Shown: one piece after another, positions 1 to 64,000 of the stretch
Numbering within the stretch: position 1 is the stretch's first letter
Layout: each line of letters starts with the position of its first letter
Source of the DNA: Crocinitomicaceae bacterium
GTDB taxonomy: Bacteria; Bacteroidota; Bacteroidia; Flavobacteriales_D; Sanyastnellaceae
Direction: 5' to 3'
NCBI GenBank assembly: GCA_002722795.1
Contig: PBMY01000014.1
Coordinates: forward strand, 62,001 to 126,000
Length of the DNA: 64,000 bases
Made by a program: the position numbers and the translations under genes
The notes under the pieces: model-generated
What the model saw: only the letters and a program-made list of their open reading frames with translations
Database searches by the model: none
What the model was told of the DNA's origin: nothing

Positions 1-1018
1 GGCTAAATCTTGCACCAGACTTAACGATTCGATCAAGGCTAAAACAATCCACAGCTTCTTCTAAAGTGAATTTCTCTTTCACGCCGCCAGGATTCCATCC
101 AAGCATAAGTAGCATATTGATAAATGCTTGAGGGTCGTAGCCTTGTTCTCTGTATCCAGAAGTAACGCTCCCTGTTTTAGGATCTTTCCATTCGATTGGA
201 AAAACAGGAAACCCTCCGGCATCTCCATCTCTTTTGCTTAGCTTTCCATTCCCCTCAGGCTTGAGGATAAGTGGAAGGTGGGCAAACTTGGGTGCATTCC
301 ACTTGAAAGCTCGATAAAGCAAGATGTGAAGTGGAGCACTTGGCAACCATTCCTCACCTCTGATAACATGGCTAATTTCCATGTGATGATCGTCAACAAC
401 ATTAGCCAAATGATAAGTTGGAAGACCATCCATCTTCATCAATACTTTATCGTCAATAACAGCACTTGAGACACTTACCTTTCCTCTGATTTCGTCAGTG
501 AAAACTACATCTTTTGGTGCTTCAGGCGTCTTAAACCGCACAACATGGGGCACGCCGTTTGCCAATAACTCATCCACCTCTGCAGAGGACATTGAAAGTT
601 CATTTTTGCACCCACCCCTTGTGCGTGCATCATATTGGAAAACTTTTTTTCGCGATTCAGCTTCAGCACGCATTATTGCTAATTCCTTTGGCGTGTCAAA
701 TGCTCGGTACGCGTTGCCACTTGCGATCAACTCATCAACAGCTTTAGAGTACAGCTTAAATCTAAGGCTTTGCTTGTAAGGTCCGTGTTCACCACCTGCT
801 CTATCTCCTTCGTCAATAGTTAATCCACACCAATTCAGAGCTTCAACAATGTATTCCTCTGCGCCGTTTACAAAGCGGGTTTGATCGGTGTCCTCTATTC
901 TTAAGAGAAACTTTCCTCCATTTGCTTTAGAAAAAAGGTAATTGTAGAGCGCAGTTCTTACTCCTCCAATGTGGAGAGGCCCTGTAGGGCTTGGTGCGAA
1001 TCGTACACGTACACTCAT
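1..1018 (-). CDS. gltX: Glutamyl-tRNA synthetase, C-terminal part cut by window edge
   Basis: Class I synthetase that charges tRNA-Glu with glutamate in the cytoplasm. The reverse strand reads open from an ATG at 1018 to the window edge (about 339 residues of a usual ~500), so the anticodon-binding domain lies outside. The start carries the family signature with [11 protein letters not shown] at residues 10-19 (HIGH motif), and KLSKRDG near residue 258 is the KMSKS-type loop. The protein begins MSVRVRFAP, as expected for the family. It diverges from the sdh operon. I see no exact promoter box in front of it. Truncation is an artefact of the window. Confidence 0.95.
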
Positions 1019-1118
1019 GAATTGTAATCGTTAAAAATTATAATATTTAAAGTCTAAAAAGTGTTATTTAGAACGAATATTTTTTGTAGTAACCCTTATT
1101 AAGACACAAGAATATTAG

Positions 1119-1126
1119 TAAATTTG
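1119..1126 (+). promoter_or_regulatory. Bacteroidota -7 box TAAATTTG before sdhC
   Basis: Exact match to TAnnTTTG. The box ends 9 nt before the sdhC ATG, so the sdh transcript should have almost no leader. I found no TTG element at the usual upstream distance. Confidence 0.45.
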
Positions 1127-1134
1127 TCTTTTGC

Positions 1135-1839
1135 ATGCAAAGTAGTTTAATTACATCTTCTCTTGGCAAAAAATATCTGATGGCCCTTTCAGGGCTTTTT
1201 CTATGTCTTTTTTTAGTGGGTCACTTACTAGGCAATTTGCAATTATTTGTTTCAGGGCAACAAGGTGCGGATAATTTTAATTTATATGCAAAGTTTATGA
1301 CGACAAATCCCATTGTTAAAGTTTTATCGTACCTAACGTATTTTTCTATTATATTTCATATGGTTGATGGTTTGATCTTAACGATTCAGAATCGTCGTGC
1401 TAGACCTAAAAAGTATGTTATAGAAAAAGGGAAAGCAAACTCAAGTTGGGCAAGTAGAAACATGGCTTTACTTGGTACAATTTTACTTGTTTTTATTGCT
1501 ACACATATGCAAAATTTCTGGTATGTTATGCATTTCGGAGAAATAAGTCATTATGAAATTAAAGGTCAAAATGTTAAGGACTTGCATCATGTTGTCATGA
1601 GCTTTTTTACTCCAACAAGTAATTCTTACGCTGCATTTATGGTTGGTTTTTATGTTTTATCAATGTTAGCATTGGCTTATCACTTACATCATGGTTTTGT
1701 AAGCGCTTTCCAATCATTAGGTCTAAACCATATAAAATATAATAAAATTATTGAAATCGTTGGAGCAGGATTTTCTGTCGTCGTTCCCCTATTATTTGCT
1801 TCTATTCCGCTTTATGTGTTTATTAAACATTACTTATAA
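1135..1839 (+). CDS. sdhC: Succinate dehydrogenase cytochrome b subunit
   Basis: Membrane anchor and haem-binding subunit of complex II, passing electrons from the iron-sulfur subunit to menaquinone. The 234 residues contain five hydrophobic segments (about 15-35, 60-85, 107-130, 160-185, 205-230) with histidines in several of them, typical of the single-anchor b558 type of Bacteroidota, which has no separate SdhD. It is followed after 7 nt by sdhA and then sdhB, forming the usual C-A-B operon. A TAnnTTTG promoter box sits just upstream of the ATG. Confidence 0.93.
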   Translation: MQSSLITSSLGKKYLMALSGLFLCLFLVGHLLGNLQLFVSGQQGADNFNLYAKFMTTNPIVKVLSYLTYFSIIFHMVDGLILTIQNRRARPKKYVIEKGKANSSWASRNMALLGTILLVFIATHMQNFWYVMHFGEISHYEIKGQNVKDLHHVVMSFFTPTSNSYAAFMVGFYVLSMLALAYHLHHGFVSAFQSLGLNHIKYNKIIEIVGAGFSVVVPLLFASIPLYVFIKHYL

Positions 1840-1846
1840 TTTTTGA

Positions 1847-3913
1847 ATGAATACGTTTAAACAACCAAATTGGCTAGATCCTGCTCCTTTTTTAGAGGGA
1901 GTTGAAAGAATTAATACGCTAAATTCAAGAATACCTACTGGCCCACTAGAACAAAAGTGGGAGAAGCATAAAGGCGAGATTAAGCTAGTAAATCCTGCAA
2001 ACAAAAGACTCATTGATATAATAATTGTGGGATCCGGCCTTGCAGGGTCTTCAGCCGCTGCTTCCTTAGCAGAAATGGGTTATAATGTTAAGGTTTTCTG
2101 TTTTCAAGATTCTCCAAGAAGAGCCCATTCTATAGCTGCCCAAGGAGGCATTAACGCCGCAAAAAATTATCAAAACGATGGAGATTCAACATATCGGCTT
2201 TTTTATGATACAGTTAAAGGAGGAGACTACAGGTCAAGAGAGGCGAACGTCTATAGATTAGCGGAAGTTAGCGGAAGCATTATAGATCAGTGTGTCGCAC
2301 AAGGAGTGCCATTTGCGCGCGAGTATGGTGGCTTATTAGACAACCGTTCATTTGGCGGCGTACAAGTAAGTAGAACGTTCTATGCAAAAGGACAAACAGG
2401 TCAGCAACTTCTTTTAGGTGCATATTCGGCGTTGTCGAGACAAATTTCAAAAGGAAAAATCGAACTTTTGAATCGTCATGAAATGATGGACGTTGTAGTT
2501 ATTGATGGAAAAGCTAGAGGAATAATTGCTAGAAACTTAGTTACAGGAGAAATTCAAAGACATGGAGCTCATGCCGTTGTATTATGTACGGGTGGTTATG
2601 GCAATGTTTTTTATCTCAGCACAAATGCGATGGGGTCTAATTCATCAGCAGCATGGAAGGCTCATAAGAGGGGAGCATATTTCGGAAATCCTAATTTTGT
2701 ACAAATTCACCCTACTTGTATTCCAGTTAGTGGTCACTATCAAAGTAAACTAACATTAATGTCAGAATCTCTTCGTAATGACGGAAGGATATGGGTGCCT
2801 AAAAATCTAGATGATGCACAGGCAATAAGAAATGGCGAGTTAAGCCCAAATGACTTAGAAGAAAATCAAAGGGATTATTACTTGGAAAGAAGATATCCTG
2901 CTTTTGGAAATCTTGTGCCAAGAGATGTTGCTTCAAGAGCTGCAAAAGAGAGATGTGACGAGGGTTATGGCGTAAACAAAACCGGGCAAGCAGTATTTTT
3001 GGACTTTGCTTCTGCAATAGAAAGATATGGTAAAACAGAAGCGTCAACACGCAATTTGAAATCACCGACAAAGAGTCAGATAATTGAATTAGGTAAAGCG
3101 GTTGTTAAGTCTAAATATGGTAATTTGTTTGACATGTATCAGCAAATAACGGCAGACAACCCCTATGAAACTCCGATGAAAATTTACCCAGCGATTCACT
3201 ATTCAATGGGTGGTATTTGGGTTGATTATAATTTAATGACAACAATACCTGGTTTATATGCTGCAGGAGAAGCTAATTTTTCTGATCACGGAGCAAATAG
3301 GTTAGGAGCCTCAGCTTTAATGCAAGGTCTAGCCGATGGATACTTTGTATTGCCATATACAATAGGGGATTATTTAGCAGATGAAATCAGGACCGGACAA
3401 ATCTCAACTGACACTATTGAATTTGAGCAAGCAGAGAATCAAGTTAAGGCTACGTTGGATAAATTAATAAACACCAATGGAGATATTCCTGTGGATGATT
3501 TTCATAGAAGGTTAGGTCTTATAATGTGGGAATATTGCGGGATGTCAAGGAATGAAAAGGGCTTAAAAAAAGCGATTATTTTGATAAAAAAACTTAGAGA
3601 TGAGTTTTACTCTAACTTATATGTTCCAGGTGATGTAAATGATTTTAATCCTGAACTTGAAAAGGCGTATAGAGTTGCTGATTTCTTAGAATTAGGAGAA
3701 TTGATGTGTATTGATGCTTTAAACAGAAAAGAATCTTGTGGAGGACATTTTAGAGAAGAAAGTCAAACAGATGAAGGTGAAGCATTAAGAGACGATGATA
3801 ATTATACATATGTTTCAGCATGGGAGTATAGAGGAGATCCTTCAGATCCAAAGCTCCATAAAGAGCTTCTGAAATATGATAATATCGAGGTAAAACAAAG
3901 AAGCTATAAATAA
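1847..3913 (+). CDS. sdhA: Succinate dehydrogenase / fumarate reductase flavoprotein subunit
   Basis: Catalytic FAD subunit that oxidises succinate to fumarate. At 688 residues it is of the long Bacteroidota type with an N-terminal extension of about 45 residues. The dinucleotide-binding motif [11 protein letters not shown] lies near residue 62, the FAD-attachment signature [11 protein letters not shown] near 94, and the substrate-binding arginine/histidine region ([21 protein letters not shown]) near 450-485. It is 7 nt from sdhC and 2 nt from sdhB, so the three are clearly one transcript. Fumarase (fumC at 52625) acts on its product. Confidence 0.97.
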
Positions 3914-3915
3914 AA

Positions 3916-4659
3916 ATGCAATTTACTCTCAAGGTTTGGCGTCAGAAGTCTCAAAGTTCTAAAGGTGCAATAGAAACTTATCATTTATCTGATATATCTG
4001 AAGACATGTCTTTTTTAGAGATGTTTGATGTTTTAAATGATAAGTTAATAAGAGACAAAAAAGATCCGATTGCTTTTGATCATGATTGCCGTGAAGGTAT
4101 TTGCGGCATGTGTTCTATGTTTATTAATGGAGAAGCTCATGGACCGGGGCGAAATGTCACAACTTGTCAGTTACATATGCGATCTTTTAAAGACGGCGAC
4201 ACAATATATGTTGAACCATGGCGCTCGTCAGCCTTTCCAATAGTTAAAGACTTAACTGTTGATAGGTCGGCTTTTGATAGAATTATCCAATCTGGAGGTT
4301 ATGTTAGTGTTAATACTTCTGGGGCGACTCAAGACGCTAACGCGATTCCTATTCCTAAGGAAGATGCTGACTCCGCGTTCGACGCAGCCACTTGTATAGG
4401 ATGTGGTGCTTGTGTTGCAACATGTAAAAATTCTTCAGCTATGTTGTTTGTATCTGCTAAGGTGAGTCAACTTTCACTATTGCCTCAAGGACAAACAGAA
4501 GCAAACAATAGAGTTCAAAGAATGGTAAATCAAATGGATGCTGAAGGATTTGGTAACTGTACTAACACCGGAGCTTGTGAGGTAGAATGCCCCAAGGGAA
4601 TTAGCCTAACAAACATTGCTAGAATGAACCGAGAATTCATGAAATCGTCTGTAGGATAA
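3916..4659 (+). CDS. sdhB: Succinate dehydrogenase iron-sulfur subunit
   Basis: Electron-transfer subunit of complex II. The 247 residues show the [2Fe-2S] cysteine cluster (CREGICGMC near residue 58, plus a further Cys about 20 residues on), the ferredoxin-like [11 protein letters not shown] near residue 158, and the [14 protein letters not shown] motif near 215 that completes the [4Fe-4S] and [3Fe-4S] sites. The length is normal for the Bacteroidota type. It is the last gene of the sdhCAB operon. No clear terminator follows. Confidence 0.96.
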
Positions 4660-4711
4660 GACACAATTTTTGTTATTACAGTTGTAGACGACTTCACTCA
4701 AAACCCACACT

Positions 4712-5068
4712 ATGAAAAATACAATTTTATTATGTTTTGCTTTCTTTTGGACTATATATGTGTTTGGCCAAAAAAAAGCAGACACCACTTTTAGCGTAAG
4801 TGCAGCTTGTGGTATGTGTGAGGAGAGAATTGAAAAAGCCTACGACGTTAAGGGTATTGTAATGGCTGATTACAACCTAAAAACTAAAAATCTTCACGTT
4901 GTTTATAAGACGAAACTTTTCCCAGATATTCTTGACGTTCATAGAATTGCAGCGAATGTTGGCCATGACACAGATAAAATAAAGGCTAGTGACGAGGCAT
5001 ACAATAATCTTCACGGATGTTGTAGGTACAGAGATGGTAAGCAAGAATGCCCTAGTGATCAAAAATAA
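4712..5068 (+). CDS. Secreted heavy-metal-associated (HMA) domain protein
   Basis: Small metal-binding protein of 118 residues. Residues 1-20 form a signal peptide (hydrophobic core, then FGQ), so it should act outside the cytoplasm. The HMA fold follows, with the metal-binding CGMC at residues 33-36. Unlike cytoplasmic copper chaperones it has a cysteine-containing tail (HGCC at 101-104 and a further Cys at 113). It lies 30 nt upstream of a TonB-dependent receptor on the same strand, suggesting linked roles in copper or another soft metal. The HMA assignment is clear; the metal and direction of transport are inference. Confidence 0.85.
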   Translation: MKNTILLCFAFFWTIYVFGQKKADTTFSVSAACGMCEERIEKAYDVKGIVMADYNLKTKNLHVVYKTKLFPDILDVHRIAANVGHDTDKIKASDEAYNNLHGCCRYRDGKQECPSDQK

Positions 5069-5098
5069 GCTCTATTACTTTTTTCAGTTGTAATTTTC

Positions 5099-7519
5099 GT
5101 GTTCTTATTGCTTTGTTTGAATGAAGTGAGCGTCACGTTAAAACACATATTGATTTTTTCCTTCGTGTATTTAAGCACAAGCCTTATGAGTGCTCAATTG
5201 ACAATTAAAGGCAAAGTTTTCACACCAGATTCTCATGATGGTTCTAATCTCGCACTAGGGTATAACCAGAGTGAAGAAGAATTTATCCCTCTTCCCGGAG
5301 CAACTGTGATTTGGGTTGGTACACGTCTCGGCACCATTACTGACGATCATGGATTCTTTAAGCTTCCTGTGAGGAATCAAGGTGATACTTTGCAGGTAAG
5401 TATGTTGGGATATGAGACGGTGGGTCTTGTTTATTTTGGACAGAAGTATGTAGAGATTCCATTAAGACAAGGTGTTGAACTTGATTTTGCAGAAGTTGAA
5501 TCTCGTAAGTCAACAACTACTATTTCACTTCTAGACCCCCTCAATGTTCAACATCTCAACAGAAAGGAATTAGCAAAAGCAGCATGCTGTAATCTTAGCC
5601 AAGCTTTTGAAACAAATGCTTCTGTGGATGCTTCTTTTACTGATGCTGTAACTGGGACTCGCCAAATTAGAATGCTAGGACTAGATGGAAAGTATACTCA
5701 AATTCTAATTGACAACCTTCCGGGTCCTAGAGGGCTTAACGTATTACAAGGTCTCAGCCTTATACCAGGACCATGGATTGATGCTATTGCAATATCTAAG
5801 GGTACAGGGGCTGTAGTAAATGGATATGAAAGCATTACAGGCCAAATAAATGTTGCAATGCGCAACCCTGAAAACGCCGAACCCCTCCATGTCAATGCAT
5901 ATGCTTCAGGCGATGGAAGAACAGAGTGGAACCACGTAAGTAACCACTCCATAAACAGAAAGTGGTCTACGGTTCTTCTTTCTCATGCGGAAAACGCTTT
6001 GCAATTAAACGATAGAAACAGAGACAGCTTCCTAGACACACCATTAAAGCGAGATATAGTTTTAAGAAATGAGTGGAAATACATAGGCGATAGAGGAGTC
6101 AGAGGAGAATATAGCATCACTGGAATTCGCATGAATCGCATGGCTGGACAAAAGTCCCTTTACGATAGTTCAGCAACAAATCCTTTTGTTTTGTATGAAG
6201 GGCTCTTAGGCTCAGACACAACAAATAATTGGTCAGCAGCAACAAAGATTGAAAGGGTAGAGGCCTCAGCAAAAACAGGATATGTTTTCCCTAGTCAAGA
6301 GTGGAAATCTATAGGCACTCAATTTTATGGATCTTATCATAATCATGACCACAGGTATGGGATTAAGAATTACACAGGGACAGAGAAATTTTTTAGAGGA
6401 AATATAATTTTCTCTAGCATTATTGGAAACACGGATCACAAGTTCACAACAGGAGCAAGCATTGTTTATGATGATTTTTACGAGAAGGGAAATTGGGGAA
6501 ACGCTCCCGGGGATGATGAGCAACTTTATCAGACTAGAGAAAGAACAGAAATCGTTCCAGGGGCTTTCTTCGAATATACTTGGACAGCAAATGAAAGGTT
6601 ATTTACTGTAGTAGGATTAAGAGGGGACTATCACAATTTATATGGAGCTTTTGTTACGCCAAGATTACATATTAGATACAGTCTTACTGAAGAGACTTCG
6701 TTAAAACTTGTAGCAGGCCGAGGCTTTAGGACTGCCAATGTATTTATGGAACAATTAGGATCTTGGGCGAGTAATAGAAGGTGGAATATCCACGATGATT
6801 TACAACCAGAAGTTGCAACTAATTTGGGGCTCAATATGGTGTCAAAGTTTAAACTGAATTTTAGAGATGCTTCACTATCAATAGATGGTTACTATACCGA
6901 TTTTAAGAACCGTGTTGTCATTGATTTATATGATTCTGCAGGCCATGTTCAAGTATATAATCTAACAGGCGATGGCCAAGATGCAAAATCAAGGGCTCTT
7001 ACAATTCAAGCAGAATTTGATTGGTCTGTTCACAGAAGACTAGATGTTAGAACTGCTTTTAGATGGGTTAATGCACAAACAGACTTTAGAAATGATGACT
7101 TAGGCTTAAAGCTTGATCCGTTTGTTCCTAAGCATAGAGCCTTCACTCAGTGGAGTTATGCGAGTAAGCTCAAAGAAAACGGAGAGCAAGTAAGAATTGA
7201 TGGTGTACTTCAGTGGGTTGGTCAACAGCAGTTACCATCAAACCTTATTGATTCACCATATCACCCAACAACAACTCCATCATTTACTCAGGCGAACTTA
7301 CAAGTAAGTAAGACCTTCAAGGACAAGTTTGACCTTTACTTTGGTATGGAAAACATCTTCAATGTTGTACATGAAAACCCAATTGTTGGAGCAATTCAAA
7401 CTATTGATGGGCCTGAGGTTGACATGAATGCATTCGATGCAAGCTTGGTTTACGGTCCCATATTTGGCCGCATGTCTTACGTAGGCGTGAGGTGGACTCT
7501 TGGCAATGCCAAGGGCTAG
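5099..7519 (+). CDS. TonB-dependent outer-membrane receptor with carboxypeptidase-regulatory-like N-domain
   Basis: Outer-membrane importer of 806 residues energised by TonB. After a signal peptide ending around SAQ comes a CarboxypepD_reg-like beta domain (about 35-125), a plug domain (about 150-260, including a KAACCNL stretch and NGYESITGQINV) and a 22-strand-type barrel to the end. The ORF opens at a GTG (5099). A second GTG at 5126 gives a more typical signal peptide and may be the true start. It follows a secreted HMA protein, so a metal or metal complex is the likely substrate. Its stop overlaps that of convergent miaE by 4 nt. Substrate unproven. Confidence 0.88.
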   Translation: MFLLLCLNEVSVTLKHILIFSFVYLSTSLMSAQLTIKGKVFTPDSHDGSNLALGYNQSEEEFIPLPGATVIWVGTRLGTITDDHGFFKLPVRNQGDTLQVSMLGYETVGLVYFGQKYVEIPLRQGVELDFAEVESRKSTTTISLLDPLNVQHLNRKELAKAACCNLSQAFETNASVDASFTDAVTGTRQIRMLGLDGKYTQILIDNLPGPRGLNVLQGLSLIPGPWIDAIAISKGTGAVVNGYESITGQINVAMRNPENAEPLHVNAYASGDGRTEWNHVSNHSINRKWSTVLLSHAENALQLNDRNRDSFLDTPLKRDIVLRNEWKYIGDRGVRGEYSITGIRMNRMAGQKSLYDSSATNPFVLYEGLLGSDTTNNWSAATKIERVEASAKTGYVFPSQEWKSIGTQFYGSYHNHDHRYGIKNYTGTEKFFRGNIIFSSIIGNTDHKFTTGASIVYDDFYEKGNWGNAPGDDEQLYQTRERTEIVPGAFFEYTWTANERLFTVVGLRGDYHNLYGAFVTPRLHIRYSLTEETSLKLVAGRGFRTANVFMEQLGSWASNRRWNIHDDLQPEVATNLGLNMVSKFKLNFRDASLSIDGYYTDFKNRVVIDLYDSAGHVQVYNLTGDGQDAKSRALTIQAEFDWSVHRRLDVRTAFRWVNAQTDFRNDDLGLKLDPFVPKHRAFTQWSYASKLKENGEQVRIDGVLQWVGQQQLPSNLIDSPYHPTTTPSFTQANLQVSKTFKDKFDLYFGMENIFNVVHENPIVGAIQTIDGPEVDMNAFDASLVYGPIFGRMSYVGVRWTLGNAKG

Positions 7520-8130
7520 CCGTGCATGGTCTCTTCCTTGCTGTAATTCTTAATGATCTCACCCTCGTAATCAAGGAAGTCCTGCCATTTTTTATCGACG
7601 TCAATGTCGCCACCATACTTTCGGGCAAAACCTAGAAAGGTCGTGTAGTGATGAGCTTCAGAAATCATGAGTTTTCGGTAGAACTCGATAAGACCAGGGT
7701 CTTTTAATCTCTCAGTTAAGAGCCTAAATCTCTCGCAACTTCTAGCTTCTATCATTGCTGAAAATAGCATGCGGTTTACAAGTTGGTTTTCTTTAGAACC
7801 ACCTCCGACAAGGATGTACTTCGCGAGTTCGCCAACATAACTATCCTTGCGTTCATACTGGAGAGTCATACCTCTTTCGCGGATCTTCTCAACTACCATC
7901 TGAAAGTGCTCCATCTCTTCGATGGCAATCTTAGTGAGCTTCTCAACCAAATCCGAGTGCATAGGATACTTAGTCATAGTACTAATTGCGTTGAGAGCAG
8001 CCTTCTGCTCGCACCAAGCGTGATCGCTTAGAACCGCTTCAAGATTATTCTCACACAGCTTTACCCAGCTCTCGTCTGTTGCGAGTCTCAGTCCTAGAAG
8101 GACGCTTTTTGCTTTTTGGTAATTAGACAT
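7516..8130 (-). CDS. miaE: tRNA-(ms2io6A37) hydroxylase
   Basis: Di-iron monooxygenase that hydroxylates the isopentenyl group of ms2i6A at position 37 of tRNAs. The 204 residues show the ferritin-like ligand set: an EExxH (EEMEH near residue 72), a Glu in EARSCERF near 129, and an ExxH (SEAHH near 159). Length fits the MiaE family. Its ATG follows immediately after the stop of the upstream methyltransferase gene, so the two form an operon of RNA-modification enzymes. Confidence 0.9.
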   Translation of the reverse strand: MSNYQKAKSVLLGLRLATDESWVKLCENNLEAVLSDHAWCEQKAALNAISTMTKYPMHSDLVEKLTKIAIEEMEHFQMVVEKIRERGMTLQYERKDSYVGELAKYILVGGGSKENQLVNRMLFSAMIEARSCERFRLLTERLKDPGLIEFYRKLMISEAHHYTTFLGFARKYGGDIDVDKKWQDFLDYEGEIIKNYSKEETMHG

Positions 8131-9003
8131 TTATAGTTCGATTCGAATTAAAGATCCTGTTGAAAGAAGGTGACCGTCGGAACCCTGCAGGCACAATTCG
8201 CCGCTCACCATGTTTGCTTTAGGTAAGACTCTACGCCAAAGTGTTTCCAATGAAGTAGGAGGGATTCCTGAATATGTATTCATCACAATAAACCCTTCAG
8301 GTTCAACAACCGCTGCAACTAACTCGACTATTTCTTCTAGGTAGTGGTCTAATTTCCACTTTTCATTCTTTGGGCCCAAACCCCATGTAGGCGGATCCAA
8401 CACAACAGCATTGTACTTATTTCCTCTCTTGACCTCTCTCTTCAAAAACTTCAAAGCATCTTCAACAACCCAACGAATACCATCAAGACCACTCAACTCC
8501 ATATTGACACGAGTCCAATCTATTACTTGGCGGATTGCATCAACATGAGTAACATCAGCACCTGCGCTTTTAGCTGCTAGACTAGCTCCGCCTGTATAGG
8601 CAAACAAGTTCAAGAGCCTGTCGCCCTCGTTTATTTTCCTAACAATATATTCCCAATTCGTAGCTTGTTCAGGAAAAACTCCAACGTGCTTAAAGCGCTT
8701 CATCTCTAGCTGAAATTTGAGCTTTAAGCTCTCATGGTTAGGCGAGCGGTATTCAAGCATCCACTTTTCAGGAACATTCGCTATGTTCTGCCAATAGCCC
8801 TTCATTTTGCCCGTAGGCTCAAAGCTAGCGTCAGCCTTATCCCATTTTGATAGATTAAGGCCTTTTGGCCATACCGCAACAGGCTCAGGCCTGTCGAGTA
8901 CGTATTGATTGAACCTTTCTAGTTTGGACCCATCTCCAGAATCTATTAATGCGTAGTCCTCCCAAGTATCTGATATAAAACGTATTGATTTGTGTGACGT
9001 CAT
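8131..9003 (-). CDS. RlmI-like class I SAM-dependent methyltransferase
   Basis: Probable RNA (or protein) methyltransferase of the RlmI/YccW-like group, 290 residues from the chosen start. The SAM-binding motif LLNLFAYTGGASL lies in the middle, followed by the acidic VDAIRQ and the catalytic-loop motif DPPTWG. The family's PUA domain is missing, and the N-terminal ~90 residues are a small beta region. The frame extends upstream to 9078, but the ATG at 9003 (MTSHKSIRF) avoids overlap with the divergent RNase R gene. It is cotranscribed with miaE. The exact target is unknown. Confidence 0.8.
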   Translation of the reverse strand: MTSHKSIRFISDTWEDYALIDSGDGSKLERFNQYVLDRPEPVAVWPKGLNLSKWDKADASFEPTGKMKGYWQNIANVPEKWMLEYRSPNHESLKLKFQLEMKRFKHVGVFPEQATNWEYIVRKINEGDRLLNLFAYTGGASLAAKSAGADVTHVDAIRQVIDWTRVNMELSGLDGIRWVVEDALKFLKREVKRGNKYNAVVLDPPTWGLGPKNEKWKLDHYLEEIVELVAAVVEPEGFIVMNTYSGIPPTSLETLWRRVLPKANMVSGELCLQGSDGHLLSTGSLIRIEL

Positions 9004-9021
9004 TTCGATTGCAAAGTTCGT

Positions 9022-9029
9022 TAACTTTG
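9022..9029 (+). promoter_or_regulatory. -7 box TAACTTTG before rnr
   Basis: Exact TAnnTTTG match in the 35-nt gap between divergent genes. It ends 10 nt before the rnr ATG at 9039. On the other strand, GAACTTTG (7 of 8) ends 9 nt before the methyltransferase ATG, so two promoters appear to overlap here. Confidence 0.45.
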
Positions 9030-9038
9030 ACTCGATAT

Positions 9039-11237
9039 ATGGCAAGAAATAAAAAGAGGTCAAGTGGAAGGGGTTCAAAAGGACAGAGGGGGAAGCATAG
9101 TATTAGTCAGCACGGCCCGCCCGAAAATATTCGAAATTCAATTTTAGACGTTTTTAAGCGAAAGCCAGGTAAGCTACTGAACCACAAGCAAGTTTCTTCG
9201 GCGCTTGGAATACTCAACCATGACGTGCGCCGTCTCATTATGGAATTGTTGAACGAAATGGCTCAACAAGAAAAGTTAGAAGATATGGGGCGAGGGAAGT
9301 ATAAGCTCAATGTTAAGCAGTTGGAGTCGGCGGAGGGAACGATACAGATTACTAAGTTTGGACGAGGTTTTGTTTTGATGCCTAATGGAAATGAAATTAA
9401 GCTAGACAAAGGCGCTACAGGAACAGCTTTTTGGGGGGACACTGTGCTTGTTGAATGGGCATCGTTTGGGCGCAAGACTGTTCCTTTTGTGAGTAAGGTC
9501 ACCAAACGTATGCGTGAGGTATATGTAGTGATAATTGAGCAGATAAAGGATTATGGGTTTGGTCACCCAACAGATCCGAAGCTTCATGATAGTTTCTTTA
9601 TCCCACCACAAAACCTCAACGGATCGATTGATGGAGACAAGGTTTTAATTGAGATGGTAAGTTGGGACAGGAACGACGACAGCCCAGTAGGAAATGTAAC
9701 GCGTGTGCTTGGACAAGAGGGGGATAACGATGTGGAGATGCATGCAATTCTTGCCGAGTTCAGTCTTCCTCTAGAATTCCCACAAGAGGTACACGACGAA
9801 GCTGCGACTTTCACACCAAGTTCTGAAAGTGGCGGCTTAGACCCTGTTGAAATCTCAAAGCGGCATGATATGAGGGGTACTCTCACCATGACTATTGACC
9901 CTGTCGATGCAAAAGACTTCGACGATGCTCTAAGCATTAAGAAGCTTAAGAATGGGAATTGGGAAATAGGTGTTCACATTGCAGATGTATGCCACTACGT
10001 TAAACCTGGTTCGGCAATTGATAAGGAAGCTATTTACAGGGCGACTTCAGTTTACCTAGTAGACAGAACTATTCCAATGCTGCCCGAAATTCTATCAAAT
10101 GACCTTTGTTCTTTGAGGCCAAACGAGGACAAATACGCCTTCAGTGTTGTATTTGAAATGAATGAAAAGGCTGAGGTGGTGCAGGAATGGTTTGGGCGGA
10201 CTGTGATACATTCAGACCGAAGGTTTGTCTACGAGGAAGCTCAAGAGCGTCTTGAAACGGGTAAGGGAGATTATGCAGAAGAGCTACAGACATTTTTCAA
10301 ACTAGCATCTCAGCTCAGAGATACGAGGTATAAAAATGGGGGCATTGATTTCAATACTGAAGAGGTGCGATTTGAACTCGACGAGGATGGGAAGCCATTG
10401 CGAGTAAAGATTAAGCGAATGAAAGAGGCGAATAAACTCATTGAGGATTTTATGCTTCTTGCAAATGCTAGGGTTGCTCGTTTTCTAGCGAAGGTTCACC
10501 CTGAGAAAAATATTCCAACGAGAACTAGTGTTTACAGAATTCACGACACGCCCGATCCAGATAAGGTTCGTGCTTTGAGAACTTTTGTTGGAAGGCTTGG
10601 TTATGAGATGTCCAAACCAAACAAAGGCAATTCGAAATCGTTAATTAGGGACCTACTATTGTTAACCAAGGGTACTCCTATTGAGGAGACAGTAAAAATT
10701 ATGGCTATAAAGTCGATGGCTAAGGCAGAGTATAACACTGAGAATATCGGTCACTATGGTTTGGCCTTTCCCTATTACACTCATTTTACTTCTCCTATCA
10801 GAAGGTATCCAGACGTGTTAGTTCATCGTCTTCTTCAGCAGTATCTCGATGGCGAGAAGGATGCAAATCGCGATGAACTTGATATACGTTGTCACCATAG
10901 CGGAATTATGGAGAAACGCGCTGCAGAGGCTGAAAGAGCTAGCATTAAGTACAAGCAGGTTGAGTTTCTTATGACGCGCATAGGCGAAACCTTCCAGGGG
11001 ATAGTTTCAGGCGCAGTGCCAAGAGGGATGTTCATTGAAATCAAGGAAAATAAATGCGAAGGGTTCGTCCCTAAAGAGGCCTTTCCTAACGATCATTGGG
11101 TCTTTGATGAGGACAGATTAGGCTTTGAAGCAATGCGCTCTAGCAAACTAATTGCCCTCGGAGATGAGGTTAAAGTTCGAGTCGCTTCTGCAGACCTTCT
11201 AAAACGTCAACTAGAGTTTGAGATTATAGTAAAATAA
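9039..11237 (+). CDS. rnr: Ribonuclease R
   Basis: 3'-5' exoribonuclease of the RNB/RNase II family that degrades structured RNA. From the ATG at 9039 the protein has 732 residues: a basic N-terminus (MARNKKRSS), a helix-turn-helix-like region, two cold-shock OB domains, the RNB catalytic domain with the acidic cluster TIDPVDAKDFDDAL, the FTSPIRRYPDVLVHR motif, and a C-terminal S1 domain. The frame is open from 8985, but that would overlap the divergent gene. The MARNKK start fits the family and sits 10 nt after a promoter box. Confidence 0.95.
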   Translation: MARNKKRSSGRGSKGQRGKHSISQHGPPENIRNSILDVFKRKPGKLLNHKQVSSALGILNHDVRRLIMELLNEMAQQEKLEDMGRGKYKLNVKQLESAEGTIQITKFGRGFVLMPNGNEIKLDKGATGTAFWGDTVLVEWASFGRKTVPFVSKVTKRMREVYVVIIEQIKDYGFGHPTDPKLHDSFFIPPQNLNGSIDGDKVLIEMVSWDRNDDSPVGNVTRVLGQEGDNDVEMHAILAEFSLPLEFPQEVHDEAATFTPSSESGGLDPVEISKRHDMRGTLTMTIDPVDAKDFDDALSIKKLKNGNWEIGVHIADVCHYVKPGSAIDKEAIYRATSVYLVDRTIPMLPEILSNDLCSLRPNEDKYAFSVVFEMNEKAEVVQEWFGRTVIHSDRRFVYEEAQERLETGKGDYAEELQTFFKLASQLRDTRYKNGGIDFNTEEVRFELDEDGKPLRVKIKRMKEANKLIEDFMLLANARVARFLAKVHPEKNIPTRTSVYRIHDTPDPDKVRALRTFVGRLGYEMSKPNKGNSKSLIRDLLLLTKGTPIEETVKIMAIKSMAKAEYNTENIGHYGLAFPYYTHFTSPIRRYPDVLVHRLLQQYLDGEKDANRDELDIRCHHSGIMEKRAAEAERASIKYKQVEFLMTRIGETFQGIVSGAVPRGMFIEIKENKCEGFVPKEAFPNDHWVFDEDRLGFEAMRSSKLIALGDEVKVRVASADLLKRQLEFEIIVK

Positions 11238-11241
11238 TCTG

Positions 11242-11249
11242 TACTTTTG
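11242..11249 (+). promoter_or_regulatory. -7 box TACTTTTG for tRNA gene
   Basis: Exact TAnnTTTG match right after the rnr stop and 9 nt before the mature tRNA 5' end. A TTTG at 11217-11220 lies 21 nt upstream and may serve as the -33 element. Confidence 0.6.
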
Positions 11250-11258
11250 CCGTCCCTT

Positions 11259-11334
11259 GCGCTTGTAGCTCAGTGGTTAGAGCAGTGGACTCATAATCCA
11301 TTGGTCGTAGGTTCAAGTCCTACCAGGCGCACCA
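11259..11334 (+). tRNA. tRNA with CAT anticodon (elongator Met or Ile2), CCA encoded
   Basis: Cloverleaf of 76 nt. Acceptor GCGCTTG pairs with CAGGCGC (one G-T). The D arm contains GTAGCTC, the anticodon loop is CTCATAA (anticodon CAT) and the T arm contains GGTTCAAGTCC. The 3' end ACCA is genome-encoded. The GACTCATAATC arm and TGGTCG variable loop look like lysidine-modified tRNA-Ile2, but elongator Met cannot be excluded by eye. Confidence 0.93.
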
Positions 11335-11339
11335 AGTAA

Positions 11340-11362
11340 CGCCGCCGAAGTCCTCGGCGGCG
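11340..11362. other. Perfect GC-rich hairpin between two tRNA genes
   Basis: A nine-base-pair perfect stem (CGCCGCCGA / TCGGCGGCG) closes the 5-nt loop AGTCC, starting 6 nt after the first tRNA and ending 7 nt before the next. There is no T-run after it (TCTCTTC follows). It may be a weak terminator or a processing signal in a two-tRNA transcript. Confidence 0.6.
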
Positions 11363-11369
11363 TCTCTTC

Positions 11370-11441
11370 GGCCCCGTAGTTCAATGGATAGAATAGGACT
11401 TTCCTAAAGTTTAGATGCAGGTTCGATTCCTGCCGGGGCTA
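11370..11441 (+). tRNA. tRNA-Arg (anticodon CCT)
   Basis: Cloverleaf of 72 nt without encoded CCA. Acceptor GGCCCCG pairs with CGGGGCT (first pair G-T), anticodon stem GGACT/AGTTT, loop TTCCTAA giving anticodon CCT, which reads AGG. The T arm is GCAGGTTCGATTCCTGC. It probably shares the transcript of the tRNA 35 nt upstream. Confidence 0.92.
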
Positions 11442-11622
11442 CGAACTGAAAACCTTTATAACTTGTTGTTGCAGCTACTGTCAGGTGCAAGCAACGCTTG
11501 TTTTAGTTGCGGATGACAAAGTTTATGAAACTCCCGAAGGGAAATGTTTTTGTCCCCTTTGAGAGAAAGGCAGTAACATCGAGCGAAGCGAGGTAGTCTT
11601 TCCGATTCCTTTTTAGGGTTGC
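11442..11622. other. Non-coding gap after tRNA-Arg with imperfect inverted repeat
   Basis: No ORF of note. A small stem CAAGC/GCTTG lies near 11488-11500, TCCC-GAA-GGGA near 11533-11543, and a longer imperfect inverted repeat runs from GAAAG near 11566 to CTTTC near 11602 with the mini-hairpin GCGAAGC at its centre. The last could end the convergent transcript of the prohibitin-like gene. No tRNA 3'-end duplication long enough to mark an integration site was found. Confidence 0.4.
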
Positions 11623-12399
11623 TTATTCATTAATTAAAACGGGTGCTTTTCCATCAGTAATTATCAATTTTGCATTTGGTGAAGAAGCAAGTTCTTGTAA
11701 AACCTGAAGACTTCTCCAAGCTATATTATTATCAGTCATTCCTTCTTGTATAATAATCTGAGCATCTCGTATTCCTTCTGCTTCAATTCTGTTTTTTTCA
11801 GCTTCTTGCCTAGCAGTTTGTAAAACAAATTCCATTCGTTGAGCTTCTTGTTCTGCTTTTAATTTGTCTTCAACAGCTGCGTATAGTTCATTTGGCAAAG
11901 CAATGCTCTTTAATAAGACATCTTCAACAATAAACCCTCTTTGCTCTAATACACTGTTCATTAGGTCTTTTACTTCAATCTCAATTTCTTTACGTTTACC
12001 AGAGTGCATGTCTTTAGCAAAGTATTTTGCTGTTACATCAGCAGCTGATGATCGAAATGTGTTTTTTACTATTTTATAATAGTTTGCTGGGCCTCCTAAA
12101 TTTTCAATTAGCTTGATTGCATCTTCAGGGTTGATTCTAACTAACACAGATACTTCAGAATAGACATTTAACCCCTCTTTTGAGGGCAAATGAAGGTCCA
12201 ATTCTAAATTTTCTGTTTTTGTCGATAATGCAATAATTTGAGTAGTAGCTGGATTTCTAAATATCACACCATTCTTTTTAGTATTTTCTTGTAATTTCCC
12301 AAGCCTTTGTTTTATGTAAATGTTACCTGGTTTAGTTACCATGCATGAAGTCATAATAAATGGAACCATTAATATTAACAGTTGAAGTTCTCTTCTCAT
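11623..12399 (-). CDS. Prohibitin-like SPFH domain lipoprotein
   Basis: Band-7/prohibitin family scaffold protein of 258 residues. The N-terminus is a lipoprotein signal (hydrophobic run, then MTSC with Cys near residue 19) rather than the usual single membrane helix. The SPFH domain spans about 25-195 with strand-rich sequence and the typical ALPNELYAAVEDKLKAEQEAQRMEFVLQTA motif split around residue 170-195, leading into a charged helical coiled-coil. Family members form ring-like membrane assemblies. The gene is AT-rich and stands alone between tRNAs and a DUF1287 gene on the same strand. Confidence 0.8.
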   Translation of the reverse strand: MRRELQLLILMVPFIMTSCMVTKPGNIYIKQRLGKLQENTKKNGVIFRNPATTQIIALSTKTENLELDLHLPSKEGLNVYSEVSVLVRINPEDAIKLIENLGGPANYYKIVKNTFRSSAADVTAKYFAKDMHSGKRKEIEIEVKDLMNSVLEQRGFIVEDVLLKSIALPNELYAAVEDKLKAEQEAQRMEFVLQTARQEAEKNRIEAEGIRDAQIIIQEGMTDNNIAWRSLQVLQELASSPNAKLIITDGKAPVLINE

Positions 12400-12503
12400 A
12401 TTGTTTGTTTTGAGTTATTACTAGTTTTCAAGGTTACAAAAAAAATCAGAAAATCATCTTCTGCCTTTTATCTTTCCCCAACTTAATAATAGCCATTTCA
12501 GAG

Positions 12504-13076
12504 TTAAGACGATAGTCGATAAACCTTGTGTACGTGGTAATAATCAGGATAGACATCCGCCCAAACTCCGTGGCCAATGTTATGCAACACTTTCCCATTT
12601 CTAACCACAATCCCAATATGGTTTGCCCCATCGGGTCCACCGATTTTCCACCATATAATGTCGCCAGCTTTGTATTGACCCTCAGGGATGGGGATTTCCA
12701 TGTTTTCACTTTTAAAATACGCCGCTTGGTTAGGCACTCTTCTGTGGTCAATACTCTTCTCAGTTTTTAACCCCTTGCTTTTTCTATGCTCATGAACCTT
12801 AACCTGAAGGTCTATTCCTATTCCTCTAAATGCTCTAATAATTACATCGGTACACACACCTTGGTCAGCCGGGATATCTCCACCAGGATATTCTATTTTT
12901 TGAAAATGTGAAACATATCGCACATTGCTTGGTAAATTTTCAGCCTCTACAGCTAATAAAAATGCTTGGGAAGCAGAATCGGCAAGTTCTACAGTTTGTG
13001 TTTGAGTAAGAACGCTAGAGGTAAAGCTTAAACAACATCCAAAAGCGAATGCTTTAAGGGGTAATAGAATATTCAT
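12504..13076 (-). CDS. Secreted DUF1287 protein (NlpC/P60-like fold)
   Basis: Protein of 190 residues with an N-terminal signal peptide (MNILLPLKAFAFGCC). The rest matches the DUF1287 pattern: YPGGDIPADQGVCTD (candidate catalytic Cys near residue 72), DHRRVPNQ, GDIIWW and ANHIGIVV (candidate His). The family resembles cysteine peptidases acting on the cell wall, but its activity is not established. It sits upstream of the prohibitin-like gene on the same strand with a ~100-nt gap. Confidence 0.82.
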   Translation of the reverse strand: MNILLPLKAFAFGCCLSFTSSVLTQTQTVELADSASQAFLLAVEAENLPSNVRYVSHFQKIEYPGGDIPADQGVCTDVIIRAFRGIGIDLQVKVHEHRKSKGLKTEKSIDHRRVPNQAAYFKSENMEIPIPEGQYKAGDIIWWKIGGPDGANHIGIVVRNGKVLHNIGHGVWADVYPDYYHVHKVYRLSS

Positions 13077-13168
13077 GAGAGGTTGTTTAATCTTCTAACG
13101 GTGTATAAACGATGTTTAGTGTTTTAGCTCTTTCCTTACCCTTGCACACATTTTATCAACATCCGCAC

Positions 13169-13176
13169 TATCTTTA
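13169..13176 (+). promoter_or_regulatory. -7-like box TATCTTTA ending 5 nt before an ATG
   Basis: Seven of eight positions match TAnnTTTG. Only AAAC separates it from the ATG of the AIM24 gene, which predicts a leaderless transcript. Confidence 0.45.
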
Positions 13177-13180
13177 AAAC

Positions 13181-13975
13181 ATGAACTCACACGAAATAGA
13201 TTACAAAATCTATGGAGATGACCTCCAAGCAGTAGAAATAGAATTAGACCCACAAGAAACTGTTGTTGCTGAAGCGGGCGCAATGAATTGGATGGAAGAT
13301 GGAATAGCATTTGAAGCTAGAATGGGAGACGGCACCAAGCCTAATAGTGGCTTTTTTGGAGGACTTCTAGGGATGGGTAAAAGATTGTTAACGGGAGAAT
13401 CGCTATTTCTCACACACTTTACAAACGAAGGAGTGGGGAAGAAGAATGTGGCATTTGCTTCACCGTATCCTGGAAAAATTCTACCAATAAATCTTTCAGA
13501 ATTGGGGGGGTGCATTACTTGTCAGAAGGACGCTTTCCTATGCGCTGCCAAAGGCACAGAAATCACCATAACATTGAATAAGCGATTAGGCGCAGGCTTT
13601 TTTGGGGGTGAGGGGTTTATTCTTCAAAAGCTAAAGGGTGACGGGAAAGCCTTCCTCCACGCAGGAGGAACAATTATTGAGAAAAAACTCACAGGGGAAA
13701 AGCTTAGAATAGACACCGGTTGCATTGTGGCGTTTGCTGGAGATATAGATTATAGCATAGAAAAAGCGGGCGGGTTAAAATCGATGTTGTTTGGGGGCGA
13801 GGGCTTATTTCTAGCGACTCTTCAAGGAACAGGAACAGTTTATTTACAATCTCTACCCTTCAGTAGACTTGCAGACAGGATCATTCGTTCAGCACCAAGT
13901 CAAGGAGGGAAATCTAAAGGTGAGGGGTCCGTACTAGGCAAGATAGGCCGAATGGTTGACGGGGATAATTGGTAA
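13181..13975 (+). CDS. AIM24 / TIGR00266 family protein
   Basis: Protein of 264 residues with no signal peptide, rich in glycine and beta strands across its full length, with the family opening [19 protein letters not shown] and repeated GFFGGEG / MLFGGEGLF elements. The family is related to the tryptophan RNA-binding attenuator-like fold and to yeast mitochondrial AIM24. The bacterial role is unknown. The start is supported by a promoter-like box ending 5 nt upstream. It is convergent with the secreted-protein operon at 14013-16787. Confidence 0.88.
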
Positions 13976-14012
13976 ATTAAAGACCTTTTAGTTTGTCTAA
14001 CTTAAAGAAAGA

Positions 14013-15350
14013 TTAGCATAGAGCTCCAAATGCAATTAGGAACATTAATAAATCACCAACGTTTACTACTCCATCATTACTCAGATCTGATGCACAATAG
14101 TTAATACAGCTAAACTCTGCAATCAAAATCAATAGATCTGCAATTGAAACAACTAGGTCGTTATTAAAGTCTGCAGGACAACCAGATTGAATGTTTGGCA
14201 AAACAAAGAAAACTCCACCCTCAATACTACTTACTGCAACAACACCAGAAGGGAAGAAAGGGTAGTTTGACCATGTACCATTAAAATGAGCATCGTCATT
14301 GGCAGGATAGATGTCAAAAAAAGCAGTTTCTTCCATTACTCCATTTGCAATATTTGAAATGTTTGCAATTCTCAGACCTGCTCTGTAATTACTTTGGTAA
14401 CATAGGTTGTCTACAATATATAGATTATGATCAATAGCATTTGTAGTACTTACATATGTGCCAATTAAAAAAGGACTACTTAAATCACCAACATCCCAAA
14501 TAAAAGTTGTAGTGTTGATACCGTCATAATATTCATCCAATTCATCACCTACAAGGAAGTAACGGTGGTCTTCAGTTAACCAACCCTGATGAGTGTATTG
14601 AGAATTACTATAAGTAGACGTACTGATTAAATAGGTATCAGATGGATCGCTTACATCTGCAATAGTAACAGTGTTCTCATTACAAGCAAATGCAATTTCT
14701 TTCCCTTGAAAATTTGAGTCTGGTCCATTGTAAACCACAACTTGTGCGTCGTGCGTATAACCATCCTGAGCGAAATCACCAACAAGAATTGGGTATAGCG
14801 GATCGGTTATATCCATTATATGAAGTCCACCCTCAAATGTGTTTGTTCCAACAGCATAAAGCATGTCAGTTTCCTCATTCACAACCAAGTTATGAGCTTT
14901 TGAAAAACCCTCGTAATGTGAACTCTCTTCAAATTCAACGGGAGGATTTGACACACTACTTAGTTGAGTTAAATCGAAGATTTGCATTCCATGACCATAA
15001 GCCTCTGAAACAATATATGCGTGGTTTTTTGCCACCTTAATATCCCTCCAAGTAGAGTTGGCTCCAGATGCTGAAAGATTTCCAATGAAAACAGGATTCA
15101 CAGGATCTGAAATGTCTATAAAAGCGGTTCCAGATTTACGACCTAGGATAGCATATTCTACACCTGTTTGTGGATCGACCCATCCCCAAACATCGTTAGA
15201 ACCAGTTCCTCCAACTTCAGAGCTTGGCATATAGGACATTAAATCAATGTTACTACATGGGAAGTCGCCTGCCATACCGTCAATGCAATTGGTTTGGGAT
15301 AGAGCAAAAGTGCTAAAACTCAAAGCATGAATGAATATAAATTGTTTCAT
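14013..15350 (-). CDS. Secreted LVIVD-repeat (choice-of-anchor B) protein with tandem dockerin-like C-terminus
   Basis: Exported protein of 445 residues. A signal peptide (to about residue 19) is followed by a beta-propeller-like body of LVIVD repeats (AFIDISDP, MQIFDLTQ, LHIMDITDP, VTIADVSDP, LRIANIS) typical of choice-of-anchor B proteins. The last 55 residues hold two EF-hand-like dockerin units (DFNND...AD and DLSNDG...GD), framed by four cysteines, the last being the terminal residue. The same module ends the nuclease encoded 9 nt upstream in the same operon. Function of the propeller is unknown. Confidence 0.85.
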   Translation of the reverse strand: MKQFIFIHALSFSTFALSQTNCIDGMAGDFPCSNIDLMSYMPSSEVGGTGSNDVWGWVDPQTGVEYAILGRKSGTAFIDISDPVNPVFIGNLSASGANSTWRDIKVAKNHAYIVSEAYGHGMQIFDLTQLSSVSNPPVEFEESSHYEGFSKAHNLVVNEETDMLYAVGTNTFEGGLHIMDITDPLYPILVGDFAQDGYTHDAQVVVYNGPDSNFQGKEIAFACNENTVTIADVSDPSDTYLISTSTYSNSQYTHQGWLTEDHRYFLVGDELDEYYDGINTTTFIWDVGDLSSPFLIGTYVSTTNAIDHNLYIVDNLCYQSNYRAGLRIANISNIANGVMEETAFFDIYPANDDAHFNGTWSNYPFFPSGVVAVSSIEGGVFFVLPNIQSGCPADFNNDLVVSIADLLILIAEFSCINYCASDLSNDGVVNVGDLLMFLIAFGALC

Positions 15351-15359
15351 ATGAGTTGT

Positions 15360-16787
15360 TTAACAATTGCTACCAAAGTCTGATAATATTTCTAAAATAT
15401 CACTAACAGCTACGAAACCATCACCTTCTACGTCGTAATTACATCTAGCCACACACCCAAATTCGCTCAGAGCAAGCAGGATATCTGAAACAGTAACAAA
15501 ACCATCGTCGTTGAGATCTGAACTACAGCCTGAAGGTTCAATGTTTTCGTTAACAATAATGGTTTGGGTTGCGGTTATTGTGTTTCCGCATTGGTCCATG
15601 GCTGTAATTGTTCTGATTATTTGGTGAGCAGCTGGGCAGGGGCCTCCAATTACCATCTCATCGACCATCATGACAGCATCAGAGCAATCATCAAATGCAT
15701 CTGGGAGTTCTAATTCTATGATATCTTCACTACAGTCAACAACTATTGTAGGAGAAAAATTTGTAAAGTAGGGTGGAGTCACGTCCATCACCTGCATTAT
15801 CTGAGTGAAAGTGGAGGTGTTTCCAACATTATCAACGGCAACGTATGTTCTCATGATCTCGTAATCGCAACCATTTGACACCCCAGAATCCGTGTAAGAA
15901 ATAGTAATGGGACTGCTCTCGTCTGAAGCTGTAATATAGATCTCCGAATTTGGATACTCGGCACAATCAAGATTGATCACCGATTCACCGGTGATGACGG
16001 GGCCATCGGTGTCGATGGCAGCACCTTCCCAAAACCACGCGTCCCAAACCAAGTCGGGATAATCGACGTACGGATTTCTGTTACCTTGTTGAGACTCTAC
16101 TTTATCATTTCTATCCTGTTCAGTTGAATCGACCGGGTCGTCTAAATGCCATTGATAAAGCGTTGTTGGATTCCCAATTTCTGAAATGCTACCAACCTCA
16201 TCTGGATACATTGTATAAAAATAGAAAATGGATCTAGCTATATTACCCTTATACTCCTCTCGAGGCTCCCACACACCGTTTGATTTTTCTGACCACATTT
16301 CGTGATTTGAAGGCATGTTGCCTTGAGATGTATATGTGTTTCCTATTATACCAAACCATTGTGCCGACGCATCGACTACCTCACCAAATGGGTAATTACT
16401 TCTTGCACTATTTGCATTTCCATGACAGGGCCTAAGGATGAAAATATCAGATTTCATAGGCTCTTCTGAACCAAAAAAACTTTGAGGAACTATGTGCTCA
16501 GCGTTTATTGGGTCGGGATATGTAACATACCCTCCATCTTGAGTGAATCCAGTGTAAATGCATTCTATTTCACCATCAAAATTGTCTATGTAACCGTACA
16601 TTTGGATTCGGGCTTGATTGTAACCTAAAGATTGATGGTGTCCCTCATGCCAATTCTCTTGTAGCCATTCTCTAAGCTCGTCGAGGTGTAAATCTGACGG
16701 AGGCGCAGTTTGGGCATACAGCATAGTTGCCCACACAAGAACGGAAAAACAGAGACTTAGCTTTTTTATTATTTGCATGGGAGTCAT
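15360..16787 (-). CDS. Secreted endonuclease I family nuclease with Ig-like region and tandem dockerin-like C-terminus
   Basis: Probable extracellular DNase/RNase of 475 residues. Signal peptide to about residue 26 (ending YAQ). The EndA/NucM nuclease domain covers about 35-235 with the His-Me finger motif NAEHIVPQSFFG and the downstream NANSARSNYPFG. Residues 240-415 are HYR-like beta repeats with DxCGN-type motifs and paired cysteines. The final 55 residues are two dockerin-like calcium loops (DLNDDG...SD, DVEGDG...SD) with four cysteines. Met1 or Met4 may be the start. First gene of a two-gene operon. Likely scavenges nucleic acids. Confidence 0.88.
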   Translation of the reverse strand: MTPMQIIKKLSLCFSVLVWATMLYAQTAPPSDLHLDELREWLQENWHEGHHQSLGYNQARIQMYGYIDNFDGEIECIYTGFTQDGGYVTYPDPINAEHIVPQSFFGSEEPMKSDIFILRPCHGNANSARSNYPFGEVVDASAQWFGIIGNTYTSQGNMPSNHEMWSEKSNGVWEPREEYKGNIARSIFYFYTMYPDEVGSISEIGNPTTLYQWHLDDPVDSTEQDRNDKVESQQGNRNPYVDYPDLVWDAWFWEGAAIDTDGPVITGESVINLDCAEYPNSEIYITASDESSPITISYTDSGVSNGCDYEIMRTYVAVDNVGNTSTFTQIMQVMDVTPPYFTNFSPTIVVDCSEDIIELELPDAFDDCSDAVMMVDEMVIGGPCPAAHQIIRTITAMDQCGNTITATQTIIVNENIEPSGCSSDLNDDGFVTVSDILLALSEFGCVARCNYDVEGDGFVAVSDILEILSDFGSNC

Positions 16788-16858
16788 CGTAATGATATTG
16801 CTAATATCTGAACGAAAGAATGGAAACTAAGGTTGCATATAGTTAATTCTTTTGGTTA

Positions 16859-16866
16859 TACTTTTA
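16859..16866 (+). promoter_or_regulatory. -7-like box TACTTTTA ending 5 nt before an ATG
   Basis: Seven of eight match to TAnnTTTG; AAGT separates it from the ATG at 16871. It supports both expression and start of the small membrane protein. Confidence 0.45.
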
Positions 16867-16870
16867 AAGT

Positions 16871-17047
16871 ATGAAGAAATCACAATCACTTTGGCTTTTC
16901 TTATCTTCATTTGGAATAATGTTTGCGGTTATTTCTTGGGTTCAAGATTCACAATTAGACAATGGAATTTTAAATGGATCAAATAAAGGATTTGCAGCAT
17001 TAATTACTGGCACACTACTATATCACTTCCTTGCTAAGAAAGTCTAA
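16871..17047 (+). CDS. Small two-helix membrane protein, unknown function
   Basis: A 58-residue ORF: MKKSQSLW start, a hydrophobic helix at about 7-24, a polar middle (QDSQLDNGILNGSNKG), a second hydrophobic segment at about 40-54 and a basic end (AKKV). The composition and the positive ends look like a real small inner-membrane protein. A promoter-like box ends 5 nt before its ATG. It lies between a nuclease operon and a metal exporter gene on the same strand as the exporter (120 nt gap). I do not recognise the family. Confidence 0.65.
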   Translation: MKKSQSLWLFLSSFGIMFAVISWVQDSQLDNGILNGSNKGFAALITGTLLYHFLAKKV

Positions 17048-17087
17048 TTCGCATAAAAGAGGTATGCCAAGGAAATATTAGAAGCGC

Positions 17088-17095
17088 TATCTTTG
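17088..17095 (+). promoter_or_regulatory. -7 box TATCTTTG upstream of the metal exporter gene
   Basis: Exact TAnnTTTG match, 72 nt before the ATG at 17168, predicting a leader of about 65 nt. That is long for this window and could hold a control element; I could not recognise a known riboswitch in it. Confidence 0.4.
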
Positions 17096-17167
17096 CTGTC
17101 TGTTAACGTAGCAACTGTAGAATTTAATTCACGGTAAGTTGAATATCTTTTTAATACCGATCTTGAA

Positions 17168-18280
17168 ATGAACTTTAATGTTTTGTCGTTTCTCTTCGAC
17201 AATTTAGTTGCTTCAGGAGTTATAGGGGGATATGTGGCAATTTCATTAATTGTAGTAAATGTTCTTACACATGTATATAAGGAAAGCCTAACAAAGCGAG
17301 TTCAATCATCCCCCAACAGGTATCACCCAATTATCGGCGCTCTTATGGGAGCAATTCCCGGATGTGGTGGGACAATTGCAGCATCGATAATGTACAAAAA
17401 CGATAAGCTTTCATTTGGAGGTTTGCTAGCAGCATTTATTACAACGTTAGGAGAGGGGTCCTTTGTTTTGTTAGGCGCTTCTACAGAACCATCTGTTCCA
17501 ATTGACTCAAATCTCAAGGCTTTTGCTATAGTGAATATCGTTGGGTTATGTGTCGGAATTATTGTTGGCAGTTTATCAGATGCCCTAAAATTAAAAGGAT
17601 TCAATTTTGATATAAACTATAAAATGACTGTTAAGCCTGCAGACATAGGCACAGGGTCACGTTCAAGCTTTGAGAAAATTATTGAACAAGCAGGCCTATA
17701 TTTAATATTAGGGACAACACTTTTCCTTACTCCAGGTTCAATTATGGCCTTATGGGGAGGAGGAATTGCTTCAATCGAAGAAGTAACAGTGGTGATGTGC
17801 TTAGTAATGACAGTAGCGAGTATTATCTATTTCGTGGTTCAGACTTTTTTTCTCAATGGACATTGCCATTCAGTTTCGCATCAAAATATTAGATCCGTAC
17901 TCGTAGAGTCTGTTATGGATATCACAATGGTAATTTCATATGTGTTCGTAGGATTAGTTGTTGCAAATTTCGTGATTGATATTCTTGTTGGTCAAGAGCA
18001 ATTTATGTCTTGGATGAATGAATCTGAATTATTAGTAGTTGTCCTTGCAGCATTAATTGGAGTAACCCCAGGATGTGGCGGAATGATAGCAGTAGCTGTG
18101 GCTTATGTTACAATCCCCAACTTTCCTATCGCGGCATTGATTTCTGCTGGTATCGCCACTAGTGGCGATGGGATTTTCCCACTATTTGCAAGTAATAAAA
18201 AAGAAGCGCTTACTATTTCAGTGCTGAGTTTAGCAATTGCCATAATAGTTGGCTATGGCGTGCTGTTTATAGAGATGTAA
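17168..18280 (+). CDS. ArsP_2-family (putative manganese/heavy-metal) exporter
   Basis: Polytopic membrane protein of 370 residues with about 9-10 hydrophobic segments. It has two similar halves, each with a signature in a membrane segment: GAIPGCGGTIAAS near residue 61 and GVTPGCGGMIAVA near 300. A His-rich FLNGHCHSVSHQ loop lies in the middle (near 234). This matches the ArsP_2 (PF11449) group annotated as putative heavy-metal or manganese transporters. The internal symmetry suggests a pore from an inverted or direct repeat. Substrate is inference. The long leader hints at regulation. Confidence 0.78.
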   Translation: MNFNVLSFLFDNLVASGVIGGYVAISLIVVNVLTHVYKESLTKRVQSSPNRYHPIIGALMGAIPGCGGTIAASIMYKNDKLSFGGLLAAFITTLGEGSFVLLGASTEPSVPIDSNLKAFAIVNIVGLCVGIIVGSLSDALKLKGFNFDINYKMTVKPADIGTGSRSSFEKIIEQAGLYLILGTTLFLTPGSIMALWGGGIASIEEVTVVMCLVMTVASIIYFVVQTFFLNGHCHSVSHQNIRSVLVESVMDITMVISYVFVGLVVANFVIDILVGQEQFMSWMNESELLVVVLAALIGVTPGCGGMIAVAVAYVTIPNFPIAALISAGIATSGDGIFPLFASNKKEALTISVLSLAIAIIVGYGVLFIEM

Positions 18281-18281
18281 A

Positions 18282-19517
18282 TCATTTCGACTGTAGCCAA
18301 TATTTTGGGTTTTGAGGAGAACGCTCTTTACCTGCCACTTTCCATATTTCAAAGTGTATTGAGGCACCTTGAGATAGAGGCATTACCTCTCCTATTTTTT
18401 CACCCCTATCTACTTTGTCATTCTTTGTAATTTCTACATTGTGGAGATTGCTATAAACGGTTTTATATCCTCCGTGAGTTATAATTACTGTCTTCCCCGC
18501 ACTTGGGAGAGCAAAGACACTACTTACGGTTCCATTAAAAATAGAGTAGACGTTTGAATTAGGATCTGTGGTAATATCTACACCATTTGACTCAATTGTA
18601 ATACCTGGAATTGTTGGATGAGCATGACGGCCAAACTTTCCTGTTACCACACCTCTATTTACAGGCCAAGGTAGTGAGTTCTTGTTTTTCTCAAATGCTT
18701 CAGATACAATTTTACCCTCTGGAGTAAGGGCAAACTCACCCTTTGATGATGCTCTTTCAACTGCTAATTCAGCTTCAATGATTCTTTTGATTTCGTCATT
18801 TAGACGCTTGCGCTCCTTCTCTTGTGCTTTTTGAGTTTTGCGCAAATCCCTTTCCTTCTTTTTTAAATCAGCAAGAAGTTCTGCTCTATGTTCTCTATCT
18901 TTATTAAGAGCGTCCATTTCTTTTTGCTGATCTGTGAGGGCCTGCTCTACAGAGGCTCTTTCGTTAGTTAGCTCAAGACGAGTTTCAGTAAGCTCTTCTT
19001 GTGCACTTGTAATTTCAGTTGCTTGCCTCTTGCGTTCTTCAGCGTATGATTGCAACATCTTGAATCTATGTGAAGCTTGATTGAAGTCGTCTGAGGCAAA
19101 AACAAACATTAATGGATTGGATGCTAATTGAATTCTGTAAGCTTGGCGAATCATTTGGGCATATTCTTCTTTTAGAGCAACGATGTGACCTTCAAGAGAC
19201 CTGATTTCTGTATCTGTTCCCCTTATTGATTTTTCAAGCGATCTGATAGTAGCTTGATGGTGTCTTACGAGCTTTTCACGAAGTTCAATTTGTTTATCGA
19301 TAAGTGCAACTTGTGAGCTGGCAGTTTGACGATTTTTCTTTGCATCCCCAATTAAGCGCGAAGTAGTTCTTAGCTGTTCCTCAATTTTATTTCTCTCGGC
19401 AGTAAGTGAAGCTTTGTCTTTTTGGGCTTCAATATTTTGAAAAGGGGATAAGGTCAAATAAATGAACCACGCACCTACTAGACACCAACGCTTTTTATAG
19501 TTTCGACCTACGTTCAT
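18282..19517 (-). CDS. EnvC-like murein hydrolase activator (coiled coil plus degenerate LytM)
   Basis: Envelope protein of 411 residues from the ATG at 19517 (MNVGRNYKK). A signal anchor is followed by a long coiled coil (about 30-265) and a C-terminal M23/LytM domain (about 305-405). Zinc ligands look lost: the first motif reads ESNGVDI (Asn for His) and the last reads ASIHFEIW without the first His of HxH. Such degenerate domains activate amidases at the division site rather than cut peptidoglycan. The frame is open to 19679, but that extension lies inside the DUF4292 gene, whose end this gene overlaps by 23 nt. Confidence 0.87.
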   Translation of the reverse strand: MNVGRNYKKRWCLVGAWFIYLTLSPFQNIEAQKDKASLTAERNKIEEQLRTTSRLIGDAKKNRQTASSQVALIDKQIELREKLVRHHQATIRSLEKSIRGTDTEIRSLEGHIVALKEEYAQMIRQAYRIQLASNPLMFVFASDDFNQASHRFKMLQSYAEERKRQATEITSAQEELTETRLELTNERASVEQALTDQQKEMDALNKDREHRAELLADLKKKERDLRKTQKAQEKERKRLNDEIKRIIEAELAVERASSKGEFALTPEGKIVSEAFEKNKNSLPWPVNRGVVTGKFGRHAHPTIPGITIESNGVDITTDPNSNVYSIFNGTVSSVFALPSAGKTVIITHGGYKTVYSNLHNVEITKNDKVDRGEKIGEVMPLSQGASIHFEIWKVAGKERSPQNPKYWLQSK

Positions 19518-20412
19518 AATCTGCTGGTCGGTCAAAAGGAAGGTCGTACTCTCGGTTAATTCTACTACGTCTAATTTCAAATACTGCCCATAAATCAACT
19601 CCTTCTCCATATGCTGTGAGCACTGTTTTCTCAGGCAACAATCCCTCATCGTGTTCCTCGTCGCCATACCTTTCAACACGTATTGTTAGACCTGATTTTA
19701 AATCGTTAAACAGGTCGATAGAAGGGCTGAATGTCAATCCGTCAAACCAATATCGTTTTATGAGTAGGTCTTCAGAATTGGTTCGGCTCAAAACCCTATC
19801 TACTCTTCTGTTGTTCATCAAAATAGAAAGACTATCGCTGTTCAAATCAGCTAATTCTCTTTCATCCATGCCACCTAAAAGCTTCTTTACCTTCCTTGGG
19901 AATCTTTCAATCAAAACGTATTTATCGCCATCAACTTTTGAAATGAATTTTTCATTTATTGGATCAAGACCTAAGGGAGATCCGCTTAAAAGTTCTTGGA
20001 ACGAATAAAAATCAAAGGGAACTCCAAGGAGATCTTGGAGTTGAGAATAATCCCCCTCGTAAACAAACTTATTCAATGGCACTTTACTAATTAAATGTAC
20101 AGAATCCGGTTTTAATAGAATCCTTGCTAATTCGACTCCTAATGCTGGGTTTAGACTTATCCAAATTGCACTATCTCTTGCCATTCGAACGTTTAGCGTG
20201 AAATCTTCTGCGGCTCCATTTGACTTGATATCGGCATTCATTTTGAATCCAATCCAATCCCAATTTAATTCACCCTTTGCACTTTGCTTGAGAATGTGAT
20301 GAGGGTCACGAGGTCTGAGGGGCTTTCCTTCGGAAATGCGTTTTGCATTACTACATCCTGCAAGAAGAATGATACTTGAAACAACTAGTATGTTTGCTAT
20401 TTTTATTATCAC
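19495..20412 (-). CDS. DUF4292 lipoprotein
   Basis: Protein of 305 residues with a lipoprotein signal (ILLAGC, Cys near residue 20). The body matches the Bacteroidota family DUF4292, beta-rich and distantly like LolA/LolB carriers, with stretches such as ARDSAIWISLNPALGVELARILL and a C-terminal region on basic residues. It starts 4 nt inside the end of the TPR gene and is followed with overlap by the EnvC-like gene, an arrangement typical of the phylum and suggesting a role in outer-membrane lipid or lipoprotein handling. Function unproven. Confidence 0.85.
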   Translation of the reverse strand: MIIKIANILVVSSIILLAGCSNAKRISEGKPLRPRDPHHILKQSAKGELNWDWIGFKMNADIKSNGAAEDFTLNVRMARDSAIWISLNPALGVELARILLKPDSVHLISKVPLNKFVYEGDYSQLQDLLGVPFDFYSFQELLSGSPLGLDPINEKFISKVDGDKYVLIERFPRKVKKLLGGMDERELADLNSDSLSILMNNRRVDRVLSRTNSEDLLIKRYWFDGLTFSPSIDLFNDLKSGLTIRVERYGDEEHDEGLLPEKTVLTAYGEGVDLWAVFEIRRSRINREYDLPFDRPADYERRSKL

Positions 20413-22094
20413 GGTTTAGTCCTCGATAGTTTTTCGTTCAATCTCTTTTTGCCACCTCCTGCTTCTATAGCTTCATTCCATTTGGCCCTTGCTGAATCAT
20501 ACTGATCTAATTCCCACAAGATATCCCCTTCTCTCTCAGAAAATACCGCGTCAGGAGCATTATCTCCTAATATGGCTTGGGCTTGTTTAATTAATTCAAG
20601 TGCCTCTTCATTTCTATTAAGAAGGAACAGAATTAATGCATGTGTATCTAGGAAATTAGGTTCATTTGGACGAGCTTCATTAGCTATAGTGCTTAGCTCT
20701 AATGCTCTCCGGATTCTCACCCTATCTGTAGCTAGGAAATACGCATAGTTATTCAACACATAAGGATCTTTCAGATACTCTATGCTTTCCTCAAATGCGT
20801 CATAAGACTTTTCAAGCTTCCCAAGTTGTCGATAAGACATTGCTATTTGAGAAGCTAGAGACCCGGCTAATTTGGCGTCGTCGTATACAATTGCTAATCC
20901 ACCTTTGAACGACTTTATTGCATTTTTATGATCATCTAAATTCACATGAGCCATACCCTCGTAATAGTTAAACACCGGTTCAAGGGGGAAGTAAATCAGC
21001 GCATCGCGCGTTGCTGTTAATAACCCCTTCCAATCTTTTAAAACGTAAAGCAGATACATGAACTCTTCTCTTACTTCTAGAGATGAGGGGTTAAACTTAA
21101 TTGCCCTTTCGTAGGCATTTGCTCCATCAGCCATCTTGCCAGTTTGGACTAATCTTAGAGCGAAAAAGTGATTTAATCTTGGGTCTTCGGGATGTGCGTC
21201 AAGAGCAATTAAAAGCAGTTGGTCTATTTGGGCTTCATCATCTAAAGCTAAAAGTAGATTTAATTTTTCTGATGGATCGATATCCTCAGATTTATAAGAC
21301 TTTTCTAGAAGTGGGTAAATATCTTCACCGCTATTAGTTGACAGGTGACATTTGGCTAAACTCATATATGATTCTAAGAAGTCAGGGTTACTCTTTATGA
21401 GCATTTCGTATATGGATATTGCTTTATCAAAATCACCCTTCATAGCATAAACCCTAGCTTTCTCATAAATAAACAGCGGTTCATCTGGGAAATCCTTAAT
21501 AGCATCATTTATAAAATTCCAAACCTGTCTTTCCTTTAGATCAGAGTTTAAAACCAACATGAGCCTCTTGATCCTAACATCTAGATTCTTTGCTATCTCG
21601 TCCTCGTAAAATGAATATGCTTGATATGCATGCCAAATCTCACCCTTATAGATGAATGTTTCAGCACATAAGTCTAATGATTCCAAATCCCCCGGCCTTG
21701 CGCTTATCCAACTCATTAAATCTGCCCAAGCATCATCGTATAGTTCCAACTCTAGATTAGCCATGCCCCTGTAGTAGTGGTACCAATCGTTATTTGGGTC
21801 GAGGTCTACCGCTTCATTTAGAAAGTTCAGTGCTGATTCGTAATGTTCATTAGTGAGGTCAATTTTACCGAGCTCAAAATGGAATCCTGCAACCTTAGGT
21901 TCAGCATCTACACATAACTGAAAACTTGAGTATGCCTCGGCTAAATCGCCTTTGACAAGGTGGTTTTGGCCTAGGAAGTAAGCTCTTTGAACTTCCTCAG
22001 GGAGGGGTTCAAATGTGGCAAGGTGGGTTTGGCCTATAGCAAGATGCGATAGGAGAAAAAGTGAAAAGAGTATATGTTTCTTTTTGAAATTCAT
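20409..22094 (-). CDS. Tetratricopeptide-repeat protein
   Basis: Exported protein of 561 residues: signal peptide to about residue 21 (AIGQ), then about a dozen TPR units through the whole length (for example HFELGKIDLTNEHYESALNF, WYHYYRGMANLELELYDDA, NYYEGMAHVNLDDHKNAI). It probably scaffolds an envelope complex on the periplasmic side. It is 4 nt upstream-overlapping with the DUF4292 gene and starts directly after the nucleotidyltransferase stop, so it belongs to a long minus-strand operon running from the dut/crotonase genes to the EnvC-like gene. Confidence 0.87.
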   Translation of the reverse strand: MNFKKKHILFSLFLLSHLAIGQTHLATFEPLPEEVQRAYFLGQNHLVKGDLAEAYSSFQLCVDAEPKVAGFHFELGKIDLTNEHYESALNFLNEAVDLDPNNDWYHYYRGMANLELELYDDAWADLMSWISARPGDLESLDLCAETFIYKGEIWHAYQAYSFYEDEIAKNLDVRIKRLMLVLNSDLKERQVWNFINDAIKDFPDEPLFIYEKARVYAMKGDFDKAISIYEMLIKSNPDFLESYMSLAKCHLSTNSGEDIYPLLEKSYKSEDIDPSEKLNLLLALDDEAQIDQLLLIALDAHPEDPRLNHFFALRLVQTGKMADGANAYERAIKFNPSSLEVREEFMYLLYVLKDWKGLLTATRDALIYFPLEPVFNYYEGMAHVNLDDHKNAIKSFKGGLAIVYDDAKLAGSLASQIAMSYRQLGKLEKSYDAFEESIEYLKDPYVLNNYAYFLATDRVRIRRALELSTIANEARPNEPNFLDTHALILFLLNRNEEALELIKQAQAILGDNAPDAVFSEREGDILWELDQYDSARAKWNEAIEAGGGKKRLNEKLSRTKP

Positions 22095-23114
22095 TTATCC
22101 GATTGACGAAAAATCTCCAATGCTAACATCAAGAGGTGTGCCAATAACACTAGCCTTAGCTCCAACCATAGCACCATCCATGACTGTATTGTCAATGATT
22201 GTATCCCTTTGAATTAGACAATCTTGAAGGGTTGAATTTGTCACTGCAGTATTTGCACCTAGACTCACATGAGGTCCCACAACAGACCGAACAATTTTTA
22301 CTCTAGGCCCTATGTAGCAAGGAGAGATCACGAAAGAGTCTATAATTTCAGCTGTAGGATCAATTCCGCTTCCTTCGTGAAGGCGCCCCTCTTCTTCAAG
22401 AATGTTAAGTACCCTTCTGTTAGTTTCAACAGTAACGTCTTTGTTCCCACAGTCCATCCATTCACCTACCTTGCCGGGAATGAATTTCAATCCACTCTTA
22501 GTCATATTCCTAAGTGCATCTGGGAGTTGGTATTCTCCCGAACGTAGAATGTTTTTATCTATTAAATACTGAAGCTCCTTTTTGAGCCTTGCGCCGTCCT
22601 TGAAAGAATAGATTCCTATCATGGCTTGATCGCTTACGAATTCTTTGGGCTTTTCAACATAGTCTGTAATGCTCCCTTTCTCGTTCGTTACAACTACGCC
22701 AAACGCAGAAGGATCATCAATCTTCTGAGTAAAAAGCACTCCATCGGCTTCCGCATCAATTATGAAGTCAGCCTTAAAAAGCGTGTCGGCAAAAGCAACA
22801 ATAACAGGACCATCTAACAACTCCTCTCCACATAGTATAGCGTGAGCAGTTCCAAGGGGTTCATCTTGATAGCATATTCTTCCTTCAGCACCCAATCTAG
22901 AAGCTATCTCTATAAGATCCTTCTCGTTCTCTTCGCCAAACCTCCCTGTAACAAATGCAATCTTGTCTACAGAAGTTGGGAGCATGCGAACGATGTCTTC
23001 AACGAGGCGTTCAACAATTGGTTTGCCTGCAACCGGAACTAGCGGTTTAGGTGTTGTTAAAGTGTGAGGGCGAAGGCGACTGCCTCTACCCGCCATGGGG
23101 ATGATGATATTCAT
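22095..23114 (-). CDS. NDP-sugar pyrophosphorylase (RmlA/GlmU-like)
   Basis: Cytoplasmic nucleotidyltransferase of 339 residues that would make an activated sugar for surface polysaccharide. The N-terminal Rossmann-like domain carries the nucleotide signature [12 protein letters not shown] with [12 protein letters not shown]. The C-terminal ~85 residues are hexapeptide-like (isoleucine-rich turns such as [19 protein letters not shown]), a left-handed beta-helix. The sugar and base cannot be told from sequence (glucose-1-P thymidylyl- and uridylyltransferases look alike). It overlaps dut by 4 nt. Confidence 0.87.
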
Positions 23115-23560
23115 TTTACTCCTGTGCTTCCGAATCCTCCCGCGCCTCTATCTGTTTCAGACAAATCGTCGGTAGGTTTCCATTTTAGTTGAACGTATCT
23201 CGCGATAACTAATTGTGCAATTCTTTCGCCGTCTTCAATGATGAAGGGCGTCTTGCCGTGATTGATTAAGATAACTCCAACGTCGCCCCTGTAATCCGCG
23301 TCAATTGTGCCTGGCGAGTTTAGAACTGTAATTCCGTGTTTGTATGCTAGACCTGATCGGGGTCTCACTTGGGCTTCTGTGCCTTGAGGGAGAGCGATCT
23401 TTAATCCTGTTGAGATGAGCCTGTGTTCTCCTGGAGCAAGCGTGATTGCTTCTTCTAGAGATGCTCTGAGGTCTAAGCCAGCGCTGTGTTCTGTGCTGTA
23501 TTGTGGCAGGGCGTGGTTGCTGCCGTTGACTACTGTAACTTCTAATTTTTCTAGACTCAT
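23111..23560 (-). CDS. dut: dUTP diphosphatase
   Basis: Trimeric dUTPase of 149 residues that hydrolyses dUTP to dUMP and pyrophosphate, keeping uracil out of DNA. All five motifs are present: AGLDLRA (near residue 28), RPRSGLA (near 67), [13 protein letters not shown] (near 84), RIAQLV (near 114) and the C-terminal [10 protein letters not shown]. Length is normal. It overlaps its neighbours on both sides by 4 nt, so translation is probably coupled. Confidence 0.96.
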
Positions 23561-24339
23561 TTGCTTGGAAATTGCGCCTTCCTCTTTTCGAGAAATGCCG
23601 TTGTTCCTTCTTTGAAATCTTTAGTTCTGAAGCATAGCCCAAACTCTTCAATCTCCACCGAATAACCATCCACTCCATCAGTATATCTAGCAACAACCGA
23701 CTTGATGGCTGCGGTTAGAGCTGTTGGTGCATTGCGCATCATCTTCTTTGCTATTCCTAGACATGTTTCCATCAACTCGTCTTGTCCAACAGAATAATTC
23801 ACAAGTCCCAACTCGTTTGCTTCGTCAGCGCTAATCATGCTAGCAGTAAGAATCATCTCCATTGCCTTTCCCTTTCCAACTAGTTGAGCGAGTCTTTGTG
23901 TTCCGCCGTATCCCGGAATTACTCCTAGTCCTACTTCTGGAAGGCCTAATTTAGCATTTTTCGAAGCCACCCTGACATGAGCAGCCATAGCAAGTTCAAG
24001 TCCGCCACCTAAGGCAAAACCATTCACTGCAGCTATCACCGGTTTGAAGCTTCTTTCTACCCTGTCGAATAATGTTGCCTGACCTAAAGCAGCAAGGTCC
24101 TTGCCTTGTGCAGTTGTGAAATCGGCAAATTCTTTGATGTCCGCACCAGCTACGAATGCCTTTTCTCCAGACCCAGTAATGATGATTACTCTGACTCTAT
24201 CGTCGGTTTGGGCTGCAACAATATGTTTGGAAAGTGAGGCTATAACCTCACTATTGAGGGCGTTTAGTTGGTTTGGCCTGTTGATAGTTAGGGTCAAGAC
24301 ACCACTATCGACATTGCTTAAAATGTTATTCTCGCTCAT
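23557..24339 (-). CDS. Enoyl-CoA hydratase/isomerase family protein
   Basis: Crotonase-fold enzyme of 260 residues. The oxyanion-hole motif AGADIKEF (near residue 65) and the [12 protein letters not shown] and [20 protein letters not shown] region (near 105-145) are complete, with the glutamates expected of a hydratase. Likely hydrates 2-enoyl-CoA in fatty-acid or amino-acid breakdown, or acts as crotonase. It sits between an ABC ATPase gene and dut on one strand. The substrate chain length is unknown. Confidence 0.9.
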
Positions 24340-24348
24340 GTGCTAAAA

Positions 24349-25869
24349 TTAAGCACCCGGTCGACTATTAAGAAGCTCTTTAGTGTATGAATTTTTAGGC
24401 TTTTTGAAGATATTTTCAGTGGCGCCCTCTTCTACGATTTCACCATTTTTCATAATCACAACTCTGTCGCATACAGCTTCGATAACTGATAGGTCGTGGG
24501 ATATAAATAAAAATGCTAACGAACGCTTCTTCTGAATATCTGAAATGAGCTTTAATATTTCAGCCTGAATCCTCAAATCCAGTGCTGCCACGCTTTCGTC
24601 GAGAACTAAAAATTCTGGTTCCATAGCAAGTGCTCTTGCTAGAACAATTCTCTGTCTTTGACCTCCACTAAATCCGCTTGGATATTTCGACGCATCCTCA
24701 GCGCTTAGACCCACTTCTTCTAATAATTCACTCACTTTTGATTTGCTTTCGCTCAGATCAAGAGCTTCTTGCAAAGCTGAACAAACACGTAACCTTGGGT
24801 TAAGTGCACTAAAGGGATCCTGAAATACTGGCTGAGCACATTTCTTAAATACTCTAAACGCCTTTTTATTTTCAATGTCTAGTGTTTCACCCTTCCATAG
24901 GATTTCTCCGGAAGAGCATATTTCCATCCCCAATAATAGCTTCCCTAGCGAAGATTTACCCGAACCACTTTCTCCTACTAGTCCAACTCTCTCTCGAGCA
25001 CCAACTCTTAGGCTCACGTTCTTAACTGCCCCAAACACTTCTGTCGTCCTTCCCATAAAATCTTTTTTTACGGGATAGTCTAGGCTTACTCCTCTTGCCT
25101 CAATTAAAGCTCCATCGCTTTCCGCTCCGGGCCCATTTCTACTAGGTCTAGAAGATATTAGTTCTTTAGTGTATTCGTGTTGAGGATTACTAAAAACCTT
25201 TTTGCACTCACCCTGTTCAACTACATCACCAAGCCTCATAACTATAACCTCATCAGCAATATCCTTTACTACCTCTAGGTCGTGAGAAATGAAAAGTATA
25301 CCAAGGTTTCTTTCCTTTTGAAGCCTTGATAATAAATCCAAAATCACGCTCTGTACTGTTACATCAAGCGCCGTTGTAGGCTCGTCGGCAATAAGCACAT
25401 GAGGATTACAGGCTAGGGCCATGGCAATCATTACACGTTGCTTTTGGCCTCCACTAAGCTCATGTGGAAATTTGTCATATGCCGCAGCAGCGTCAAGCAA
25501 TTCTACTTCCTTGAATAGCTCTATAGTTTTTTCTCTCGCCGTCTCATTTGACAAATTCTCGTGAACTATAAGCGGTTCACTTACTTGTTCGCCAACACTC
25601 ATCGAAGGGTTCAGAGATGACATAGGGTCTTGGAAAACCATGCTGATTTCTACACCAACTTTAAGCACTGTAAAATCTCCAGATTCAATAGTGGCAGTAG
25701 TGGGCAATAGCCCCATCACAGCCATAGAACTCACGGTCTTACCCGACCCAGATTCCCCAACTATTGCAGTAGTCTTCCCCGGGTAAATACTGAAGCTCAA
25801 ATCATTTACAACCCTCTTGTCGAAGGCGACGCTAAGATTTGTGACTTTCAGTACGGGGCTAGAGCTCAT
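24349..25869 (-). CDS. Double ABC-transporter ATPase (oligopeptide/dipeptide type)
   Basis: One chain of 506 residues with two ATP-binding domains, like YejF or GsiA. Domain 1 (about 1-250) has Walker A GESGSGKT, signature LSGGQKQR and Walker B LIADEPTTALD. Domain 2 (about 258-506) has GESGSGKSS, FSGGQRQR and LVLDESVAALD. Such proteins drive uptake of peptides or related solutes through two permeases, which are not encoded in this window. The stop of hppD and this start overlap by 1 nt. Confidence 0.9.
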   Translation of the reverse strand: MSSSPVLKVTNLSVAFDKRVVNDLSFSIYPGKTTAIVGESGSGKTVSSMAVMGLLPTTATIESGDFTVLKVGVEISMVFQDPMSSLNPSMSVGEQVSEPLIVHENLSNETAREKTIELFKEVELLDAAAAYDKFPHELSGGQKQRVMIAMALACNPHVLIADEPTTALDVTVQSVILDLLSRLQKERNLGILFISHDLEVVKDIADEVIVMRLGDVVEQGECKKVFSNPQHEYTKELISSRPSRNGPGAESDGALIEARGVSLDYPVKKDFMGRTTEVFGAVKNVSLRVGARERVGLVGESGSGKSSLGKLLLGMEICSSGEILWKGETLDIENKKAFRVFKKCAQPVFQDPFSALNPRLRVCSALQEALDLSESKSKVSELLEEVGLSAEDASKYPSGFSGGQRQRIVLARALAMEPEFLVLDESVAALDLRIQAEILKLISDIQKKRSLAFLFISHDLSVIEAVCDRVVIMKNGEIVEEGATENIFKKPKNSYTKELLNSRPGA

Positions 25870-26987
25870 TAAAGTGTTCCTCTGTTTTCTTGCTCCCTTT
25901 CAATTGCTTCGAAAAGGGCTTTGAAATTTCCTTTTCCGAAGCTTTGCGCTCCTTTACGCTGGATGATTTCAAAGAACATTGTAGGTCTATCTAGCACTGG
26001 CTTAGTGAAAAGCTGCAGCAAATAACCCTCGTCGTCTCGGTCAATCAATATCCCAAGTTTTTTCAATGGCTCTAGATCCTCATCAATCTCTCCAACTCTA
26101 TCTATAACATCGTCATAGTAGTTTTCAGGAACGTATAGAAAGTCTACACCACGATCCTTAAGTTGTGTTACTGTTTCAATGATATTATCAGTTGCTACAG
26201 CTAAGTGTTGAACGCCAGCACCCTTGTAGTAATCGATGTACTCTTCGATTTGAGACTTCTTGCGTCCTTCAGCCGGTTCGTTGATGGGGAATTTGATTCG
26301 GCCATTTCCGTTGCTCATCACCTTTGACATCAGAGCAGTGTACTCAGTACTGATATCCTTATCATCGAATGAAATGATTTGGGCAAACCCCATAACTTCA
26401 GCGTAGAATTTACACCAAGTATTCATCTCACCCCAGCCTACGTTTCCAACCATGTGGTCGATGTACTTAAGACCTACAGGCTCTGGCTTGTAACCTGGAT
26501 CCCAAGCAGTGTATCCTGGCATAAAAGTTCCGTTGTAATCCTTCCTCTCGACAAAAATGTGAATTGTCTCTCCGTAAGTGTGAATGCCACTCAAGACAAC
26601 CTTTCCGTCGGTATCTTGTAGCGTCTTAGGCTCAAAAGCGCTCTTAGCACCACGCTTAGTAGTTTCCTCCCAACTCTTTGTCGCATCATCTACCCATAAA
26701 GCCACATTCTTCACTCCATCTCCGTGCTCGTTGATATGACGATTCAAATCACCACCTGGCTCAAGTGGTGAAGTGAGTACAAGAGTGATTTTGTCTTGAC
26801 GTATAGCGTAAGAGACGCTTTCCTTGCTTCCATTTTCAAGGCCTTTATATGCTAAAGGCTGAAACCCCCAAGCGCTCATGTAGTAGTAGGCGGCTTGTTT
26901 GGCATTGCCCACAATTATCTCTACGTGATCAGTTCCTAAAAGAGGAAGAAAGTCATCTGCTTCAGGTATGATTTTTTCTAATTCCAT
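25869..26987 (-). CDS. hppD: 4-hydroxyphenylpyruvate dioxygenase
   Basis: Fe(II) enzyme of tyrosine degradation converting 4-hydroxyphenylpyruvate to homogentisate. The 372 residues form two vicinal-oxygen-chelate halves. The iron ligands are visible: His in YIDHMVGNV (near residue 175), His in GVQHLAVAT (near 257) and Glu in FFEIIQRKG (near 345). Length is typical. It is 10 nt downstream of hmgA, whose product takes the next step, so the pair forms a homogentisate operon. The product could also feed pyomelanin formation. Confidence 0.95.
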   Translation of the reverse strand: MELEKIIPEADDFLPLLGTDHVEIIVGNAKQAAYYYMSAWGFQPLAYKGLENGSKESVSYAIRQDKITLVLTSPLEPGGDLNRHINEHGDGVKNVALWVDDATKSWEETTKRGAKSAFEPKTLQDTDGKVVLSGIHTYGETIHIFVERKDYNGTFMPGYTAWDPGYKPEPVGLKYIDHMVGNVGWGEMNTWCKFYAEVMGFAQIISFDDKDISTEYTALMSKVMSNGNGRIKFPINEPAEGRKKSQIEEYIDYYKGAGVQHLAVATDNIIETVTQLKDRGVDFLYVPENYYDDVIDRVGEIDEDLEPLKKLGILIDRDDEGYLLQLFTKPVLDRPTMFFEIIQRKGAQSFGKGNFKALFEAIEREQENRGTL

Positions 26988-26997
26988 TTAGTTTCAA

Positions 26998-28155
26998 TTA
27001 ATCTAGCCAAGACTTGTGATAATCGGGCTTCTCTATATCAAGCGCTTGTTGAGTGAGGTGTAAGGGTTTGAATGTATCAACCATTACTGCAAGTTCTATA
27101 GTCTCCTTCTTCCCAATACTCGCTTCGTAAGTTCCAGGGTGAGGCCCGTGTGGAATGCCAGCAGGATGAAGAGTAAGCTGACCAGGCCCCACACCTGTTC
27201 GGCTCATAAATTTCCCCGCAACATAATATAATACTTCGTCAGAATCAATGTTACTGTGATTGTAAGGAGCAGGAACAGAATCCGGATGGTAATCGTAAAG
27301 TCGTGGCACAAAGCTGCAAATCACAAATCCTCCAGCCTCAAAGGTTTGGTGTACCGGTGGCGGTTGATGAATTCTTCCAGTAATGGGCTCAAAGTCATCA
27401 ATATTGAAGGCATAAGGGAAGTTGTAACCATCCCAACCCACCACATCAAACGGGTGGTTTGCGTAAACGTAATCGTGAATCTTCCCCTCCTTGCGAATTC
27501 TAATCGTGAATTCCCCAAGCTCATCGTGCACCTCGAGTTCTTCGGGAGTCCTTATGTCTCTCTCGCAGTAAGGACTGTGTTCTTGAAGCTGCCCAAAATG
27601 ATTTCTGTATCTCTTAGGTGTTTGGACAGGAGAAGTTGAATTGATAATCAGAAGCCTATTGTCGTCATTATCAAATTCAAATTGATAGATTGTTCCTCTA
27701 GGGATGACCAAGTAATCTCCCTTACCAAAAGTGATTTTGCCGTACATGGTATGAAGCACACCAAATCCGTGATGAACAAAAACAACCTCGTCTTGATCAG
27801 AGTTTTTGTAAAAATCTTCGCTCTCAACCTTGGGTGGATTTGCCAATTCTAGACACATATCAGAATTGAACATAACAGGTACACGCGAGCTTAAGTAGTT
27901 CTTGCCTGTTGGCACATCAAACCCCTCTAATTTGCGGGAAATAAGATTACATTTTACAGCAATTTTGGGACTAACGTCAACGGTTCCTTTTACCTCCTTA
28001 ACCATTGTAGGTCTGTGGTGGTGATAAAGAAGTGACGCATTTCCAGAAAAACCAATTGTGCCAAAAAGTTGTTCGTGGTACAGACTTCCGTCTTCCTTGC
28101 GAAACTGTGTGTGGCGTTTGGGGGGGATCTTACCTAAGCGCTGATAAAAGGGCAT
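26998..28155 (-). CDS. hmgA: Homogentisate 1,2-dioxygenase
   Basis: Ring-cleaving cupin dioxygenase that opens homogentisate to maleylacetoacetate. The 385 residues include the late iron-binding block with NHSNIDSDEVLYYVAG near residue 285 and the LHPAGIPHGPHPG motif near 325. This is the shorter bacterial type. It leads the hmgA-hppD operon. The later enzymes (maleylacetoacetate isomerase, fumarylacetoacetase) are not in the window. Confidence 0.95.
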   Translation of the reverse strand: MPFYQRLGKIPPKRHTQFRKEDGSLYHEQLFGTIGFSGNASLLYHHHRPTMVKEVKGTVDVSPKIAVKCNLISRKLEGFDVPTGKNYLSSRVPVMFNSDMCLELANPPKVESEDFYKNSDQDEVVFVHHGFGVLHTMYGKITFGKGDYLVIPRGTIYQFEFDNDDNRLLIINSTSPVQTPKRYRNHFGQLQEHSPYCERDIRTPEELEVHDELGEFTIRIRKEGKIHDYVYANHPFDVVGWDGYNFPYAFNIDDFEPITGRIHQPPPVHQTFEAGGFVICSFVPRLYDYHPDSVPAPYNHSNIDSDEVLYYVAGKFMSRTGVGPGQLTLHPAGIPHGPHPGTYEASIGKKETIELAVMVDTFKPLHLTQQALDIEKPDYHKSWLD

Positions 28156-28195
28156 GAGCGATAACGTTTAATATCACGCAAGGTACTGAAAAAGC

Positions 28196-29188
28196 CTATT
28201 GTTTACCCCCTAAAAGCTTTGCGTAACCGGGGAGTTTCCCATTTTCATCAAGCTTCCACCTCAAGCTAAGTTTCATCCCCACTCTAAGGTGCGAATCCAC
28301 TGCGATGTTGTTTTTCCTAGCTAAAGACTTCGTTTTGATTCCGTATTTCTGAGATATAGACCAAATAGTCTCACCGCCTCGCACCGTATGCCAATCCTCA
28401 AATCCGTTTGCCTTCTTAGGTTGTAGGTATATAATCTCTCCTTTGCGGAATACGTGACTTTTATTAATTTCATTATATCTGCGGAACTGCCACTTCATCA
28501 TATCAAACTCCTCAGCTAACTCCTCGACTGTATCGCCATTATCAGCATAAATAAATTGAATGCCGTTTTCAGTTGTGCTTACACTATGAAATGTTCGTGA
28601 GGTGTGTAGTCTTATCCCTTTATTTGACTTATCTGCAAAACCATTTTCGTCATCTATCCAATCTCTTGTGTCTAAAAGTTGCAAATCGTGTCTCTCGATA
28701 ATTGTGATAAGCAGCTCAGGATATTTGGGATTAGTCGCATACCCACACTTACTAAGTCCCTTTGCCCAACCCTTGTAATCTTCTATATCTAATTCGAATA
28801 GACTAACGTATCTGTTACGTAGTAGAAACTTACTGTGATCCTCATAACTATCACGAGGGTCGTCATACACTCTAAAACATTCTCCTTTTTCATCGTCATC
28901 ATGGTATGTTCTTCCGCCCTTCCAATCTGTGTGACATTTTATGCCAAAATGGTTATTCGATTTTTTTGCAAGCGTACTCATTCCATTCCCACTTTCTAGG
29001 ACGCCTTGAGCAAGCGTAATGCTAGCAGGGATTTTATACATGTCCATCTGCCTTACAGCCTCATCCTTCCACTTGTTTATGTAGTCTTTCTGTGTTGTAC
29101 TGCTTTGAGCACTAGAGCTGAAACCAAGCCCCATTACGAGCAAAATAAGCCCCCAATTTAAAAACCCGTATTCACCAAATTTCAACAT
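28196..29188 (-). CDS. Secreted glucosaminidase with two LysM domains
   Basis: Peptidoglycan hydrolase of 330 residues. Signal peptide to about residue 27 (SSAQ). A GH73-type N-acetylglucosaminidase domain covers about 35-175, with the catalytic-Glu motif LAQGVLESGNGMS and NNHFGIKCH. Two LysM repeats follow (about 205-255, and 268-312 with TVRGGETIWSISQKYGI), which bind the glycan. Probably acts in wall turnover in the periplasm. Monocistronic by spacing. Very common architecture in Bacteroidota. Confidence 0.92.
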   Translation of the reverse strand: MLKFGEYGFLNWGLILLVMGLGFSSSAQSSTTQKDYINKWKDEAVRQMDMYKIPASITLAQGVLESGNGMSTLAKKSNNHFGIKCHTDWKGGRTYHDDDEKGECFRVYDDPRDSYEDHSKFLLRNRYVSLFELDIEDYKGWAKGLSKCGYATNPKYPELLITIIERHDLQLLDTRDWIDDENGFADKSNKGIRLHTSRTFHSVSTTENGIQFIYADNGDTVEELAEEFDMMKWQFRRYNEINKSHVFRKGEIIYLQPKKANGFEDWHTVRGGETIWSISQKYGIKTKSLARKNNIAVDSHLRVGMKLSLRWKLDENGKLPGYAKLLGGKQ

Positions 29189-29266
29189 GCTGCAATCTAT
29201 TAACCATCATAGTATCACAGCCGGCAATGGCCTGTTATTCTCCCCTTAAAAATGTGGATAACGCAC

Positions 29267-29704
29267 TCAGTTTCTAGGCGTAGCGTCAAACGTCTTTACC
29301 ACAACTCCAGATGTGTCGTAAAAAGTCCAATTCCCAGTTGCAGAACCCGAAGAATAATAGCCCCATATATTTAACTTACCATTCTTATACCAAGTCTTAT
29401 ACTCACCATTTTCAACACCCTTATCGAAGTTGTTTAATGACCAATTCTTTCCATCCGGATATAGCACTCTCCATTCTCCGTGCTTTACCTCTACGCCATC
29501 AACATAATATACATTTCCAGTCATGTGAAGCTTATAGTTATCATGGTAGTGATTTACAATAAAAGTATCTGCGGCAAGATTTACCCTGTCTTTTTTTACA
29601 ACTCCATTTTCCCAACTCTCAAGTATCTCAACACCATTCCGATTGCCAGATTCAGAACAGTTGAATATTGCCATTAAAACGAATAGACCGATTACATTCC
29701 TCAT
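29267..29704 (-). CDS. Small exported MORN/YwqK-like repeat protein
   Basis: Protein of 145 residues with an exported N-terminus (hydrophobic to FNC; the Cys near residue 16 could be lipidated but the lipobox is imperfect). The rest contains repeats of the toxin-antitoxin-like YwqK/MORN type (GEWRVLYPDGKNW, GEYKTWYKNGKLN, GNWTFYDTSG). The function is unknown; such proteins are often surface lipoproteins in this phylum. Its start overlaps the stop of the polyprenyl synthase gene by 4 nt, so it is cotranscribed. Confidence 0.78.
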   Translation of the reverse strand: MRNVIGLFVLMAIFNCSESGNRNGVEILESWENGVVKKDRVNLAADTFIVNHYHDNYKLHMTGNVYYVDGVEVKHGEWRVLYPDGKNWSLNNFDKGVENGEYKTWYKNGKLNIWGYYSSGSATGNWTFYDTSGVVVKTFDATPRN

Positions 29705-30675
29705 TTGTTTCGATTAATTGTAAAATCGAGTAAATCCACTAATGACTTTTTTGCTGGCGTGTCATCAAATGAATCAAGCATTGCTACTGCCTCATCTCTA
29801 AGTTGTGACATTTGGCTTCTGGAATACTCCATGCCTGGTCCTTCTAGCACACACTTCATAACCTCCTTAACTGCAGCCGGATCTTTTGGAGCTTTACGCA
29901 CAAGCTTAATAAAGCTTCTTCTTTTATGAGCATCGCTGTTGTTCAACAAGTGAATAAGCGGAAGAGTTATTTTTTTTTCTTTAATATCCACTCCGGTTGG
30001 CTTGCCTGTTCTAGTTCCATCACCCAAATCGAGTAAATCGTCTTTTATCTGAAAGGCCAAGCCTACCTTCTCTCCAAACTCCCACATCCTTTCCACTTCC
30101 TCTTCGCTAGCACCTGCAGAAGCAGCTCCACAAGCACAACAAGCAGCAATAAGTGATGCGGTTTTCCTTCGTATAATATCGAAATACACTTCTTCAGTTA
30201 TATCGAGCTTCCTCGATTTCTCTATTTGCAAAAGCTCCCCTTCGCTGATTTCTCTAACAGCTCTCGAAGTGATCTTGAGCATGTCAAAAGCACCATCGTC
30301 TACTGCTGTAAGAAGTCCTTTTGAAAGCAGATAATCTCCCACAAGCACAGCAACTTTTTTCTTCCAAAGTGCTTGAATTGAAAAGAAACCTCTCCTTTTT
30401 GGACTCTCGTCAACTACATCATCGTGCACTAGTGTTGCAGTATGTAGTAGCTCTATTAAAGATGCTGCAGTATTTGTTTGAGGGGTGCATCCGCCATTAA
30501 TTTGGGCTACAAGGAACACAAAAAGTGGTCTCATCTGCTTACCCTTGCGTTTAACGATATAACGCATGATAGTGTCAAGAAGAGCAACGTCTGATTTTAG
30601 AACTTCTCTAAAATGGACTGTAAAAGCTTTCATTTCTTTCGAAACAGGCGCTTGTATTTCTCTAATAATAGACAT
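29701..30675 (-). CDS. All-trans polyprenyl diphosphate synthase
   Basis: Prenyltransferase of 324 residues that builds the side chain of menaquinone from farnesyl or geranylgeranyl diphosphate. Both aspartate-rich motifs are present: HDDVVDES near residue 90 and IKDDLLDLGDG near 215. Similar to IspB/HepT (octaprenyl or heptaprenyl synthase); chain length cannot be read from the sequence. A perfect TACCTTTG box ends 8 nt before its ATG. Divergent from yicC. Confidence 0.92.
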   Translation of the reverse strand: MSIIREIQAPVSKEMKAFTVHFREVLKSDVALLDTIMRYIVKRKGKQMRPLFVFLVAQINGGCTPQTNTAASLIELLHTATLVHDDVVDESPKRRGFFSIQALWKKKVAVLVGDYLLSKGLLTAVDDGAFDMLKITSRAVREISEGELLQIEKSRKLDITEEVYFDIIRRKTASLIAACCACGAASAGASEEEVERMWEFGEKVGLAFQIKDDLLDLGDGTRTGKPTGVDIKEKKITLPLIHLLNNSDAHKRRSFIKLVRKAPKDPAAVKEVMKCVLEGPGMEYSRSQMSQLRDEAVAMLDSFDDTPAKKSLVDLLDFTINRNK

Positions 30676-30682
30676 GGGAGTA

Positions 30683-30690
30683 CAAAGGTA
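30683..30690 (-). promoter_or_regulatory. -7 box TACCTTTG for the polyprenyl synthase gene
   Basis: Exact TAnnTTTG match on the minus strand, ending 8 nt before the ATG at 30675. It lies 9 nt from the oppositely facing yicC box. Confidence 0.5.
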
Positions 30691-30699
30691 CGACCCTTG

Positions 30700-30707
30700 T
30701 ATCTTTA
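30700..30707 (+). promoter_or_regulatory. -7-like box TATCTTTA ending 5 nt before yicC
   Basis: Seven of eight match; TGGC separates it from the ATG at 30712. Together with the minus-strand box it makes a back-to-back promoter pair in a 36-nt gap. Confidence 0.45.
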
Positions 30708-30711
30708 TGGC

Positions 30712-31575
30712 ATGATTCGATCGATGACTGGCTACGGAAAAGCCGAGGGTGTTATTGGCAACCGCAAGTACAACATTGAGGTTCGCTCACTAAATAGTAA
30801 ACAGTTTGACCTAAACACAAGAATCCCTTCAATGTTTAGAGAGAAGGAAATGCAGCTTAGAAAGCTATTGCGTTCTCGTATAATTAGAGGTAAATGCGAT
30901 TTCTTCCTTTTCTACGAACTCGATCCAACAGAAGTAAAGCATGAGGTAAATACTACAATTGTAGAGAATTACATTTCTCAGCTAAAGAATGTTTCAGGAT
31001 CTGAGGAAAGCGACCTATTAGCTCTAGCTATGCGAATGCCAGAAGCAATGCAAAGCCCCAAAGAAGAATTGGATGACAAATCTTGGGCTCAGATTGAAAA
31101 TTTGGTGGTTGATGCTCTTGATAAATTCGACAAATTTAGAGAAACAGAGGGAGATGCAATTGCGTCAGATTTTAAAAATGGAATTAGCATTATTAGAAGC
31201 TGTTCAGATGACCTTGATCTACTTTTAAACGCTCGTCTTAAAAGAGTAAGAGAAAGAATCAGAACCAATTTAGAAGAAGCCATTGATAAGACTAAAATTG
31301 ATGAAAGTCGCTTCGAACAAGAAGTTCTATTTTACATTGAAAAGCAAGATGTTAGTGAGGAGAGGAGTAGACTTGCAGTACATTGTGAACACTTTACGGA
31401 AATCATGTCTAGCGGAGTGGGGCAGGGCAAGAAGCTTGGTTTTGTAGCTCAAGAAATAGGTCGCGAGATTAACACTTTAGGCTCAAAAGCTAATGATGCA
31501 GATATCCAGCGAATCGTAGTCCACATGAAAGACGAACTAGAAAAGATTAAGGAGCAGATTCTAAACGTACTTTAG
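30712..31575 (+). CDS. YicC family protein (putative endoribonuclease)
   Basis: Protein of 287 residues from the ATG at 30712. It begins with the family signature MIRSMTGYGKAEG and ends with the conserved block around GKKLGFVAQEIGREINTLGSKAND and a final helix KDELEKIKEQILNVL. E. coli YicC has been described as an RNA-cleaving enzyme. The frame is open upstream to 30613, but that reads into the divergent gene, and the MIRSMTGYG start is conserved. It leads a yicC-gmk-nadD operon. Confidence 0.93.
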   Translation: MIRSMTGYGKAEGVIGNRKYNIEVRSLNSKQFDLNTRIPSMFREKEMQLRKLLRSRIIRGKCDFFLFYELDPTEVKHEVNTTIVENYISQLKNVSGSEESDLLALAMRMPEAMQSPKEELDDKSWAQIENLVVDALDKFDKFRETEGDAIASDFKNGISIIRSCSDDLDLLLNARLKRVRERIRTNLEEAIDKTKIDESRFEQEVLFYIEKQDVSEERSRLAVHCEHFTEIMSSGVGQGKKLGFVAQEIGREINTLGSKANDADIQRIVVHMKDELEKIKEQILNVL

Positions 31576-31587
31576 TCAATCAAAGAG

Positions 31588-32181
31588 ATGCCAACAGGAA
31601 GATTACCCAAGGGCGATGGTAAGGCCATTATTTTTTCAGCTCCTTCAGGAGCGGGTAAATCCACCTTGGTTTCAAAATTGATGGCTTCACCACATCTAAA
31701 CTTAGGCTTTAGCGTTAGCGCAACGACTAGAGATATCAGAGGTGAAGAAGTGCAAGGTGAGTCGTACTACTTTATATCTCAATCAGATTTTGATAACTAC
31801 ATAAAGCAGAATGAATTCGTTGAGTGGGAGGAAGTCTACCCAGGCTTAAGCTACGGCACATTATGTAGTGAGGTCGAAAGGCTTTGGGCTAATGGTCTAA
31901 CTCCTATATTTGACGTTGATGTAATCGGCGGCCAAACGCTCAAGTCTGTATTCGGTGACAGTGCCCTTGCGATCTTTGTTATGCCCCCATCTCTAGAAGT
32001 CTTAGAAACAAGACTACGTCACCGTGGTACAGACTCAGAAGAAAGCATAATCAAAAGAATTAGTAAGGCTTCAAGAGAACTTGATGCGGCTCAAAAATTT
32101 GATGTTACGATTAGAAATAATGACATCGAAACAGCATCAGCCCAGACCCAAACCATAGTAACGAAATTCCTTTCTAAATGA
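31588..32181 (+). CDS. gmk: Guanylate kinase
   Basis: Phosphorylates GMP to GDP with ATP. The 197 residues have the P-loop SAPSGAGKST near residue 18, the GMP-binding SATTRDIRGEE near 48 and YYFISQSDF, all typical. Length normal. It lies 12 nt after yicC and overlaps nadD by 4 nt, an order seen across Bacteroidota. Confidence 0.96.
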   Translation: MPTGRLPKGDGKAIIFSAPSGAGKSTLVSKLMASPHLNLGFSVSATTRDIRGEEVQGESYYFISQSDFDNYIKQNEFVEWEEVYPGLSYGTLCSEVERLWANGLTPIFDVDVIGGQTLKSVFGDSALAIFVMPPSLEVLETRLRHRGTDSEESIIKRISKASRELDAAQKFDVTIRNNDIETASAQTQTIVTKFLSK

Positions 32182-32822
32182 ATGGTAGGACAACATCTGG
32201 AAAAGTAGGGCTGTACTTTGGGTCATTCAATCCAATTCATTTGGGTCACTTGGTTATCGCCAATCACATGGTAAATCGTGCAGATATTGATGAAGTTTGG
32301 ATGGTTGTTACCCCGACGAGCCCCTTCAAACTCGACGAAGAGATGATACCTGAAGAGCAGAGACTACAAATGGTGAGGCTCGCTGTTGCCGAAAACTCAA
32401 GGATCTACGCTTCAGATGTCGAGTTTTATCTCCCCAGACCCAACTACACAGCAAATACACTTAAGCATCTTAGAGAAGACTATCCTCAAATAGAATTTTC
32501 AGTAATAATAGGAGAGGATAACTTTGAAAATCTGCACAGGTGGCAGGAACACGAAGAAATCATCTCAAACCATAGAATATTAGTTTACCCGCGTAGAGTG
32601 AGTTCGCCCAATATTCCACCACCTGAAGCGCCAAATGCAGGAGAGTCTCCCACAGTTTCAGAAGATCAAGTTGTTGTATTTACTCAGGCACCCATGATAG
32701 CAATATCATCATCATATATCAGGTATGCAATTCTTAAAAAACAGGATATACAGTACCTGTTACCAGATCCTGTAATTTCCTATATCGGGAACAACCATCT
32801 TTACGAAAAGAGTCAATCCTAG
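32178..32822 (+). CDS. nadD: Nicotinate-nucleotide adenylyltransferase
   Basis: Adenylates nicotinate mononucleotide in NAD synthesis. The 214 residues begin with the nucleotidyl-transfer motif GLYFGSFNPIHLGHL and contain the C-terminal ISSSYIR motif. A proline-rich insert (PNIPPPEAPNAGESP near 155-170) is longer than usual. It overlaps gmk by 4 nt and its end overlaps that of convergent pth by 4 nt. Confidence 0.94.
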   Translation: MNGRTTSGKVGLYFGSFNPIHLGHLVIANHMVNRADIDEVWMVVTPTSPFKLDEEMIPEEQRLQMVRLAVAENSRIYASDVEFYLPRPNYTANTLKHLREDYPQIEFSVIIGEDNFENLHRWQEHEEIISNHRILVYPRRVSSPNIPPPEAPNAGESPTVSEDQVVVFTQAPMIAISSSYIRYAILKKQDIQYLLPDPVISYIGNNHLYEKSQS

Positions 32823-33376
32823 TTGAAAGAATTCATTGTGTGAATAAGACCGATAGTCACAAAACTTTCAACAGCTTTAGACGATTTTGTTAAAACTTCT
32901 TGAAGAGCTAATCCCTCATCTTTAGTCCACTCGCTAAGCACGAAGTCAGACTGCCCACCTCTAGAAAAATCAGAGCCAATTCCAATCCTAAGTCTTGGAT
33001 ATACATTGGTTCCAAGAACGGCTTGAATATCCTTGAGCCCGTTGTGCCCACCGTCTGAACCTTTTGCTCTTAGTCGAAGTTTTTCGTAATCTAGGTTTAG
33101 GTCGTCTGTAATTACAAGTATTCTATCTACGGATATTTTTTCAGCATTCATCCAATACCTCAAGGCCTTACCGCTGAGATTCATAAATGTATTGGGCTTT
33201 AAAAGGATAAGATTACGTCCTTTAAAACGAACGGTTGACACCATTCCGTGACGCTCGGCAGAAAAAGTTCCGCCGTGTGCCTCAGCTATGGTGTCCACCA
33301 CTCTAAACCCAACATTATGTCGGGTATTCTCATACTCCGCCCCAGGATTACCTAAACCGACTATGAGATATTTCAT
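32819..33376 (-). CDS. pth: Peptidyl-tRNA hydrolase
   Basis: Releases tRNA from stalled peptidyl-tRNA. The 185 residues begin YLIVGLGNPGAEYENTRHNVGF-like (catalytic His near residue 20), with FMNLSG near 64, the DDLNL(D) motif with catalytic Asp near 92 and GHNGLKDI near 111. Length normal. It follows rplY by 11 nt on the same strand, the usual rplY-pth pair. Confidence 0.95.
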   Translation of the reverse strand: MKYLIVGLGNPGAEYENTRHNVGFRVVDTIAEAHGGTFSAERHGMVSTVRFKGRNLILLKPNTFMNLSGKALRYWMNAEKISVDRILVITDDLNLDYEKLRLRAKGSDGGHNGLKDIQAVLGTNVYPRLRIGIGSDFSRGGQSDFVLSEWTKDEGLALQEVLTKSSKAVESFVTIGLIHTMNSFN

Positions 33377-33387
33377 GGGAATTTATT

Positions 33388-34038
33388 TTATTCCTCACCG
33401 CCTTCAGCAGCGCCTTCGCCTCCTTCAGCGCCTTCTTCACCTTCAGCACCCTCTTCACCTTCACTGCCTTCCTCTCCAGAGTCAAGAGACATTGCAGCAC
33501 GAGTCCGCTTACAAGCAAAAAGAAGAACACTTTCGTTTAAAAGGATTTCGCAACCTTGAATGTTTAAGTCTCTAACGCGTAGACCATCTCCAATTTTTAG
33601 AGCGCTTACGTCAGCGTTAAGAGCATCAGGAAGGTTTCCGAAAAGACCCTGAACAGGAACACGACGGAAAAGCGTTTCCAAACGTCCACCATTTATAACT
33701 CCTTGTGCTGTTCCCTGCGAACGAAGAGGTAAGTTTACCTTAACAGGTTTGCCCTCGATGATCTTTAGAAGATCGATGTGTATAATGCGGTCAGTTACTG
33801 GGTGGAATTGTACTTCCTGAATGATGCACTTTGTTACAGTACCGTCGATATCCATGTCGATAGCAAATACGTCTGGATTTACAACTAGTTTGCTCAATTT
33901 GATTTCGTTTACTGAAAAGTGTGTTTGGCTTCCATCTCCGTAAAGAACTCCAGGGACATTCCCCTCTTTTCTTAAAGAGACTGCATCTTTCTTTCCTACG
34001 TTCCCACGAAGAGAACCGCTCAATGATGCTGATTTCAT
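33388..34038 (-). CDS. rplY: 50S ribosomal protein L25 / Ctc, long form
   Basis: 5S rRNA-binding protein of 216 residues: the L25 beta-barrel (about 5-95), the TL5/Ctc C-terminal domain (about 100-180) and an extreme acidic tail of Glu, Gly and Ala repeats over the last 30 residues. The tail is low-complexity and produces false ORFs on the other strand. It is followed by pth and preceded by prs on the same strand. Confidence 0.94.
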   Translation of the reverse strand: MKSASLSGSLRGNVGKKDAVSLRKEGNVPGVLYGDGSQTHFSVNEIKLSKLVVNPDVFAIDMDIDGTVTKCIIQEVQFHPVTDRIIHIDLLKIIEGKPVKVNLPLRSQGTAQGVINGGRLETLFRRVPVQGLFGNLPDALNADVSALKIGDGLRVRDLNIQGCEILLNESVLLFACKRTRAAMSLDSGEEGSEGEEGAEGEEGAEGGEGAAEGGEE

Positions 34039-34051
34039 AATAGATTAATTA

Positions 34052-34993
34052 TTAGATAATAAAATGTGAACTTATACTTTCGTTGCTCATCAAGCACTTA
34101 AGTACTTGTGAGAACAAGTCATGCACAGGCAGGACTTTTATTTTGCTTGTTGGAGCATCCTCCTTTAGTGGAATGGTGTCAGTAATGATAAACTCAGTTA
34201 GCACGCTGTCTTCAATGCGCTCGTAAGCAGGTCCGCTTAAAACACCGTGAGTACAAATTGCTGTCACTGAAGTTGCGCCGTACTCCATCATTAGGCAAGC
34301 AGCCTTTGTAAGAGTTCCAGCTGTGTCGCACATATCATCGACAATGATTACATCCTTTCCCTTTACATTACCAATTACAGTCATGCTAGAAACTTGGTTT
34401 GCAACCTCTCTTTGCTTGTAGCAGATAGCCATGTCAACGCCAAGGTGTTTAGCATAAGTGTTAGCTCTCTTTGTTCCTCCGGTATCAGGAGTAGCAATAC
34501 AAAGATTCGATAGGTCAAAGTTTTCTTTGATGTGCTTTAAGAAAATTGTTGATCCGTAAAGATGATCAACGGGCACTTCAAAGAAACCTTGAATTTGGTC
34601 AGCGTGAAGGTCCATCGTAATGACACGATCAACTCCAGCAGCCATCAACATGTTAGCTACTAGTTTGGCACCAATAGCAACTCTAGGCTTGTCTTTTCTG
34701 TCTTGGCGGGCAAAACCAAAGTAAGGCATCACAGCTACAATGCGTTTTGCACTTGCGCGCTTTGCTGCGTCAATAATCAGAAGCAGTTCGAATAAGTTGT
34801 CTGTCGGAGGGGTTGTAGACTGAACAATTACTACCTCTTTTCCACGTACAGTATCTTCAATACTAACAGTGAATTCTCCGTCAGAAAAGCGAGTAGTAGT
34901 AACTGGCACTAGTTCTGTACCATATGCTGATGCAACTCTCTGAGCGAAGTCTTGAGAAGCAGATCCAGCTAGTATTTTAATCATATCAGACAC
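34052..34993 (-). CDS. prs: Ribose-phosphate pyrophosphokinase
   Basis: Makes phosphoribosyl pyrophosphate from ribose-5-phosphate and ATP for nucleotide, His and Trp synthesis. The 313 residues contain FSDGEFTVSIEDTVRGKEVV near residue 37, the flexible loop, ARQDRKDKPR near 94, the metal site MDLHADQIQGFF near 124 and the PRPP loop VIIVDDMCDTAGTL near 215. Met1 or Met4 may be the start. It lies 13 nt upstream of rplY on the same strand. Confidence 0.96.
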   Translation of the reverse strand: MSDMIKILAGSASQDFAQRVASAYGTELVPVTTTRFSDGEFTVSIEDTVRGKEVVIVQSTTPPTDNLFELLLIIDAAKRASAKRIVAVMPYFGFARQDRKDKPRVAIGAKLVANMLMAAGVDRVITMDLHADQIQGFFEVPVDHLYGSTIFLKHIKENFDLSNLCIATPDTGGTKRANTYAKHLGVDMAICYKQREVANQVSSMTVIGNVKGKDVIIVDDMCDTAGTLTKAACLMMEYGATSVTAICTHGVLSGPAYERIEDSVLTEFIITDTIPLKEDAPTSKIKVLPVHDLFSQVLKCLMSNESISSHFII

Positions 34994-35039
34994 GGAAACC
35001 TATTTAGCGAGCGCGAAGATATGGATTTTTTAGTGCTTT

Positions 35040-35744
35040 TTAGTTCTCTGGAGCTATGAGTTTGAATCCTTTACCATGAACGTTTAGGATTTCTATCCTA
35101 TCGTCAGCCTTCAAGTGCTTTCTGAGCTTGGCGATATACACATCCATTGAACGACCATTGAAGTAGCTTGCATCTCCCCAAATTGCTGATAATGCGTGGT
35201 TTCTCTCAAGCAGTCCGTTCTTGTGTCTTGACAACAAATAAAGAAGTTCATTCTCCTTAGTCGTAAGCCTTTGAGTTTCTCCATTATGGCTCAATCTCTG
35301 CTTGTTATAATCGAATTCAAATAACCCCAAAGAAAAAGCAGTTATATCCTCTCCATCCTGCGGAATAGAAGATGTTCTTCTAAGAATTGCATTGATTCTT
35401 ACTAGAAGCTCCTCCATTGAGAAGGGTTTAGTCATGTAGTCATCTGCTCCAACCTTGAATCCTTCAAGAGTATCCTCCTTCATACTTCTAGCAGTTAAGA
35501 ATAGGATGGGAATTGACTTGCTTTCTTTTCTGATTTCTGATGCAACCTCAAAACCGTCTTTACGAGGCATCATTACATCGAGGATTACAAAATCAAAAGT
35601 TTCTCTAAAAAAGGTCTTTATTCCTTCAACTCCATCTTGCGCCCAAGTTGTAACAAACCCCTTGGCATTCATATACTCCGAAAGGAGTTTCCCTAGATTG
35701 GGGTCGTCTTCACATAGAAGAATTCTTATTGGTGATTTGCTCAT
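35040..35744 (-). CDS. OmpR-family response regulator
   Basis: DNA-binding regulator of 234 residues. A receiver domain (about 6-120) has the acidic pair EDD near 12, the phospho-acceptor Asp56 (VILDVMMP), the Thr of LTAR and Lys of TKPF. A winged-helix domain follows (about 135-230, with RLTTKENELLYLL and the C-terminal GRSMDVYIAKLRKHL). Its start overlaps the end of the upstream histidine-kinase gene by 4 nt, so they form one two-component system. Target genes unknown. Confidence 0.94.
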   Translation of the reverse strand: MSKSPIRILLCEDDPNLGKLLSEYMNAKGFVTTWAQDGVEGIKTFFRETFDFVILDVMMPRKDGFEVASEIRKESKSIPILFLTARSMKEDTLEGFKVGADDYMTKPFSMEELLVRINAILRRTSSIPQDGEDITAFSLGLFEFDYNKQRLSHNGETQRLTTKENELLYLLSRHKNGLLERNHALSAIWGDASYFNGRSMDVYIAKLRKHLKADDRIEILNVHGKGFKLIAPEN

Positions 35745-37000
35745 TCTTTCGGGGGGTCAAATTTTAATTTCAAACTAAAAACACTGTAACTACCGAGTTC
35801 GCTCTCGACTGTTATGCTACCTCCGTGTCTCTCGACAACAGCTTTCACATAGCTTAGGCCAAGCCCAAACCCCTTCACGTCATGAACATTCCCAGAAGGA
35901 ACGCGATACAATCTCTCAAAGACCTTGCCAAGATGTTCTTTAGGTATGCCAACGCCGTTGTCCCTAACGCTAAATTCCAAACCTTCGTCTGTTTGCACGG
36001 TTGAAATTTTAAGACGTGGGTCTTCAGCGGAATATTTTAATGCGTTATCAATCAAGTTGAAAATAACGCTAGTTAAGTGGGTTTGATCTGCTTTAATAAT
36101 TGGATTCGTGGCCTTCAAGTCGAGCTCCACCTTACCTCCCATCTTTCTAACCTGCATAGCTACATTTTTCACTACATCCTTAGCAATATCATGAATATTG
36201 AGAGGCTGCAAGTATAGCTTCATAGCCCCTTTTTCTACTAGAGAAGCTTGTAGCACCTTTTGAACAAGTAGACCTAGTCTTTTATTCTCAGCTTTTATCA
36301 GCTCAAAGTAGTAATTCTGCTGCTCTTCATCGAGTTCTATTTCTTTATCACTCAATGCTTCTGATGCCAAACCTATAGTAGATATTGGCGTCTTCAACTC
36401 GTGAGTAAGATTGTTCATCAGATCTCGCCTTATTCGTTCAATGTGTTTAGACTGTCTTACAGAATAAAACACATAAACAAGCCCCACAAATATCCCAAAA
36501 AGAAGAACTCCAGATAGAATAAAAGCGCCTAAACCGCCACGAATAAGATGCTTTCCTCTGTGTGGAAAGAATACTTTGAATTGAAGGTCCTTCATGTTTA
36601 TTGAATACCCGTCTTCAACTAAATCGTCTCGGAAAGGTTCACAATTACTGTCTAGATAAGCTGGTTGACCATATGTGTCAAATGCTCCAAAAACGCAATT
36701 AGCATTAATTCCATTTTTTTTCAGAGCTACATGTAAGAGGGAATCGATGTCCATTGATTCCATTCTGAGCACCAACGTATGAGAGGCTCCACGTAGAGGG
36801 CTGTCATTCCCTGAGAAGTTAATCTCTGCTGAAACCTGAACCCATTCAGCTACTTGATTTAGGGAACGCTCTACGCTTCGATCAAAGATTTGGCCTCTCA
36901 ATTTAAGAGCTTTATTAAGCCCCATAACTTGCAATGCACTTACAGAAAGCACGGCACAGGCTAGAGCCCACATAATCCAAGATGTTTTAAATCCCTGCAT
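35741..37000 (-). CDS. Sensor histidine kinase
   Basis: Membrane kinase of 419 residues: TM1 at about 8-28, an extracytoplasmic sensor domain of about 120 residues with two Cys (near 101 and 120), TM2 at about 157-180, then the dimerisation H-box with His200 (NLTHELKTP) and an ATPase domain with N (FNLIDNALKYS), G1 (VRDNGVGIP) and G2 (GFGLGLSYV) boxes. It pairs with the response regulator downstream. A TAATTTTG box ends 6 nt before its ATG. The signal is unknown. Confidence 0.94.
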   Translation of the reverse strand: MQGFKTSWIMWALACAVLSVSALQVMGLNKALKLRGQIFDRSVERSLNQVAEWVQVSAEINFSGNDSPLRGASHTLVLRMESMDIDSLLHVALKKNGINANCVFGAFDTYGQPAYLDSNCEPFRDDLVEDGYSINMKDLQFKVFFPHRGKHLIRGGLGAFILSGVLLFGIFVGLVYVFYSVRQSKHIERIRRDLMNNLTHELKTPISTIGLASEALSDKEIELDEEQQNYYFELIKAENKRLGLLVQKVLQASLVEKGAMKLYLQPLNIHDIAKDVVKNVAMQVRKMGGKVELDLKATNPIIKADQTHLTSVIFNLIDNALKYSAEDPRLKISTVQTDEGLEFSVRDNGVGIPKEHLGKVFERLYRVPSGNVHDVKGFGLGLSYVKAVVERHGGSITVESELGSYSVFSLKLKFDPPKE

Positions 37001-37005
37001 CTTAT

Positions 37006-37013
37006 CAAAATTA
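37006..37013 (-). promoter_or_regulatory. -7 box TAATTTTG before the histidine kinase gene
   Basis: Exact TAnnTTTG match on the minus strand ending 6 nt before the ATG at 37000, predicting an almost leaderless transcript. Confidence 0.45.
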
Positions 37014-37078
37014 CAACTATGGATATACTCTTAATTAAGTGGGGAAAAAAATTCAACATCAATTAACATATGCAACCC

Positions 37079-37086
37079 TACCTTAG
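37079..37086 (+). promoter_or_regulatory. -7-like box TACCTTAG before dnaG
   Basis: Seven of eight match to TAnnTTTG, 21 nt before the dnaG ATG. The same octamer stands 6 nt before mlaE. Confidence 0.35.
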
Positions 37087-37106
37087 CTAATCCGGAATTA
37101 CCAACA

Positions 37107-39086
37107 ATGATACCCACTAAAACAGTCGAGTTGATACACCAAACCGCCATCATCGAAGATGTCGTGGGTGATTATGTTGAGCTCAAAAAGCAAGGGAGTA
37201 GTTACAGGGGACTTAGCCCGTTCACAAGCGAGAAAACCCCCTCTTTTTACGTAGTTCCAAGCAAGGGGATTTTCAAATGTTTTAGTTCAGGAAAGGGAGG
37301 GTCTTTAATGACCTTCGTGATGGCGATTGAGAAAGTTAGCTATCCTGAAGCATTGCGAATAGTTGCTCGCAAGTACAATATTGAAATTGTAGAAAAGGAG
37401 AAGACAGCAGAGGAGATCCAAGCTGAAACTGCTAGAGAAAGTTTGGGCGCAGTAGTGTCTTGGGCCCAAAAGTGGTTTTCAGATCAACTTGAAACAGAGC
37501 AAGGCAAAGCGATTGGCTTGGCCTATTTCGAAAGTCGAGGATTTCGGGAGGATATTATTGAAAAATTCAAAGTTGGATACTGTCCAACGGGATGGGAAGT
37601 AATGACAAAAGCGGCAGTTGATGCAGGCTATAAGGAGGAAAGACTAGAACAAAGCGGTCTTTGTAAAAAAAAACAAGACGGTACTCTTTTTGACTTCTTT
37701 CAGGGCAGGGTAATGTTCCCAATTAGGGATGTAACAGGAAGGGTAATTGGTTTTGGCGGCAGAACTCTCAAGACTGATAAGAAGATTGCTAAATATTTCA
37801 ATAGTCCTGAGAGTCCTCTCTACGATAAGTCAAAGGCTCTTTACGGGATTCATTTAGCAAAGAATCATATAACTAAGGAGGATTCATGTTTCCTAGTTGA
37901 GGGTTATACAGATGTGATGGCAATGCATCAAAGCGGTTTAGAAAACGTTGTTGCTTCTAGTGGCACGGCTCTTACTATAGGTCAAATCGCCCTCATTCGT
38001 CGTTTCACTAAGAACGTAACAGTCCTTTTCGATGGCGATGCTGCCGGAATGAGGGCTTCACTTCGCGGTATTGACCTGCTATTAAAAGAGGGGATGAAGG
38101 TGAAGGTTGTAACCTTCCCAGATGGAGATGATCCAGATAGCTATTCCAAAAAGGTAAGCTCTACTGAACTTCAGGAATTTGTCAAGAAAGGGGCTCAAGA
38201 TTTTCTAGCATTTAAATCTGACCTTCTGAGTGAGGGTGCTGGAGATGATCCAATAAAGAAAGCTGAACTAGTAAAATCATTAGTTGACACACTTGCTTGC
38301 ATACCGGACCAAATCCAAAGAACGGTATACATCCAAACAATTGCAGCAAGGCTTAAACTCCAAGAGAAATTGCTCCATGCTGAGGTTGCTAAAAAAGTCG
38401 CTTCAGACATAGCTCAAGAGCAAAAAAGATCAAATAGAGTCCTTTTTCCACCTCAAGATTATATACCTTCATCTTATATTGAAGAAGTTACTCAAGGGGC
38501 ATCAAAGAGGATGCGAACGGAGAGGAATCTTCTAGAAGATAATTTAGTGAGGCTCCTTTTAGAGCACGGGGAATCGATGGTAAAAATCGAAACTCAAATT
38601 GAAGAATCTGCAGAGGCAATTGAAGTTGATGTGACTTTTGCTGAGCTTCTTATTCATAGGGTAGAAAGCCAAAGCATCTCTATGGAAGACCCTTCTACAG
38701 ACTTCATCTTGTCGAAGTTTACTTCAAGTCTAGATTTAGGTGAAATTCCATCTGCCGAGACTTTTTTTACGGGAACCACAGAAGACGTACAAAAGAAAGC
38801 GGCGGATATGTTGGTGCACAAATACACTCTTAGTGAAAATTGGGAAGAAAGGCATCACATATTTTCTATGAAGGAAGAAGATGATTTAGAAAAAGCTCTT
38901 TCAACGGCAACAATTCGAATACAACTTCACGACGTTCAGCGCAATATTGACCTCCTGCTAGAACAATTAGACAATGGGGACTGTTCAGACGAAGAACAGA
39001 GTAGATTGTTGAGAGAGAAAATCACTCTAGATAAAAAAGTAATGGAACTGAGTTCACTTCTCGGAGTAGTAATTCTACCCAAATAA
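37107..39086 (+). CDS. dnaG: DNA primase with altered zinc site
   Basis: Synthesises RNA primers at the replication fork. The 659 residues show the N-terminal CHC2-type domain, the TOPRIM core with LVEGYTDVMAMHQ near 265 and LFDGDAAGMRA near 310, and a C-terminal helicase-interaction region. In the CHC2 domain three of the four zinc ligands are replaced: Ser37, Thr40, Cys58 and Ser61 stand where Cys, His, Cys and Cys are expected. The fold appears otherwise intact (EKTPSF is kept). To my knowledge this loss is shared by many Flavobacteriia. Confidence 0.95.
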   Translation: MIPTKTVELIHQTAIIEDVVGDYVELKKQGSSYRGLSPFTSEKTPSFYVVPSKGIFKCFSSGKGGSLMTFVMAIEKVSYPEALRIVARKYNIEIVEKEKTAEEIQAETARESLGAVVSWAQKWFSDQLETEQGKAIGLAYFESRGFREDIIEKFKVGYCPTGWEVMTKAAVDAGYKEERLEQSGLCKKKQDGTLFDFFQGRVMFPIRDVTGRVIGFGGRTLKTDKKIAKYFNSPESPLYDKSKALYGIHLAKNHITKEDSCFLVEGYTDVMAMHQSGLENVVASSGTALTIGQIALIRRFTKNVTVLFDGDAAGMRASLRGIDLLLKEGMKVKVVTFPDGDDPDSYSKKVSSTELQEFVKKGAQDFLAFKSDLLSEGAGDDPIKKAELVKSLVDTLACIPDQIQRTVYIQTIAARLKLQEKLLHAEVAKKVASDIAQEQKRSNRVLFPPQDYIPSSYIEEVTQGASKRMRTERNLLEDNLVRLLLEHGESMVKIETQIEESAEAIEVDVTFAELLIHRVESQSISMEDPSTDFILSKFTSSLDLGEIPSAETFFTGTTEDVQKKAADMLVHKYTLSENWEERHHIFSMKEEDDLEKALSTATIRIQLHDVQRNIDLLLEQLDNGDCSDEEQSRLLREKITLDKKVMELSSLLGVVILPK

Positions 39087-39087
39087 T

Positions 39088-40812
39088 TTAAGAGCTAGTT
39101 CGGTGTGCTCTAATTGCCCTTAAATGAAGATTTAGTGTTGATCTTCCACGATAAGTGTTACGTGCAAGAGTAAAGACAATATCAAATGTTCTCCACGCTC
39201 TTACCTCATCGATTCTTTCACCCATTCCAAATCCAATTGCTTCGAATCTATGTGATGGATTACTTGTGCTTTGAACTACTAATTTGAGGTGACGCCCTCC
39301 GTGACCAACTGTTCTTGGTGGGACAGCAGTTATAACCTCATCGGCCATGAATACAGGCACTTCGTTGCATGGACCAAATGGTCCAATGCGCTCGAATTCC
39401 TTATACATAGTGGGACTAAGATCATTGAGGCTTATAGCCATATGGTAGCTTATAGTTGGCTTGGGGATATAGCCTTGGACTTGTGAAATGATAGCCTCCT
39501 CAATTGCTTTTTTAAACGCGATAAGGTTTTCGCTTTTAAGGGTTAGTCCTGCTGCCATTGGGTGACCACCAAACTGCTCAATTAAATCGCTGCATTCTTC
39601 TATTGCAGAGTGAATATCGACACCTGGGACGCTTCTAGCTGAGCCAGTTAGAACTTCGTTTTCTTCAGAAAGGACAATTGTGGGGCAGTACTGTTGTTCA
39701 ACTAATCTACTAGCAACAATTCCTAGTACTCCACGGTGCCATCCTTCGCCTGTAACAACTGTGCAGCATCTTTTAGGTGGTTGTTCCGCCATTTGTGCTA
39801 ATGCCTCTTCCGTCAAATCTTCGTCTAGATCGCGCCTAGCTTGATTCATTTTTTCTAGTTGACTTGCTAGCTCTAGCGCGCCGCTTTCGTCGGTTTCCAT
39901 CAGAAGTTTAGCGGCAGTTAATGCGTGGCCAACTCTTCCTGCAGCATTTATTCTAGGGCCTAGCGTGAAACTGATATCTCTAACAGTTGTTGGCGCTTCG
40001 TTGATTCCTGCAACTTGAAGCATGGCTCTTATGCCAGGCCGCATACTTTCCTTGAGGTTTTGCATTCCGTGGTATGCAAGTATGCGGTTTTCACCTGTAA
40101 TATCTACAAGGTCTGCTCCAATACTTAATGCTAAAAGATCTAAGTGGTCGTAGACGGAATCCATTGTCAGTCCAATTTCTGGAACAAGAGCAGAAAGCAT
40201 TTTAAATGCTACGCCTGCACCTGAGAGTTCCTTAAATGGGTAATTGCATCCCACTTGTTTGGGATTGAGAAGGGCAAAACAGTTGGGGATTTCTTCAGCG
40301 GGGAGGTGGTGGTCGCAAACAATGGTGTCAATTCCGTGCTTGTTCGCATAACCGAGTGCTTCGAAATCCTTAGTCCCACAATCAAGAGTAATTAAAACCG
40401 TACATCCCGATTTTCTAGCTCGATCAACACCGTCCTTTGAAACTCCATACCCCTCCTGATACCTCATAGGTATGTAGGGCACGATTTGCACGTCAAGGGC
40501 TTCTAGGAAGGAAGCAACCATGGCAACAGATGTTGTTCCATCCACGTCGTAATCGCCATAAACCATTATTCTCTCCTGATTTCTTATAGCTTTATTGAGC
40601 CTTCCAATGGCTTTATCCATGTTTAGCATAAGCTCAGGATCATGCAGGTCTTCTAATTTGGGTTTGAGAAAATCCTCAGCATCTTCAAGGGATGAAACAC
40701 CTCTCTGCACAAGGATGCGTGAAACCAATTCGGTCAATCCGGTGTCCTTTATCAGTGTTTTTACAGCCTTTTTTGTTGGCGGTTTAGCAGGCTTCCAATT
40801 AAGATTATCCAT
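39088..40812 (-). CDS. recJ: Single-stranded-DNA-specific exonuclease RecJ
   Basis: 5'-3' ssDNA exonuclease for recombination and mismatch repair. From the ATG at 40812 the protein has 574 residues: the DHH domain with YGDYDVDGTTSVA near 82 and CDHHLPAEE near 162, the DHHA1 domain with GHPMAAGLTL near 400, and a C-terminal OB-fold. The frame is open to 40860, but the MDNLNWKP start fits the family and leaves room for the divergent lipoprotein promoter. Confidence 0.94.
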   Translation of the reverse strand: MDNLNWKPAKPPTKKAVKTLIKDTGLTELVSRILVQRGVSSLEDAEDFLKPKLEDLHDPELMLNMDKAIGRLNKAIRNQERIMVYGDYDVDGTTSVAMVASFLEALDVQIVPYIPMRYQEGYGVSKDGVDRARKSGCTVLITLDCGTKDFEALGYANKHGIDTIVCDHHLPAEEIPNCFALLNPKQVGCNYPFKELSGAGVAFKMLSALVPEIGLTMDSVYDHLDLLALSIGADLVDITGENRILAYHGMQNLKESMRPGIRAMLQVAGINEAPTTVRDISFTLGPRINAAGRVGHALTAAKLLMETDESGALELASQLEKMNQARRDLDEDLTEEALAQMAEQPPKRCCTVVTGEGWHRGVLGIVASRLVEQQYCPTIVLSEENEVLTGSARSVPGVDIHSAIEECSDLIEQFGGHPMAAGLTLKSENLIAFKKAIEEAIISQVQGYIPKPTISYHMAISLNDLSPTMYKEFERIGPFGPCNEVPVFMADEVITAVPPRTVGHGGRHLKLVVQSTSNPSHRFEAIGFGMGERIDEVRAWRTFDIVFTLARNTYRGRSTLNLHLRAIRAHRTSS

Positions 40813-40830
40813 ATTCCTCTGCGCAATTGC

Positions 40831-40838
40831 TATATTTG
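40831..40838 (+). promoter_or_regulatory. -7 box TATATTTG for the Cys-rich lipoprotein gene
   Basis: Exact TAnnTTTG match ending 4 nt before an in-frame ATG at 40842 and 22 nt before the next at 40860. It lies in the gap to divergent recJ. Confidence 0.45.
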
Positions 40839-40841
40839 GGC

Positions 40842-41828
40842 ATGCCGAAAATACACACAATGAATAAGAGCTTATCTATTTTCTTCAATTTTGTAACTGT
40901 TTGTTTAGCATTTACATCGATAATTTTTATGTCAGGATGTCTTAATGACGACAACTTAATTGGCGAAAATTGCTACGATGGGATATTGAACAACGGAGAA
41001 GAGCTAATCGATTGCGGAGGTCCAATTTGTGACCCATGTGATCCATGTGAAAACAACCTTTGGGATCCACTTTTAGGAGAACAATGGGTTGATTGTGGTG
41101 GAGATTGTGGTCCTTGTGACCCTTCTTTTAATGGTCAATTAGATCCAGGTGAGCTTGGTATTGATTGTGGTTGTGATGGATGTCCTGCATGCCCTGAGCT
41201 TTGTGGAGACGGACTACCAAACGGCTTTGAGGAAGGCGTTGACTGTGGTGGACCAGATTGTGATCCATGTCCAACTTGTGTTGACGGCGAAATGAACGGA
41301 CAAGAAATTGGAATTGATTGTGGCGGACCAGATTGTGATCCATGTCCAACGACTGGTGACTGCACAAACGGCCTTCAAGATGGAGATGAAACTTACATCG
41401 ATTGCGGTGGTTCATCGTGCCCTCCTTGTGAAGGCCAAATCACGTGGAAAGCAAATGGCACTCTATTTAATGGAGACGCTGAAGCAACTGCTTCAATGAA
41501 CGGAACGAGTATTGTTCTTGGGGGAGTTTCATTAACAACTGCTCAAATTGGATTTACAATTGAAGAACCAAGTGCTGGTTTTCAAAATGGAACAGTTGTA
41601 ACGATGAACACTGCAACTGCACCCGGCACTGCAGGAGCTTACGAATCTGTAGGTGGAGCCGATACATACTCCACTGCAAACGGAGGTAACATGACAATGG
41701 AACTTAACTACGTAGTCCCTGGCGGCGGCGGCGGTTATGTTATGGGAACATTTAGTGGAAATATGCAGAGCGCAGGAGGCTCTAGCGTTACAATTTCTCA
41801 GGGTTCATTCTCCATCCCAATTAACTAA
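40842..41828 (+). CDS. Cys-rich repeat lipoprotein with C-terminal beta domain
   Basis: Surface lipoprotein of about 328 residues. The signal ends in a lipobox (FMSGC). Residues ~40-205 hold six repeats of about 25 residues, each with an NG..NGEE-type acidic part and a DCGGxxCxPC knot; two copies are 26 nt identical at DNA level, 75 nt apart (41250 and 41325). The rest (~125 residues) is a Gly/Thr-rich beta domain resembling the DUF6252 type. An ATG at 40860 is an alternative start; 40842 is preferred because the promoter box ends 4 nt before it. The function is unknown; the repeats could bind metal or form disulfide-locked spacers. Confidence 0.72.
   Translation: MPKIHTMNKSLSIFFNFVTVCLAFTSIIFMSGCLNDDNLIGENCYDGILNNGEELIDCGGPICDPCDPCENNLWDPLLGEQWVDCGGDCGPCDPSFNGQLDPGELGIDCGCDGCPACPELCGDGLPNGFEEGVDCGGPDCDPCPTCVDGEMNGQEIGIDCGGPDCDPCPTTGDCTNGLQDGDETYIDCGGSSCPPCEGQITWKANGTLFNGDAEATASMNGTSIVLGGVSLTTAQIGFTIEEPSAGFQNGTVVTMNTATAPGTAGAYESVGGADTYSTANGGNMTMELNYVVPGGGGGYVMGTFSGNMQSAGGSSVTISQGSFSIPIN
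41250..41350 (+). repeat. Coding tandem repeat, 75-nt period
   Basis: The stretch at 41250-41275 recurs without change at 41325-41350. It encodes GGPDCDPCPT in two adjacent 25-residue units of the Cys-rich lipoprotein, suggesting recent duplication. Confidence 0.85.
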
Positions 41829-41917
41829 TTTTATTAGGGATTCATTGACATTTTAGTGTGGACAAGCCGTAAGATTTTTTGTAGAGGCTACGTCTAATGT
41901 TTTGAACTTGCAAGGTT

Positions 41918-42910
41918 ATGCTACGTTCTAATACACCCCAAAGTTTTAGCCCCTTTCTAATTGTGTTTGCTATTGCTATTTCTTCCTTGACGGGTTGCGT
42001 TACCATGAAACAGTTCGAGGAACTACAAGCTTCATGTGAAGAAATAGACATGGAGAATACTGAGCTGAGATTGGGGTCTCACGATGCGGCCATTGAACTT
42101 ATTGAGCTTGAAGGCCAAATCGCGACCCTCATAGAAGCTCGCGAAGCACTTGCTGCTGATACAGCAAGATTAGGCCGTTTCGTTTCTGAAGCAAAAGACG
42201 AGATGGATAGACTGAGAGAACTCAACGACGCTCTTACTGACCAAAACGGAGGGCGCCTAGCTGCACTCAACGACGAAAATAGAGCACTACTTGAGGACGT
42301 CGGTAGAATTCGAACTGAACTTCAAGTACGAGAGGATGCCCTGTTGGTACTAGAAGCCGACCTGGCAAATCGTTCAGCCGATCTTGAGTCACGAAGCGCA
42401 AGGGTAGAAGAGCTAGAGAGTTTACTTGCCGCACGAGAAAAGTCGGCCGAGGTTCTACGTAAGCGTCTTGAAAATGCACTTCTGGGTTTTGAAGGAAATG
42501 GACTTAGTGTAGAACAAAGAGACGGAAAGGTATATGTTAGTCTAGAGGCTGAATTGCTATTTGCTTCAGGTTCTGCCAATGTAGACGATAAGGGGGAGGC
42601 AATCCTAAGGAAGCTAGGCGATGTGATCGCCACCCAACATGACCTGGAAATCATCATTGAAGGACATACAGATACCGATAGGCTTTTGTCACCTAATATT
42701 CCTCGAAACAATTGGGAGCTTTCAGTCCTAAGAGCCACCTCAGTTCTCGCTATCATCATGGGTCAACCCGGTGTAGATCCGTCTGTTTTAACTGCAGCAG
42801 GAAAGGGAGAATTCCACCCTGTTGATCTAGAAGATAAGTCGAAGAATAGACGTATAGAGGTAGTCCTCGCACCACGTCTAGACGATCTTTTCGATCTGCT
42901 AGACGAGTAA
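41918..42910 (+). CDS. OmpA-family lipoprotein with coiled coil
   Basis: Protein of 330 residues: signal with lipobox (SLTGC, Cys near 27), a long coiled coil (about 35-185, rich in Glu, Leu and Arg), then an OmpA-like peptidoglycan-binding domain (about 195-325) with ELLFASGSANVDDKG, IIIEGHTDTD, NWELSVLRA and SKNRRIEVVL. It probably tethers the outer membrane to the wall, with the coiled coil as spacer. Monocistronic; convergent with the aldehyde dehydrogenase gene. Confidence 0.92.
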   Translation: MLRSNTPQSFSPFLIVFAIAISSLTGCVTMKQFEELQASCEEIDMENTELRLGSHDAAIELIELEGQIATLIEAREALAADTARLGRFVSEAKDEMDRLRELNDALTDQNGGRLAALNDENRALLEDVGRIRTELQVREDALLVLEADLANRSADLESRSARVEELESLLAAREKSAEVLRKRLENALLGFEGNGLSVEQRDGKVYVSLEAELLFASGSANVDDKGEAILRKLGDVIATQHDLEIIIEGHTDTDRLLSPNIPRNNWELSVLRATSVLAIIMGQPGVDPSVLTAAGKGEFHPVDLEDKSKNRRIEVVLAPRLDDLFDLLDE

Positions 42911-42915
42911 TTCTC

Positions 42916-44361
42916 TTAAAGCTTCACACAGATGTTCTGTGGTTCTGTGAAGAATTGAAGGGCTTCGAATCCGCCCTCGCGTCCAACACCAGAATCTTTC
43001 ACTCCGCCAAATGGTGTGCGGAGATCTCGAAGTAGCCAACAGTTAATCCAAGCAATTCCAGTTTCTAGGTTGCCTGCCACTCGGTGAGCCTTCTTTAGGT
43101 CGTTGGTGAAAATTGAAGCAGCTAGGCCGTATTTGGTAGAGTTGGCGTTTTCTACAGCCTCGTTCTCGCTATCGAATGGTTGTATTGTGACAACTGGCCC
43201 AAATATTTCTTCCTGGTTAGTTCTGCACTGAGGTCCTAGACCTTCAATAATTGTGGGTTGGATATAGTAGCCACCGGTGAGTTCTCCCTCGCCTTCAGGC
43301 TGAGTTGCGAAACCTCCACAGAGGATTTTGCCTCCTTCTGATTTGGCGATTTCAATGTGGTTTAGGATTTTGTCTTTGTGTGACTCGCTCACGACTGCTC
43401 CCATTTTGGTTGATGGATTCATGGGATTGCCGACCTTAATTCGGGCTGCTTTTTCAACTATGGCGTCCTTGAACTTATCGTAAATAGATCTCTCGACAAG
43501 GATGCGAGAACCGCAGAGGCATATTTGGCCTTGATTGGAAAATGAGGATATTACAGTTGTAGAAAGGGCATCGTCAAAATCGCAATCGCCAAAAATCACA
43601 GCAGCGTTTTTCCCTCCTAGCTCTAAGCTTAATTTCTTGAACTTTGGTGCTACTACAGAAGCTATGTGAGACCCTGTCGCTGTGCCTCCGGTAAAGCTCA
43701 CAGCAGCAATATCTTGATGGTTTACAAGTGCGTCACCAACTTCATCTCCAAGTCCGTGGAGGATGTTAAAGACCCCATCAGGAAATCCAGCTTCCTTCAC
43801 CCAATGGCTCAAAAGAAACGCTGTTGCAGGGGTGACTTCAGATGGTTTGGCCACAACACAATTACCCGCAGCAAGAGCAGGAGCAACCTTCCAAGTGAAT
43901 AGGTAAAGTGGCAAATTCCAAGGCGAAATACACGCAACTACTCCCAACGGTTTACGCAGCGTATAATTAATCGCAACGCCTTCCATATAATGCGACTGAG
44001 AAGCAAAATGCTTTATCGCAGAAGCATAAAATCTCAGATTCTTCTCAGCCCTAGGTATATCCACAGTCGAGGATAAACTTATAGGCTTCCCATTGTCCCT
44101 TGTCTCTGCTTCAGCCAACATTCTAGCATTCTCCTTAATCCTATCAGCTAATCGGTCTATGCATGCAGACCTTTTATCAGCGCTCCAAGAGCTCCAATTT
44201 GCAAAAGCATCATTAGCTGCAGACACAGCGTTTTCAACATCCTCAGGCCCAGACCTTGGGATTCTACCGTATGATTTACCCTTGCTTGGGTCAATCAAAT
44301 CAAGCCACTCACCACCTTCTGCAGGGCCGTGACGGCCATTTATTAGATTTAGAACTTCCAT
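42916..44361 (-). CDS. Aldehyde dehydrogenase
   Basis: NAD(P)-dependent dehydrogenase of 481 residues oxidising an aldehyde to the acid. Motifs: SPWNLPLYLFTWKVAPALAAGN near 145, FTGGTATG near 222, the catalytic Glu in LELGGKNA near 247 and catalytic Cys in NQGQICLCGSR near 281. It resembles the 2-hydroxymuconate-semialdehyde / 2-aminomuconate-semialdehyde type, so a role in aromatic or tryptophan breakdown is possible, but the substrate is unproven. Standalone gene. Confidence 0.9.
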   Translation of the reverse strand: MEVLNLINGRHGPAEGGEWLDLIDPSKGKSYGRIPRSGPEDVENAVSAANDAFANWSSWSADKRSACIDRLADRIKENARMLAEAETRDNGKPISLSSTVDIPRAEKNLRFYASAIKHFASQSHYMEGVAINYTLRKPLGVVACISPWNLPLYLFTWKVAPALAAGNCVVAKPSEVTPATAFLLSHWVKEAGFPDGVFNILHGLGDEVGDALVNHQDIAAVSFTGGTATGSHIASVVAPKFKKLSLELGGKNAAVIFGDCDFDDALSTTVISSFSNQGQICLCGSRILVERSIYDKFKDAIVEKAARIKVGNPMNPSTKMGAVVSESHKDKILNHIEIAKSEGGKILCGGFATQPEGEGELTGGYYIQPTIIEGLGPQCRTNQEEIFGPVVTIQPFDSENEAVENANSTKYGLAASIFTNDLKKAHRVAGNLETGIAWINCWLLRDLRTPFGGVKDSGVGREGGFEALQFFTEPQNICVKL

Positions 44362-44388
44362 ATGAGGTGCAATTTACTTTCACTTTGC

Positions 44389-44396
44389 TATCTTTG
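44389..44396 (+). promoter_or_regulatory. -7 box TATCTTTG for tRNA-Gln
   Basis: Exact TAnnTTTG match ending 11 nt before the mature tRNA 5' end. Confidence 0.55.
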
Positions 44397-44406
44397 CGCA
44401 CGCTTT

Positions 44407-44477
44407 TGCCCCATGGTGTAATGGTAACACACCTGGTTTTGGTCCAGTCATTCCAGGTTCGAGTCCTGGTGGGGCAA
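44407..44477 (+). tRNA. tRNA-Gln (anticodon TTG)
   Basis: Cloverleaf of 71 nt without encoded CCA. Acceptor TGCCCCA pairs perfectly with TGGGGCA, the anticodon loop TTTTGGT gives anticodon TTG, and the T arm is CCAGGTTCGAGTCCTGG. The promoter lies just upstream and a terminator just downstream, so it is a single-gene unit. Confidence 0.94.
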
Positions 44478-44494
44478 CACACCTACTTTATAAG

Positions 44495-44531
44495 ACCCTG
44501 TTATCATAAAGATAGTGGGGTTTTGTTTTTT
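44495..44531 (+). terminator. Intrinsic terminator after tRNA-Gln
   Basis: ACCCTGTTATC and GATAGTGGGGT form an 11-bp stem (three G-T pairs) around ATAAA, followed by TTTGTTTTTT. Confidence 0.75.
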
Positions 44532-44573
44532 ACTGTGCCTATATTATTATGTTTTAGACCAAAGTTCACACCT

Positions 44574-45731
44574 CTACTCCGCACCAATCATTGCGTCAAG
44601 CTCAGCCTGTAAAGCGTCAATCTGCGATTGTAATCCAGAAATAATCTGAAGCAGTTCTTGGCCATTTAGACTAATTCCACCACTTACTACCAAATCGCCA
44701 TTAACTAAAGTTCCATCACTACTTACCTCAAAGGCATTTGACCTATCACTCTCACTCTCACCATCACCAACTACAAATAGAGTTCCCACTCTATCAATTT
44801 CATTGAACTGCCCGACAACAGTTGAATATTGTTGATCAGCAGTCACGTTATAACCAATAGCAGCGCTTGCTGTAGCAGATGCGACAGCTCTTCTTCCTGA
44901 AGCATGAGAATAACTGCCAATAGATTCAGTTTGGTATCCTTCAGCGTGTGATGCAAAACCAGTTGCTACACTTTCGAATCCTTCAGAGTGTGCAGCATCA
45001 GCAAGAGCTGAAGTCCCTTCACCCTCAGCATGAGCGCATGTAGAATTAGCAACAGTGTTTCTATTCTCAGCGTGAGAATACAAACCACTTGCAACTGTAT
45101 TCCAACCCTCAGCATGGGAAGCTGTATTTGTCGCCTCAGTTCGGTATCCCTCAGCGTGGCAATAGTTTGAAGTAGTTTCTGTTTGATAACCCTCAGCATG
45201 TGATCCAGTCCCTGCAGCGTCAGTTTGAAATCCTTCAGAGTGAGCGGCGGTAGAAGTTGCATTTGTTCCTTCACCTTCAGCGTGAGAACAAATCCCTGTA
45301 GCGGTACAGTTTTGGTTTGAAGCATTACTGTAAAAGCCAGTTGCTAGGCTAAACCTTCCACTAGCATTAGCATAATTTCCAGTAGCAGCACAACCATCGC
45401 CTTGTGTTGATGTTCCTGTAATAACGACATTACCTTGAACTAGACCGGCTGAATTTTGCTGTCCTACAGGAGTGATATCTTCAAATACGGTTACTTCAAT
45501 TAATGTCTTAATACCGTCAACTGTAGTCTCGCCTGTTCCACCAAATTCAACGGGTAAAATACCCTCTGGCTGAAAGGCTTCGCCATAAGTCGGCAAGAAA
45601 CCAAGTAAATCTGTAGATCCAATACTTCCGTCACCATCAAAATCTGGATTATAAGGAAGGAGCTCATTATCTGATTGAGCAAAGGAGCCTATACTTAAAA
45701 GTGCAAAAAGGGGTAATAATAAATTCTTCAT
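44574..45731 (-). CDS. YadA-head-like 14-residue-repeat surface protein with dockerin-like N-terminal motif
   Basis: Secreted protein of 385 residues. Signal peptide to residue 18 (SFAQ), a single EF-hand/dockerin-like motif (DFDGDGSIGSTDLLGFL near 29-46), about 60 beta-rich residues, then roughly thirteen 14-residue repeats (about 112-300) of the SHAEGxxTxATGxx type, which form the left-handed beta-roll of YadA-like trimeric adhesin heads. A coiled coil of about 25 residues closes the chain. No YadA membrane anchor or type IX CTD is present. Probably a trimeric surface fibre or adhesin; export route unknown. Confidence 0.8.
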   Translation of the reverse strand: MKNLLLPLFALLSIGSFAQSDNELLPYNPDFDGDGSIGSTDLLGFLPTYGEAFQPEGILPVEFGGTGETTVDGIKTLIEVTVFEDITPVGQQNSAGLVQGNVVITGTSTQGDGCAATGNYANASGRFSLATGFYSNASNQNCTATGICSHAEGEGTNATSTAAHSEGFQTDAAGTGSHAEGYQTETTSNYCHAEGYRTEATNTASHAEGWNTVASGLYSHAENRNTVANSTCAHAEGEGTSALADAAHSEGFESVATGFASHAEGYQTESIGSYSHASGRRAVASATASAAIGYNVTADQQYSTVVGQFNEIDRVGTLFVVGDGESESDRSNAFEVSSDGTLVNGDLVVSGGISLNGQELLQIISGLQSQIDALQAELDAMIGAE

Positions 45732-45733
45732 AA

Positions 45734-48532
45734 CTAACCTACGATATTGATGATTCGACCTGGGACCACAATGACTTTGTGTATCTCTCGGCCATCCATG
45801 TGTTTTAATGTGTTCTCATCCAACCTTGCTATAGTTTCGACTTCATCAGCCGGCGTATCAGCAGGGAGGGTGAGTTTAAATCTTACTTTTCCGTTGAATG
45901 AAACGGGATATGTAACTTCATCAGCTACAAGGTATTGAGAATCTGCCTCAGGCCAAACAGCATCGATTACAAATTCTTCTCCACCAACTTCTTTCCAAAG
46001 CTCTTCAGCGAGGTGAGGAGCGTAAGGACTAAGAAGAATAACTAAATCCTTCAAAGCACTGTTAGAGCATGACTCCTTCAAACCTCCAAGCTCATTAACG
46101 GCAATCATCATAGCACTGACAACTGTATTGAAAGCGTGCCTTTCTAGATCTGAGCTTACTTTTTCAATAGTCTTGTGCACTATCCTCAACTCCTCAACTG
46201 AAGCGTCTTTATCCTCAGCCGAACTGACCAATCGTACGAACTTCCTCAAAAAGTTGTGTACTCCACTTATTCCCTGAGTATCCCATGGTTTACTTTGAGT
46301 AAGAGGCCCCAAAAACATCTCATAACATCTAAGTGTGTCAGCGCCATACTTTTCTACAAGTTCGTCAGGAGTCTGTACGTTGTACTTAGACTTAGACATC
46401 TTCTCCACCTCGTGACCACAAGTGTAAGTACCGTCATCACCGAGAATAAATACAGCATCTGCATATTCCTCTCTCCAAGCCTTAAATCCTTCTAAATCGA
46501 GCTTATCGTTGTCAACTAAATTAACATCTACATGAAGCCTCTGCACTTGGTATTCCTTACGCTTTTCGAAGCTCACAAATTTTGAAGTTCCTTTCACTCT
46601 GTAAACGAAGCTTGATCGACCGAGAATCATGCCTTGGTTAATCATTGTCTTAAAGGGCTCGTCAAAACCGATCAAGTCCATATCGTTCAAGAATTTAGTC
46701 CAAAACCTAGAATATAGCAGGTGCCCTGTGGTGTGCTCAGCTCCCCCAACGTAAAGATCCACTTGACCCCAGTAATCTGATTTGGACCTATCACAAAACG
46801 CCTCAGAATTATGAGGGTCCATAAATCTTAAAAAGTACCAAGAAGATCCAGCCCAACCAGGCATTGTATTAGTCTCCATTCTATCTCCCTTAAAAACTGG
46901 CCAATCCTCTTTTGCAGCACGCGCAAGTGGAGGTTCGCCATCAGCAGTAGGCAAATAAGCGTCGACAGATGGGAGATTAACAAGCTTGTCCTCTATAAGC
47001 TGTGGGATATCATCAACGTAGCAAATTGGAAAAGGTTCGCCCCAATATCTTTGGCGAGAAAATACGGCGTCTCTTAATCTGTAGTTAACTCTTTTTTCTC
47101 CGTGGCCGCTAGACTCTAGAATTTCAATAGCTGCAGTGATGGCGTCTTTTTTTGACTTGCCATTGAGATCTTTCGAACCTTTGAGAATTGCTGTGTCATC
47201 AGAACATACTCCCAGGTCAGTGTCGAACCCATCGAAAATTGCGGGGATCTCGATATTAAAGTGCTTTGCGAATTTCCAATCTCTTTCGTCGCCAGCGGGG
47301 ACAGCCATGATGGCTCCTGTTCCGTAACCAATCAGAACGTACTCTGCTATGTAAACTGGAATTTCATTTCCAGTTAATGGGTGCAAGACGCTACCACCGA
47401 GGGCAACACCTGTTACTTCTTTATCGCCTTGACGTTCTCTCTCACTTTTTCGTCCTGAAACGATTAGGTACTGCTCAACTACCTGGTGATTTGCTTCTGT
47501 CGTTAATTCGCGTACGAGCTCATGCTCGGGGGCTAGAACTATGAAACTCACTCCGTAAATGGTTTCGGGGCGAGTTGTAAACACCTTTAATGACTTGCCT
47601 GTTGAAGTTCTGAACTTAACTACGACACCTTCTGAACGACCTATCCAATTTTTTTGTGCTTCCTTAATGCTGTCCGTCCAGTTCACGTCGTCTAATCCTG
47701 AGAGAAGTCTTTCAGAATAGGCTGTGATACGCATCATCCACTGACGCATTTTCTTCTTTTCAACGGGGTGGCCGCCGCGCACTGATAGACCGTCCTTTAA
47801 TTCGTCATTAGCAAGTACAGTGCCTAGTTCGGGGCACCAGTTTACTTCTGAATCTGCTAGGTATGCAAGTCGGAATTGCATGAGGAGGACGCTTTTTTGG
47901 GCCTTGTTAAATGAGTTCCAATCTGTAGCGGTGAACGTTCCAGCGAAGTTTTCGCCGAAGTGAGGGAACAAGCTCATGTCTAGACCTTTGAACCAATTGT
48001 CGTCGCAGGCGGGATTTACTGAGAAATTGCCGTTTGTTTCAAACGCGGTAACTAGATCGCTCAAGGGGCGTGCTTTTCCTGCATCGCGGTCGAACCAAGC
48101 TTGGAAGAGTCGCCCAAAAATCCATTGAGTCCACTTGTAATAACTTGGGTCAGAAGTCATAATCTCACGGCTCCAGTCGAATGAGAAACCTATCTTCTTC
48201 ATTTGGTCCCTGTAGCGATTAGTGTTTGCTTTTGTCGTTAAAGCTGGGTGTTGCCCAGTTTGAATGGCGTACTGCTCAGCAGGTAGACCAAAACTATCAA
48301 AGCCCATAGGGTGCAAGACGTTAAAGCCTTTGTGTCTTTTATAACGAGCTATCACGTCAGATGCGATATATCCGAGTGGGTGACCCACATGTAATCCCGC
48401 ACCAGAAGGGTATGGGAACATATCGAGTATATAGAATTTGGGCTTACCCTCAACCTCTTCTACTTTGTACTTAAGGCCATTTTCCCACGCCTCTTGCCAA
48501 TCCTGTTCTATCCTGAGAAAATCGTAATTCAT
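45734..48532 (-). CDS. leuS: Leucyl-tRNA synthetase
   Basis: Class I synthetase of 932 residues that charges tRNA-Leu. The HIGH motif reads AGLHVGHPLGY near residue 47, the KMSKS motif EKMSKSKYN near 712, and a CP1 editing domain lies between them (about 230-440 with TTRPETIYGV). Length normal or slightly long. The start at 48532 lies 34 nt downstream of a complete promoter. Confidence 0.97.
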   Translation of the reverse strand: MNYDFLRIEQDWQEAWENGLKYKVEEVEGKPKFYILDMFPYPSGAGLHVGHPLGYIASDVIARYKRHKGFNVLHPMGFDSFGLPAEQYAIQTGQHPALTTKANTNRYRDQMKKIGFSFDWSREIMTSDPSYYKWTQWIFGRLFQAWFDRDAGKARPLSDLVTAFETNGNFSVNPACDDNWFKGLDMSLFPHFGENFAGTFTATDWNSFNKAQKSVLLMQFRLAYLADSEVNWCPELGTVLANDELKDGLSVRGGHPVEKKKMRQWMMRITAYSERLLSGLDDVNWTDSIKEAQKNWIGRSEGVVVKFRTSTGKSLKVFTTRPETIYGVSFIVLAPEHELVRELTTEANHQVVEQYLIVSGRKSERERQGDKEVTGVALGGSVLHPLTGNEIPVYIAEYVLIGYGTGAIMAVPAGDERDWKFAKHFNIEIPAIFDGFDTDLGVCSDDTAILKGSKDLNGKSKKDAITAAIEILESSGHGEKRVNYRLRDAVFSRQRYWGEPFPICYVDDIPQLIEDKLVNLPSVDAYLPTADGEPPLARAAKEDWPVFKGDRMETNTMPGWAGSSWYFLRFMDPHNSEAFCDRSKSDYWGQVDLYVGGAEHTTGHLLYSRFWTKFLNDMDLIGFDEPFKTMINQGMILGRSSFVYRVKGTSKFVSFEKRKEYQVQRLHVDVNLVDNDKLDLEGFKAWREEYADAVFILGDDGTYTCGHEVEKMSKSKYNVQTPDELVEKYGADTLRCYEMFLGPLTQSKPWDTQGISGVHNFLRKFVRLVSSAEDKDASVEELRIVHKTIEKVSSDLERHAFNTVVSAMMIAVNELGGLKESCSNSALKDLVILLSPYAPHLAEELWKEVGGEEFVIDAVWPEADSQYLVADEVTYPVSFNGKVRFKLTLPADTPADEVETIARLDENTLKHMDGREIHKVIVVPGRIINIVG

Positions 48533-48565
48533 ATTCCTATTCCAAGTGCTTTAATATACAGCATG

Positions 48566-48595
48566 CAAAGGTATAGTCTATGACACGACAGGCAA
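48566..48595 (-). promoter_or_regulatory. leuS promoter, TTG-N19-TACCTTTG
   Basis: On the minus strand a TTG (48593-48595) stands 19 nt before an exact TAnnTTTG box (48566-48573). This is the best two-part Bacteroidota promoter in the window. The predicted leader is about 28 nt. Confidence 0.65.
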
Positions 48596-48626
48596 CCAAA
48601 TAGTTGCATCTCCGTCTTATAATTGA

Positions 48627-49289
48627 ATGCAGTTCTCACAAACACATTTATCCGTAACAGGTCTTAAAAAGTCAGTTTTGTGTCGCGTATCTTCTAAAGG
48701 CAAACAGAAAAAGGTGTACCTGACATTCAATGATGGGCCTAACCAACAGATAACGCCTTGGGTAGCAGAAAAGCTAAAAGAAGCGGGGGGAGTTAAGGCA
48801 ACTTTTTTCTGTGTGGGTGAAAATGCTGAGAAACATCCTGAGCTTTTAAATTTGCTTAAAGAAGAGGGACATGAATTGGCAAATCACAGCCAAGGTCATG
48901 AAAGTGGTTGGGCAACTTCACAGAAATCGTATTTCAGAAGTTTCCTTGAATGTGAAAACACTTTAGGCAAAACCTCACATTTCAGACCACCATATGGTCG
49001 TATAACTCGCAATCAAGCAAAAGCTCTTGCTACAAGAACCCAAATTGTACTTTGGGATGTTGAGTCAGGCGATTACGATACTTCTAGATCTGGGAAACAA
49101 TGTTTCCATAGTTTAATAAACCAAACTCAACCAGGTAGTATCGTACAATTTAGAGATAGCGAGCGTTCAGCACCTAGGCTTATCTATGCATTGCCAGAAT
49201 ATCTAAAGTGGCTTAAAGAAAACGGATACACTCCGTCACTCATTCCTAAGGATACATCAAAAAACAACAATCAAAAAAACTTAGTTTGA
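48627..49289 (+). CDS. Polysaccharide deacetylase (NodB) homologue with degenerate active site
   Basis: Protein of 220 residues with the NodB fold. Motif 1 reads TFNDGP, so the catalytic base Asp is Asn35 while the metal Asp36 stays. The metal histidines are kept (HSQGH, 87 and 91), as are RPPYG (120) and the WDVESGDYD motif (Asp144). In the last motif (SIVQFRDS) the catalytic His is Arg176. Two of the catalytic residues are therefore missing although the zinc site is whole, so it may bind glycans without deacetylating. No signal peptide is clear. Convergent with the DUF349 gene. Confidence 0.82.
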   Translation: MQFSQTHLSVTGLKKSVLCRVSSKGKQKKVYLTFNDGPNQQITPWVAEKLKEAGGVKATFFCVGENAEKHPELLNLLKEEGHELANHSQGHESGWATSQKSYFRSFLECENTLGKTSHFRPPYGRITRNQAKALATRTQIVLWDVESGDYDTSRSGKQCFHSLINQTQPGSIVQFRDSERSAPRLIYALPEYLKWLKENGYTPSLIPKDTSKNNNQKNLV

Positions 49290-50990
49290 TTGCTCAGCTA
49301 CCGCTTCTCTAAGAAGCTTCAGCTTAGCTTTTATTTCCTCAATTTCTCTTTGGAAACCCTTGATGGTTTTCTCAGCTTGATCAATAATGCTTTGGGCTCC
49401 CTTTCCGGTGAATCTAGACATATTTTCCTCCGTCGAAGAAATCTTAGAGTTGAGTCTATTGATTTTGTCGCGAAGAATTGATTGCTCACGTCTAAGATCT
49501 CTTTCACCACCTTGAGCAAGTCTTTCAACTCTATCAGAGTAATTAGCAACAGACCTTTCAGACCTATCTGCACTTAATGCGTCATAGTGAGTGTCCATTG
49601 CTTTAGAGAACTTATTTAAAAGTTCATCCATATTTTTTCTCGGGACAAACCCCACTCCTCTCCACTCTTCAGAGAATGCCTTAAGCTTATTCAGGTCGTC
49701 AGCTCTGTTCTTAGTAAGCTTAAACTCTTCAACCTTTTTAAGAATACCTCTCTTGATTTCAAGGTTTGCTTTCTCAGTTTTATTTCGCTCTGCAAATTGT
49801 GCCTTTTTAGCGTTGAAGAAGTTATCTTGGGCTTTGTGGAATTTGCGCCAAAGTCTATGTTCATCACTCGGAGGACATGAACCAGTTTTTTTCCAATCTT
49901 TTTGAAGTTGAAGCATTGCCTGAGTTGTCTCCCTCCAGTTTGTACTTTCCTGAAGTGACTCAGCCTTTTCAATTAGAGCCATCTTTGCTTTCTTAGCACC
50001 CTTGCCCTCTTCCTTCATTTTTTCGTAGTAGATCTGTTTCTTTTCAAAGAATACGTCTGCTAACTCACGGAATTGCTTCCAAAGATCTTCGTTGTGCTCC
50101 TTTCCGGCAAAACCTATAGCCTTCCACTTCTTTTGTAATTCTATAACCTTCGAAGTAAGCTTCTGCCAAGCCTTATGGTTTGGCTCAAAGTCACTTGCAA
50201 GGAGATCACGAAGCTCATTAATTACTGCGTCTTTTTGCTTTTTATTGTCCTTAAATCCCTCGCGGACCTTTTCGTAGTGAGTCTTTACTTCGGCAAACAC
50301 AGGGCGTGTTAAACTAAAGAACTTATCGCTCATTTCCTTGTAAGTATCCCTTGGAGAAGGGCCTACGTCAAGCCATTGCTTTTGAATGTCTCTTGCCGCT
50401 TTCTCTCTCTCCTTTATATCTGCTACGTCACTAAGTTTTGAAGCCTCTTCAATTAACTCAACTTTTTTCCTGTGGTTAACCTGCAGGTCATTTTCTTGAA
50501 GCTGTTTGTAGATATTGATATTGTAGAAAAACTCGTCTCTCAACCTGTAGTATTCATCGTGCACTTCCTTGTAATTATTTCCAGGGACGTCTCCAATATC
50601 ATCCCACTTTTCTCTCACTTTATTAAATGAGTCAAAAGCTTTACCAATGTTCTCCTCTTCTTGAATGATGTTTCGAAGCTCCTGAAGCAGGCCTTGCTTT
50701 ATGACCAAATTAGCTCGTTGTTCTTTAGAAATCTTTGCCTTCCAAGCATTTTCTCGAGTCTTAAACTCTTTAGCGAGGTCTTCAAATTTCTCTTCTTCCT
50801 CTGTCGGTTTATAAACAAAGGTTTCATCAAGTTCGTGCTCTTCCTTTTCCCAAACTTCTTTCTGTGAACGAATTTCGTCCTGTGTTAAAGCCCTAAAAGA
50901 ACGGATAGCATTACGCACATCCTTTCGGATGGCTTCCAAATCTTCATTTTGAAGAAGATCGTGGATACGTTGCAATAGTTCAGACCGCAT
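49281..50990 (-). CDS. DUF349 repeat protein
   Basis: Cytoplasmic, highly charged helical protein of 569 residues with five DUF349 units, each holding a W-x-x-[IV/T]-G-x-x-P core: REKWDDIGDVP, QKQWLDVGPSP, QKKWKAIGFAG, QKDWKKTGSCP and SEEWRGVGFVP. The C-terminus is a coiled coil. The domain occurs widely in Bacteroidota and Actinobacteria and has no firm function. Divergent from recX; tail-to-tail overlap of 9 nt with the deacetylase homologue. Confidence 0.92.
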   Translation of the reverse strand: MRSELLQRIHDLLQNEDLEAIRKDVRNAIRSFRALTQDEIRSQKEVWEKEEHELDETFVYKPTEEEEKFEDLAKEFKTRENAWKAKISKEQRANLVIKQGLLQELRNIIQEEENIGKAFDSFNKVREKWDDIGDVPGNNYKEVHDEYYRLRDEFFYNINIYKQLQENDLQVNHRKKVELIEEASKLSDVADIKEREKAARDIQKQWLDVGPSPRDTYKEMSDKFFSLTRPVFAEVKTHYEKVREGFKDNKKQKDAVINELRDLLASDFEPNHKAWQKLTSKVIELQKKWKAIGFAGKEHNEDLWKQFRELADVFFEKKQIYYEKMKEEGKGAKKAKMALIEKAESLQESTNWRETTQAMLQLQKDWKKTGSCPPSDEHRLWRKFHKAQDNFFNAKKAQFAERNKTEKANLEIKRGILKKVEEFKLTKNRADDLNKLKAFSEEWRGVGFVPRKNMDELLNKFSKAMDTHYDALSADRSERSVANYSDRVERLAQGGERDLRREQSILRDKINRLNSKISSTEENMSRFTGKGAQSIIDQAEKTIKGFQREIEEIKAKLKLLREAVAEQSN

Positions 50991-51057
50991 AACGGTTATA
51001 AATTTCTAGTTAGAAGGTTGCAAATATCGTGTATCTAAAGCAACCTTTGGCTATAAT

Positions 51058-51495
51058 ATGGAGTGGAAAGAGAAAATAAGACATTGGTGCGCTAGGTGTG
51101 AAAGGTCAAGGTCTGAGACTAAGTCGAAACTAAACAGCCTAATAGCATCCCCACGAGAAGCTGATGAATTCCTAGAAATCCTTGAAAAAGAGGGGTTTAT
51201 AAACGAAGAAAGATTCATGCGCGCATTCATCCACGACCATTTTAAACTTAAGAATTGGGGGCCTCGCAAGCTATATCATGCTTTATTGAAAAAGGGATGT
51301 GAGTCACACCAAATTGAAGAGAATTTGGCCTTAATTACCCCAAAAGAGGTGCGGAACGCCTTAAATCAAACAATTGCTTTACGCTTTACACTCTATCCTG
51401 ATGAGCATAAAACGCATCGTGAAAGGCTCATTAGATATCTACAAAACAGAGGATATACTTTGGATAACATCCTATCAGCTCTTAGTAGGTTATAA
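51058..51495 (+). CDS. recX: RecX family regulator
   Basis: Three-helix-repeat protein of 145 residues that modulates RecA filaments. Recognisable by [10 protein letters not shown] near the start, the [24 protein letters not shown] region (split by the repeat boundary) and [15 protein letters not shown] final repeat follows. It lies 13 nt upstream of prfB, but prfB seems to have its own promoter in that gap. An AACCTTTG box (7 of 8) stands about 9 nt before the start. Confidence 0.9.
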
Positions 51496-51496
51496 C

Positions 51497-51504
51497 TACC
51501 TTTG
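51497..51504 (+). promoter_or_regulatory. -7 box TACCTTTG ending 5 nt before prfB
   Basis: Exact TAnnTTTG match that begins 2 nt after the recX stop and is separated from the prfB ATG (51509) by TAGT only. The transcript would begin at or next to the ATG. Confidence 0.55.
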
Positions 51505-51508
51505 TAGT

Positions 51509-52615
51509 ATGTTGAATTTGGACCAAATTGAAGCACTTCAAAAGCGTGTTGATGCGCTTAAAGAGTACTTACAGATTGAAACAAAGAGGATGGAGGTTCA
51601 TGAGGATGAAAAACAAACTCATGATCCTGAATTTTGGAATGACTCTAAGAACGCGGAACAAGTGATGAAGCGTATTAGGTCAAAGAAAGCTTGGGTGACC
51701 AAATTCGACAATTGCAGTTCTTCAGTAGAGGATTTGGGAGTCCTTTATGAATTTATGAAAGCCGGAGAGGAATCACCGGAAGAGTTGGGTTCAGCATACG
51801 ATCGAGTAATCAAAACGGTTGAGGATCTTGAATTCCAAAACATGCTCAGCGCAGAAGAAGACGGCCTCAATGCCGTTATGCAAATCACATCAGGAGCAGG
51901 CGGAACTGAAAGCTGCGATTGGGCCTCAATGTTGATGCGTATGTATCGCATGTATGGGGACAAGGCGGGGTTCAGTATTAAAGAACTTCAACTTCAGGAA
52001 GGAGATCCCGCTGGGATTAAGCAGGTAACTTTAGAGTTTGAAGGAGATTTTGCCTACGGGATGCTCAAGGGAGAAAATGGAGTTCACAGACTTGTGCGTA
52101 TCAGTCCTTTTGACTCAAACGCTCGAAGACACACATCATTTGTTTCGGTTTACGTTTATCCACTAGTAGACGATTCAATTGAAATAACAGTTAATCCAGC
52201 AGATATTAGTTGGGACACCTTCCGTTCAGGTGGTGCCGGAGGCCAAAACGTAAATAAGGTTGAGACGGGAGTGCGTCTTAAGCACGAACCTACAGGTATA
52301 GTAATTGAGAATACAGAAACTCGTTCACAGCTTGGTAACAGAGAAAAAGCTATGCAACTTCTAAAATCTCAACTTTTCGAAATAGAGCGTGCAAGATTAA
52401 ATGAAGCTCGTGACGAAATTGAAGCTAACAAAAAGAAAATTGAATGGGGTTCTCAAATACGATCTTATGTTATGCAGCCATATAAAATGGTCAAGGACAT
52501 TAGAACCGGCCACGAAACCTCAAATATAGATGCAGTTATGAATGGTGATATAGAAGGTTTTTTAAAAGCATACCTTATGCAAGTCGGATCAGCATCAAAT
52601 TCAACAACGGAATAA
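51509..52615 (+). CDS. prfB: Peptide chain release factor 2, without frameshift site
   Basis: Terminates translation at UGA and UAA. From the ATG at 51509 the protein has 368 residues, with the codon-recognition SPF motif ([11 protein letters not shown] near 200) and the catalytic GGQ ([13 protein letters not shown] near 246). The gene is one open frame: at the place of the usual in-frame UGA it reads [10 protein letters not shown], so the common +1 programmed frameshift is absent. The open frame upstream to 51374 lies in recX and is not used. Confidence 0.96.
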
Positions 52616-52624
52616 TCTAGCGCT

Positions 52625-54019
52625 ATGACAGAATACAGAATTGAAAAAGATACTATTGGAGAAGTAAAAGTGCCTGCGGATGTTCTTTGGGGACCCCAAA
52701 CTGAACGTTCAAGGAATAACTTTAAGATTGGACCTTCAGCTTCAATGCCTCTTGAAATTGTTTACGCTTTTGCTCATCTTAAAAGAGCAGCTGCTATCAC
52801 AAATTATGAATGCGGAGTGCTTGAAAAAGCTAAGAGAGACCTTATTTCTAAAGCATGTTCAGAAATTCTTGAAGGGGGATACGACGATCAATTTCCTCTA
52901 GTTGTTTGGCAAACTGGATCGGGGACTCAGTCAAACATGAATGTGAACGAAGTGATCTCAAATCTTTGTCACATTTTAAATGGAGGCACTCTTGGTGAGG
53001 GCGACAAGCTCATCCACCCTAATGACGACGTAAATATGAGTCAATCATCTAACGACACTTTCCCGACAGCAATGCACATCGCTGCGTACACGATGATTGT
53101 GGGCACTACAATCCCCGGCATAAATCAGCTTCGAGCTTCTCTAGACGCAAAGGCCAAATCCCTAGACTCAGTTGTAAAAATTGGACGTACTCACCTAATG
53201 GACGCTACGCCACTTACTTTGGGCCAAGAATTCTCAGGTTATGTAGCCCAAATCGACTACGGTCTAAAAGCTCTTCACTCATCTCTCGCCCACTTAAGCG
53301 AACTCGCCCTTGGTGGTACAGCGGTAGGAACGGGGATAAACACCCCAGACGGGTATTCAGAAAAAGTGGCAGCACATATAGCCTCGTCAACCGGACATCC
53401 GCTCGTAACTGCGCCAAACAAATTTGAAGCCCTCGCTGCTCACGACGCAATTGTAGAATCTCACGGAGCTCTACGTCAACTAGCAGTTTCACTAAACAAG
53501 ATTGCAAATGACATTAGAATGATGGGTTCAGGGCCTCGATCAGGAATAGGTGAACTTCAAATTCCTGCTAATGAGCCCGGATCTTCAATCATGCCAGGAA
53601 AGGTTAACCCAACACAATGCGAAGCCTTAACGATGGTTTGCGCTCAGGTAATGGGTAACGACATGGCCGTTTCTGTTGCTGGATCTCAAGGTCATTACGA
53701 GCTCAACGTCTTCAAGCCCATGATGGCCAAAAATATCCTTGAATCGGCAAGACTTATAGGTGATGCGGCTGTTTCTTTTGCAGAAAACTGCATTGATGGC
53801 ATTGTAGCAAATGAAGCTAGAATCAACCAGCTAGTTGACAATAGCCTTATGCTTGTTACAGCACTGAACACAAAGATTGGTTATTACAAGAGTGCTGAGA
53901 TTGCGAACAAAGCTCATACAGAAGGAACGACCCTAAAAGCCGCAGCTCTCTCACTTGGATATCTTACTGAAGAGGAGTACGACGCTTGGGTTGTGCCTTC
54001 AGATATGACAGGGAACTAA
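52625..54019 (+). CDS. fumC: Fumarate hydratase class II
   Basis: Iron-independent fumarase (464 residues) of the TCA cycle, hydrating fumarate to malate. Motifs: [16 protein letters not shown] near 97, the [13 protein letters not shown] region near 139, [17 protein letters not shown] near 186 and the signature [15 protein letters not shown] near 317. Length normal. It is 9 nt after prfB. It uses the product of the succinate dehydrogenase encoded at 1135-4659. Confidence 0.97.
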
Positions 54020-54022
54020 ACT

Positions 54023-55069
54023 CTATTTCTTATCGCCGAGCTTACCTACAAGCTCTCTGACCCACTGTTCTTCACTTTTAGGACAGATAAGCAGTGCGTC
54101 ATCGGTATCAACTACTATAAAGTTGTTAAGTCCTTTTATGGCTAAGGTTTTGCCTGATGATGCAACCACGATATTTCCCTTGGAATCTGTTGCAATTACA
54201 TTAGCTCCTCCAACTACACCATTTCCACCTGCATCATAATCAACTTGATTTGCAATAGAAGTCCATGTCCCTAAGTCAGACCATCCAAAATCAGAAGGAA
54301 TTAACCTCACGTTTTCTGCCTTTTCCAATACTCCGTAGTCTATGCTGATGTTTTCGCAAGCTTCATAGATTGTCTGAACATCATCACTAGAAGCAAATGC
54401 TTCATACATCTTAGGAAGGTGTTTTTCAAAAGCAGAATTTATAGTCGCAAGAGACCAAACAAATATTCCGCTATTCCAACAGTAATCCCCAGACTTAAGA
54501 AATTCTTTTGCCAAAGTATATTCAGGCTTTTCTGTAAACTCAACAGTCTCTGCAACTCGACCCTCACCACGATACTTTATATAGCCATATCCCGTATCAG
54601 GACGAGTTGGCTTAATGCCCAAAGTAATTATGTCTGATTTTTCAATGCACTCATCAAATGCAAGGTTTAAAACTCTACGGAATTCACCTTCATTAGTAAT
54701 CAGGTGATCAGATGGAGCAACAATAATTGCAGTATTATTGGGATCAGTAGCTATTGACGAAATCACTGAATTTGCATAAGCGATACAGGGCGCAGTATTT
54801 CTCATATAAGGTTCTGCCAAAATATTACCTGAAGGAAGTTCAGGAAGGTGCTCAGCAACTAAACTACAGTAATTTTCGTTAGTAACAACAAAGATGTTTT
54901 CGCTTGAAACTGACACAGTCAACCTAGAATACGTCATCTGAATCAAGGATTGGCCAGTTCCTAGAATGTCTAGAAATTGTTTTGGCTTAGAAGAGCGAGA
55001 CAAAGGCCAAAACCTAGAGCCAACGCCACCCGCCATAATTATAGCAAAAATCTCTTGAGCTTTACTCAT
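54023..55069 (-). CDS. manC: Mannose-1-phosphate guanylyltransferase
   Basis: Makes GDP-mannose from mannose-1-phosphate and GTP for surface glycans. The 348 residues carry the signature MAGGVGSRFWPLSRSSKPKQF near 13, the APSDHLI motif near 109, and FTEKPE near 176. The isomerase domain of bifunctional forms is absent, so it is the single-function type. Its ATG lies within the end of a tiny lipoprotein gene (8-nt overlap). Confidence 0.92.
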   Translation of the reverse strand: MSKAQEIFAIIMAGGVGSRFWPLSRSSKPKQFLDILGTGQSLIQMTYSRLTVSVSSENIFVVTNENYCSLVAEHLPELPSGNILAEPYMRNTAPCIAYANSVISSIATDPNNTAIIVAPSDHLITNEGEFRRVLNLAFDECIEKSDIITLGIKPTRPDTGYGYIKYRGEGRVAETVEFTEKPEYTLAKEFLKSGDYCWNSGIFVWSLATINSAFEKHLPKMYEAFASSDDVQTIYEACENISIDYGVLEKAENVRLIPSDFGWSDLGTWTSIANQVDYDAGGNGVVGGANVIATDSKGNIVVASSGKTLAIKGLNNFIVVDTDDALLICPKSEEQWVRELVGKLGDKK

Positions 55070-55193
55070 CTATTCTTATATCTACGTAGTTATATGCATC
55101 GCAAGTTTCGCAACCTTTTTTTGAATTACAGCTACTCACAAATACTCCTAGAAAAAAGTATAACAATAGTACGGTGACAAATCGTTGTTTCAT
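55062..55193 (-). CDS. Tiny lipoprotein overlapping manC
   Basis: A 43-residue ORF starting at ATG 55193: basic MKQR, a hydrophobic helix, a lipobox with Cys near residue 22 (VSSC), then a short tail with two more cysteines (GCETC) and acidic end. The stop codon lies within the first codons of manC, so translation could be coupled. No family recognised. The lipobox in so short a frame, and the tight linkage, argue for a real gene. Confidence 0.6.
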   Translation of the reverse strand: MKQRFVTVLLLYFFLGVFVSSCNSKKGCETCDAYNYVDIRIDE

Positions 55194-55220
55194 GGGGTTA
55201 AGTTAGGGATAGTTAGCTTG

Positions 55221-55228
55221 TACCTTAG
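55221..55228 (+). promoter_or_regulatory. -7-like box TACCTTAG ending 6 nt before mlaE
   Basis: Seven of eight match to TAnnTTTG in the divergent gap between the tiny lipoprotein and mlaE. Predicts a near-leaderless transcript. Confidence 0.4.
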
Positions 55229-55233
55229 CAATT

Positions 55234-55968
55234 ATGAGGGTGATCTTCCACATAGGTAGATATACGAGATTTTTAGTGTCTGTATTGCGCAGACCAGATA
55301 AATTGTCAATGTTCCGCAGGTTACTCGTTCAAGAGATGGGTACAATGGGAAATGATAGCATTGGCATTGTTGTCCTTCTAGCAACCTTTATGGGAGCAGT
55401 GATGTGTTTGCAAACAGCACACCAAGTTGGTGGATGGATACCTATTTACACAATTGGTTTTACTGTTAGGCAGACCATGATTTTAGAATTCTCGCCAACT
55501 TTAATTCCGATTATTCTAGCCGGCAAGGTTGGGTCAAACATTGCATCTCAGCTTGGAACGATGCGGGTTACCGAGCAGATAGATGCACTTGAGATTATGG
55601 GTGTGAATAGTGCATGCCATTTGGTTTTGCCTAAAATAATTGCTGGATTTTTTTGCATCCCTGTTCTCGTTGTAATGAGTATGTTTCTTGGCATTGCTTC
55701 TGGAGCAGGCATTGCTTTACTGACGGGAGTGAGTAGTATGGCAGATTATCAATATGGGATACAAGTTGACTTTAAGTCATACGATGTTATATATGCTCTG
55801 ACTAAAACAACGGTATTTGCTTTGATCATGACTTCAGTGTCAGCATATCACGGTTATTTCACTGAGGGTGGCGCTTTAGATGTAGCACGTTCTAGCACCA
55901 AAGCGGTAGTTTATTCAGCGGTTATTATTATGATTTCTAATCTTGTTCTAACTCAAATTCTACTATGA
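55234..55968 (+). CDS. mlaE: MlaE-family ABC transporter permease
   Basis: Inner-membrane permease of a phospholipid-transport system keeping outer-membrane lipid asymmetry. The 244 residues have five to six hydrophobic segments and the family stretch EFSPTLIPIILAGKVGSNIASQLGTMRVTEQIDALE (near 88-123). Overlaps mlaF by 4 nt. The substrate-binding MlaD-type MCE gene is not in the window. Confidence 0.92.
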   Translation: MRVIFHIGRYTRFLVSVLRRPDKLSMFRRLLVQEMGTMGNDSIGIVVLLATFMGAVMCLQTAHQVGGWIPIYTIGFTVRQTMILEFSPTLIPIILAGKVGSNIASQLGTMRVTEQIDALEIMGVNSACHLVLPKIIAGFFCIPVLVVMSMFLGIASGAGIALLTGVSSMADYQYGIQVDFKSYDVIYALTKTTVFALIMTSVSAYHGYFTEGGALDVARSSTKAVVYSAVIIMISNLVLTQILL

Positions 55969-56711
55969 TCGAGCTTCGAACTATATCAAAGTCATTTGGT
56001 GACCAAAATGTTCTCAACCGCGTTAACACAACTTTCCAGCAAGGGAAAGTCAATTTCGTAATTGGGCGATCAGGATCTGGGAAAAGTGTAATGACTAAAT
56101 GCACTGTAGGCCTCCTTGAACCAGACGAGGGCCAAGTCATTTACGATGGCCGAAACTTTACAGAAATGTCCCTCAAGGAGCGCAAAGAAATACGCAAGGA
56201 AATAGGTATGCTATTCCAGGGAAGCGCTCTTTTTGATTCAATGAATGTAGAAGAAAACGTAATGTTCCCACTGAAGATGTTTAGCCAAATGTCAAAAGCC
56301 GAAATGAGGGAAAGAGTAGAACACTGCCTACATAGGGTTGAGCTAAATGGTTCGAACAACAAGGTTCCGTCTGAATTAAGTGGTGGTATGCAGAAAAGGG
56401 TTGGCATCGCAAGAGCCATAGCAATGAATCCTAGATACCTTTTCTGTGACGAACCCAATTCTGGTCTGGATCCCCAAACGGCAATAGTGATTGACAACTT
56501 AATTGTTGATATAACTAAAGAATACAACATGACAACAGTTGTTATTTCTCACGACATGAACAGTGTTATTGAAGCATCTGATACGATACATTTCTTACAT
56601 CAGGGCGAGGTGGCTTGGGCGGGTGATAATTCTGAAATAATGACGGCTTCTTCTCAAACGCTCAATGATTTTGTATACGCATCTAAATTGATGCAGAGAA
56701 TGCGCCCTTAA
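55965..56711 (+). CDS. mlaF: MlaF-family ABC transporter ATPase
   Basis: ATPase partner of the permease, 248 residues. Walker A GRSGSGKS near 34, signature LSGGMQKRVGIARA near 138, Walker B LFCDEPNSGLDP near 160 and the switch His (VISHDM) near 192. It ends the two-gene operon. Typical length for this family. Confidence 0.93.
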   Translation: MIELRTISKSFGDQNVLNRVNTTFQQGKVNFVIGRSGSGKSVMTKCTVGLLEPDEGQVIYDGRNFTEMSLKERKEIRKEIGMLFQGSALFDSMNVEENVMFPLKMFSQMSKAEMRERVEHCLHRVELNGSNNKVPSELSGGMQKRVGIARAIAMNPRYLFCDEPNSGLDPQTAIVIDNLIVDITKEYNMTTVVISHDMNSVIEASDTIHFLHQGEVAWAGDNSEIMTASSQTLNDFVYASKLMQRMRP

Positions 56712-56782
56712 ATGGGTTTCATTCCATATAATAATTCGAGTAGAGAAGTAACCGAATACAAAGTGGATACATTCTAAAAAGC

Positions 56783-58399
56783 ATGAAAAGCAATAAAATG
56801 CATAAACACACAATAGCCTTTTTAACTCTATTATTAATTGGTTTTGGAGCACAAGCACAAGAGGTTAAAAAGAAAGTTATTAATTGGTACAATGGCGCAA
56901 AGTATGGCATGAACACAGATGCTGCTTATGCAAAGGTATTGGCAGGGAAAAAGTCGGAAACTGTTATTGTAGCCGTTATTGATTCCGGTATTGATATTGA
57001 ACATGAAGACCTACAAGGTCATATTTGGGTAAATACAGATGAGGTAGCAGGTAACGGCATTGATGATGACGGTAACGGTTATATTGATGATGTGAATGGT
57101 TGGAATTTCTTAGGAAATGCCGAAGGAGAAAACATCAATGATGTTCGTTTAGAGGTTACTCGGATTTATGCTAGTTTACATCCTATTTTTTATGGAAAAG
57201 AATACGGTGAACTTTCAAAAGAGGAAAAAGGAAATTACACATTATATAAAGCCGTGAAAGAGGAGATAGAGAAAGAACGAGCTGAAGCCGAGAAAGAATT
57301 ACTAGACCACCAAGAAACAACTCAAGCACTTAATATAGCCGATAAAAAATTACAGAATCATTTTAATGGCAACTATTCTAAAAAGGACTTAAAAAAGGCA
57401 AAAAAAGATCCTACTATTGGTAAGTATGCCAAGCAAATGTTAGCCCTTTATAAATTGGGATTAACGTATAAAGACTATAACGAAATGATGGGCTATTATC
57501 AAGGAAATTTAGATTACAACTATAATCCAGACATTGATCCAAGAAGTGAGGTGATTGGTGATAATCCAACCGATTTTTCAGAAACGAATTATGGAAATAA
57601 TGATGTTGAAGGGCAAGATGCCGGGCATGGAACGCACTGTGCTGGAATTATTGGAGCTATTAGAAATAACGGGATAGGCAATAATGGTGTGGCAGATAAT
57701 GTCCAAATCATGTCTTTGCGTGCTGTTCCAAATGGAGACGAATGGGATAAGGATATTGCTTTAGCAGTGCGTTATGCGGTGGATAATGGCGCACAAATTA
57801 TTAATATGAGCTTTGGTAAACCATATTCGCCTGAGCAAGCTGAGGTTATTAAATCTTTCCGCTATGCAGAGTCAAAAGGTGTCTTATTGGTTCATGCTGC
57901 AGGTAACGAAGGGCTAGACAATGACGACTCGGAGAACTATCCGCGTCCGCAATACAAAGAAATGCGTGAAAAGTTTAGCAATTGGATTGAAGTTGGTGCA
58001 TCTACTCGTTTTAAAAAGGCAAAGTTTTATAAAGGGGTTTATTTAGTACGTGATGGTTTAGCAGCTGATTTCTCAAACTACGGTGATAAAATGGTAGATG
58101 TTTTTGCTCCGGGTCATGCTATTTATTCAACAGTTCCACAAAGCGAATATGATGTTTATGATGGAACATCAATGGCAGGGCCAATGGTGGCTGGTGTAGC
58201 TGCTTTATTAAAGTCGTATTTTAATGACTTAACCATGATCGAAATCCGTGCAATTATTTTGGCTTCGGTTCAAAAAGTAAATATAACAACACCTTTACCG
58301 GGCGATCCTGCCAAAGAGATAACCTTTGATAAATTGTGTGTTACTGGTGGGATTGTAAATGTTTTGAATGCTGTTGAAATGGCAGAAAACTACAAGTAA
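56783..58399 (+). CDS. Secreted S8 family serine peptidase (subtilase)
   Basis: Exported protease of 538 residues. Signal peptide to about residue 26 (GAQAQ). The catalytic triad is complete: Asp67 (AVIDSGID), His285 (GHGTHCAG) and Ser463 (GTSMAGP), with the oxyanion Asn375 (AAGNEG). A 140-residue charged helical insertion (about 120-260) separates Asp and His. There is no propeptide of size, no C-terminal sorting domain. Leucine is coded mostly by TTA here, unlike the genes on either side, and there is no -7 box near the start. A gene remnant follows, so this piece may be acquired. Confidence 0.9.
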   Translation: MKSNKMHKHTIAFLTLLLIGFGAQAQEVKKKVINWYNGAKYGMNTDAAYAKVLAGKKSETVIVAVIDSGIDIEHEDLQGHIWVNTDEVAGNGIDDDGNGYIDDVNGWNFLGNAEGENINDVRLEVTRIYASLHPIFYGKEYGELSKEEKGNYTLYKAVKEEIEKERAEAEKELLDHQETTQALNIADKKLQNHFNGNYSKKDLKKAKKDPTIGKYAKQMLALYKLGLTYKDYNEMMGYYQGNLDYNYNPDIDPRSEVIGDNPTDFSETNYGNNDVEGQDAGHGTHCAGIIGAIRNNGIGNNGVADNVQIMSLRAVPNGDEWDKDIALAVRYAVDNGAQIINMSFGKPYSPEQAEVIKSFRYAESKGVLLVHAAGNEGLDNDDSENYPRPQYKEMREKFSNWIEVGASTRFKKAKFYKGVYLVRDGLAADFSNYGDKMVDVFAPGHAIYSTVPQSEYDVYDGTSMAGPMVAGVAALLKSYFNDLTMIEIRAIILASVQKVNITTPLPGDPAKEITFDKLCVTGGIVNVLNAVEMAENYK

Positions 58400-58421
58400 A
58401 AATAAGAAGTTGTTCTTTTAG

Positions 58422-58610
58422 TGCTTAGTCTTACATTCGGCCAAGAATTTTCTAGCATCTATTCTAGAAAAACCTAATAATGAGAAGGCTTACTTGAATC
58501 TCCCTTTTGGCTTTCTAGTACATGGATGTGAAGTGCCAAATATTCACATGGAAGAATTAGCTAGGATATTAAAGGAATTCCAGAAAAGAATTTTTTCAGT
58601 AAAATATTGA
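58422..58610 (+). pseudogene. C-terminal remnant, nitroreductase-like
   Basis: In this gap between the subtilase and acpP an open frame of 62 codons without start codon ends at a TGA (58608-58610). It contains LEKPNNEKAYLNLPFGF and a following CEVPNI, which resemble the C-terminal RPxNEKPxxLxPVGYPxxxxxVP pattern of nitroreductase-family flavoproteins. The N-terminal two thirds are missing. Best read as a decayed gene; the family match is by eye and not certain. Confidence 0.5.
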
Positions 58611-58669
58611 AAATCAGTAGGTAACAATTAATATTGACTATATTGGGTAAAACTTTTTTCTTAAAAAGG

Positions 58670-58698
58670 TTGTAACCTTAAAGATTGACCTAATTTTG
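58670..58698 (+). promoter_or_regulatory. acpP promoter, TTG-N18-TAATTTTG
   Basis: TTG at 58670-58672 and an exact TAnnTTTG box at 58691-58698, 18 nt apart. The predicted start is about 15-18 nt before the acpP ATG. It probably drives acpP-fabF-rnc. Confidence 0.62.
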
Positions 58699-58720
58699 CT
58701 CCAAATTGAATACTAAGGCC

Positions 58721-58957
58721 ATGTCTAATATCAGTGAAAAAGTAACAGCTATCATCGTAGATAAGCTAGGAGTAGATGCAAGCGAAGTAACTTCAGATGC
58801 AAGCTTCACAAACGATCTTGGTGCCGATTCTCTCGACACTGTAGAATTAATTATGGAATTCGAGAAGGAATTCAACATCGCTATTCCAGACGACCAAGCG
58901 GAAAACATCAGCACTGTAGGTGAGGCTATTAAGCACATCGAAGACGCGACTAAGTAA
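58721..58957 (+). CDS. acpP: Acyl carrier protein
   Basis: Carrier of growing acyl chains in fatty-acid synthesis, 78 residues. The 4'-phosphopantetheine site is the Ser of [10 protein letters not shown] near residue 38. Acidic, helical, of normal length. A TTG at 58706 extends the frame by five residues, but the ATG at 58721 fits the family. FabF follows 29 nt later. Confidence 0.96.
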
Positions 58958-58986
58958 GTCGCTAGGGGAACTAACCTACTCTATAC

Positions 58987-60270
58987 ATGGAGCTAAAACG
59001 AGTAGTTGTAACCGGGCTAGGGGCAGTAACCCCACTAGGAAATGATCCAAAAACATACTGGGACAATCTTGTACAGGGTGTAAGTGGAGCAGCGCCGATT
59101 ACACGATTCGACGCGACTAATTTCAAGACGACATTTGCGTGTGAGATCAAGGACTTTGACGCTCAAGAATTCATACATCGTAGAGATGCTCGTAGAATGG
59201 ACTTATTCACGCAATACGCTGTGGTTAGCTCTATGCAAGCAATCAATGATGCAGGAATAGTTGCTGAAGGAATTGAGGCAGAAGACGAATCAGGACTAAC
59301 TCGGATTAATCCAGATAAAGCAGGAGTTATTTGGGGTTCAGGTGTTGGGGGTTTTCAAAGTTTTATGGATGAAGCAAAAAACTTCTACCATGGAGACGGT
59401 ACACCTCGCTTTTCACCCTTCTTCATACCTATGATGATTCCGGATATTGCTGCCGGACACATAAGCATTCGCAACGGATTTAGAGGACCCAACTATGCTA
59501 CAGTTAGTGCATGTGCAAGTTCTACCCACGCAGTAATTGATGCCTTCAACTTAATTCGCTTAGGGAAGGCTGATGTAATTGTTTCAGGTGGTTCAGAGGC
59601 AGCAGTAACAGAGGGTGGTATTGGCGGTTTTAATGCACTTAAGGCACTTTCTACAAGAAATGACGAGCCTACAAAGGCATCAAGACCATTCGATAAAACT
59701 AGAGATGGTTTTGTTCTTGGAGAGGGAGCTGGTGCTATCATTCTAGAATCCCTAGAGCACGCTCAGGCAAGAGGAGCACACATCTACTGTGAAATGGTAG
59801 GTGGTGGAATGAGCGCTGATGCTCACCACATTACTGCACCTCATCCAGAAGGTCTTGGAGCAAGAAACGTTATGCTAGCAACTCTTGAAGATGCTGGCAT
59901 GACGCCTGAAGAGGTTGATTACGTGAACGTACACGGTACATCAACGCCACTTGGAGACGTAGCTGAAGCTCAAGCAATCCAAAAGGTGTTTGGAGACAAT
60001 GCTTATAATCTTAGCATTTCTTCTACAAAGTCTATGACTGGCCATTTACTTGGAGCAGCTGGAGCTATTGAAGCAATGGCTTGCATACTTGCAATCAAAA
60101 ACGATATTGTTCCTCCAACAATTAACTTTGAGCATACAGACGAAGAACTAGATCCAAATCTAGACTTCACCTTTAACAAAGCTCGTAAGAGAGAAGTTGG
60201 AGCTGCCCTATCAAACACATTTGGGTTTGGTGGACATAACGCTTCAGTGTTGTTCAAGAAATTCTCTTAA
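58987..60270 (+). CDS. fabF: Beta-ketoacyl-ACP synthase II
   Basis: Condensing enzyme that elongates acyl-ACP with malonyl-ACP. The 427 residues carry the Cys-His-His triad: SACASSTHA (Cys near 175), NVHGTSTPLGD (His near 318) and KSMTGHLLGAAG (His near 354). C-terminal GFGGHNASVLF is typical. Second gene of acpP-fabF-rnc, a common bacterial order. Confidence 0.97.
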   Translation: MELKRVVVTGLGAVTPLGNDPKTYWDNLVQGVSGAAPITRFDATNFKTTFACEIKDFDAQEFIHRRDARRMDLFTQYAVVSSMQAINDAGIVAEGIEAEDESGLTRINPDKAGVIWGSGVGGFQSFMDEAKNFYHGDGTPRFSPFFIPMMIPDIAAGHISIRNGFRGPNYATVSACASSTHAVIDAFNLIRLGKADVIVSGGSEAAVTEGGIGGFNALKALSTRNDEPTKASRPFDKTRDGFVLGEGAGAIILESLEHAQARGAHIYCEMVGGGMSADAHHITAPHPEGLGARNVMLATLEDAGMTPEEVDYVNVHGTSTPLGDVAEAQAIQKVFGDNAYNLSISSTKSMTGHLLGAAGAIEAMACILAIKNDIVPPTINFEHTDEELDPNLDFTFNKARKREVGAALSNTFGFGGHNASVLFKKFS

Positions 60271-60274
60271 TTAA

Positions 60275-61003
60275 ATGGCTCTACTAAATCGATTTTTCAG
60301 TCGAGAAAATCGCTCTGATAGAATTGATGTACTTGTAAATACCCATTTTAATCTCAAAGTCAAAACTCGCCGTTACTACGAAGAATCATTTAGGCATTCT
60401 TCAGCAATAGACGGAGATGAAAATGACAAAAAGAGTAACGAGAGGTTAGAATATCTTGGAGACGCGGTCCTTGATTTATGCGTTGCTCACTATCTCTATA
60501 AGTCAGATAAAAATGCTCAAGAGGGCCTTCTAACTCAAAGAAAATCTAGGGTTGTTAATAGGAAGAACTTAAACCGTATAGGTAAGGCAATTGGCATTGA
60601 GGACCTTCTCGATGTTAGAATGCGTAGAGATGATATTCAAAGTAATATGGTTGGTAATGCCCTAGAAGCTCTAGTTGGAGCTATTTATAAGGATCATGGT
60701 TACGAGAAGACTTGTAAAGCAGTTGTTAGGCTTTTAAAGGATCATGGAATAGACCAAAGGATACATGAAACAACGGATTTCAAGAGCAAACTGCACCATT
60801 GGGCTCAGGTTAACAAGGTTGAACTCAAGTTTGATGTTGTACGCGAAAATCACGAATCAGGTGAGGGTAAATACGAGGTAGAAGTAGTTGCTGACGGGAA
60901 AAGAATAGGTTTAGGCTTTGGAAGATCTAAGAAAATAGCAGAGCACGATTCATCAAGAAGAGGTTGGAGAACAATCTTCGAGAGAGAAGAGAATTCCAAA
61001 TAG
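60275..61003 (+). CDS. rnc: Ribonuclease III
   Basis: Double-strand-specific endoribonuclease for rRNA and mRNA processing, 242 residues. The catalytic domain has the signature NERLEYLGDAVLD near 48 and the second acidic motif GNALEALVGAIYKDHG near 125. The dsRNA-binding domain follows (about 165-235, DFKSKLHHWAQ to KKIAEHDSSRRG). It starts 4 nt after fabF. The next gene has a promoter-like box 2 nt after this stop. Confidence 0.96.
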   Translation: MALLNRFFSRENRSDRIDVLVNTHFNLKVKTRRYYEESFRHSSAIDGDENDKKSNERLEYLGDAVLDLCVAHYLYKSDKNAQEGLLTQRKSRVVNRKNLNRIGKAIGIEDLLDVRMRRDDIQSNMVGNALEALVGAIYKDHGYEKTCKAVVRLLKDHGIDQRIHETTDFKSKLHHWAQVNKVELKFDVVRENHESGEGKYEVEVVADGKRIGLGFGRSKKIAEHDSSRRGWRTIFEREENSK

Positions 61004-61005
61004 GC

Positions 61006-61013
61006 TATATTCG
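61006..61013 (+). promoter_or_regulatory. -7-like box TATATTCG ending 5 nt before the IPExxVDY gene
   Basis: Seven of eight match to TAnnTTTG, wholly inside the 14-nt gap after rnc. TAAA separates it from the ATG at 61018. Confidence 0.4.
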
Positions 61014-61017
61014 TAAA

Positions 61018-61437
61018 ATGCCAAAGTTTCAGCTCGATTGGGAAATTGAGTGTGATTTTGATCTTTATGGAATTGGATCACACGTTGGGAGTCATCGTCT
61101 TTGTTTTGATTTAAACAAATTATTCGGATGGCAACTTACCTATGACAGAATAGTAGTGGGGCTGCACAAATCGTGTAATACCGAGCATATAGTTCACAGA
61201 CACATCGATGAAGAGATGGGATTAGATGTAGCTATTATCTTGAATCGAGTTCCAGATGGAGTATTAGCAATTGGTGCTAGTTCATTTGACTACCTTATGA
61301 GAGTGAGGAAGGGAGTGGCTGAGGAGTTAGAAATAATTAAAACAATTAGAAAATCAAACCTTGTTACGTTAGTAACTTTTGTTGATCCTGAAAATTCAGG
61401 CGCTTTAGATGCGATGTTTGAATTAGATAAATTATGA
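61018..61437 (+). CDS. IPExxVDY family protein
   Basis: Protein of 139 residues of a Bacteroidota-specific family that lies between rnc and pyk. The ATG at 61018 is chosen because the longer frame (to 60964) overlaps rnc and a box ends 5 nt upstream. Residues 80-95 (NRVPDGVLAIGASSFDYLM) correspond to the family's IPE-xx-VDY core. Mixed alpha/beta, soluble, function unknown. Overlaps pyk by 4 nt. Confidence 0.82.
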   Translation: MPKFQLDWEIECDFDLYGIGSHVGSHRLCFDLNKLFGWQLTYDRIVVGLHKSCNTEHIVHRHIDEEMGLDVAIILNRVPDGVLAIGASSFDYLMRVRKGVAEELEIIKTIRKSNLVTLVTFVDPENSGALDAMFELDKL

Positions 61438-62882
61438 GTATCACTAAACCATCATTGTTTCCGACGAAGCAAACAAAGATTATTGCCACAATAGGCCCAG
61501 CTACCTCATCTCCTGAGATGTTAGAGCAATTGTTGCTTGCTGGCATGAACGTGTTAAGAATCAATGCATCTCATGGCGATCATGATGTGCATAAGGAGAT
61601 TATTCAAAACATTAGAAACCTCGATGAAGAGCTTGGTTCTAACACTTCAATTCTTGTTGATTTACAGGGCCCCAAACTCAGAGTTGGCGAAATCAAGGGT
61701 GATGAAATGGAACTTGAAACAGGTTCCGAGCTAAAGATACGTGTAGGCGAAGAGGTAGGATCAAACGGTGTAGTTTACACGAACTACGAAAGTTTTGCCA
61801 AGGATGTAAAAGCAGGAGAGCCTGTTCTTTTGGACGATGGAAAGCTTCAACTTGAGGTTGTTTCAACAGACCAAGAATCTGAAGTAATTTGTAAGGTAAT
61901 TTTTGGAGGAACTCTAAAGCCTAGAAAAGGGTTGAATCTACCCAAAACAATCATTTCCCTTCCGTGTATTACGAAAAAGGATGAACTTGATTTGGCCTTT
62001 GCACTAGACCAAAATGTAGATTGGATAGGTCTTTCCTTCGTTCGAAATCCCAACGACATCCTTCAACTAAGGGAAAAAATTAAGGCGGAACAAAAGCACA
62101 CTAGAATTGTTGCGAAGATTGAAAAGCCTGAGGCTTTAGCAAATCTAGATGAGATCATAGGGGTGACTGATGCGGTTATGATTGCTAGGGGTGATTTAGG
62201 CGTCGAGATTCCAATGGAAGAGGTGCCTCATATTCAGAGAGAAATAATAGAAAAATGTCTTTCAGCATCTAGACCAGTCATTGTTGCTACACAAATGATG
62301 GAGTCAATGATAGAAAGCTCAACTCCTACGAGAGCAGAAGTTAATGATGTTGCTTCAGCGGTTTTTGAAGGAACTGACGCTGTTATGCTTTCAGCTGAGA
62401 CTAGTGTAGGGAAATTCCCTGTACACACAGTGCAGGCGATGTGTCAAATCATCAAAACAGCGGAAGCAAATAACGAAAAGGCATTCAATGAGCGTCCTCC
62501 ATATAATCCTGATGACGATAGATTCATAACGGATTCTATTTGTTACAACGCATGTAGGCTTGCGAGAAGAACTAAGGCTTCAGCTATTGTAACTATGACA
62601 TATTCAGGGTATACAGCAATGAAGGTTAGCTCTCAAAGGCCCAAGGCTCATATATTTATGTTTACCTCAAACAAGCAGGTTTTAAGCCAAATGAGCCTAG
62701 TTTGGGGTGTAGAGGCCATCTATTATTCTAAGATGGTTAGTACAGACCACACTATTGCAGATATAAAGTACATTCTATTCAAGGATGGCAAGGTGAAAGA
62801 CAAGGATTTTGTTGTTCATATGGCATCAATGCCAATTAAGGATGCTGGCATGACAAATATGCTTAAACTCAGTAGGGTATAA
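61434..62882 (+). CDS. pyk: Pyruvate kinase
   Basis: Last step of glycolysis, phosphoenolpyruvate plus ADP to pyruvate plus ATP. The 482 residues include RINASHGDHD near 43, LVDLQGPKLRVG near 78, the catalytic-Lys motif IVAKIEKPEALAN near 223, MIARGDLGVEIPMEEV near 249 and the MSAET-like LSAETSVGKFP near 325. Length normal. It starts within the end of the IPExxVDY gene. Confidence 0.97.
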   Translation: MSITKPSLFPTKQTKIIATIGPATSSPEMLEQLLLAGMNVLRINASHGDHDVHKEIIQNIRNLDEELGSNTSILVDLQGPKLRVGEIKGDEMELETGSELKIRVGEEVGSNGVVYTNYESFAKDVKAGEPVLLDDGKLQLEVVSTDQESEVICKVIFGGTLKPRKGLNLPKTIISLPCITKKDELDLAFALDQNVDWIGLSFVRNPNDILQLREKIKAEQKHTRIVAKIEKPEALANLDEIIGVTDAVMIARGDLGVEIPMEEVPHIQREIIEKCLSASRPVIVATQMMESMIESSTPTRAEVNDVASAVFEGTDAVMLSAETSVGKFPVHTVQAMCQIIKTAEANNEKAFNERPPYNPDDDRFITDSICYNACRLARRTKASAIVTMTYSGYTAMKVSSQRPKAHIFMFTSNKQVLSQMSLVWGVEAIYYSKMVSTDHTIADIKYILFKDGKVKDKDFVVHMASMPIKDAGMTNMLKLSRV

Positions 62883-62883
62883 T

Positions 62884-62891
62884 TATCTTCG
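62884..62891 (+). promoter_or_regulatory. -7-like box TATCTTCG ending 5 nt before ileS
   Basis: Seven of eight match, inside the 13-nt gap between pyk and ileS. CGTC separates it from the ATG at 62896. Confidence 0.4.
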
Positions 62892-62895
62892 CGTC

Positions 62896-64000
62896 ATGGC
62901 AAAAGGATTTCCTGAAAGAGGATCGCTGCACTTATCGAGGACGGCGAAAGAAATGTTGGATGTTTGGAAGAAGGAGAAAACGTTTCAGGCAAGCATTGAT
63001 TTACGTTCCGAGGACAAACCATATGTCTTTTACGAAGGCCCCCCTTCAGCAAATGGCATGCCCGGCATTCACCACGTTATGGGACGTACGATTAAAGACA
63101 TTTTCTGTCGTTTTGCTACTCTTAACGGAAAACGTGTTGAAAGGAAAGCAGGTTGGGACACACACGGACTTCCAGTTGAGCTTGGTGTAGAGAAAGAGTT
63201 AGGAATTACCAAAGAAGACATTGGCACAAAAATCACGGTTGAAGAATACAATCAGGCTTGCAGAAAAGCTGTTATGAAGTATACTAGTGTTTGGAATAAC
63301 CTAACTCGTCAAATGGGATATTGGGTGGATATGGAATCACCCTATGTCACTTACGAAAACAAATACATTGAGTCAGTTTGGTGGCTATTAGGCCAACTAT
63401 ACAAGAAGAATTTAATCTATAAGGGTTACACTATTCAGCCCTACAGTCCTATGGCAGGAACAGGGTTAAGTTCTCACGAACTCAACCAACCTGGAACATA
63501 TAGAGATGTAAAGGATACTACAATTGTTGCTCAGTTTAGAGTTACTTCAGAAGGAGCAACAACTGTAAGAGGATTTTGTTCAGATGATAGCGACCTACCA
63601 ATAGATTTGCTTGCATGGACAACAACGCCATGGACTCTTCCTTCAAATACGGCATTGACTGTTGGCAACAATATTGACTACGCTATAGTCAAAACTACAA
63701 ACAGATATACTGAGGAGCCTTGTATTGTAGTTCTTGCTGAAGCACTTATTGAAAAGCAATTTGACAAAAAGGCGCCTCAACATGAAGTAATTGGTAGATG
63801 TAAGGGTTCTGATCTAGTTGGTGTGACATATCATCAACTTATTGACTGGGCTCAGCCAATGGAGGAGCCTGAAGAAGCATTTAGGGTAATTCCAGGGTCG
63901 TTTGTGACTACTGAAGATGGAACCGGCATTGTTCATACAGCACCAACTTTTGGTGCTGATGACGCCTTAGTTGCTAAGGAGGCTGGAGTGCCACCAATGC
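62896..64000 (+). CDS. ileS: Isoleucyl-tRNA synthetase, N-terminal part cut by window edge
   Basis: Class I synthetase that charges tRNA-Ile. The frame is open from ATG 62896 to the edge (368 residues of about 1100). The HIGH motif reads GPPSANGMPGIHHVMG near residue 48, followed by KAGWDTHGLPVE near 85. The editing domain begins near 200 (DLLAWTTTPWTLPSNTALTV). The KMSKS motif and anticodon domain lie outside. The start is supported by a promoter-like box ending 5 nt upstream. Confidence 0.96.
   Translation, partial: MAKGFPERGSLHLSRTAKEMLDVWKKEKTFQASIDLRSEDKPYVFYEGPPSANGMPGIHHVMGRTIKDIFCRFATLNGKRVERKAGWDTHGLPVELGVEKELGITKEDIGTKITVEEYNQACRKAVMKYTSVWNNLTRQMGYWVDMESPYVTYENKYIESVWWLLGQLYKKNLIYKGYTIQPYSPMAGTGLSSHELNQPGTYRDVKDTTIVAQFRVTSEGATTVRGFCSDDSDLPIDLLAWTTTPWTLPSNTALTVGNNIDYAIVKTTNRYTEEPCIVVLAEALIEKQFDKKAPQHEVIGRCKGSDLVGVTYHQLIDWAQPMEEPEEAFRVIPGSFVTTEDGTGIVHTAPTFGADDALVAKEAGVPPM

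Follow-up and report, generated by a model that had tools for sequence, protein, structure and literature searches.

A dockerin-like C-terminal tail with a four-cysteine frame, alternating with the T9SS type A signal on exported proteins of one Bacteroidota family

Two neighbouring genes on the reverse strand of the window (the whole stretch of DNA that was analysed, 64,000 nucleotides) encode an LVIVD propeller protein and an endonuclease I, with the following features.

14013..15350 (-): ORF of an LVIVD propeller (choice-of-anchor B family), secreted, with a dockerin-like C-terminal tail; 445 aa, TIGR04312 502.7 bits, PF08309
14202..15290 (-): TIGR04312 choice_anch_B body, residues 21-383 of the LVIVD protein, from the NCBIfam profile
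14016..14180 (-): tandem dockerin-like tail of the LVIVD protein, 55 residues, Cys 0/24/28/54, Cys codon directly before the stop; NF041540 26.9 bits, cutoff 29
14136..14171 (-): EF-hand-like loop 1 of the LVIVD tail (DFNNDLVVSIAD), from sequence and conserved columns
14052..14087 (-): EF-hand-like loop 2 of the LVIVD tail (DLSNDGVVNVGD), from sequence and conserved columns
15294..15350 (-): signal-peptide-like N-terminus of the LVIVD protein (MKQFIFIHALSFSTFALSQ), read from the sequence
15360..16787 (-): endonuclease I with a HYR-like domain, secreted, with a dockerin-like C-terminal tail; 475 aa, PF04231 131.2 bits, PF23237 35 bits
16056..16613 (-): Endonuclease_1 domain, residues 59-244, PF04231
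15555..15749 (-): HYR_4C domain, best stretch, residues 347-411 of the endonuclease, Pfam
15363..15527 (-): tandem dockerin-like tail of the endonuclease, 55 residues, Cys 0/24/28/54, Cys codon directly before the stop; from sequence and an AlphaFold2 model
15483..15518 (-): EF-hand-like loop 1 of the endonuclease tail (DLNDDGFVTVSD), from sequence and conserved columns
15399..15434 (-): EF-hand-like loop 2 of the endonuclease tail (DVEGDGFVAVSD), from sequence and conserved columns
16710..16787 (-): signal-peptide-like N-terminus of the endonuclease (MQIIKKLSLCFSVLVWATMLYAQ from the fourth codon), from sequence; passes the signal-peptide heuristic

The first-pass annotation had described these as secreted, otherwise different neighbours sharing a 55-residue tandem tail whose last cysteine is the terminal residue. 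Coordinates and frame confirm this: the two tails align ungapped over 55/55 positions with 40% identity (E = 4.4e-9 in a whole-genome search with the endonuclease tail as query), each with two 12-residue EF-hand-like loops at residues 4-15 and 32-43 of the last 55. Apart from the LVIVD tail, the query matched 15 further places in the genome. The annotation saw no type IX CTD, and in agreement with this an NCBIfam search found no match at E <= 1 to TIGR04183 (T9SS type A CTD) or TIGR04131 (T9SS type B CTD) in either protein; no ChiA-type (type C) CTD model is among the families it listed. TIGR04183 is passed by 53 other proteins of the same genome.

Sixteen proteins of the source genome end in such a tail, ten in the tandem form and six in a single unit, all 0-3 residues from the stop, so coincidence does not account for the likeness of the two window tails. 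The four-cysteine frame is the commonest form of the tail, not a universal one: it is exact in 7/10 tandem tails, C1 is absent in one and C2 and C3 in two, and the six single-unit tails have the outer cysteine pair only. The first calcium loop can degenerate while the cysteine frame persists. Across the Flavobacteriales, 114/115 modules end within 5 residues of the stop.

A few related units occupy other positions. The window itself encodes an exported protein (44574-45731, minus strand) in which a cysteine-less single EF-hand/dockerin-like unit (YNPDFDGDGSIGSTDLLGFLPTYG) immediately follows the signal peptide. Head repeats like those of trimeric autotransporters and a coiled-coil-like end come next, and the protein has neither CTD nor dockerin tail. 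Two FISUMP-like proteins, ORFs of 266 aa (locus L258, where PF09603 is confirmed) and 378 aa (L103), likewise place a single dockerin-like unit just behind the signal peptide; no such unit, tail or CTD was found at their C-termini. A 722-aa ORF (L106) combines a tandem dockerin module near its N-terminus with a type A-like CTD at its C-terminus. Elsewhere in the window, a lipoprotein-like ORF (40827-41828, plus strand) contains a repeated cysteine motif, DCGGPDCDPC.

The cysteines of the tail vary in pairs. In a set of 216 Flavobacteriales and Planctomycetota modules, C2 is never found without C3 or C3 without C2, and the presence or absence of C1 matches that of C4 in 213/216, these being raw counts without correction for sequence relatedness. 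Because of this covariation, and because the own-genome modules without C2 and C3 retain C1 and C4, the disulfides are most likely C1-C4 and C2-C3, rather than one inside each loop. A set of 87 distinct exact-frame modules, with 50% mean pairwise identity, shows no change at the loop-end aspartates D4, D15, D32 and D43. The earlier claim of selection on two disulfides and on the calcium loops stands on these two observations, with the pairing corrected as above. Type I dockerins have been described as having a head-to-tail clasp (PMC4728124). From it and from the dockerin fold we infer that C1 lies close to C4 in space; the outer disulfide would be a covalent counterpart of that clasp.

The tail is confidently predicted to adopt a dockerin fold. 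AlphaFold2 modelled the endonuclease tail from a 36-row alignment with a pLDDT of 96.5, and in a comparison with the PDB the leading matches were all dockerins, the best being the type II dockerin 2y3n_B (Z 10.1, rmsd 1.1 over 54 residues). As judged from profile matches, the module class is already catalogued as NCBIfam NF041540 (dockerin_GC, GC-type dockerin domain-anchored protein), which likewise has tandem EF-hand-like loops and framing cysteines at the protein C-terminus, and the Flavobacteriales frame is a variant of it. Positions 1-67 of the 67 of this profile align full-length to the last 55 residues of both window proteins; the whole proteins score 26.9 and 12.8 bits, both below the curated cutoff of 29 bits. 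The profile matches 19/20 exact-frame modules at E <= 0.01 and exceeds its cutoff in 9/12 genomes examined, several of them in the family of the source genome. PF00404 (Dockerin type I) gives 15.6 and 11.8 bits on the window proteins, below its gathering score of 22.9, and matches 12/20 family modules at E <= 0.01. In the literature collection searched by full text, no paper uses the name GC-type dockerin.

The source family is rich in these tails: 60/61 of its genomes match, with up to 74 matches each; two genera, g4 and g20, have 0-2. Genomes of the same order outside the family carry no more than one or two copies. Of 345 Bacteroidota genomes sampled, the two source-family members both match, and 1/343 of the others does so, weakly. 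Named matches are Flavobacteriales and Crocinitomicaceae MAGs, and Phycisphaerae and other Planctomycetota. NF041540 counts reach 52-141 in four Planctomycetota genomes, against 7-21 in five tail-bearing source-family genomes, 24 in the genome of L106 and 0 in genomes G003 and G020. The suggestion that the tail is special to one lineage fails for the class, which is very abundant in Phycisphaerae, and holds for the exact 0/24/28/54 frame and its expansion, which are almost confined to one Bacteroidota family. The frames differ slightly: C-x23-C-x3-C-x25-C in the window tails, mostly C-x24-C-x2/3-C-x24-C or a single Cys pair in Phycisphaerae.

The link to secretion proposed for the tail is borne out by signal-peptide-like N-termini on 124/140 tailed proteins versus 115/245 control ORFs. 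These calls come from a rough hydrophobicity rule rather than from trained software, and some of the control ORFs are spurious. The LVIVD N-terminus fails the heuristic because the rule forbids the His in its hydrophobic stretch. At the C-end, the tail and the type A CTD exclude each other. None of 193 tail-ended and 112 CTD-A-ended proteins carries both, and the same is true within the source genome, with 16 tail-ended and 52 CTD-A-ended proteins. Many type A CTDs are present in all 61 source-family genomes. Tail density and CTD density are negatively related by genome, a trend that falls short of significance when genera are compared (rho -0.36, p 0.11).

Homologous protein bodies can end in either module. 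TIGR04312 bodies carry the tail or CTD-A, with three label changes on their tree; the single-unit-tail rows L216/L219 are nested within a type A clade on starred branches and are 63% identical to a type A homologue. At locus L262 (G005:C43:195000-214900), three tandem paralogues with 57-60% identity end twice in the tail and once in CTD-A. In the source genome, the LVIVD protein of the window shares 49% identity over 373 aa with a CTD-A protein, and a second tail/CTD-A pair shares 40% over 886 aa; as exchange between own-genome paralogues is partly driven by shared GCTD-repeat domains, only long body alignments were counted here. We rejected a recent swap in the endonuclease I proteins (PF04231), whose tree has one deep split into a CTD-A and a tail subfamily. 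Inside the tail subfamily, genera differ in whether the tail is single or tandem, and the two forms alternate on orthologues. Separately, ten related TIGR04312 proteins (L067 and nine others) share a third ending, GREV....NQ.VF.LYSDG..EKKF, which is not a dockerin, falls below the TIGR04183 cutoff and is matched well by no family model.

The safest statement is that, on some exported proteins of the source family, this dockerin-fold, disulfide-locked tag stands in for the type A T9SS signal. Its position is precisely that of the usual secretion tail in related proteins, so an alternative tag for export or anchoring is probable. We lean, by somewhat more than an even chance, towards a tag that would sort Sec-exported proteins or anchor them at the surface from the C-terminus and would substitute for the type A signal. 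The tag would be built of two calcium loops and two helices; C1-C4 would clamp its ends and C2-C3 would fasten its linker. Once outside the cytoplasm it would bind calcium, become oxidised and so fold into a protease-resistant handle, and a surface or outer-membrane receptor, other than a Pfam-detectable cohesin, may recognise it; tagged proteins would then reach the outer membrane or beyond, as type A CTD proteins do. Several observations speak against this reading. The same class is abundant in Phycisphaerae, which have no SprA. The N-terminal single units (the two FISUMP-type proteins and window 44574-45731) do not suit a strictly C-terminal signal, and anchor exchanges on the trees are few, three in TIGR04312 and one, deep, in PF04231. 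The inverse trend between tail and CTD density lacks significance at genus level, and the searches for a receptor recovered none.

The predicted fold could instead mean a classical dockerin, whose cohesin partner would attach the proteins to a scaffoldin, on the model of cellulosomes or of the proposed planctosome, and cohesin-dockerin systems not tied to cellulose have indeed been proposed in Planctomycetes (PMC6461901). The tail shares with cellulosomal dockerins (PF00404; 2y3n_B) its fold, its two duplicated calcium loops and the bringing together of module head and tail; it differs in its 55 residues and in a probable disulfide clamp where they have a hydrophobic clasp. Their cargo is cellulolytic, whereas the cargo in the window is a nuclease and an LVIVD propeller rather than polysaccharide-degrading enzymes. 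Moreover, PF00963 cohesin has no match in the source genome (83% complete) and exceeds its cutoff in only 5/61 source-family genomes, irrespective of tail number, with a model that distant or diverged cohesins could escape. Of the sorting, anchoring or partner-binding tag first suggested, the tag-like C-terminal position holds up; the PF00963 search gave no cohesin partner that tracks the tail. Nor did the gene neighbourhoods point to another partner of the kind anticipated: no dedicated transporter or sortase-like gene recurs beside clustered tail genes, whose neighbours are mostly other tail genes plus unrelated genes. We regard the classical-dockerin reading as rather unlikely.

Could the tail be a genuine T9SS signal of new fold, read by the translocon or a shuttle like the type A, B and C CTDs? 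Its strict C-terminal position, its exclusivity with type A CTDs and its exchange with them on the same bodies would all fit, as would SprA, which is present in 7/7 source-family genomes tested and in the genome of L106. The T9SS also accepts type C signals, which are unlike in sequence (PMC10202324). Like the tail, the type A CTD (TIGR04183) is C-terminal on the same families of Sec-exported proteins; the two are unrelated in sequence and fold. The fold of the type A CTD is a beta-sandwich, whereas the dockerin tail is helical. The Phycisphaerae speak against this reading, with dozens to more than 100 copies of the module, and SprA is absent in 4/4 Planctomycetota genomes tested. Because the same class is abundant there without SprA, the T9SS would be unnecessary for the tag in Phycisphaerae, which argues against the module class being intrinsically a T9SS signal. 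In addition, the tail is missing from nearly all other sampled Bacteroidota, and a PorV-family member as its cognate shuttle was rejected, as tail-rich genomes have no extra PorV-family genes. We regard a genuine T9SS signal as unlikely. That the source family took over a dockerin-fold, disulfide-locked tail as a new T9SS signal class, with the T9SS reading a helical calcium-binding fold besides the beta-sandwich, is a doubtful proposal.

Least probable is that the tail, folded by calcium and locked by disulfides, is a stabilising cap with no other role than to shield exported proteins from carboxypeptidases: two disulfides would clamp the chain end, the first calcium loop can degenerate under a lasting cysteine frame, and single-unit and tandem tails do alternate on endonuclease I orthologues, but the exclusion of tail and CTD-A at C-ends, the exchange with a sorting signal and the expansion in one family would all be left unexplained.

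The class itself is known (NF041540); the present analysis describes the frame, the family-wide expansion, the coupling of the cysteines and the tail exchange. These genomes provide natural swaps, close secreted relatives with either a T9SS signal or the tail, which open the idea of a dockerin as sorting signal, and the search for its receiver, to direct experiment. As a T9SS signal, the tail would add a further signal type of unrelated fold. If it is not, it would represent an undescribed surface-anchoring route common to Planctomycetota and Bacteroidota.

Follow-up and report, generated by a model that had tools for sequence, protein, structure and literature searches.

A predicted CE4 pseudoenzyme with an altered pocket and intact metal ligands in marine Crocinitomicaceae-like bacteria

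The window (the whole stretch of 64,000 nucleotides analysed here, from a Crocinitomicaceae bacterium) contains a gene for a CE4/NodB-fold protein, whose sequence is best read as that of a CE4 pseudoenzyme that has become fixed and whose pocket, though remodelled, could still hold a metal. The protein is characterized by replacement of the catalytic base and the catalytic acid by Asn35 and Arg176 respectively, with retention of the metal ligands, and two further species share this state. We call proteins with this pair N/R and those with the typical Asp and His D/H. Our preferred reading, which we hold to be fairly probable, is that a CE4 orthologue turned into a pseudoenzyme at its original locus, in the ancestor of three marine Crocinitomicaceae-like species, and that purifying selection has preserved it since.

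The gene, its predicted fold and its locus

The gene and its two conserved neighbours are as follows:

45734..48532, minus strand: leuS, conserved and divergent from the CE4 gene, which served as an anchor for synteny and a control for rates (Pfam; same place in loci L005, L008, L032 and L033)
48627..49289, plus strand: the predicted CE4/NodB-fold pseudoenzyme gene (open reading frame, PF01522, AlphaFold2 model, structure matches)
49281..50990, minus strand: a DUF349 protein gene, conserved and convergent with the CE4 gene, which served in the same way as anchor and control (Pfam; same place in L005, L008, L032 and L033)

The frame is intact, with an ATG at 48627, 220 codons for amino acids and a stop codon ending at 49289; the source assembly is 1.74 Mb in size and 83% complete. 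Membership of the NodB family, proposed in the original prediction from recognisable motifs, is borne out by a match to the CE4/NodB profile PF01522 at 77.1 bits (cut-off 23.1). None of the NCBIfam equivalogs attains its own cut-off with the 220-residue protein, and the PdaA equivalog TIGR02884 scores 68 bits where 298 are required. Among proteins of solved structure, those nearest in sequence are SpPgdA, Bc1960 and further CE4 deacetylases. An AlphaFold2 model built on an 8-row alignment (pLDDT 82.0, pTM 0.84; under 50 in the MT4 loop, residues 144-149) predicts the distorted α/β barrel of the CE4 type. When it was compared with the PDB using Foldseek the top matches were all CE4 proteins (TMq 0.81 with Bc1960), and VIA-align superimposed it on Bc1960 with a Z score of 27.7 and an rmsd of 1.9 over 202 residues, and on SpPgdA and its D275N mutant with an equal Z score of 23.3.

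A simple hydropathy check finds no N-terminal hydrophobic stretch in the N/R proteins or in the D/H proteins of the genus; ahead of motif 1 the highest 15-residue Kyte-Doolittle mean in the window protein is 0.71. This suggests that the window protein is cytoplasmic, unlike the secreted peptidoglycan deacetylases. The D/H orthologues of the wider family (L005-L031 and others) are likewise short proteins, in which Leu or Ile occupies the first acidic MT4 position; as they too lack an N-terminal hydrophobic stretch, they are apparently cytoplasmic CE4 proteins.

The order leuS, CE4 gene, DUF349 gene is identical in all four relatives read, namely the N/R loci L032 and L033 and the D/H loci L005 and L008. 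A single PF01522 match per genome was detected in each of the 11 genomes of the genus that hold the gene (assemblies 70-97% complete). Given the shared gene order and the single PF01522 gene per genome, the sole detected CE4 copy has changed in place. Trees of LeuS and of the DUF349 protein both recover the same split of three N/R against eight D/H genomes with 100% bootstrap, so that inheritance of the gene looks vertical.

Two further features of the locus may be recorded. On the far side of leuS lies a gene (44574-45731, minus strand) for a 385-residue protein in which HAEGY/HSEGF-type repeats are numerous; its N-terminal part has a YNPDFDGDG stretch, its C terminus looks coiled, and a Pfam search returned no match for it; a counterpart adjoins leuS in both N/R relatives, L032 and L033. 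We take its repeats to be reminiscent of adhesin head repeats. The record holding L032 (PBNL01000015.1) is titled Euryarchaeota archaeon isolate SP189; its locus is close to the flavobacterial-type window in both order and sequence, and the title looks wrong.

Replacement of the catalytic pair in three species

In the CE4 mechanism the general base, which is the first Asp of MT1, activates a water bound to a metal held by the second Asp of MT1 and two His of MT2, and the MT5 His, described as strictly conserved, acts as the general acid that protonates the leaving amine (PMC5855634; motif roles also from PMC4505593). In active enzymes the MT3 Arg tethers the base Asp (PMC5855634, section 5.1) and the second Asp of MT4 tethers the acid His (PMC5855634; PMC10967932). 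The corresponding positions of the window protein, all on the plus strand, are:

48729..48731, AAT, plus strand: Asn35, replacing the MT1 general base Asp (TFNDGP), which is D in 109/109 D/H orthologues
48732..48734, GAT, plus strand: Asp36, MT1 metal ligand, kept (sequence and orthologue alignment)
48885..48887, CAC, plus strand: His87, MT2 metal ligand, kept (sequence and orthologue alignment)
48897..48899, CAT, plus strand: His91, MT2 metal ligand, kept (sequence and orthologue alignment)
48984..48986, AGA, plus strand: Arg120 of MT3, kept (alignment; role from PMC5855634)
49062..49064, plus strand: Glu146, first acidic position of MT4, DxxD(W/Y) (sequence and orthologue alignment)
49071..49073, GAT, plus strand: Asp149 of MT4, kept (alignment; role from PMC5855634 and PMC10967932)
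49146..49148, plus strand: Gln174, two residues ahead of the MT5 His position (sequence and orthologue alignment)
49152..49154, AGA, plus strand: Arg176, replacing the MT5 general acid His (VQFRDS), which is H in 109/109 D/H orthologues

Direct reading of the sequence thus agrees with the earlier claim that N35 and R176 occur in an intact frame with the zinc ligands kept. The genus was sampled with 14 genomes, 11 of which have the gene: three encode N35/R176 and the remaining eight D35/H176. The N/R trio consists of the window protein and its orthologues in G012 (L003, 76% identity) and G008 (L004, 78% identity), so the conserved N/R pair for which an alignment of orthologues had been proposed is present, in a group of three species only. 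The eight D/H proteins are 59-64% identical to the window protein. The gene was not found in the other three of the 14 genomes (G006, G007 and G013). True loss was considered for these and rejected in favour of an assembly gap: leuS proper is also missing in all three, so that the locus is simply absent from the assemblies, the DUF349 gene is missing in two, and in G013 it runs into a contig end.

A family-level search gave a match in 107 of 114 genomes. After removal of six loci that repeat the trio, 138 homologues were aligned, made up of the three N/R proteins, 109 D/H orthologues (relatives outside the trio at 130 bits or more, some of them drawn from the order, plus a single genome-contig locus) and 26 set aside for scoring below 130 bits. 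The last comprise 19 D/H proteins, three N/H proteins (L042-L044) in which the motif is aligned differently, two gapped sequences, one K/H protein and one H/R fragment (L141). Asp35 and His176 are found in all 109 orthologues outside the trio and, since they are invariant there, their replacement is not variation at a loose position. There are 25 invariant positions in this set, between residues 26 and 209, and only these two are altered in all three N/R proteins; a random draw of exactly this pair from the 25 has a chance of 1 in 300. Apart from positions 35, 174 and 176 all the invariants are retained in the trio.

In all three N/R proteins, accordingly, the general base position holds Asn and the general acid position Arg; the triad D36/H87/H91 is also present in 3/3, from which metal capability is predicted, and the partners of the charge relay, R120 and D149, are retained. 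The earlier claim that the metal and substrate residues both remain holds for the former. For the latter it is too strong: position 146, which is Leu in 101 and Ile in eight of the 109 D/H orthologues, is Glu, Asp and Glu in the trio, and position 174, Val in 109/109, is Gln, Val and Gln, with Gln in the window protein. By motif alignment position 174 appears to correspond to the MT5 hydrophobic residue, which lines the acetyl-methyl pocket (PMC5855634). L146E/D and V174Q imply a pocket recharged, not merely emptied. The LeuS, DUF349 and CE4 protein trees disagree on the order of species inside the trio, so that V174Q may have arisen either once or twice.

The original prediction had allowed that close relatives might keep Asp and His, which would make the pair a recent mutation or an error. 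The relatives do keep them, in eight orthologues of the genus; the N/R group is nevertheless old, as identities of 76-78% among its proteins show that the change is not recent. An assembly, sequencing or binning artefact could be suspected in that the three N/R assemblies are all drafts and one record, that of L032, bears an odd organism title. Against this, three species-level genomes have the same neighbours and identical codons at both positions (AAT for N35, AGA for R176), and a change from CAC or CAT to AGA takes more than one base change, which, carried by three genomes, makes a sequencing error untenable. The three independent sequences already refute an artefact, the chance of which we put as negligible.

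We also searched for the TFNDGP motif with a DNA pattern that covers a single spelling of it. It matched in 8 of 399 genomes of the order, three of them the N/R trio; the other five (L142-L145 and L149) were rejected as short or unrelated frames. In the phylum sample it matched in 4 of 395 genomes, namely the window, L151 and two others rejected as short frames of 15 and 40 residues. L151 (G544) is an in-frame segment of 206 residues from a separate Bacteroidota CE4 protein that has TFNDGP but keeps the MT5 His, and its sequence reads as an independent loss of the general base. Plasmid records held only relatives of less than 60% identity to the window protein.

Selection and the possible role of the protein

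Pairwise comparison of the N/R species meets saturation at synonymous sites, and selection was therefore estimated on a tree with a single-ratio codon model (184 codons). The resulting omega, rough in its absolute value because of this saturation, is 0.036 in the N/R trio versus 0.045 in the eight D/H proteins. For the trio the log-likelihood is -1408.4 with free omega, -1481.5 with omega at 0.3 and -1598.5 with omega at 1, kappa being held at its estimate in the fixed fits. The trio is therefore under strong purifying selection, which in practice rules out decay and upholds the earlier view that the gene is not decaying. A relaxed gene on its way out might have been read from the lost catalytic residues and from a stem branch exceeding those of the neighbours; yet the frame is open in 3/3, omega values of 0.3 and 1 fit far worse than 0.036, and the invariants besides 35, 174 and 176 all stand. 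Barring strong bias from synonymous saturation, the omega value already refutes decay, which we regard as highly improbable.

The amino-acid stem between the N/R and D/H groups measures 0.44 in the CE4 protein, as against 0.21 in LeuS and 0.27 in the DUF349 protein, and rooting of the tree gives the N/R group a stem of 0.24 (support 77), compared with 0.13 (support 89) for the D/H group. The longer N/R stem is weak evidence for a burst of change, consistent with one and not proof of it.

Loss of catalytic residues combined with strong preservation suggests that the gene is kept for another job. In a broad sense the protein is thus a CE4 pseudoenzyme, with the fold, replaced catalytic residues, a gene under selection and a presumed lack of activity. 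The proposed mechanism starts from D35N, H176R and L146E/D in a single syntenic copy with retained metal ligands. Classical deacetylation would be abolished, as there is neither a carboxylate to act on the metal-bound water nor an imidazole to serve the leaving amine; CE4 proteins lacking the MT5 His are reported to have no activity, even where the metal triad is present (PMC11713874). Arg176 would occupy the place of the His and probably pairs with Asp149 and/or the new Glu146, both of which lie in the stretch of low pLDDT (residues 144-149) of the model. Arg120, freed of its Asp partner, may supply a second positive group. The resulting pocket would be polar and charged, and still capable of binding metal. 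A general-base mutant of VcCDA, though inactive, still bound chitobiose and chitotriose productively, with metal (PMC5855634, section 5.1).

The repurposed binding protein suggested in the original prediction would accord with this scheme. The most likely role is that of a non-catalytic cytoplasmic protein which binds a metal-liganding saccharide or another small anionic ligand, or which serves as a structural or regulatory partner; V174Q in two of the three proteins weakens the case for an unchanged, ancestral N-acetyl ligand. A more specific and rather doubtful proposal is that the sole CE4 protein, once a metal-dependent deacetylase of the cytoplasm, was converted at its own locus into a receptor that contains a metal and recognises a cytoplasmic saccharide of anionic or phosphorylated kind. 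D35 and H176 would have been traded for a charged network (the freed R120, R176 and E/D146), while the metal and the remainder of the groove were retained. If true, it would constitute a natural switch from enzyme to receptor, with the states before and after surviving as syntenic orthologues in one genus.

The non-enzymatic role could also be the older one: the D/H ancestor may already have had a structural or partner-binding function that did not require catalysis, the N/R lineage having merely dropped the catalytic pair. In BA0330 and BA0331, mutants of the catalytic Asp complement the respective knockouts in full (PMC4505593), and the two omega values indicate that selection acts on the protein as a whole with the same strength once the pair is lost. 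However, every catalytic residue is retained in all 109 D/H orthologues, which means that the rest of the family does depend on catalysis; moreover, L146E/D with V174Q resemble remodelling of a pocket rather than plain loss. We consider a non-enzymatic role that came first unlikely.

Finally, it is conceivable that Glu146 itself provides an acid or base and, together with Arg176 and the metal, supports some other hydrolytic or lyase-type reaction, with a different substrate. In favour of such a changed enzyme are the confinement of a carboxylate at position 146 to the trio (0/109 orthologues), the retained metal triad, Arg120 and Asp149, and the capacity of the NodB fold to host other chemistries, as in the PuuE allantoinase (PMC10967932; 3cl6, VIA-align Z 16.9). 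In VcCDA, however, the first acidic position of MT4, equivalent to 146, contacts the +1 sugar and reaches the His only via water (PMC5855634), and is hence not placed to replace the base; nor does any relative with the same set of residues have a known activity. This alternative seems to us quite improbable.

Comparison with known CE4 proteins

The closest counterparts of the window protein are the D/H orthologues of its genus and family, with which it shares the short N terminus devoid of a hydrophobic stretch, the metal triad, Arg120 and Asp149 and, within the genus, the location beside leuS and the DUF349 gene. It differs from them in that all 109 have D35, H176, L/I146 and V174.

CE4 pseudoenzymes as such are known already. 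BA3943 of Bacillus anthracis (PDB 7bkf, titled as a CE4 family pseudoenzyme) shares the CE4 fold (Z 22.6) and an Asn at the base position. The alignment with 7bkf shows that wild-type BA3943 has lost the metal Asp of MT1 as well as the Arg of MT3, and has kept the MT5 His; the window protein is the reverse, keeping the metal Asp and the Arg and losing the His, and lacks the N-terminal extra domain described for BA3943 (PMC6115787). Three CE4-like proteins of Clostridia, L042 (3755-4486, plus strand), L043 and L044, have motif 1 replaced by MINVYWG and motif 3 by APPSG, and their nearest PDB entry is the BA3943 pseudoenzyme. In L042 the adjoining gene resembles what we take to be an FtsK/SpoIIIE-type translocase.

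Ba0150 (PDB 4m1b) likewise shows the CE4 fold (Z 24.6) and is called a pseudoenzyme, predicted to be catalytically inert, in PMC10967932; it differs in its MurNAc-deacetylase-like origin and in being reported without metal (PMC6115787), whereas the window protein has an intact metal triad. The PdaA-type MurNAc deacetylases keep the first Asp of motif 1 and are described as lacking the metal Asp (PMC5855634), a pattern opposite to that of the window protein, which lost the former and kept the latter. The D275N form of SpPgdA (PDB 2c1i) has the same TFNDGP motif 1, but is a laboratory mutant with an engineered single change and the MT5 His in place. BA0330 and BA0331 are comparable as deacetylase-family proteins in which no activity was detected and which have non-enzymatic roles, acting without deacetylase activity and binding peptidoglycan (PMC4505593); they differ as lipoproteins with an extra domain and another NodB topology, in which the catalytic Asp and His are kept.

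In the open-access literature searched we found no description of a CE4 protein with Arg at the MT5 His position. The published CE4 pseudoenzymes that we found are Bacillus paralogues (BA3943, Ba0150) or come from a microsporidian, and in most of them the metal site is damaged too; in contrast, the N/R protein is the only detected CE4 copy, and base and acid are gone while the metal ligands stay. What is new is thus which pair was lost, the intact metal ligands and the status as a single-copy orthologue. As active-type orthologues, 59-64% identical, occupy the same locus in sister species, the N/R and D/H proteins form a clean pair of states before and after the change, and thereby offer a way to ask what the protein does without catalysis and what role is played by the short, cytoplasmic-looking CE4 proteins of Bacteroidota.
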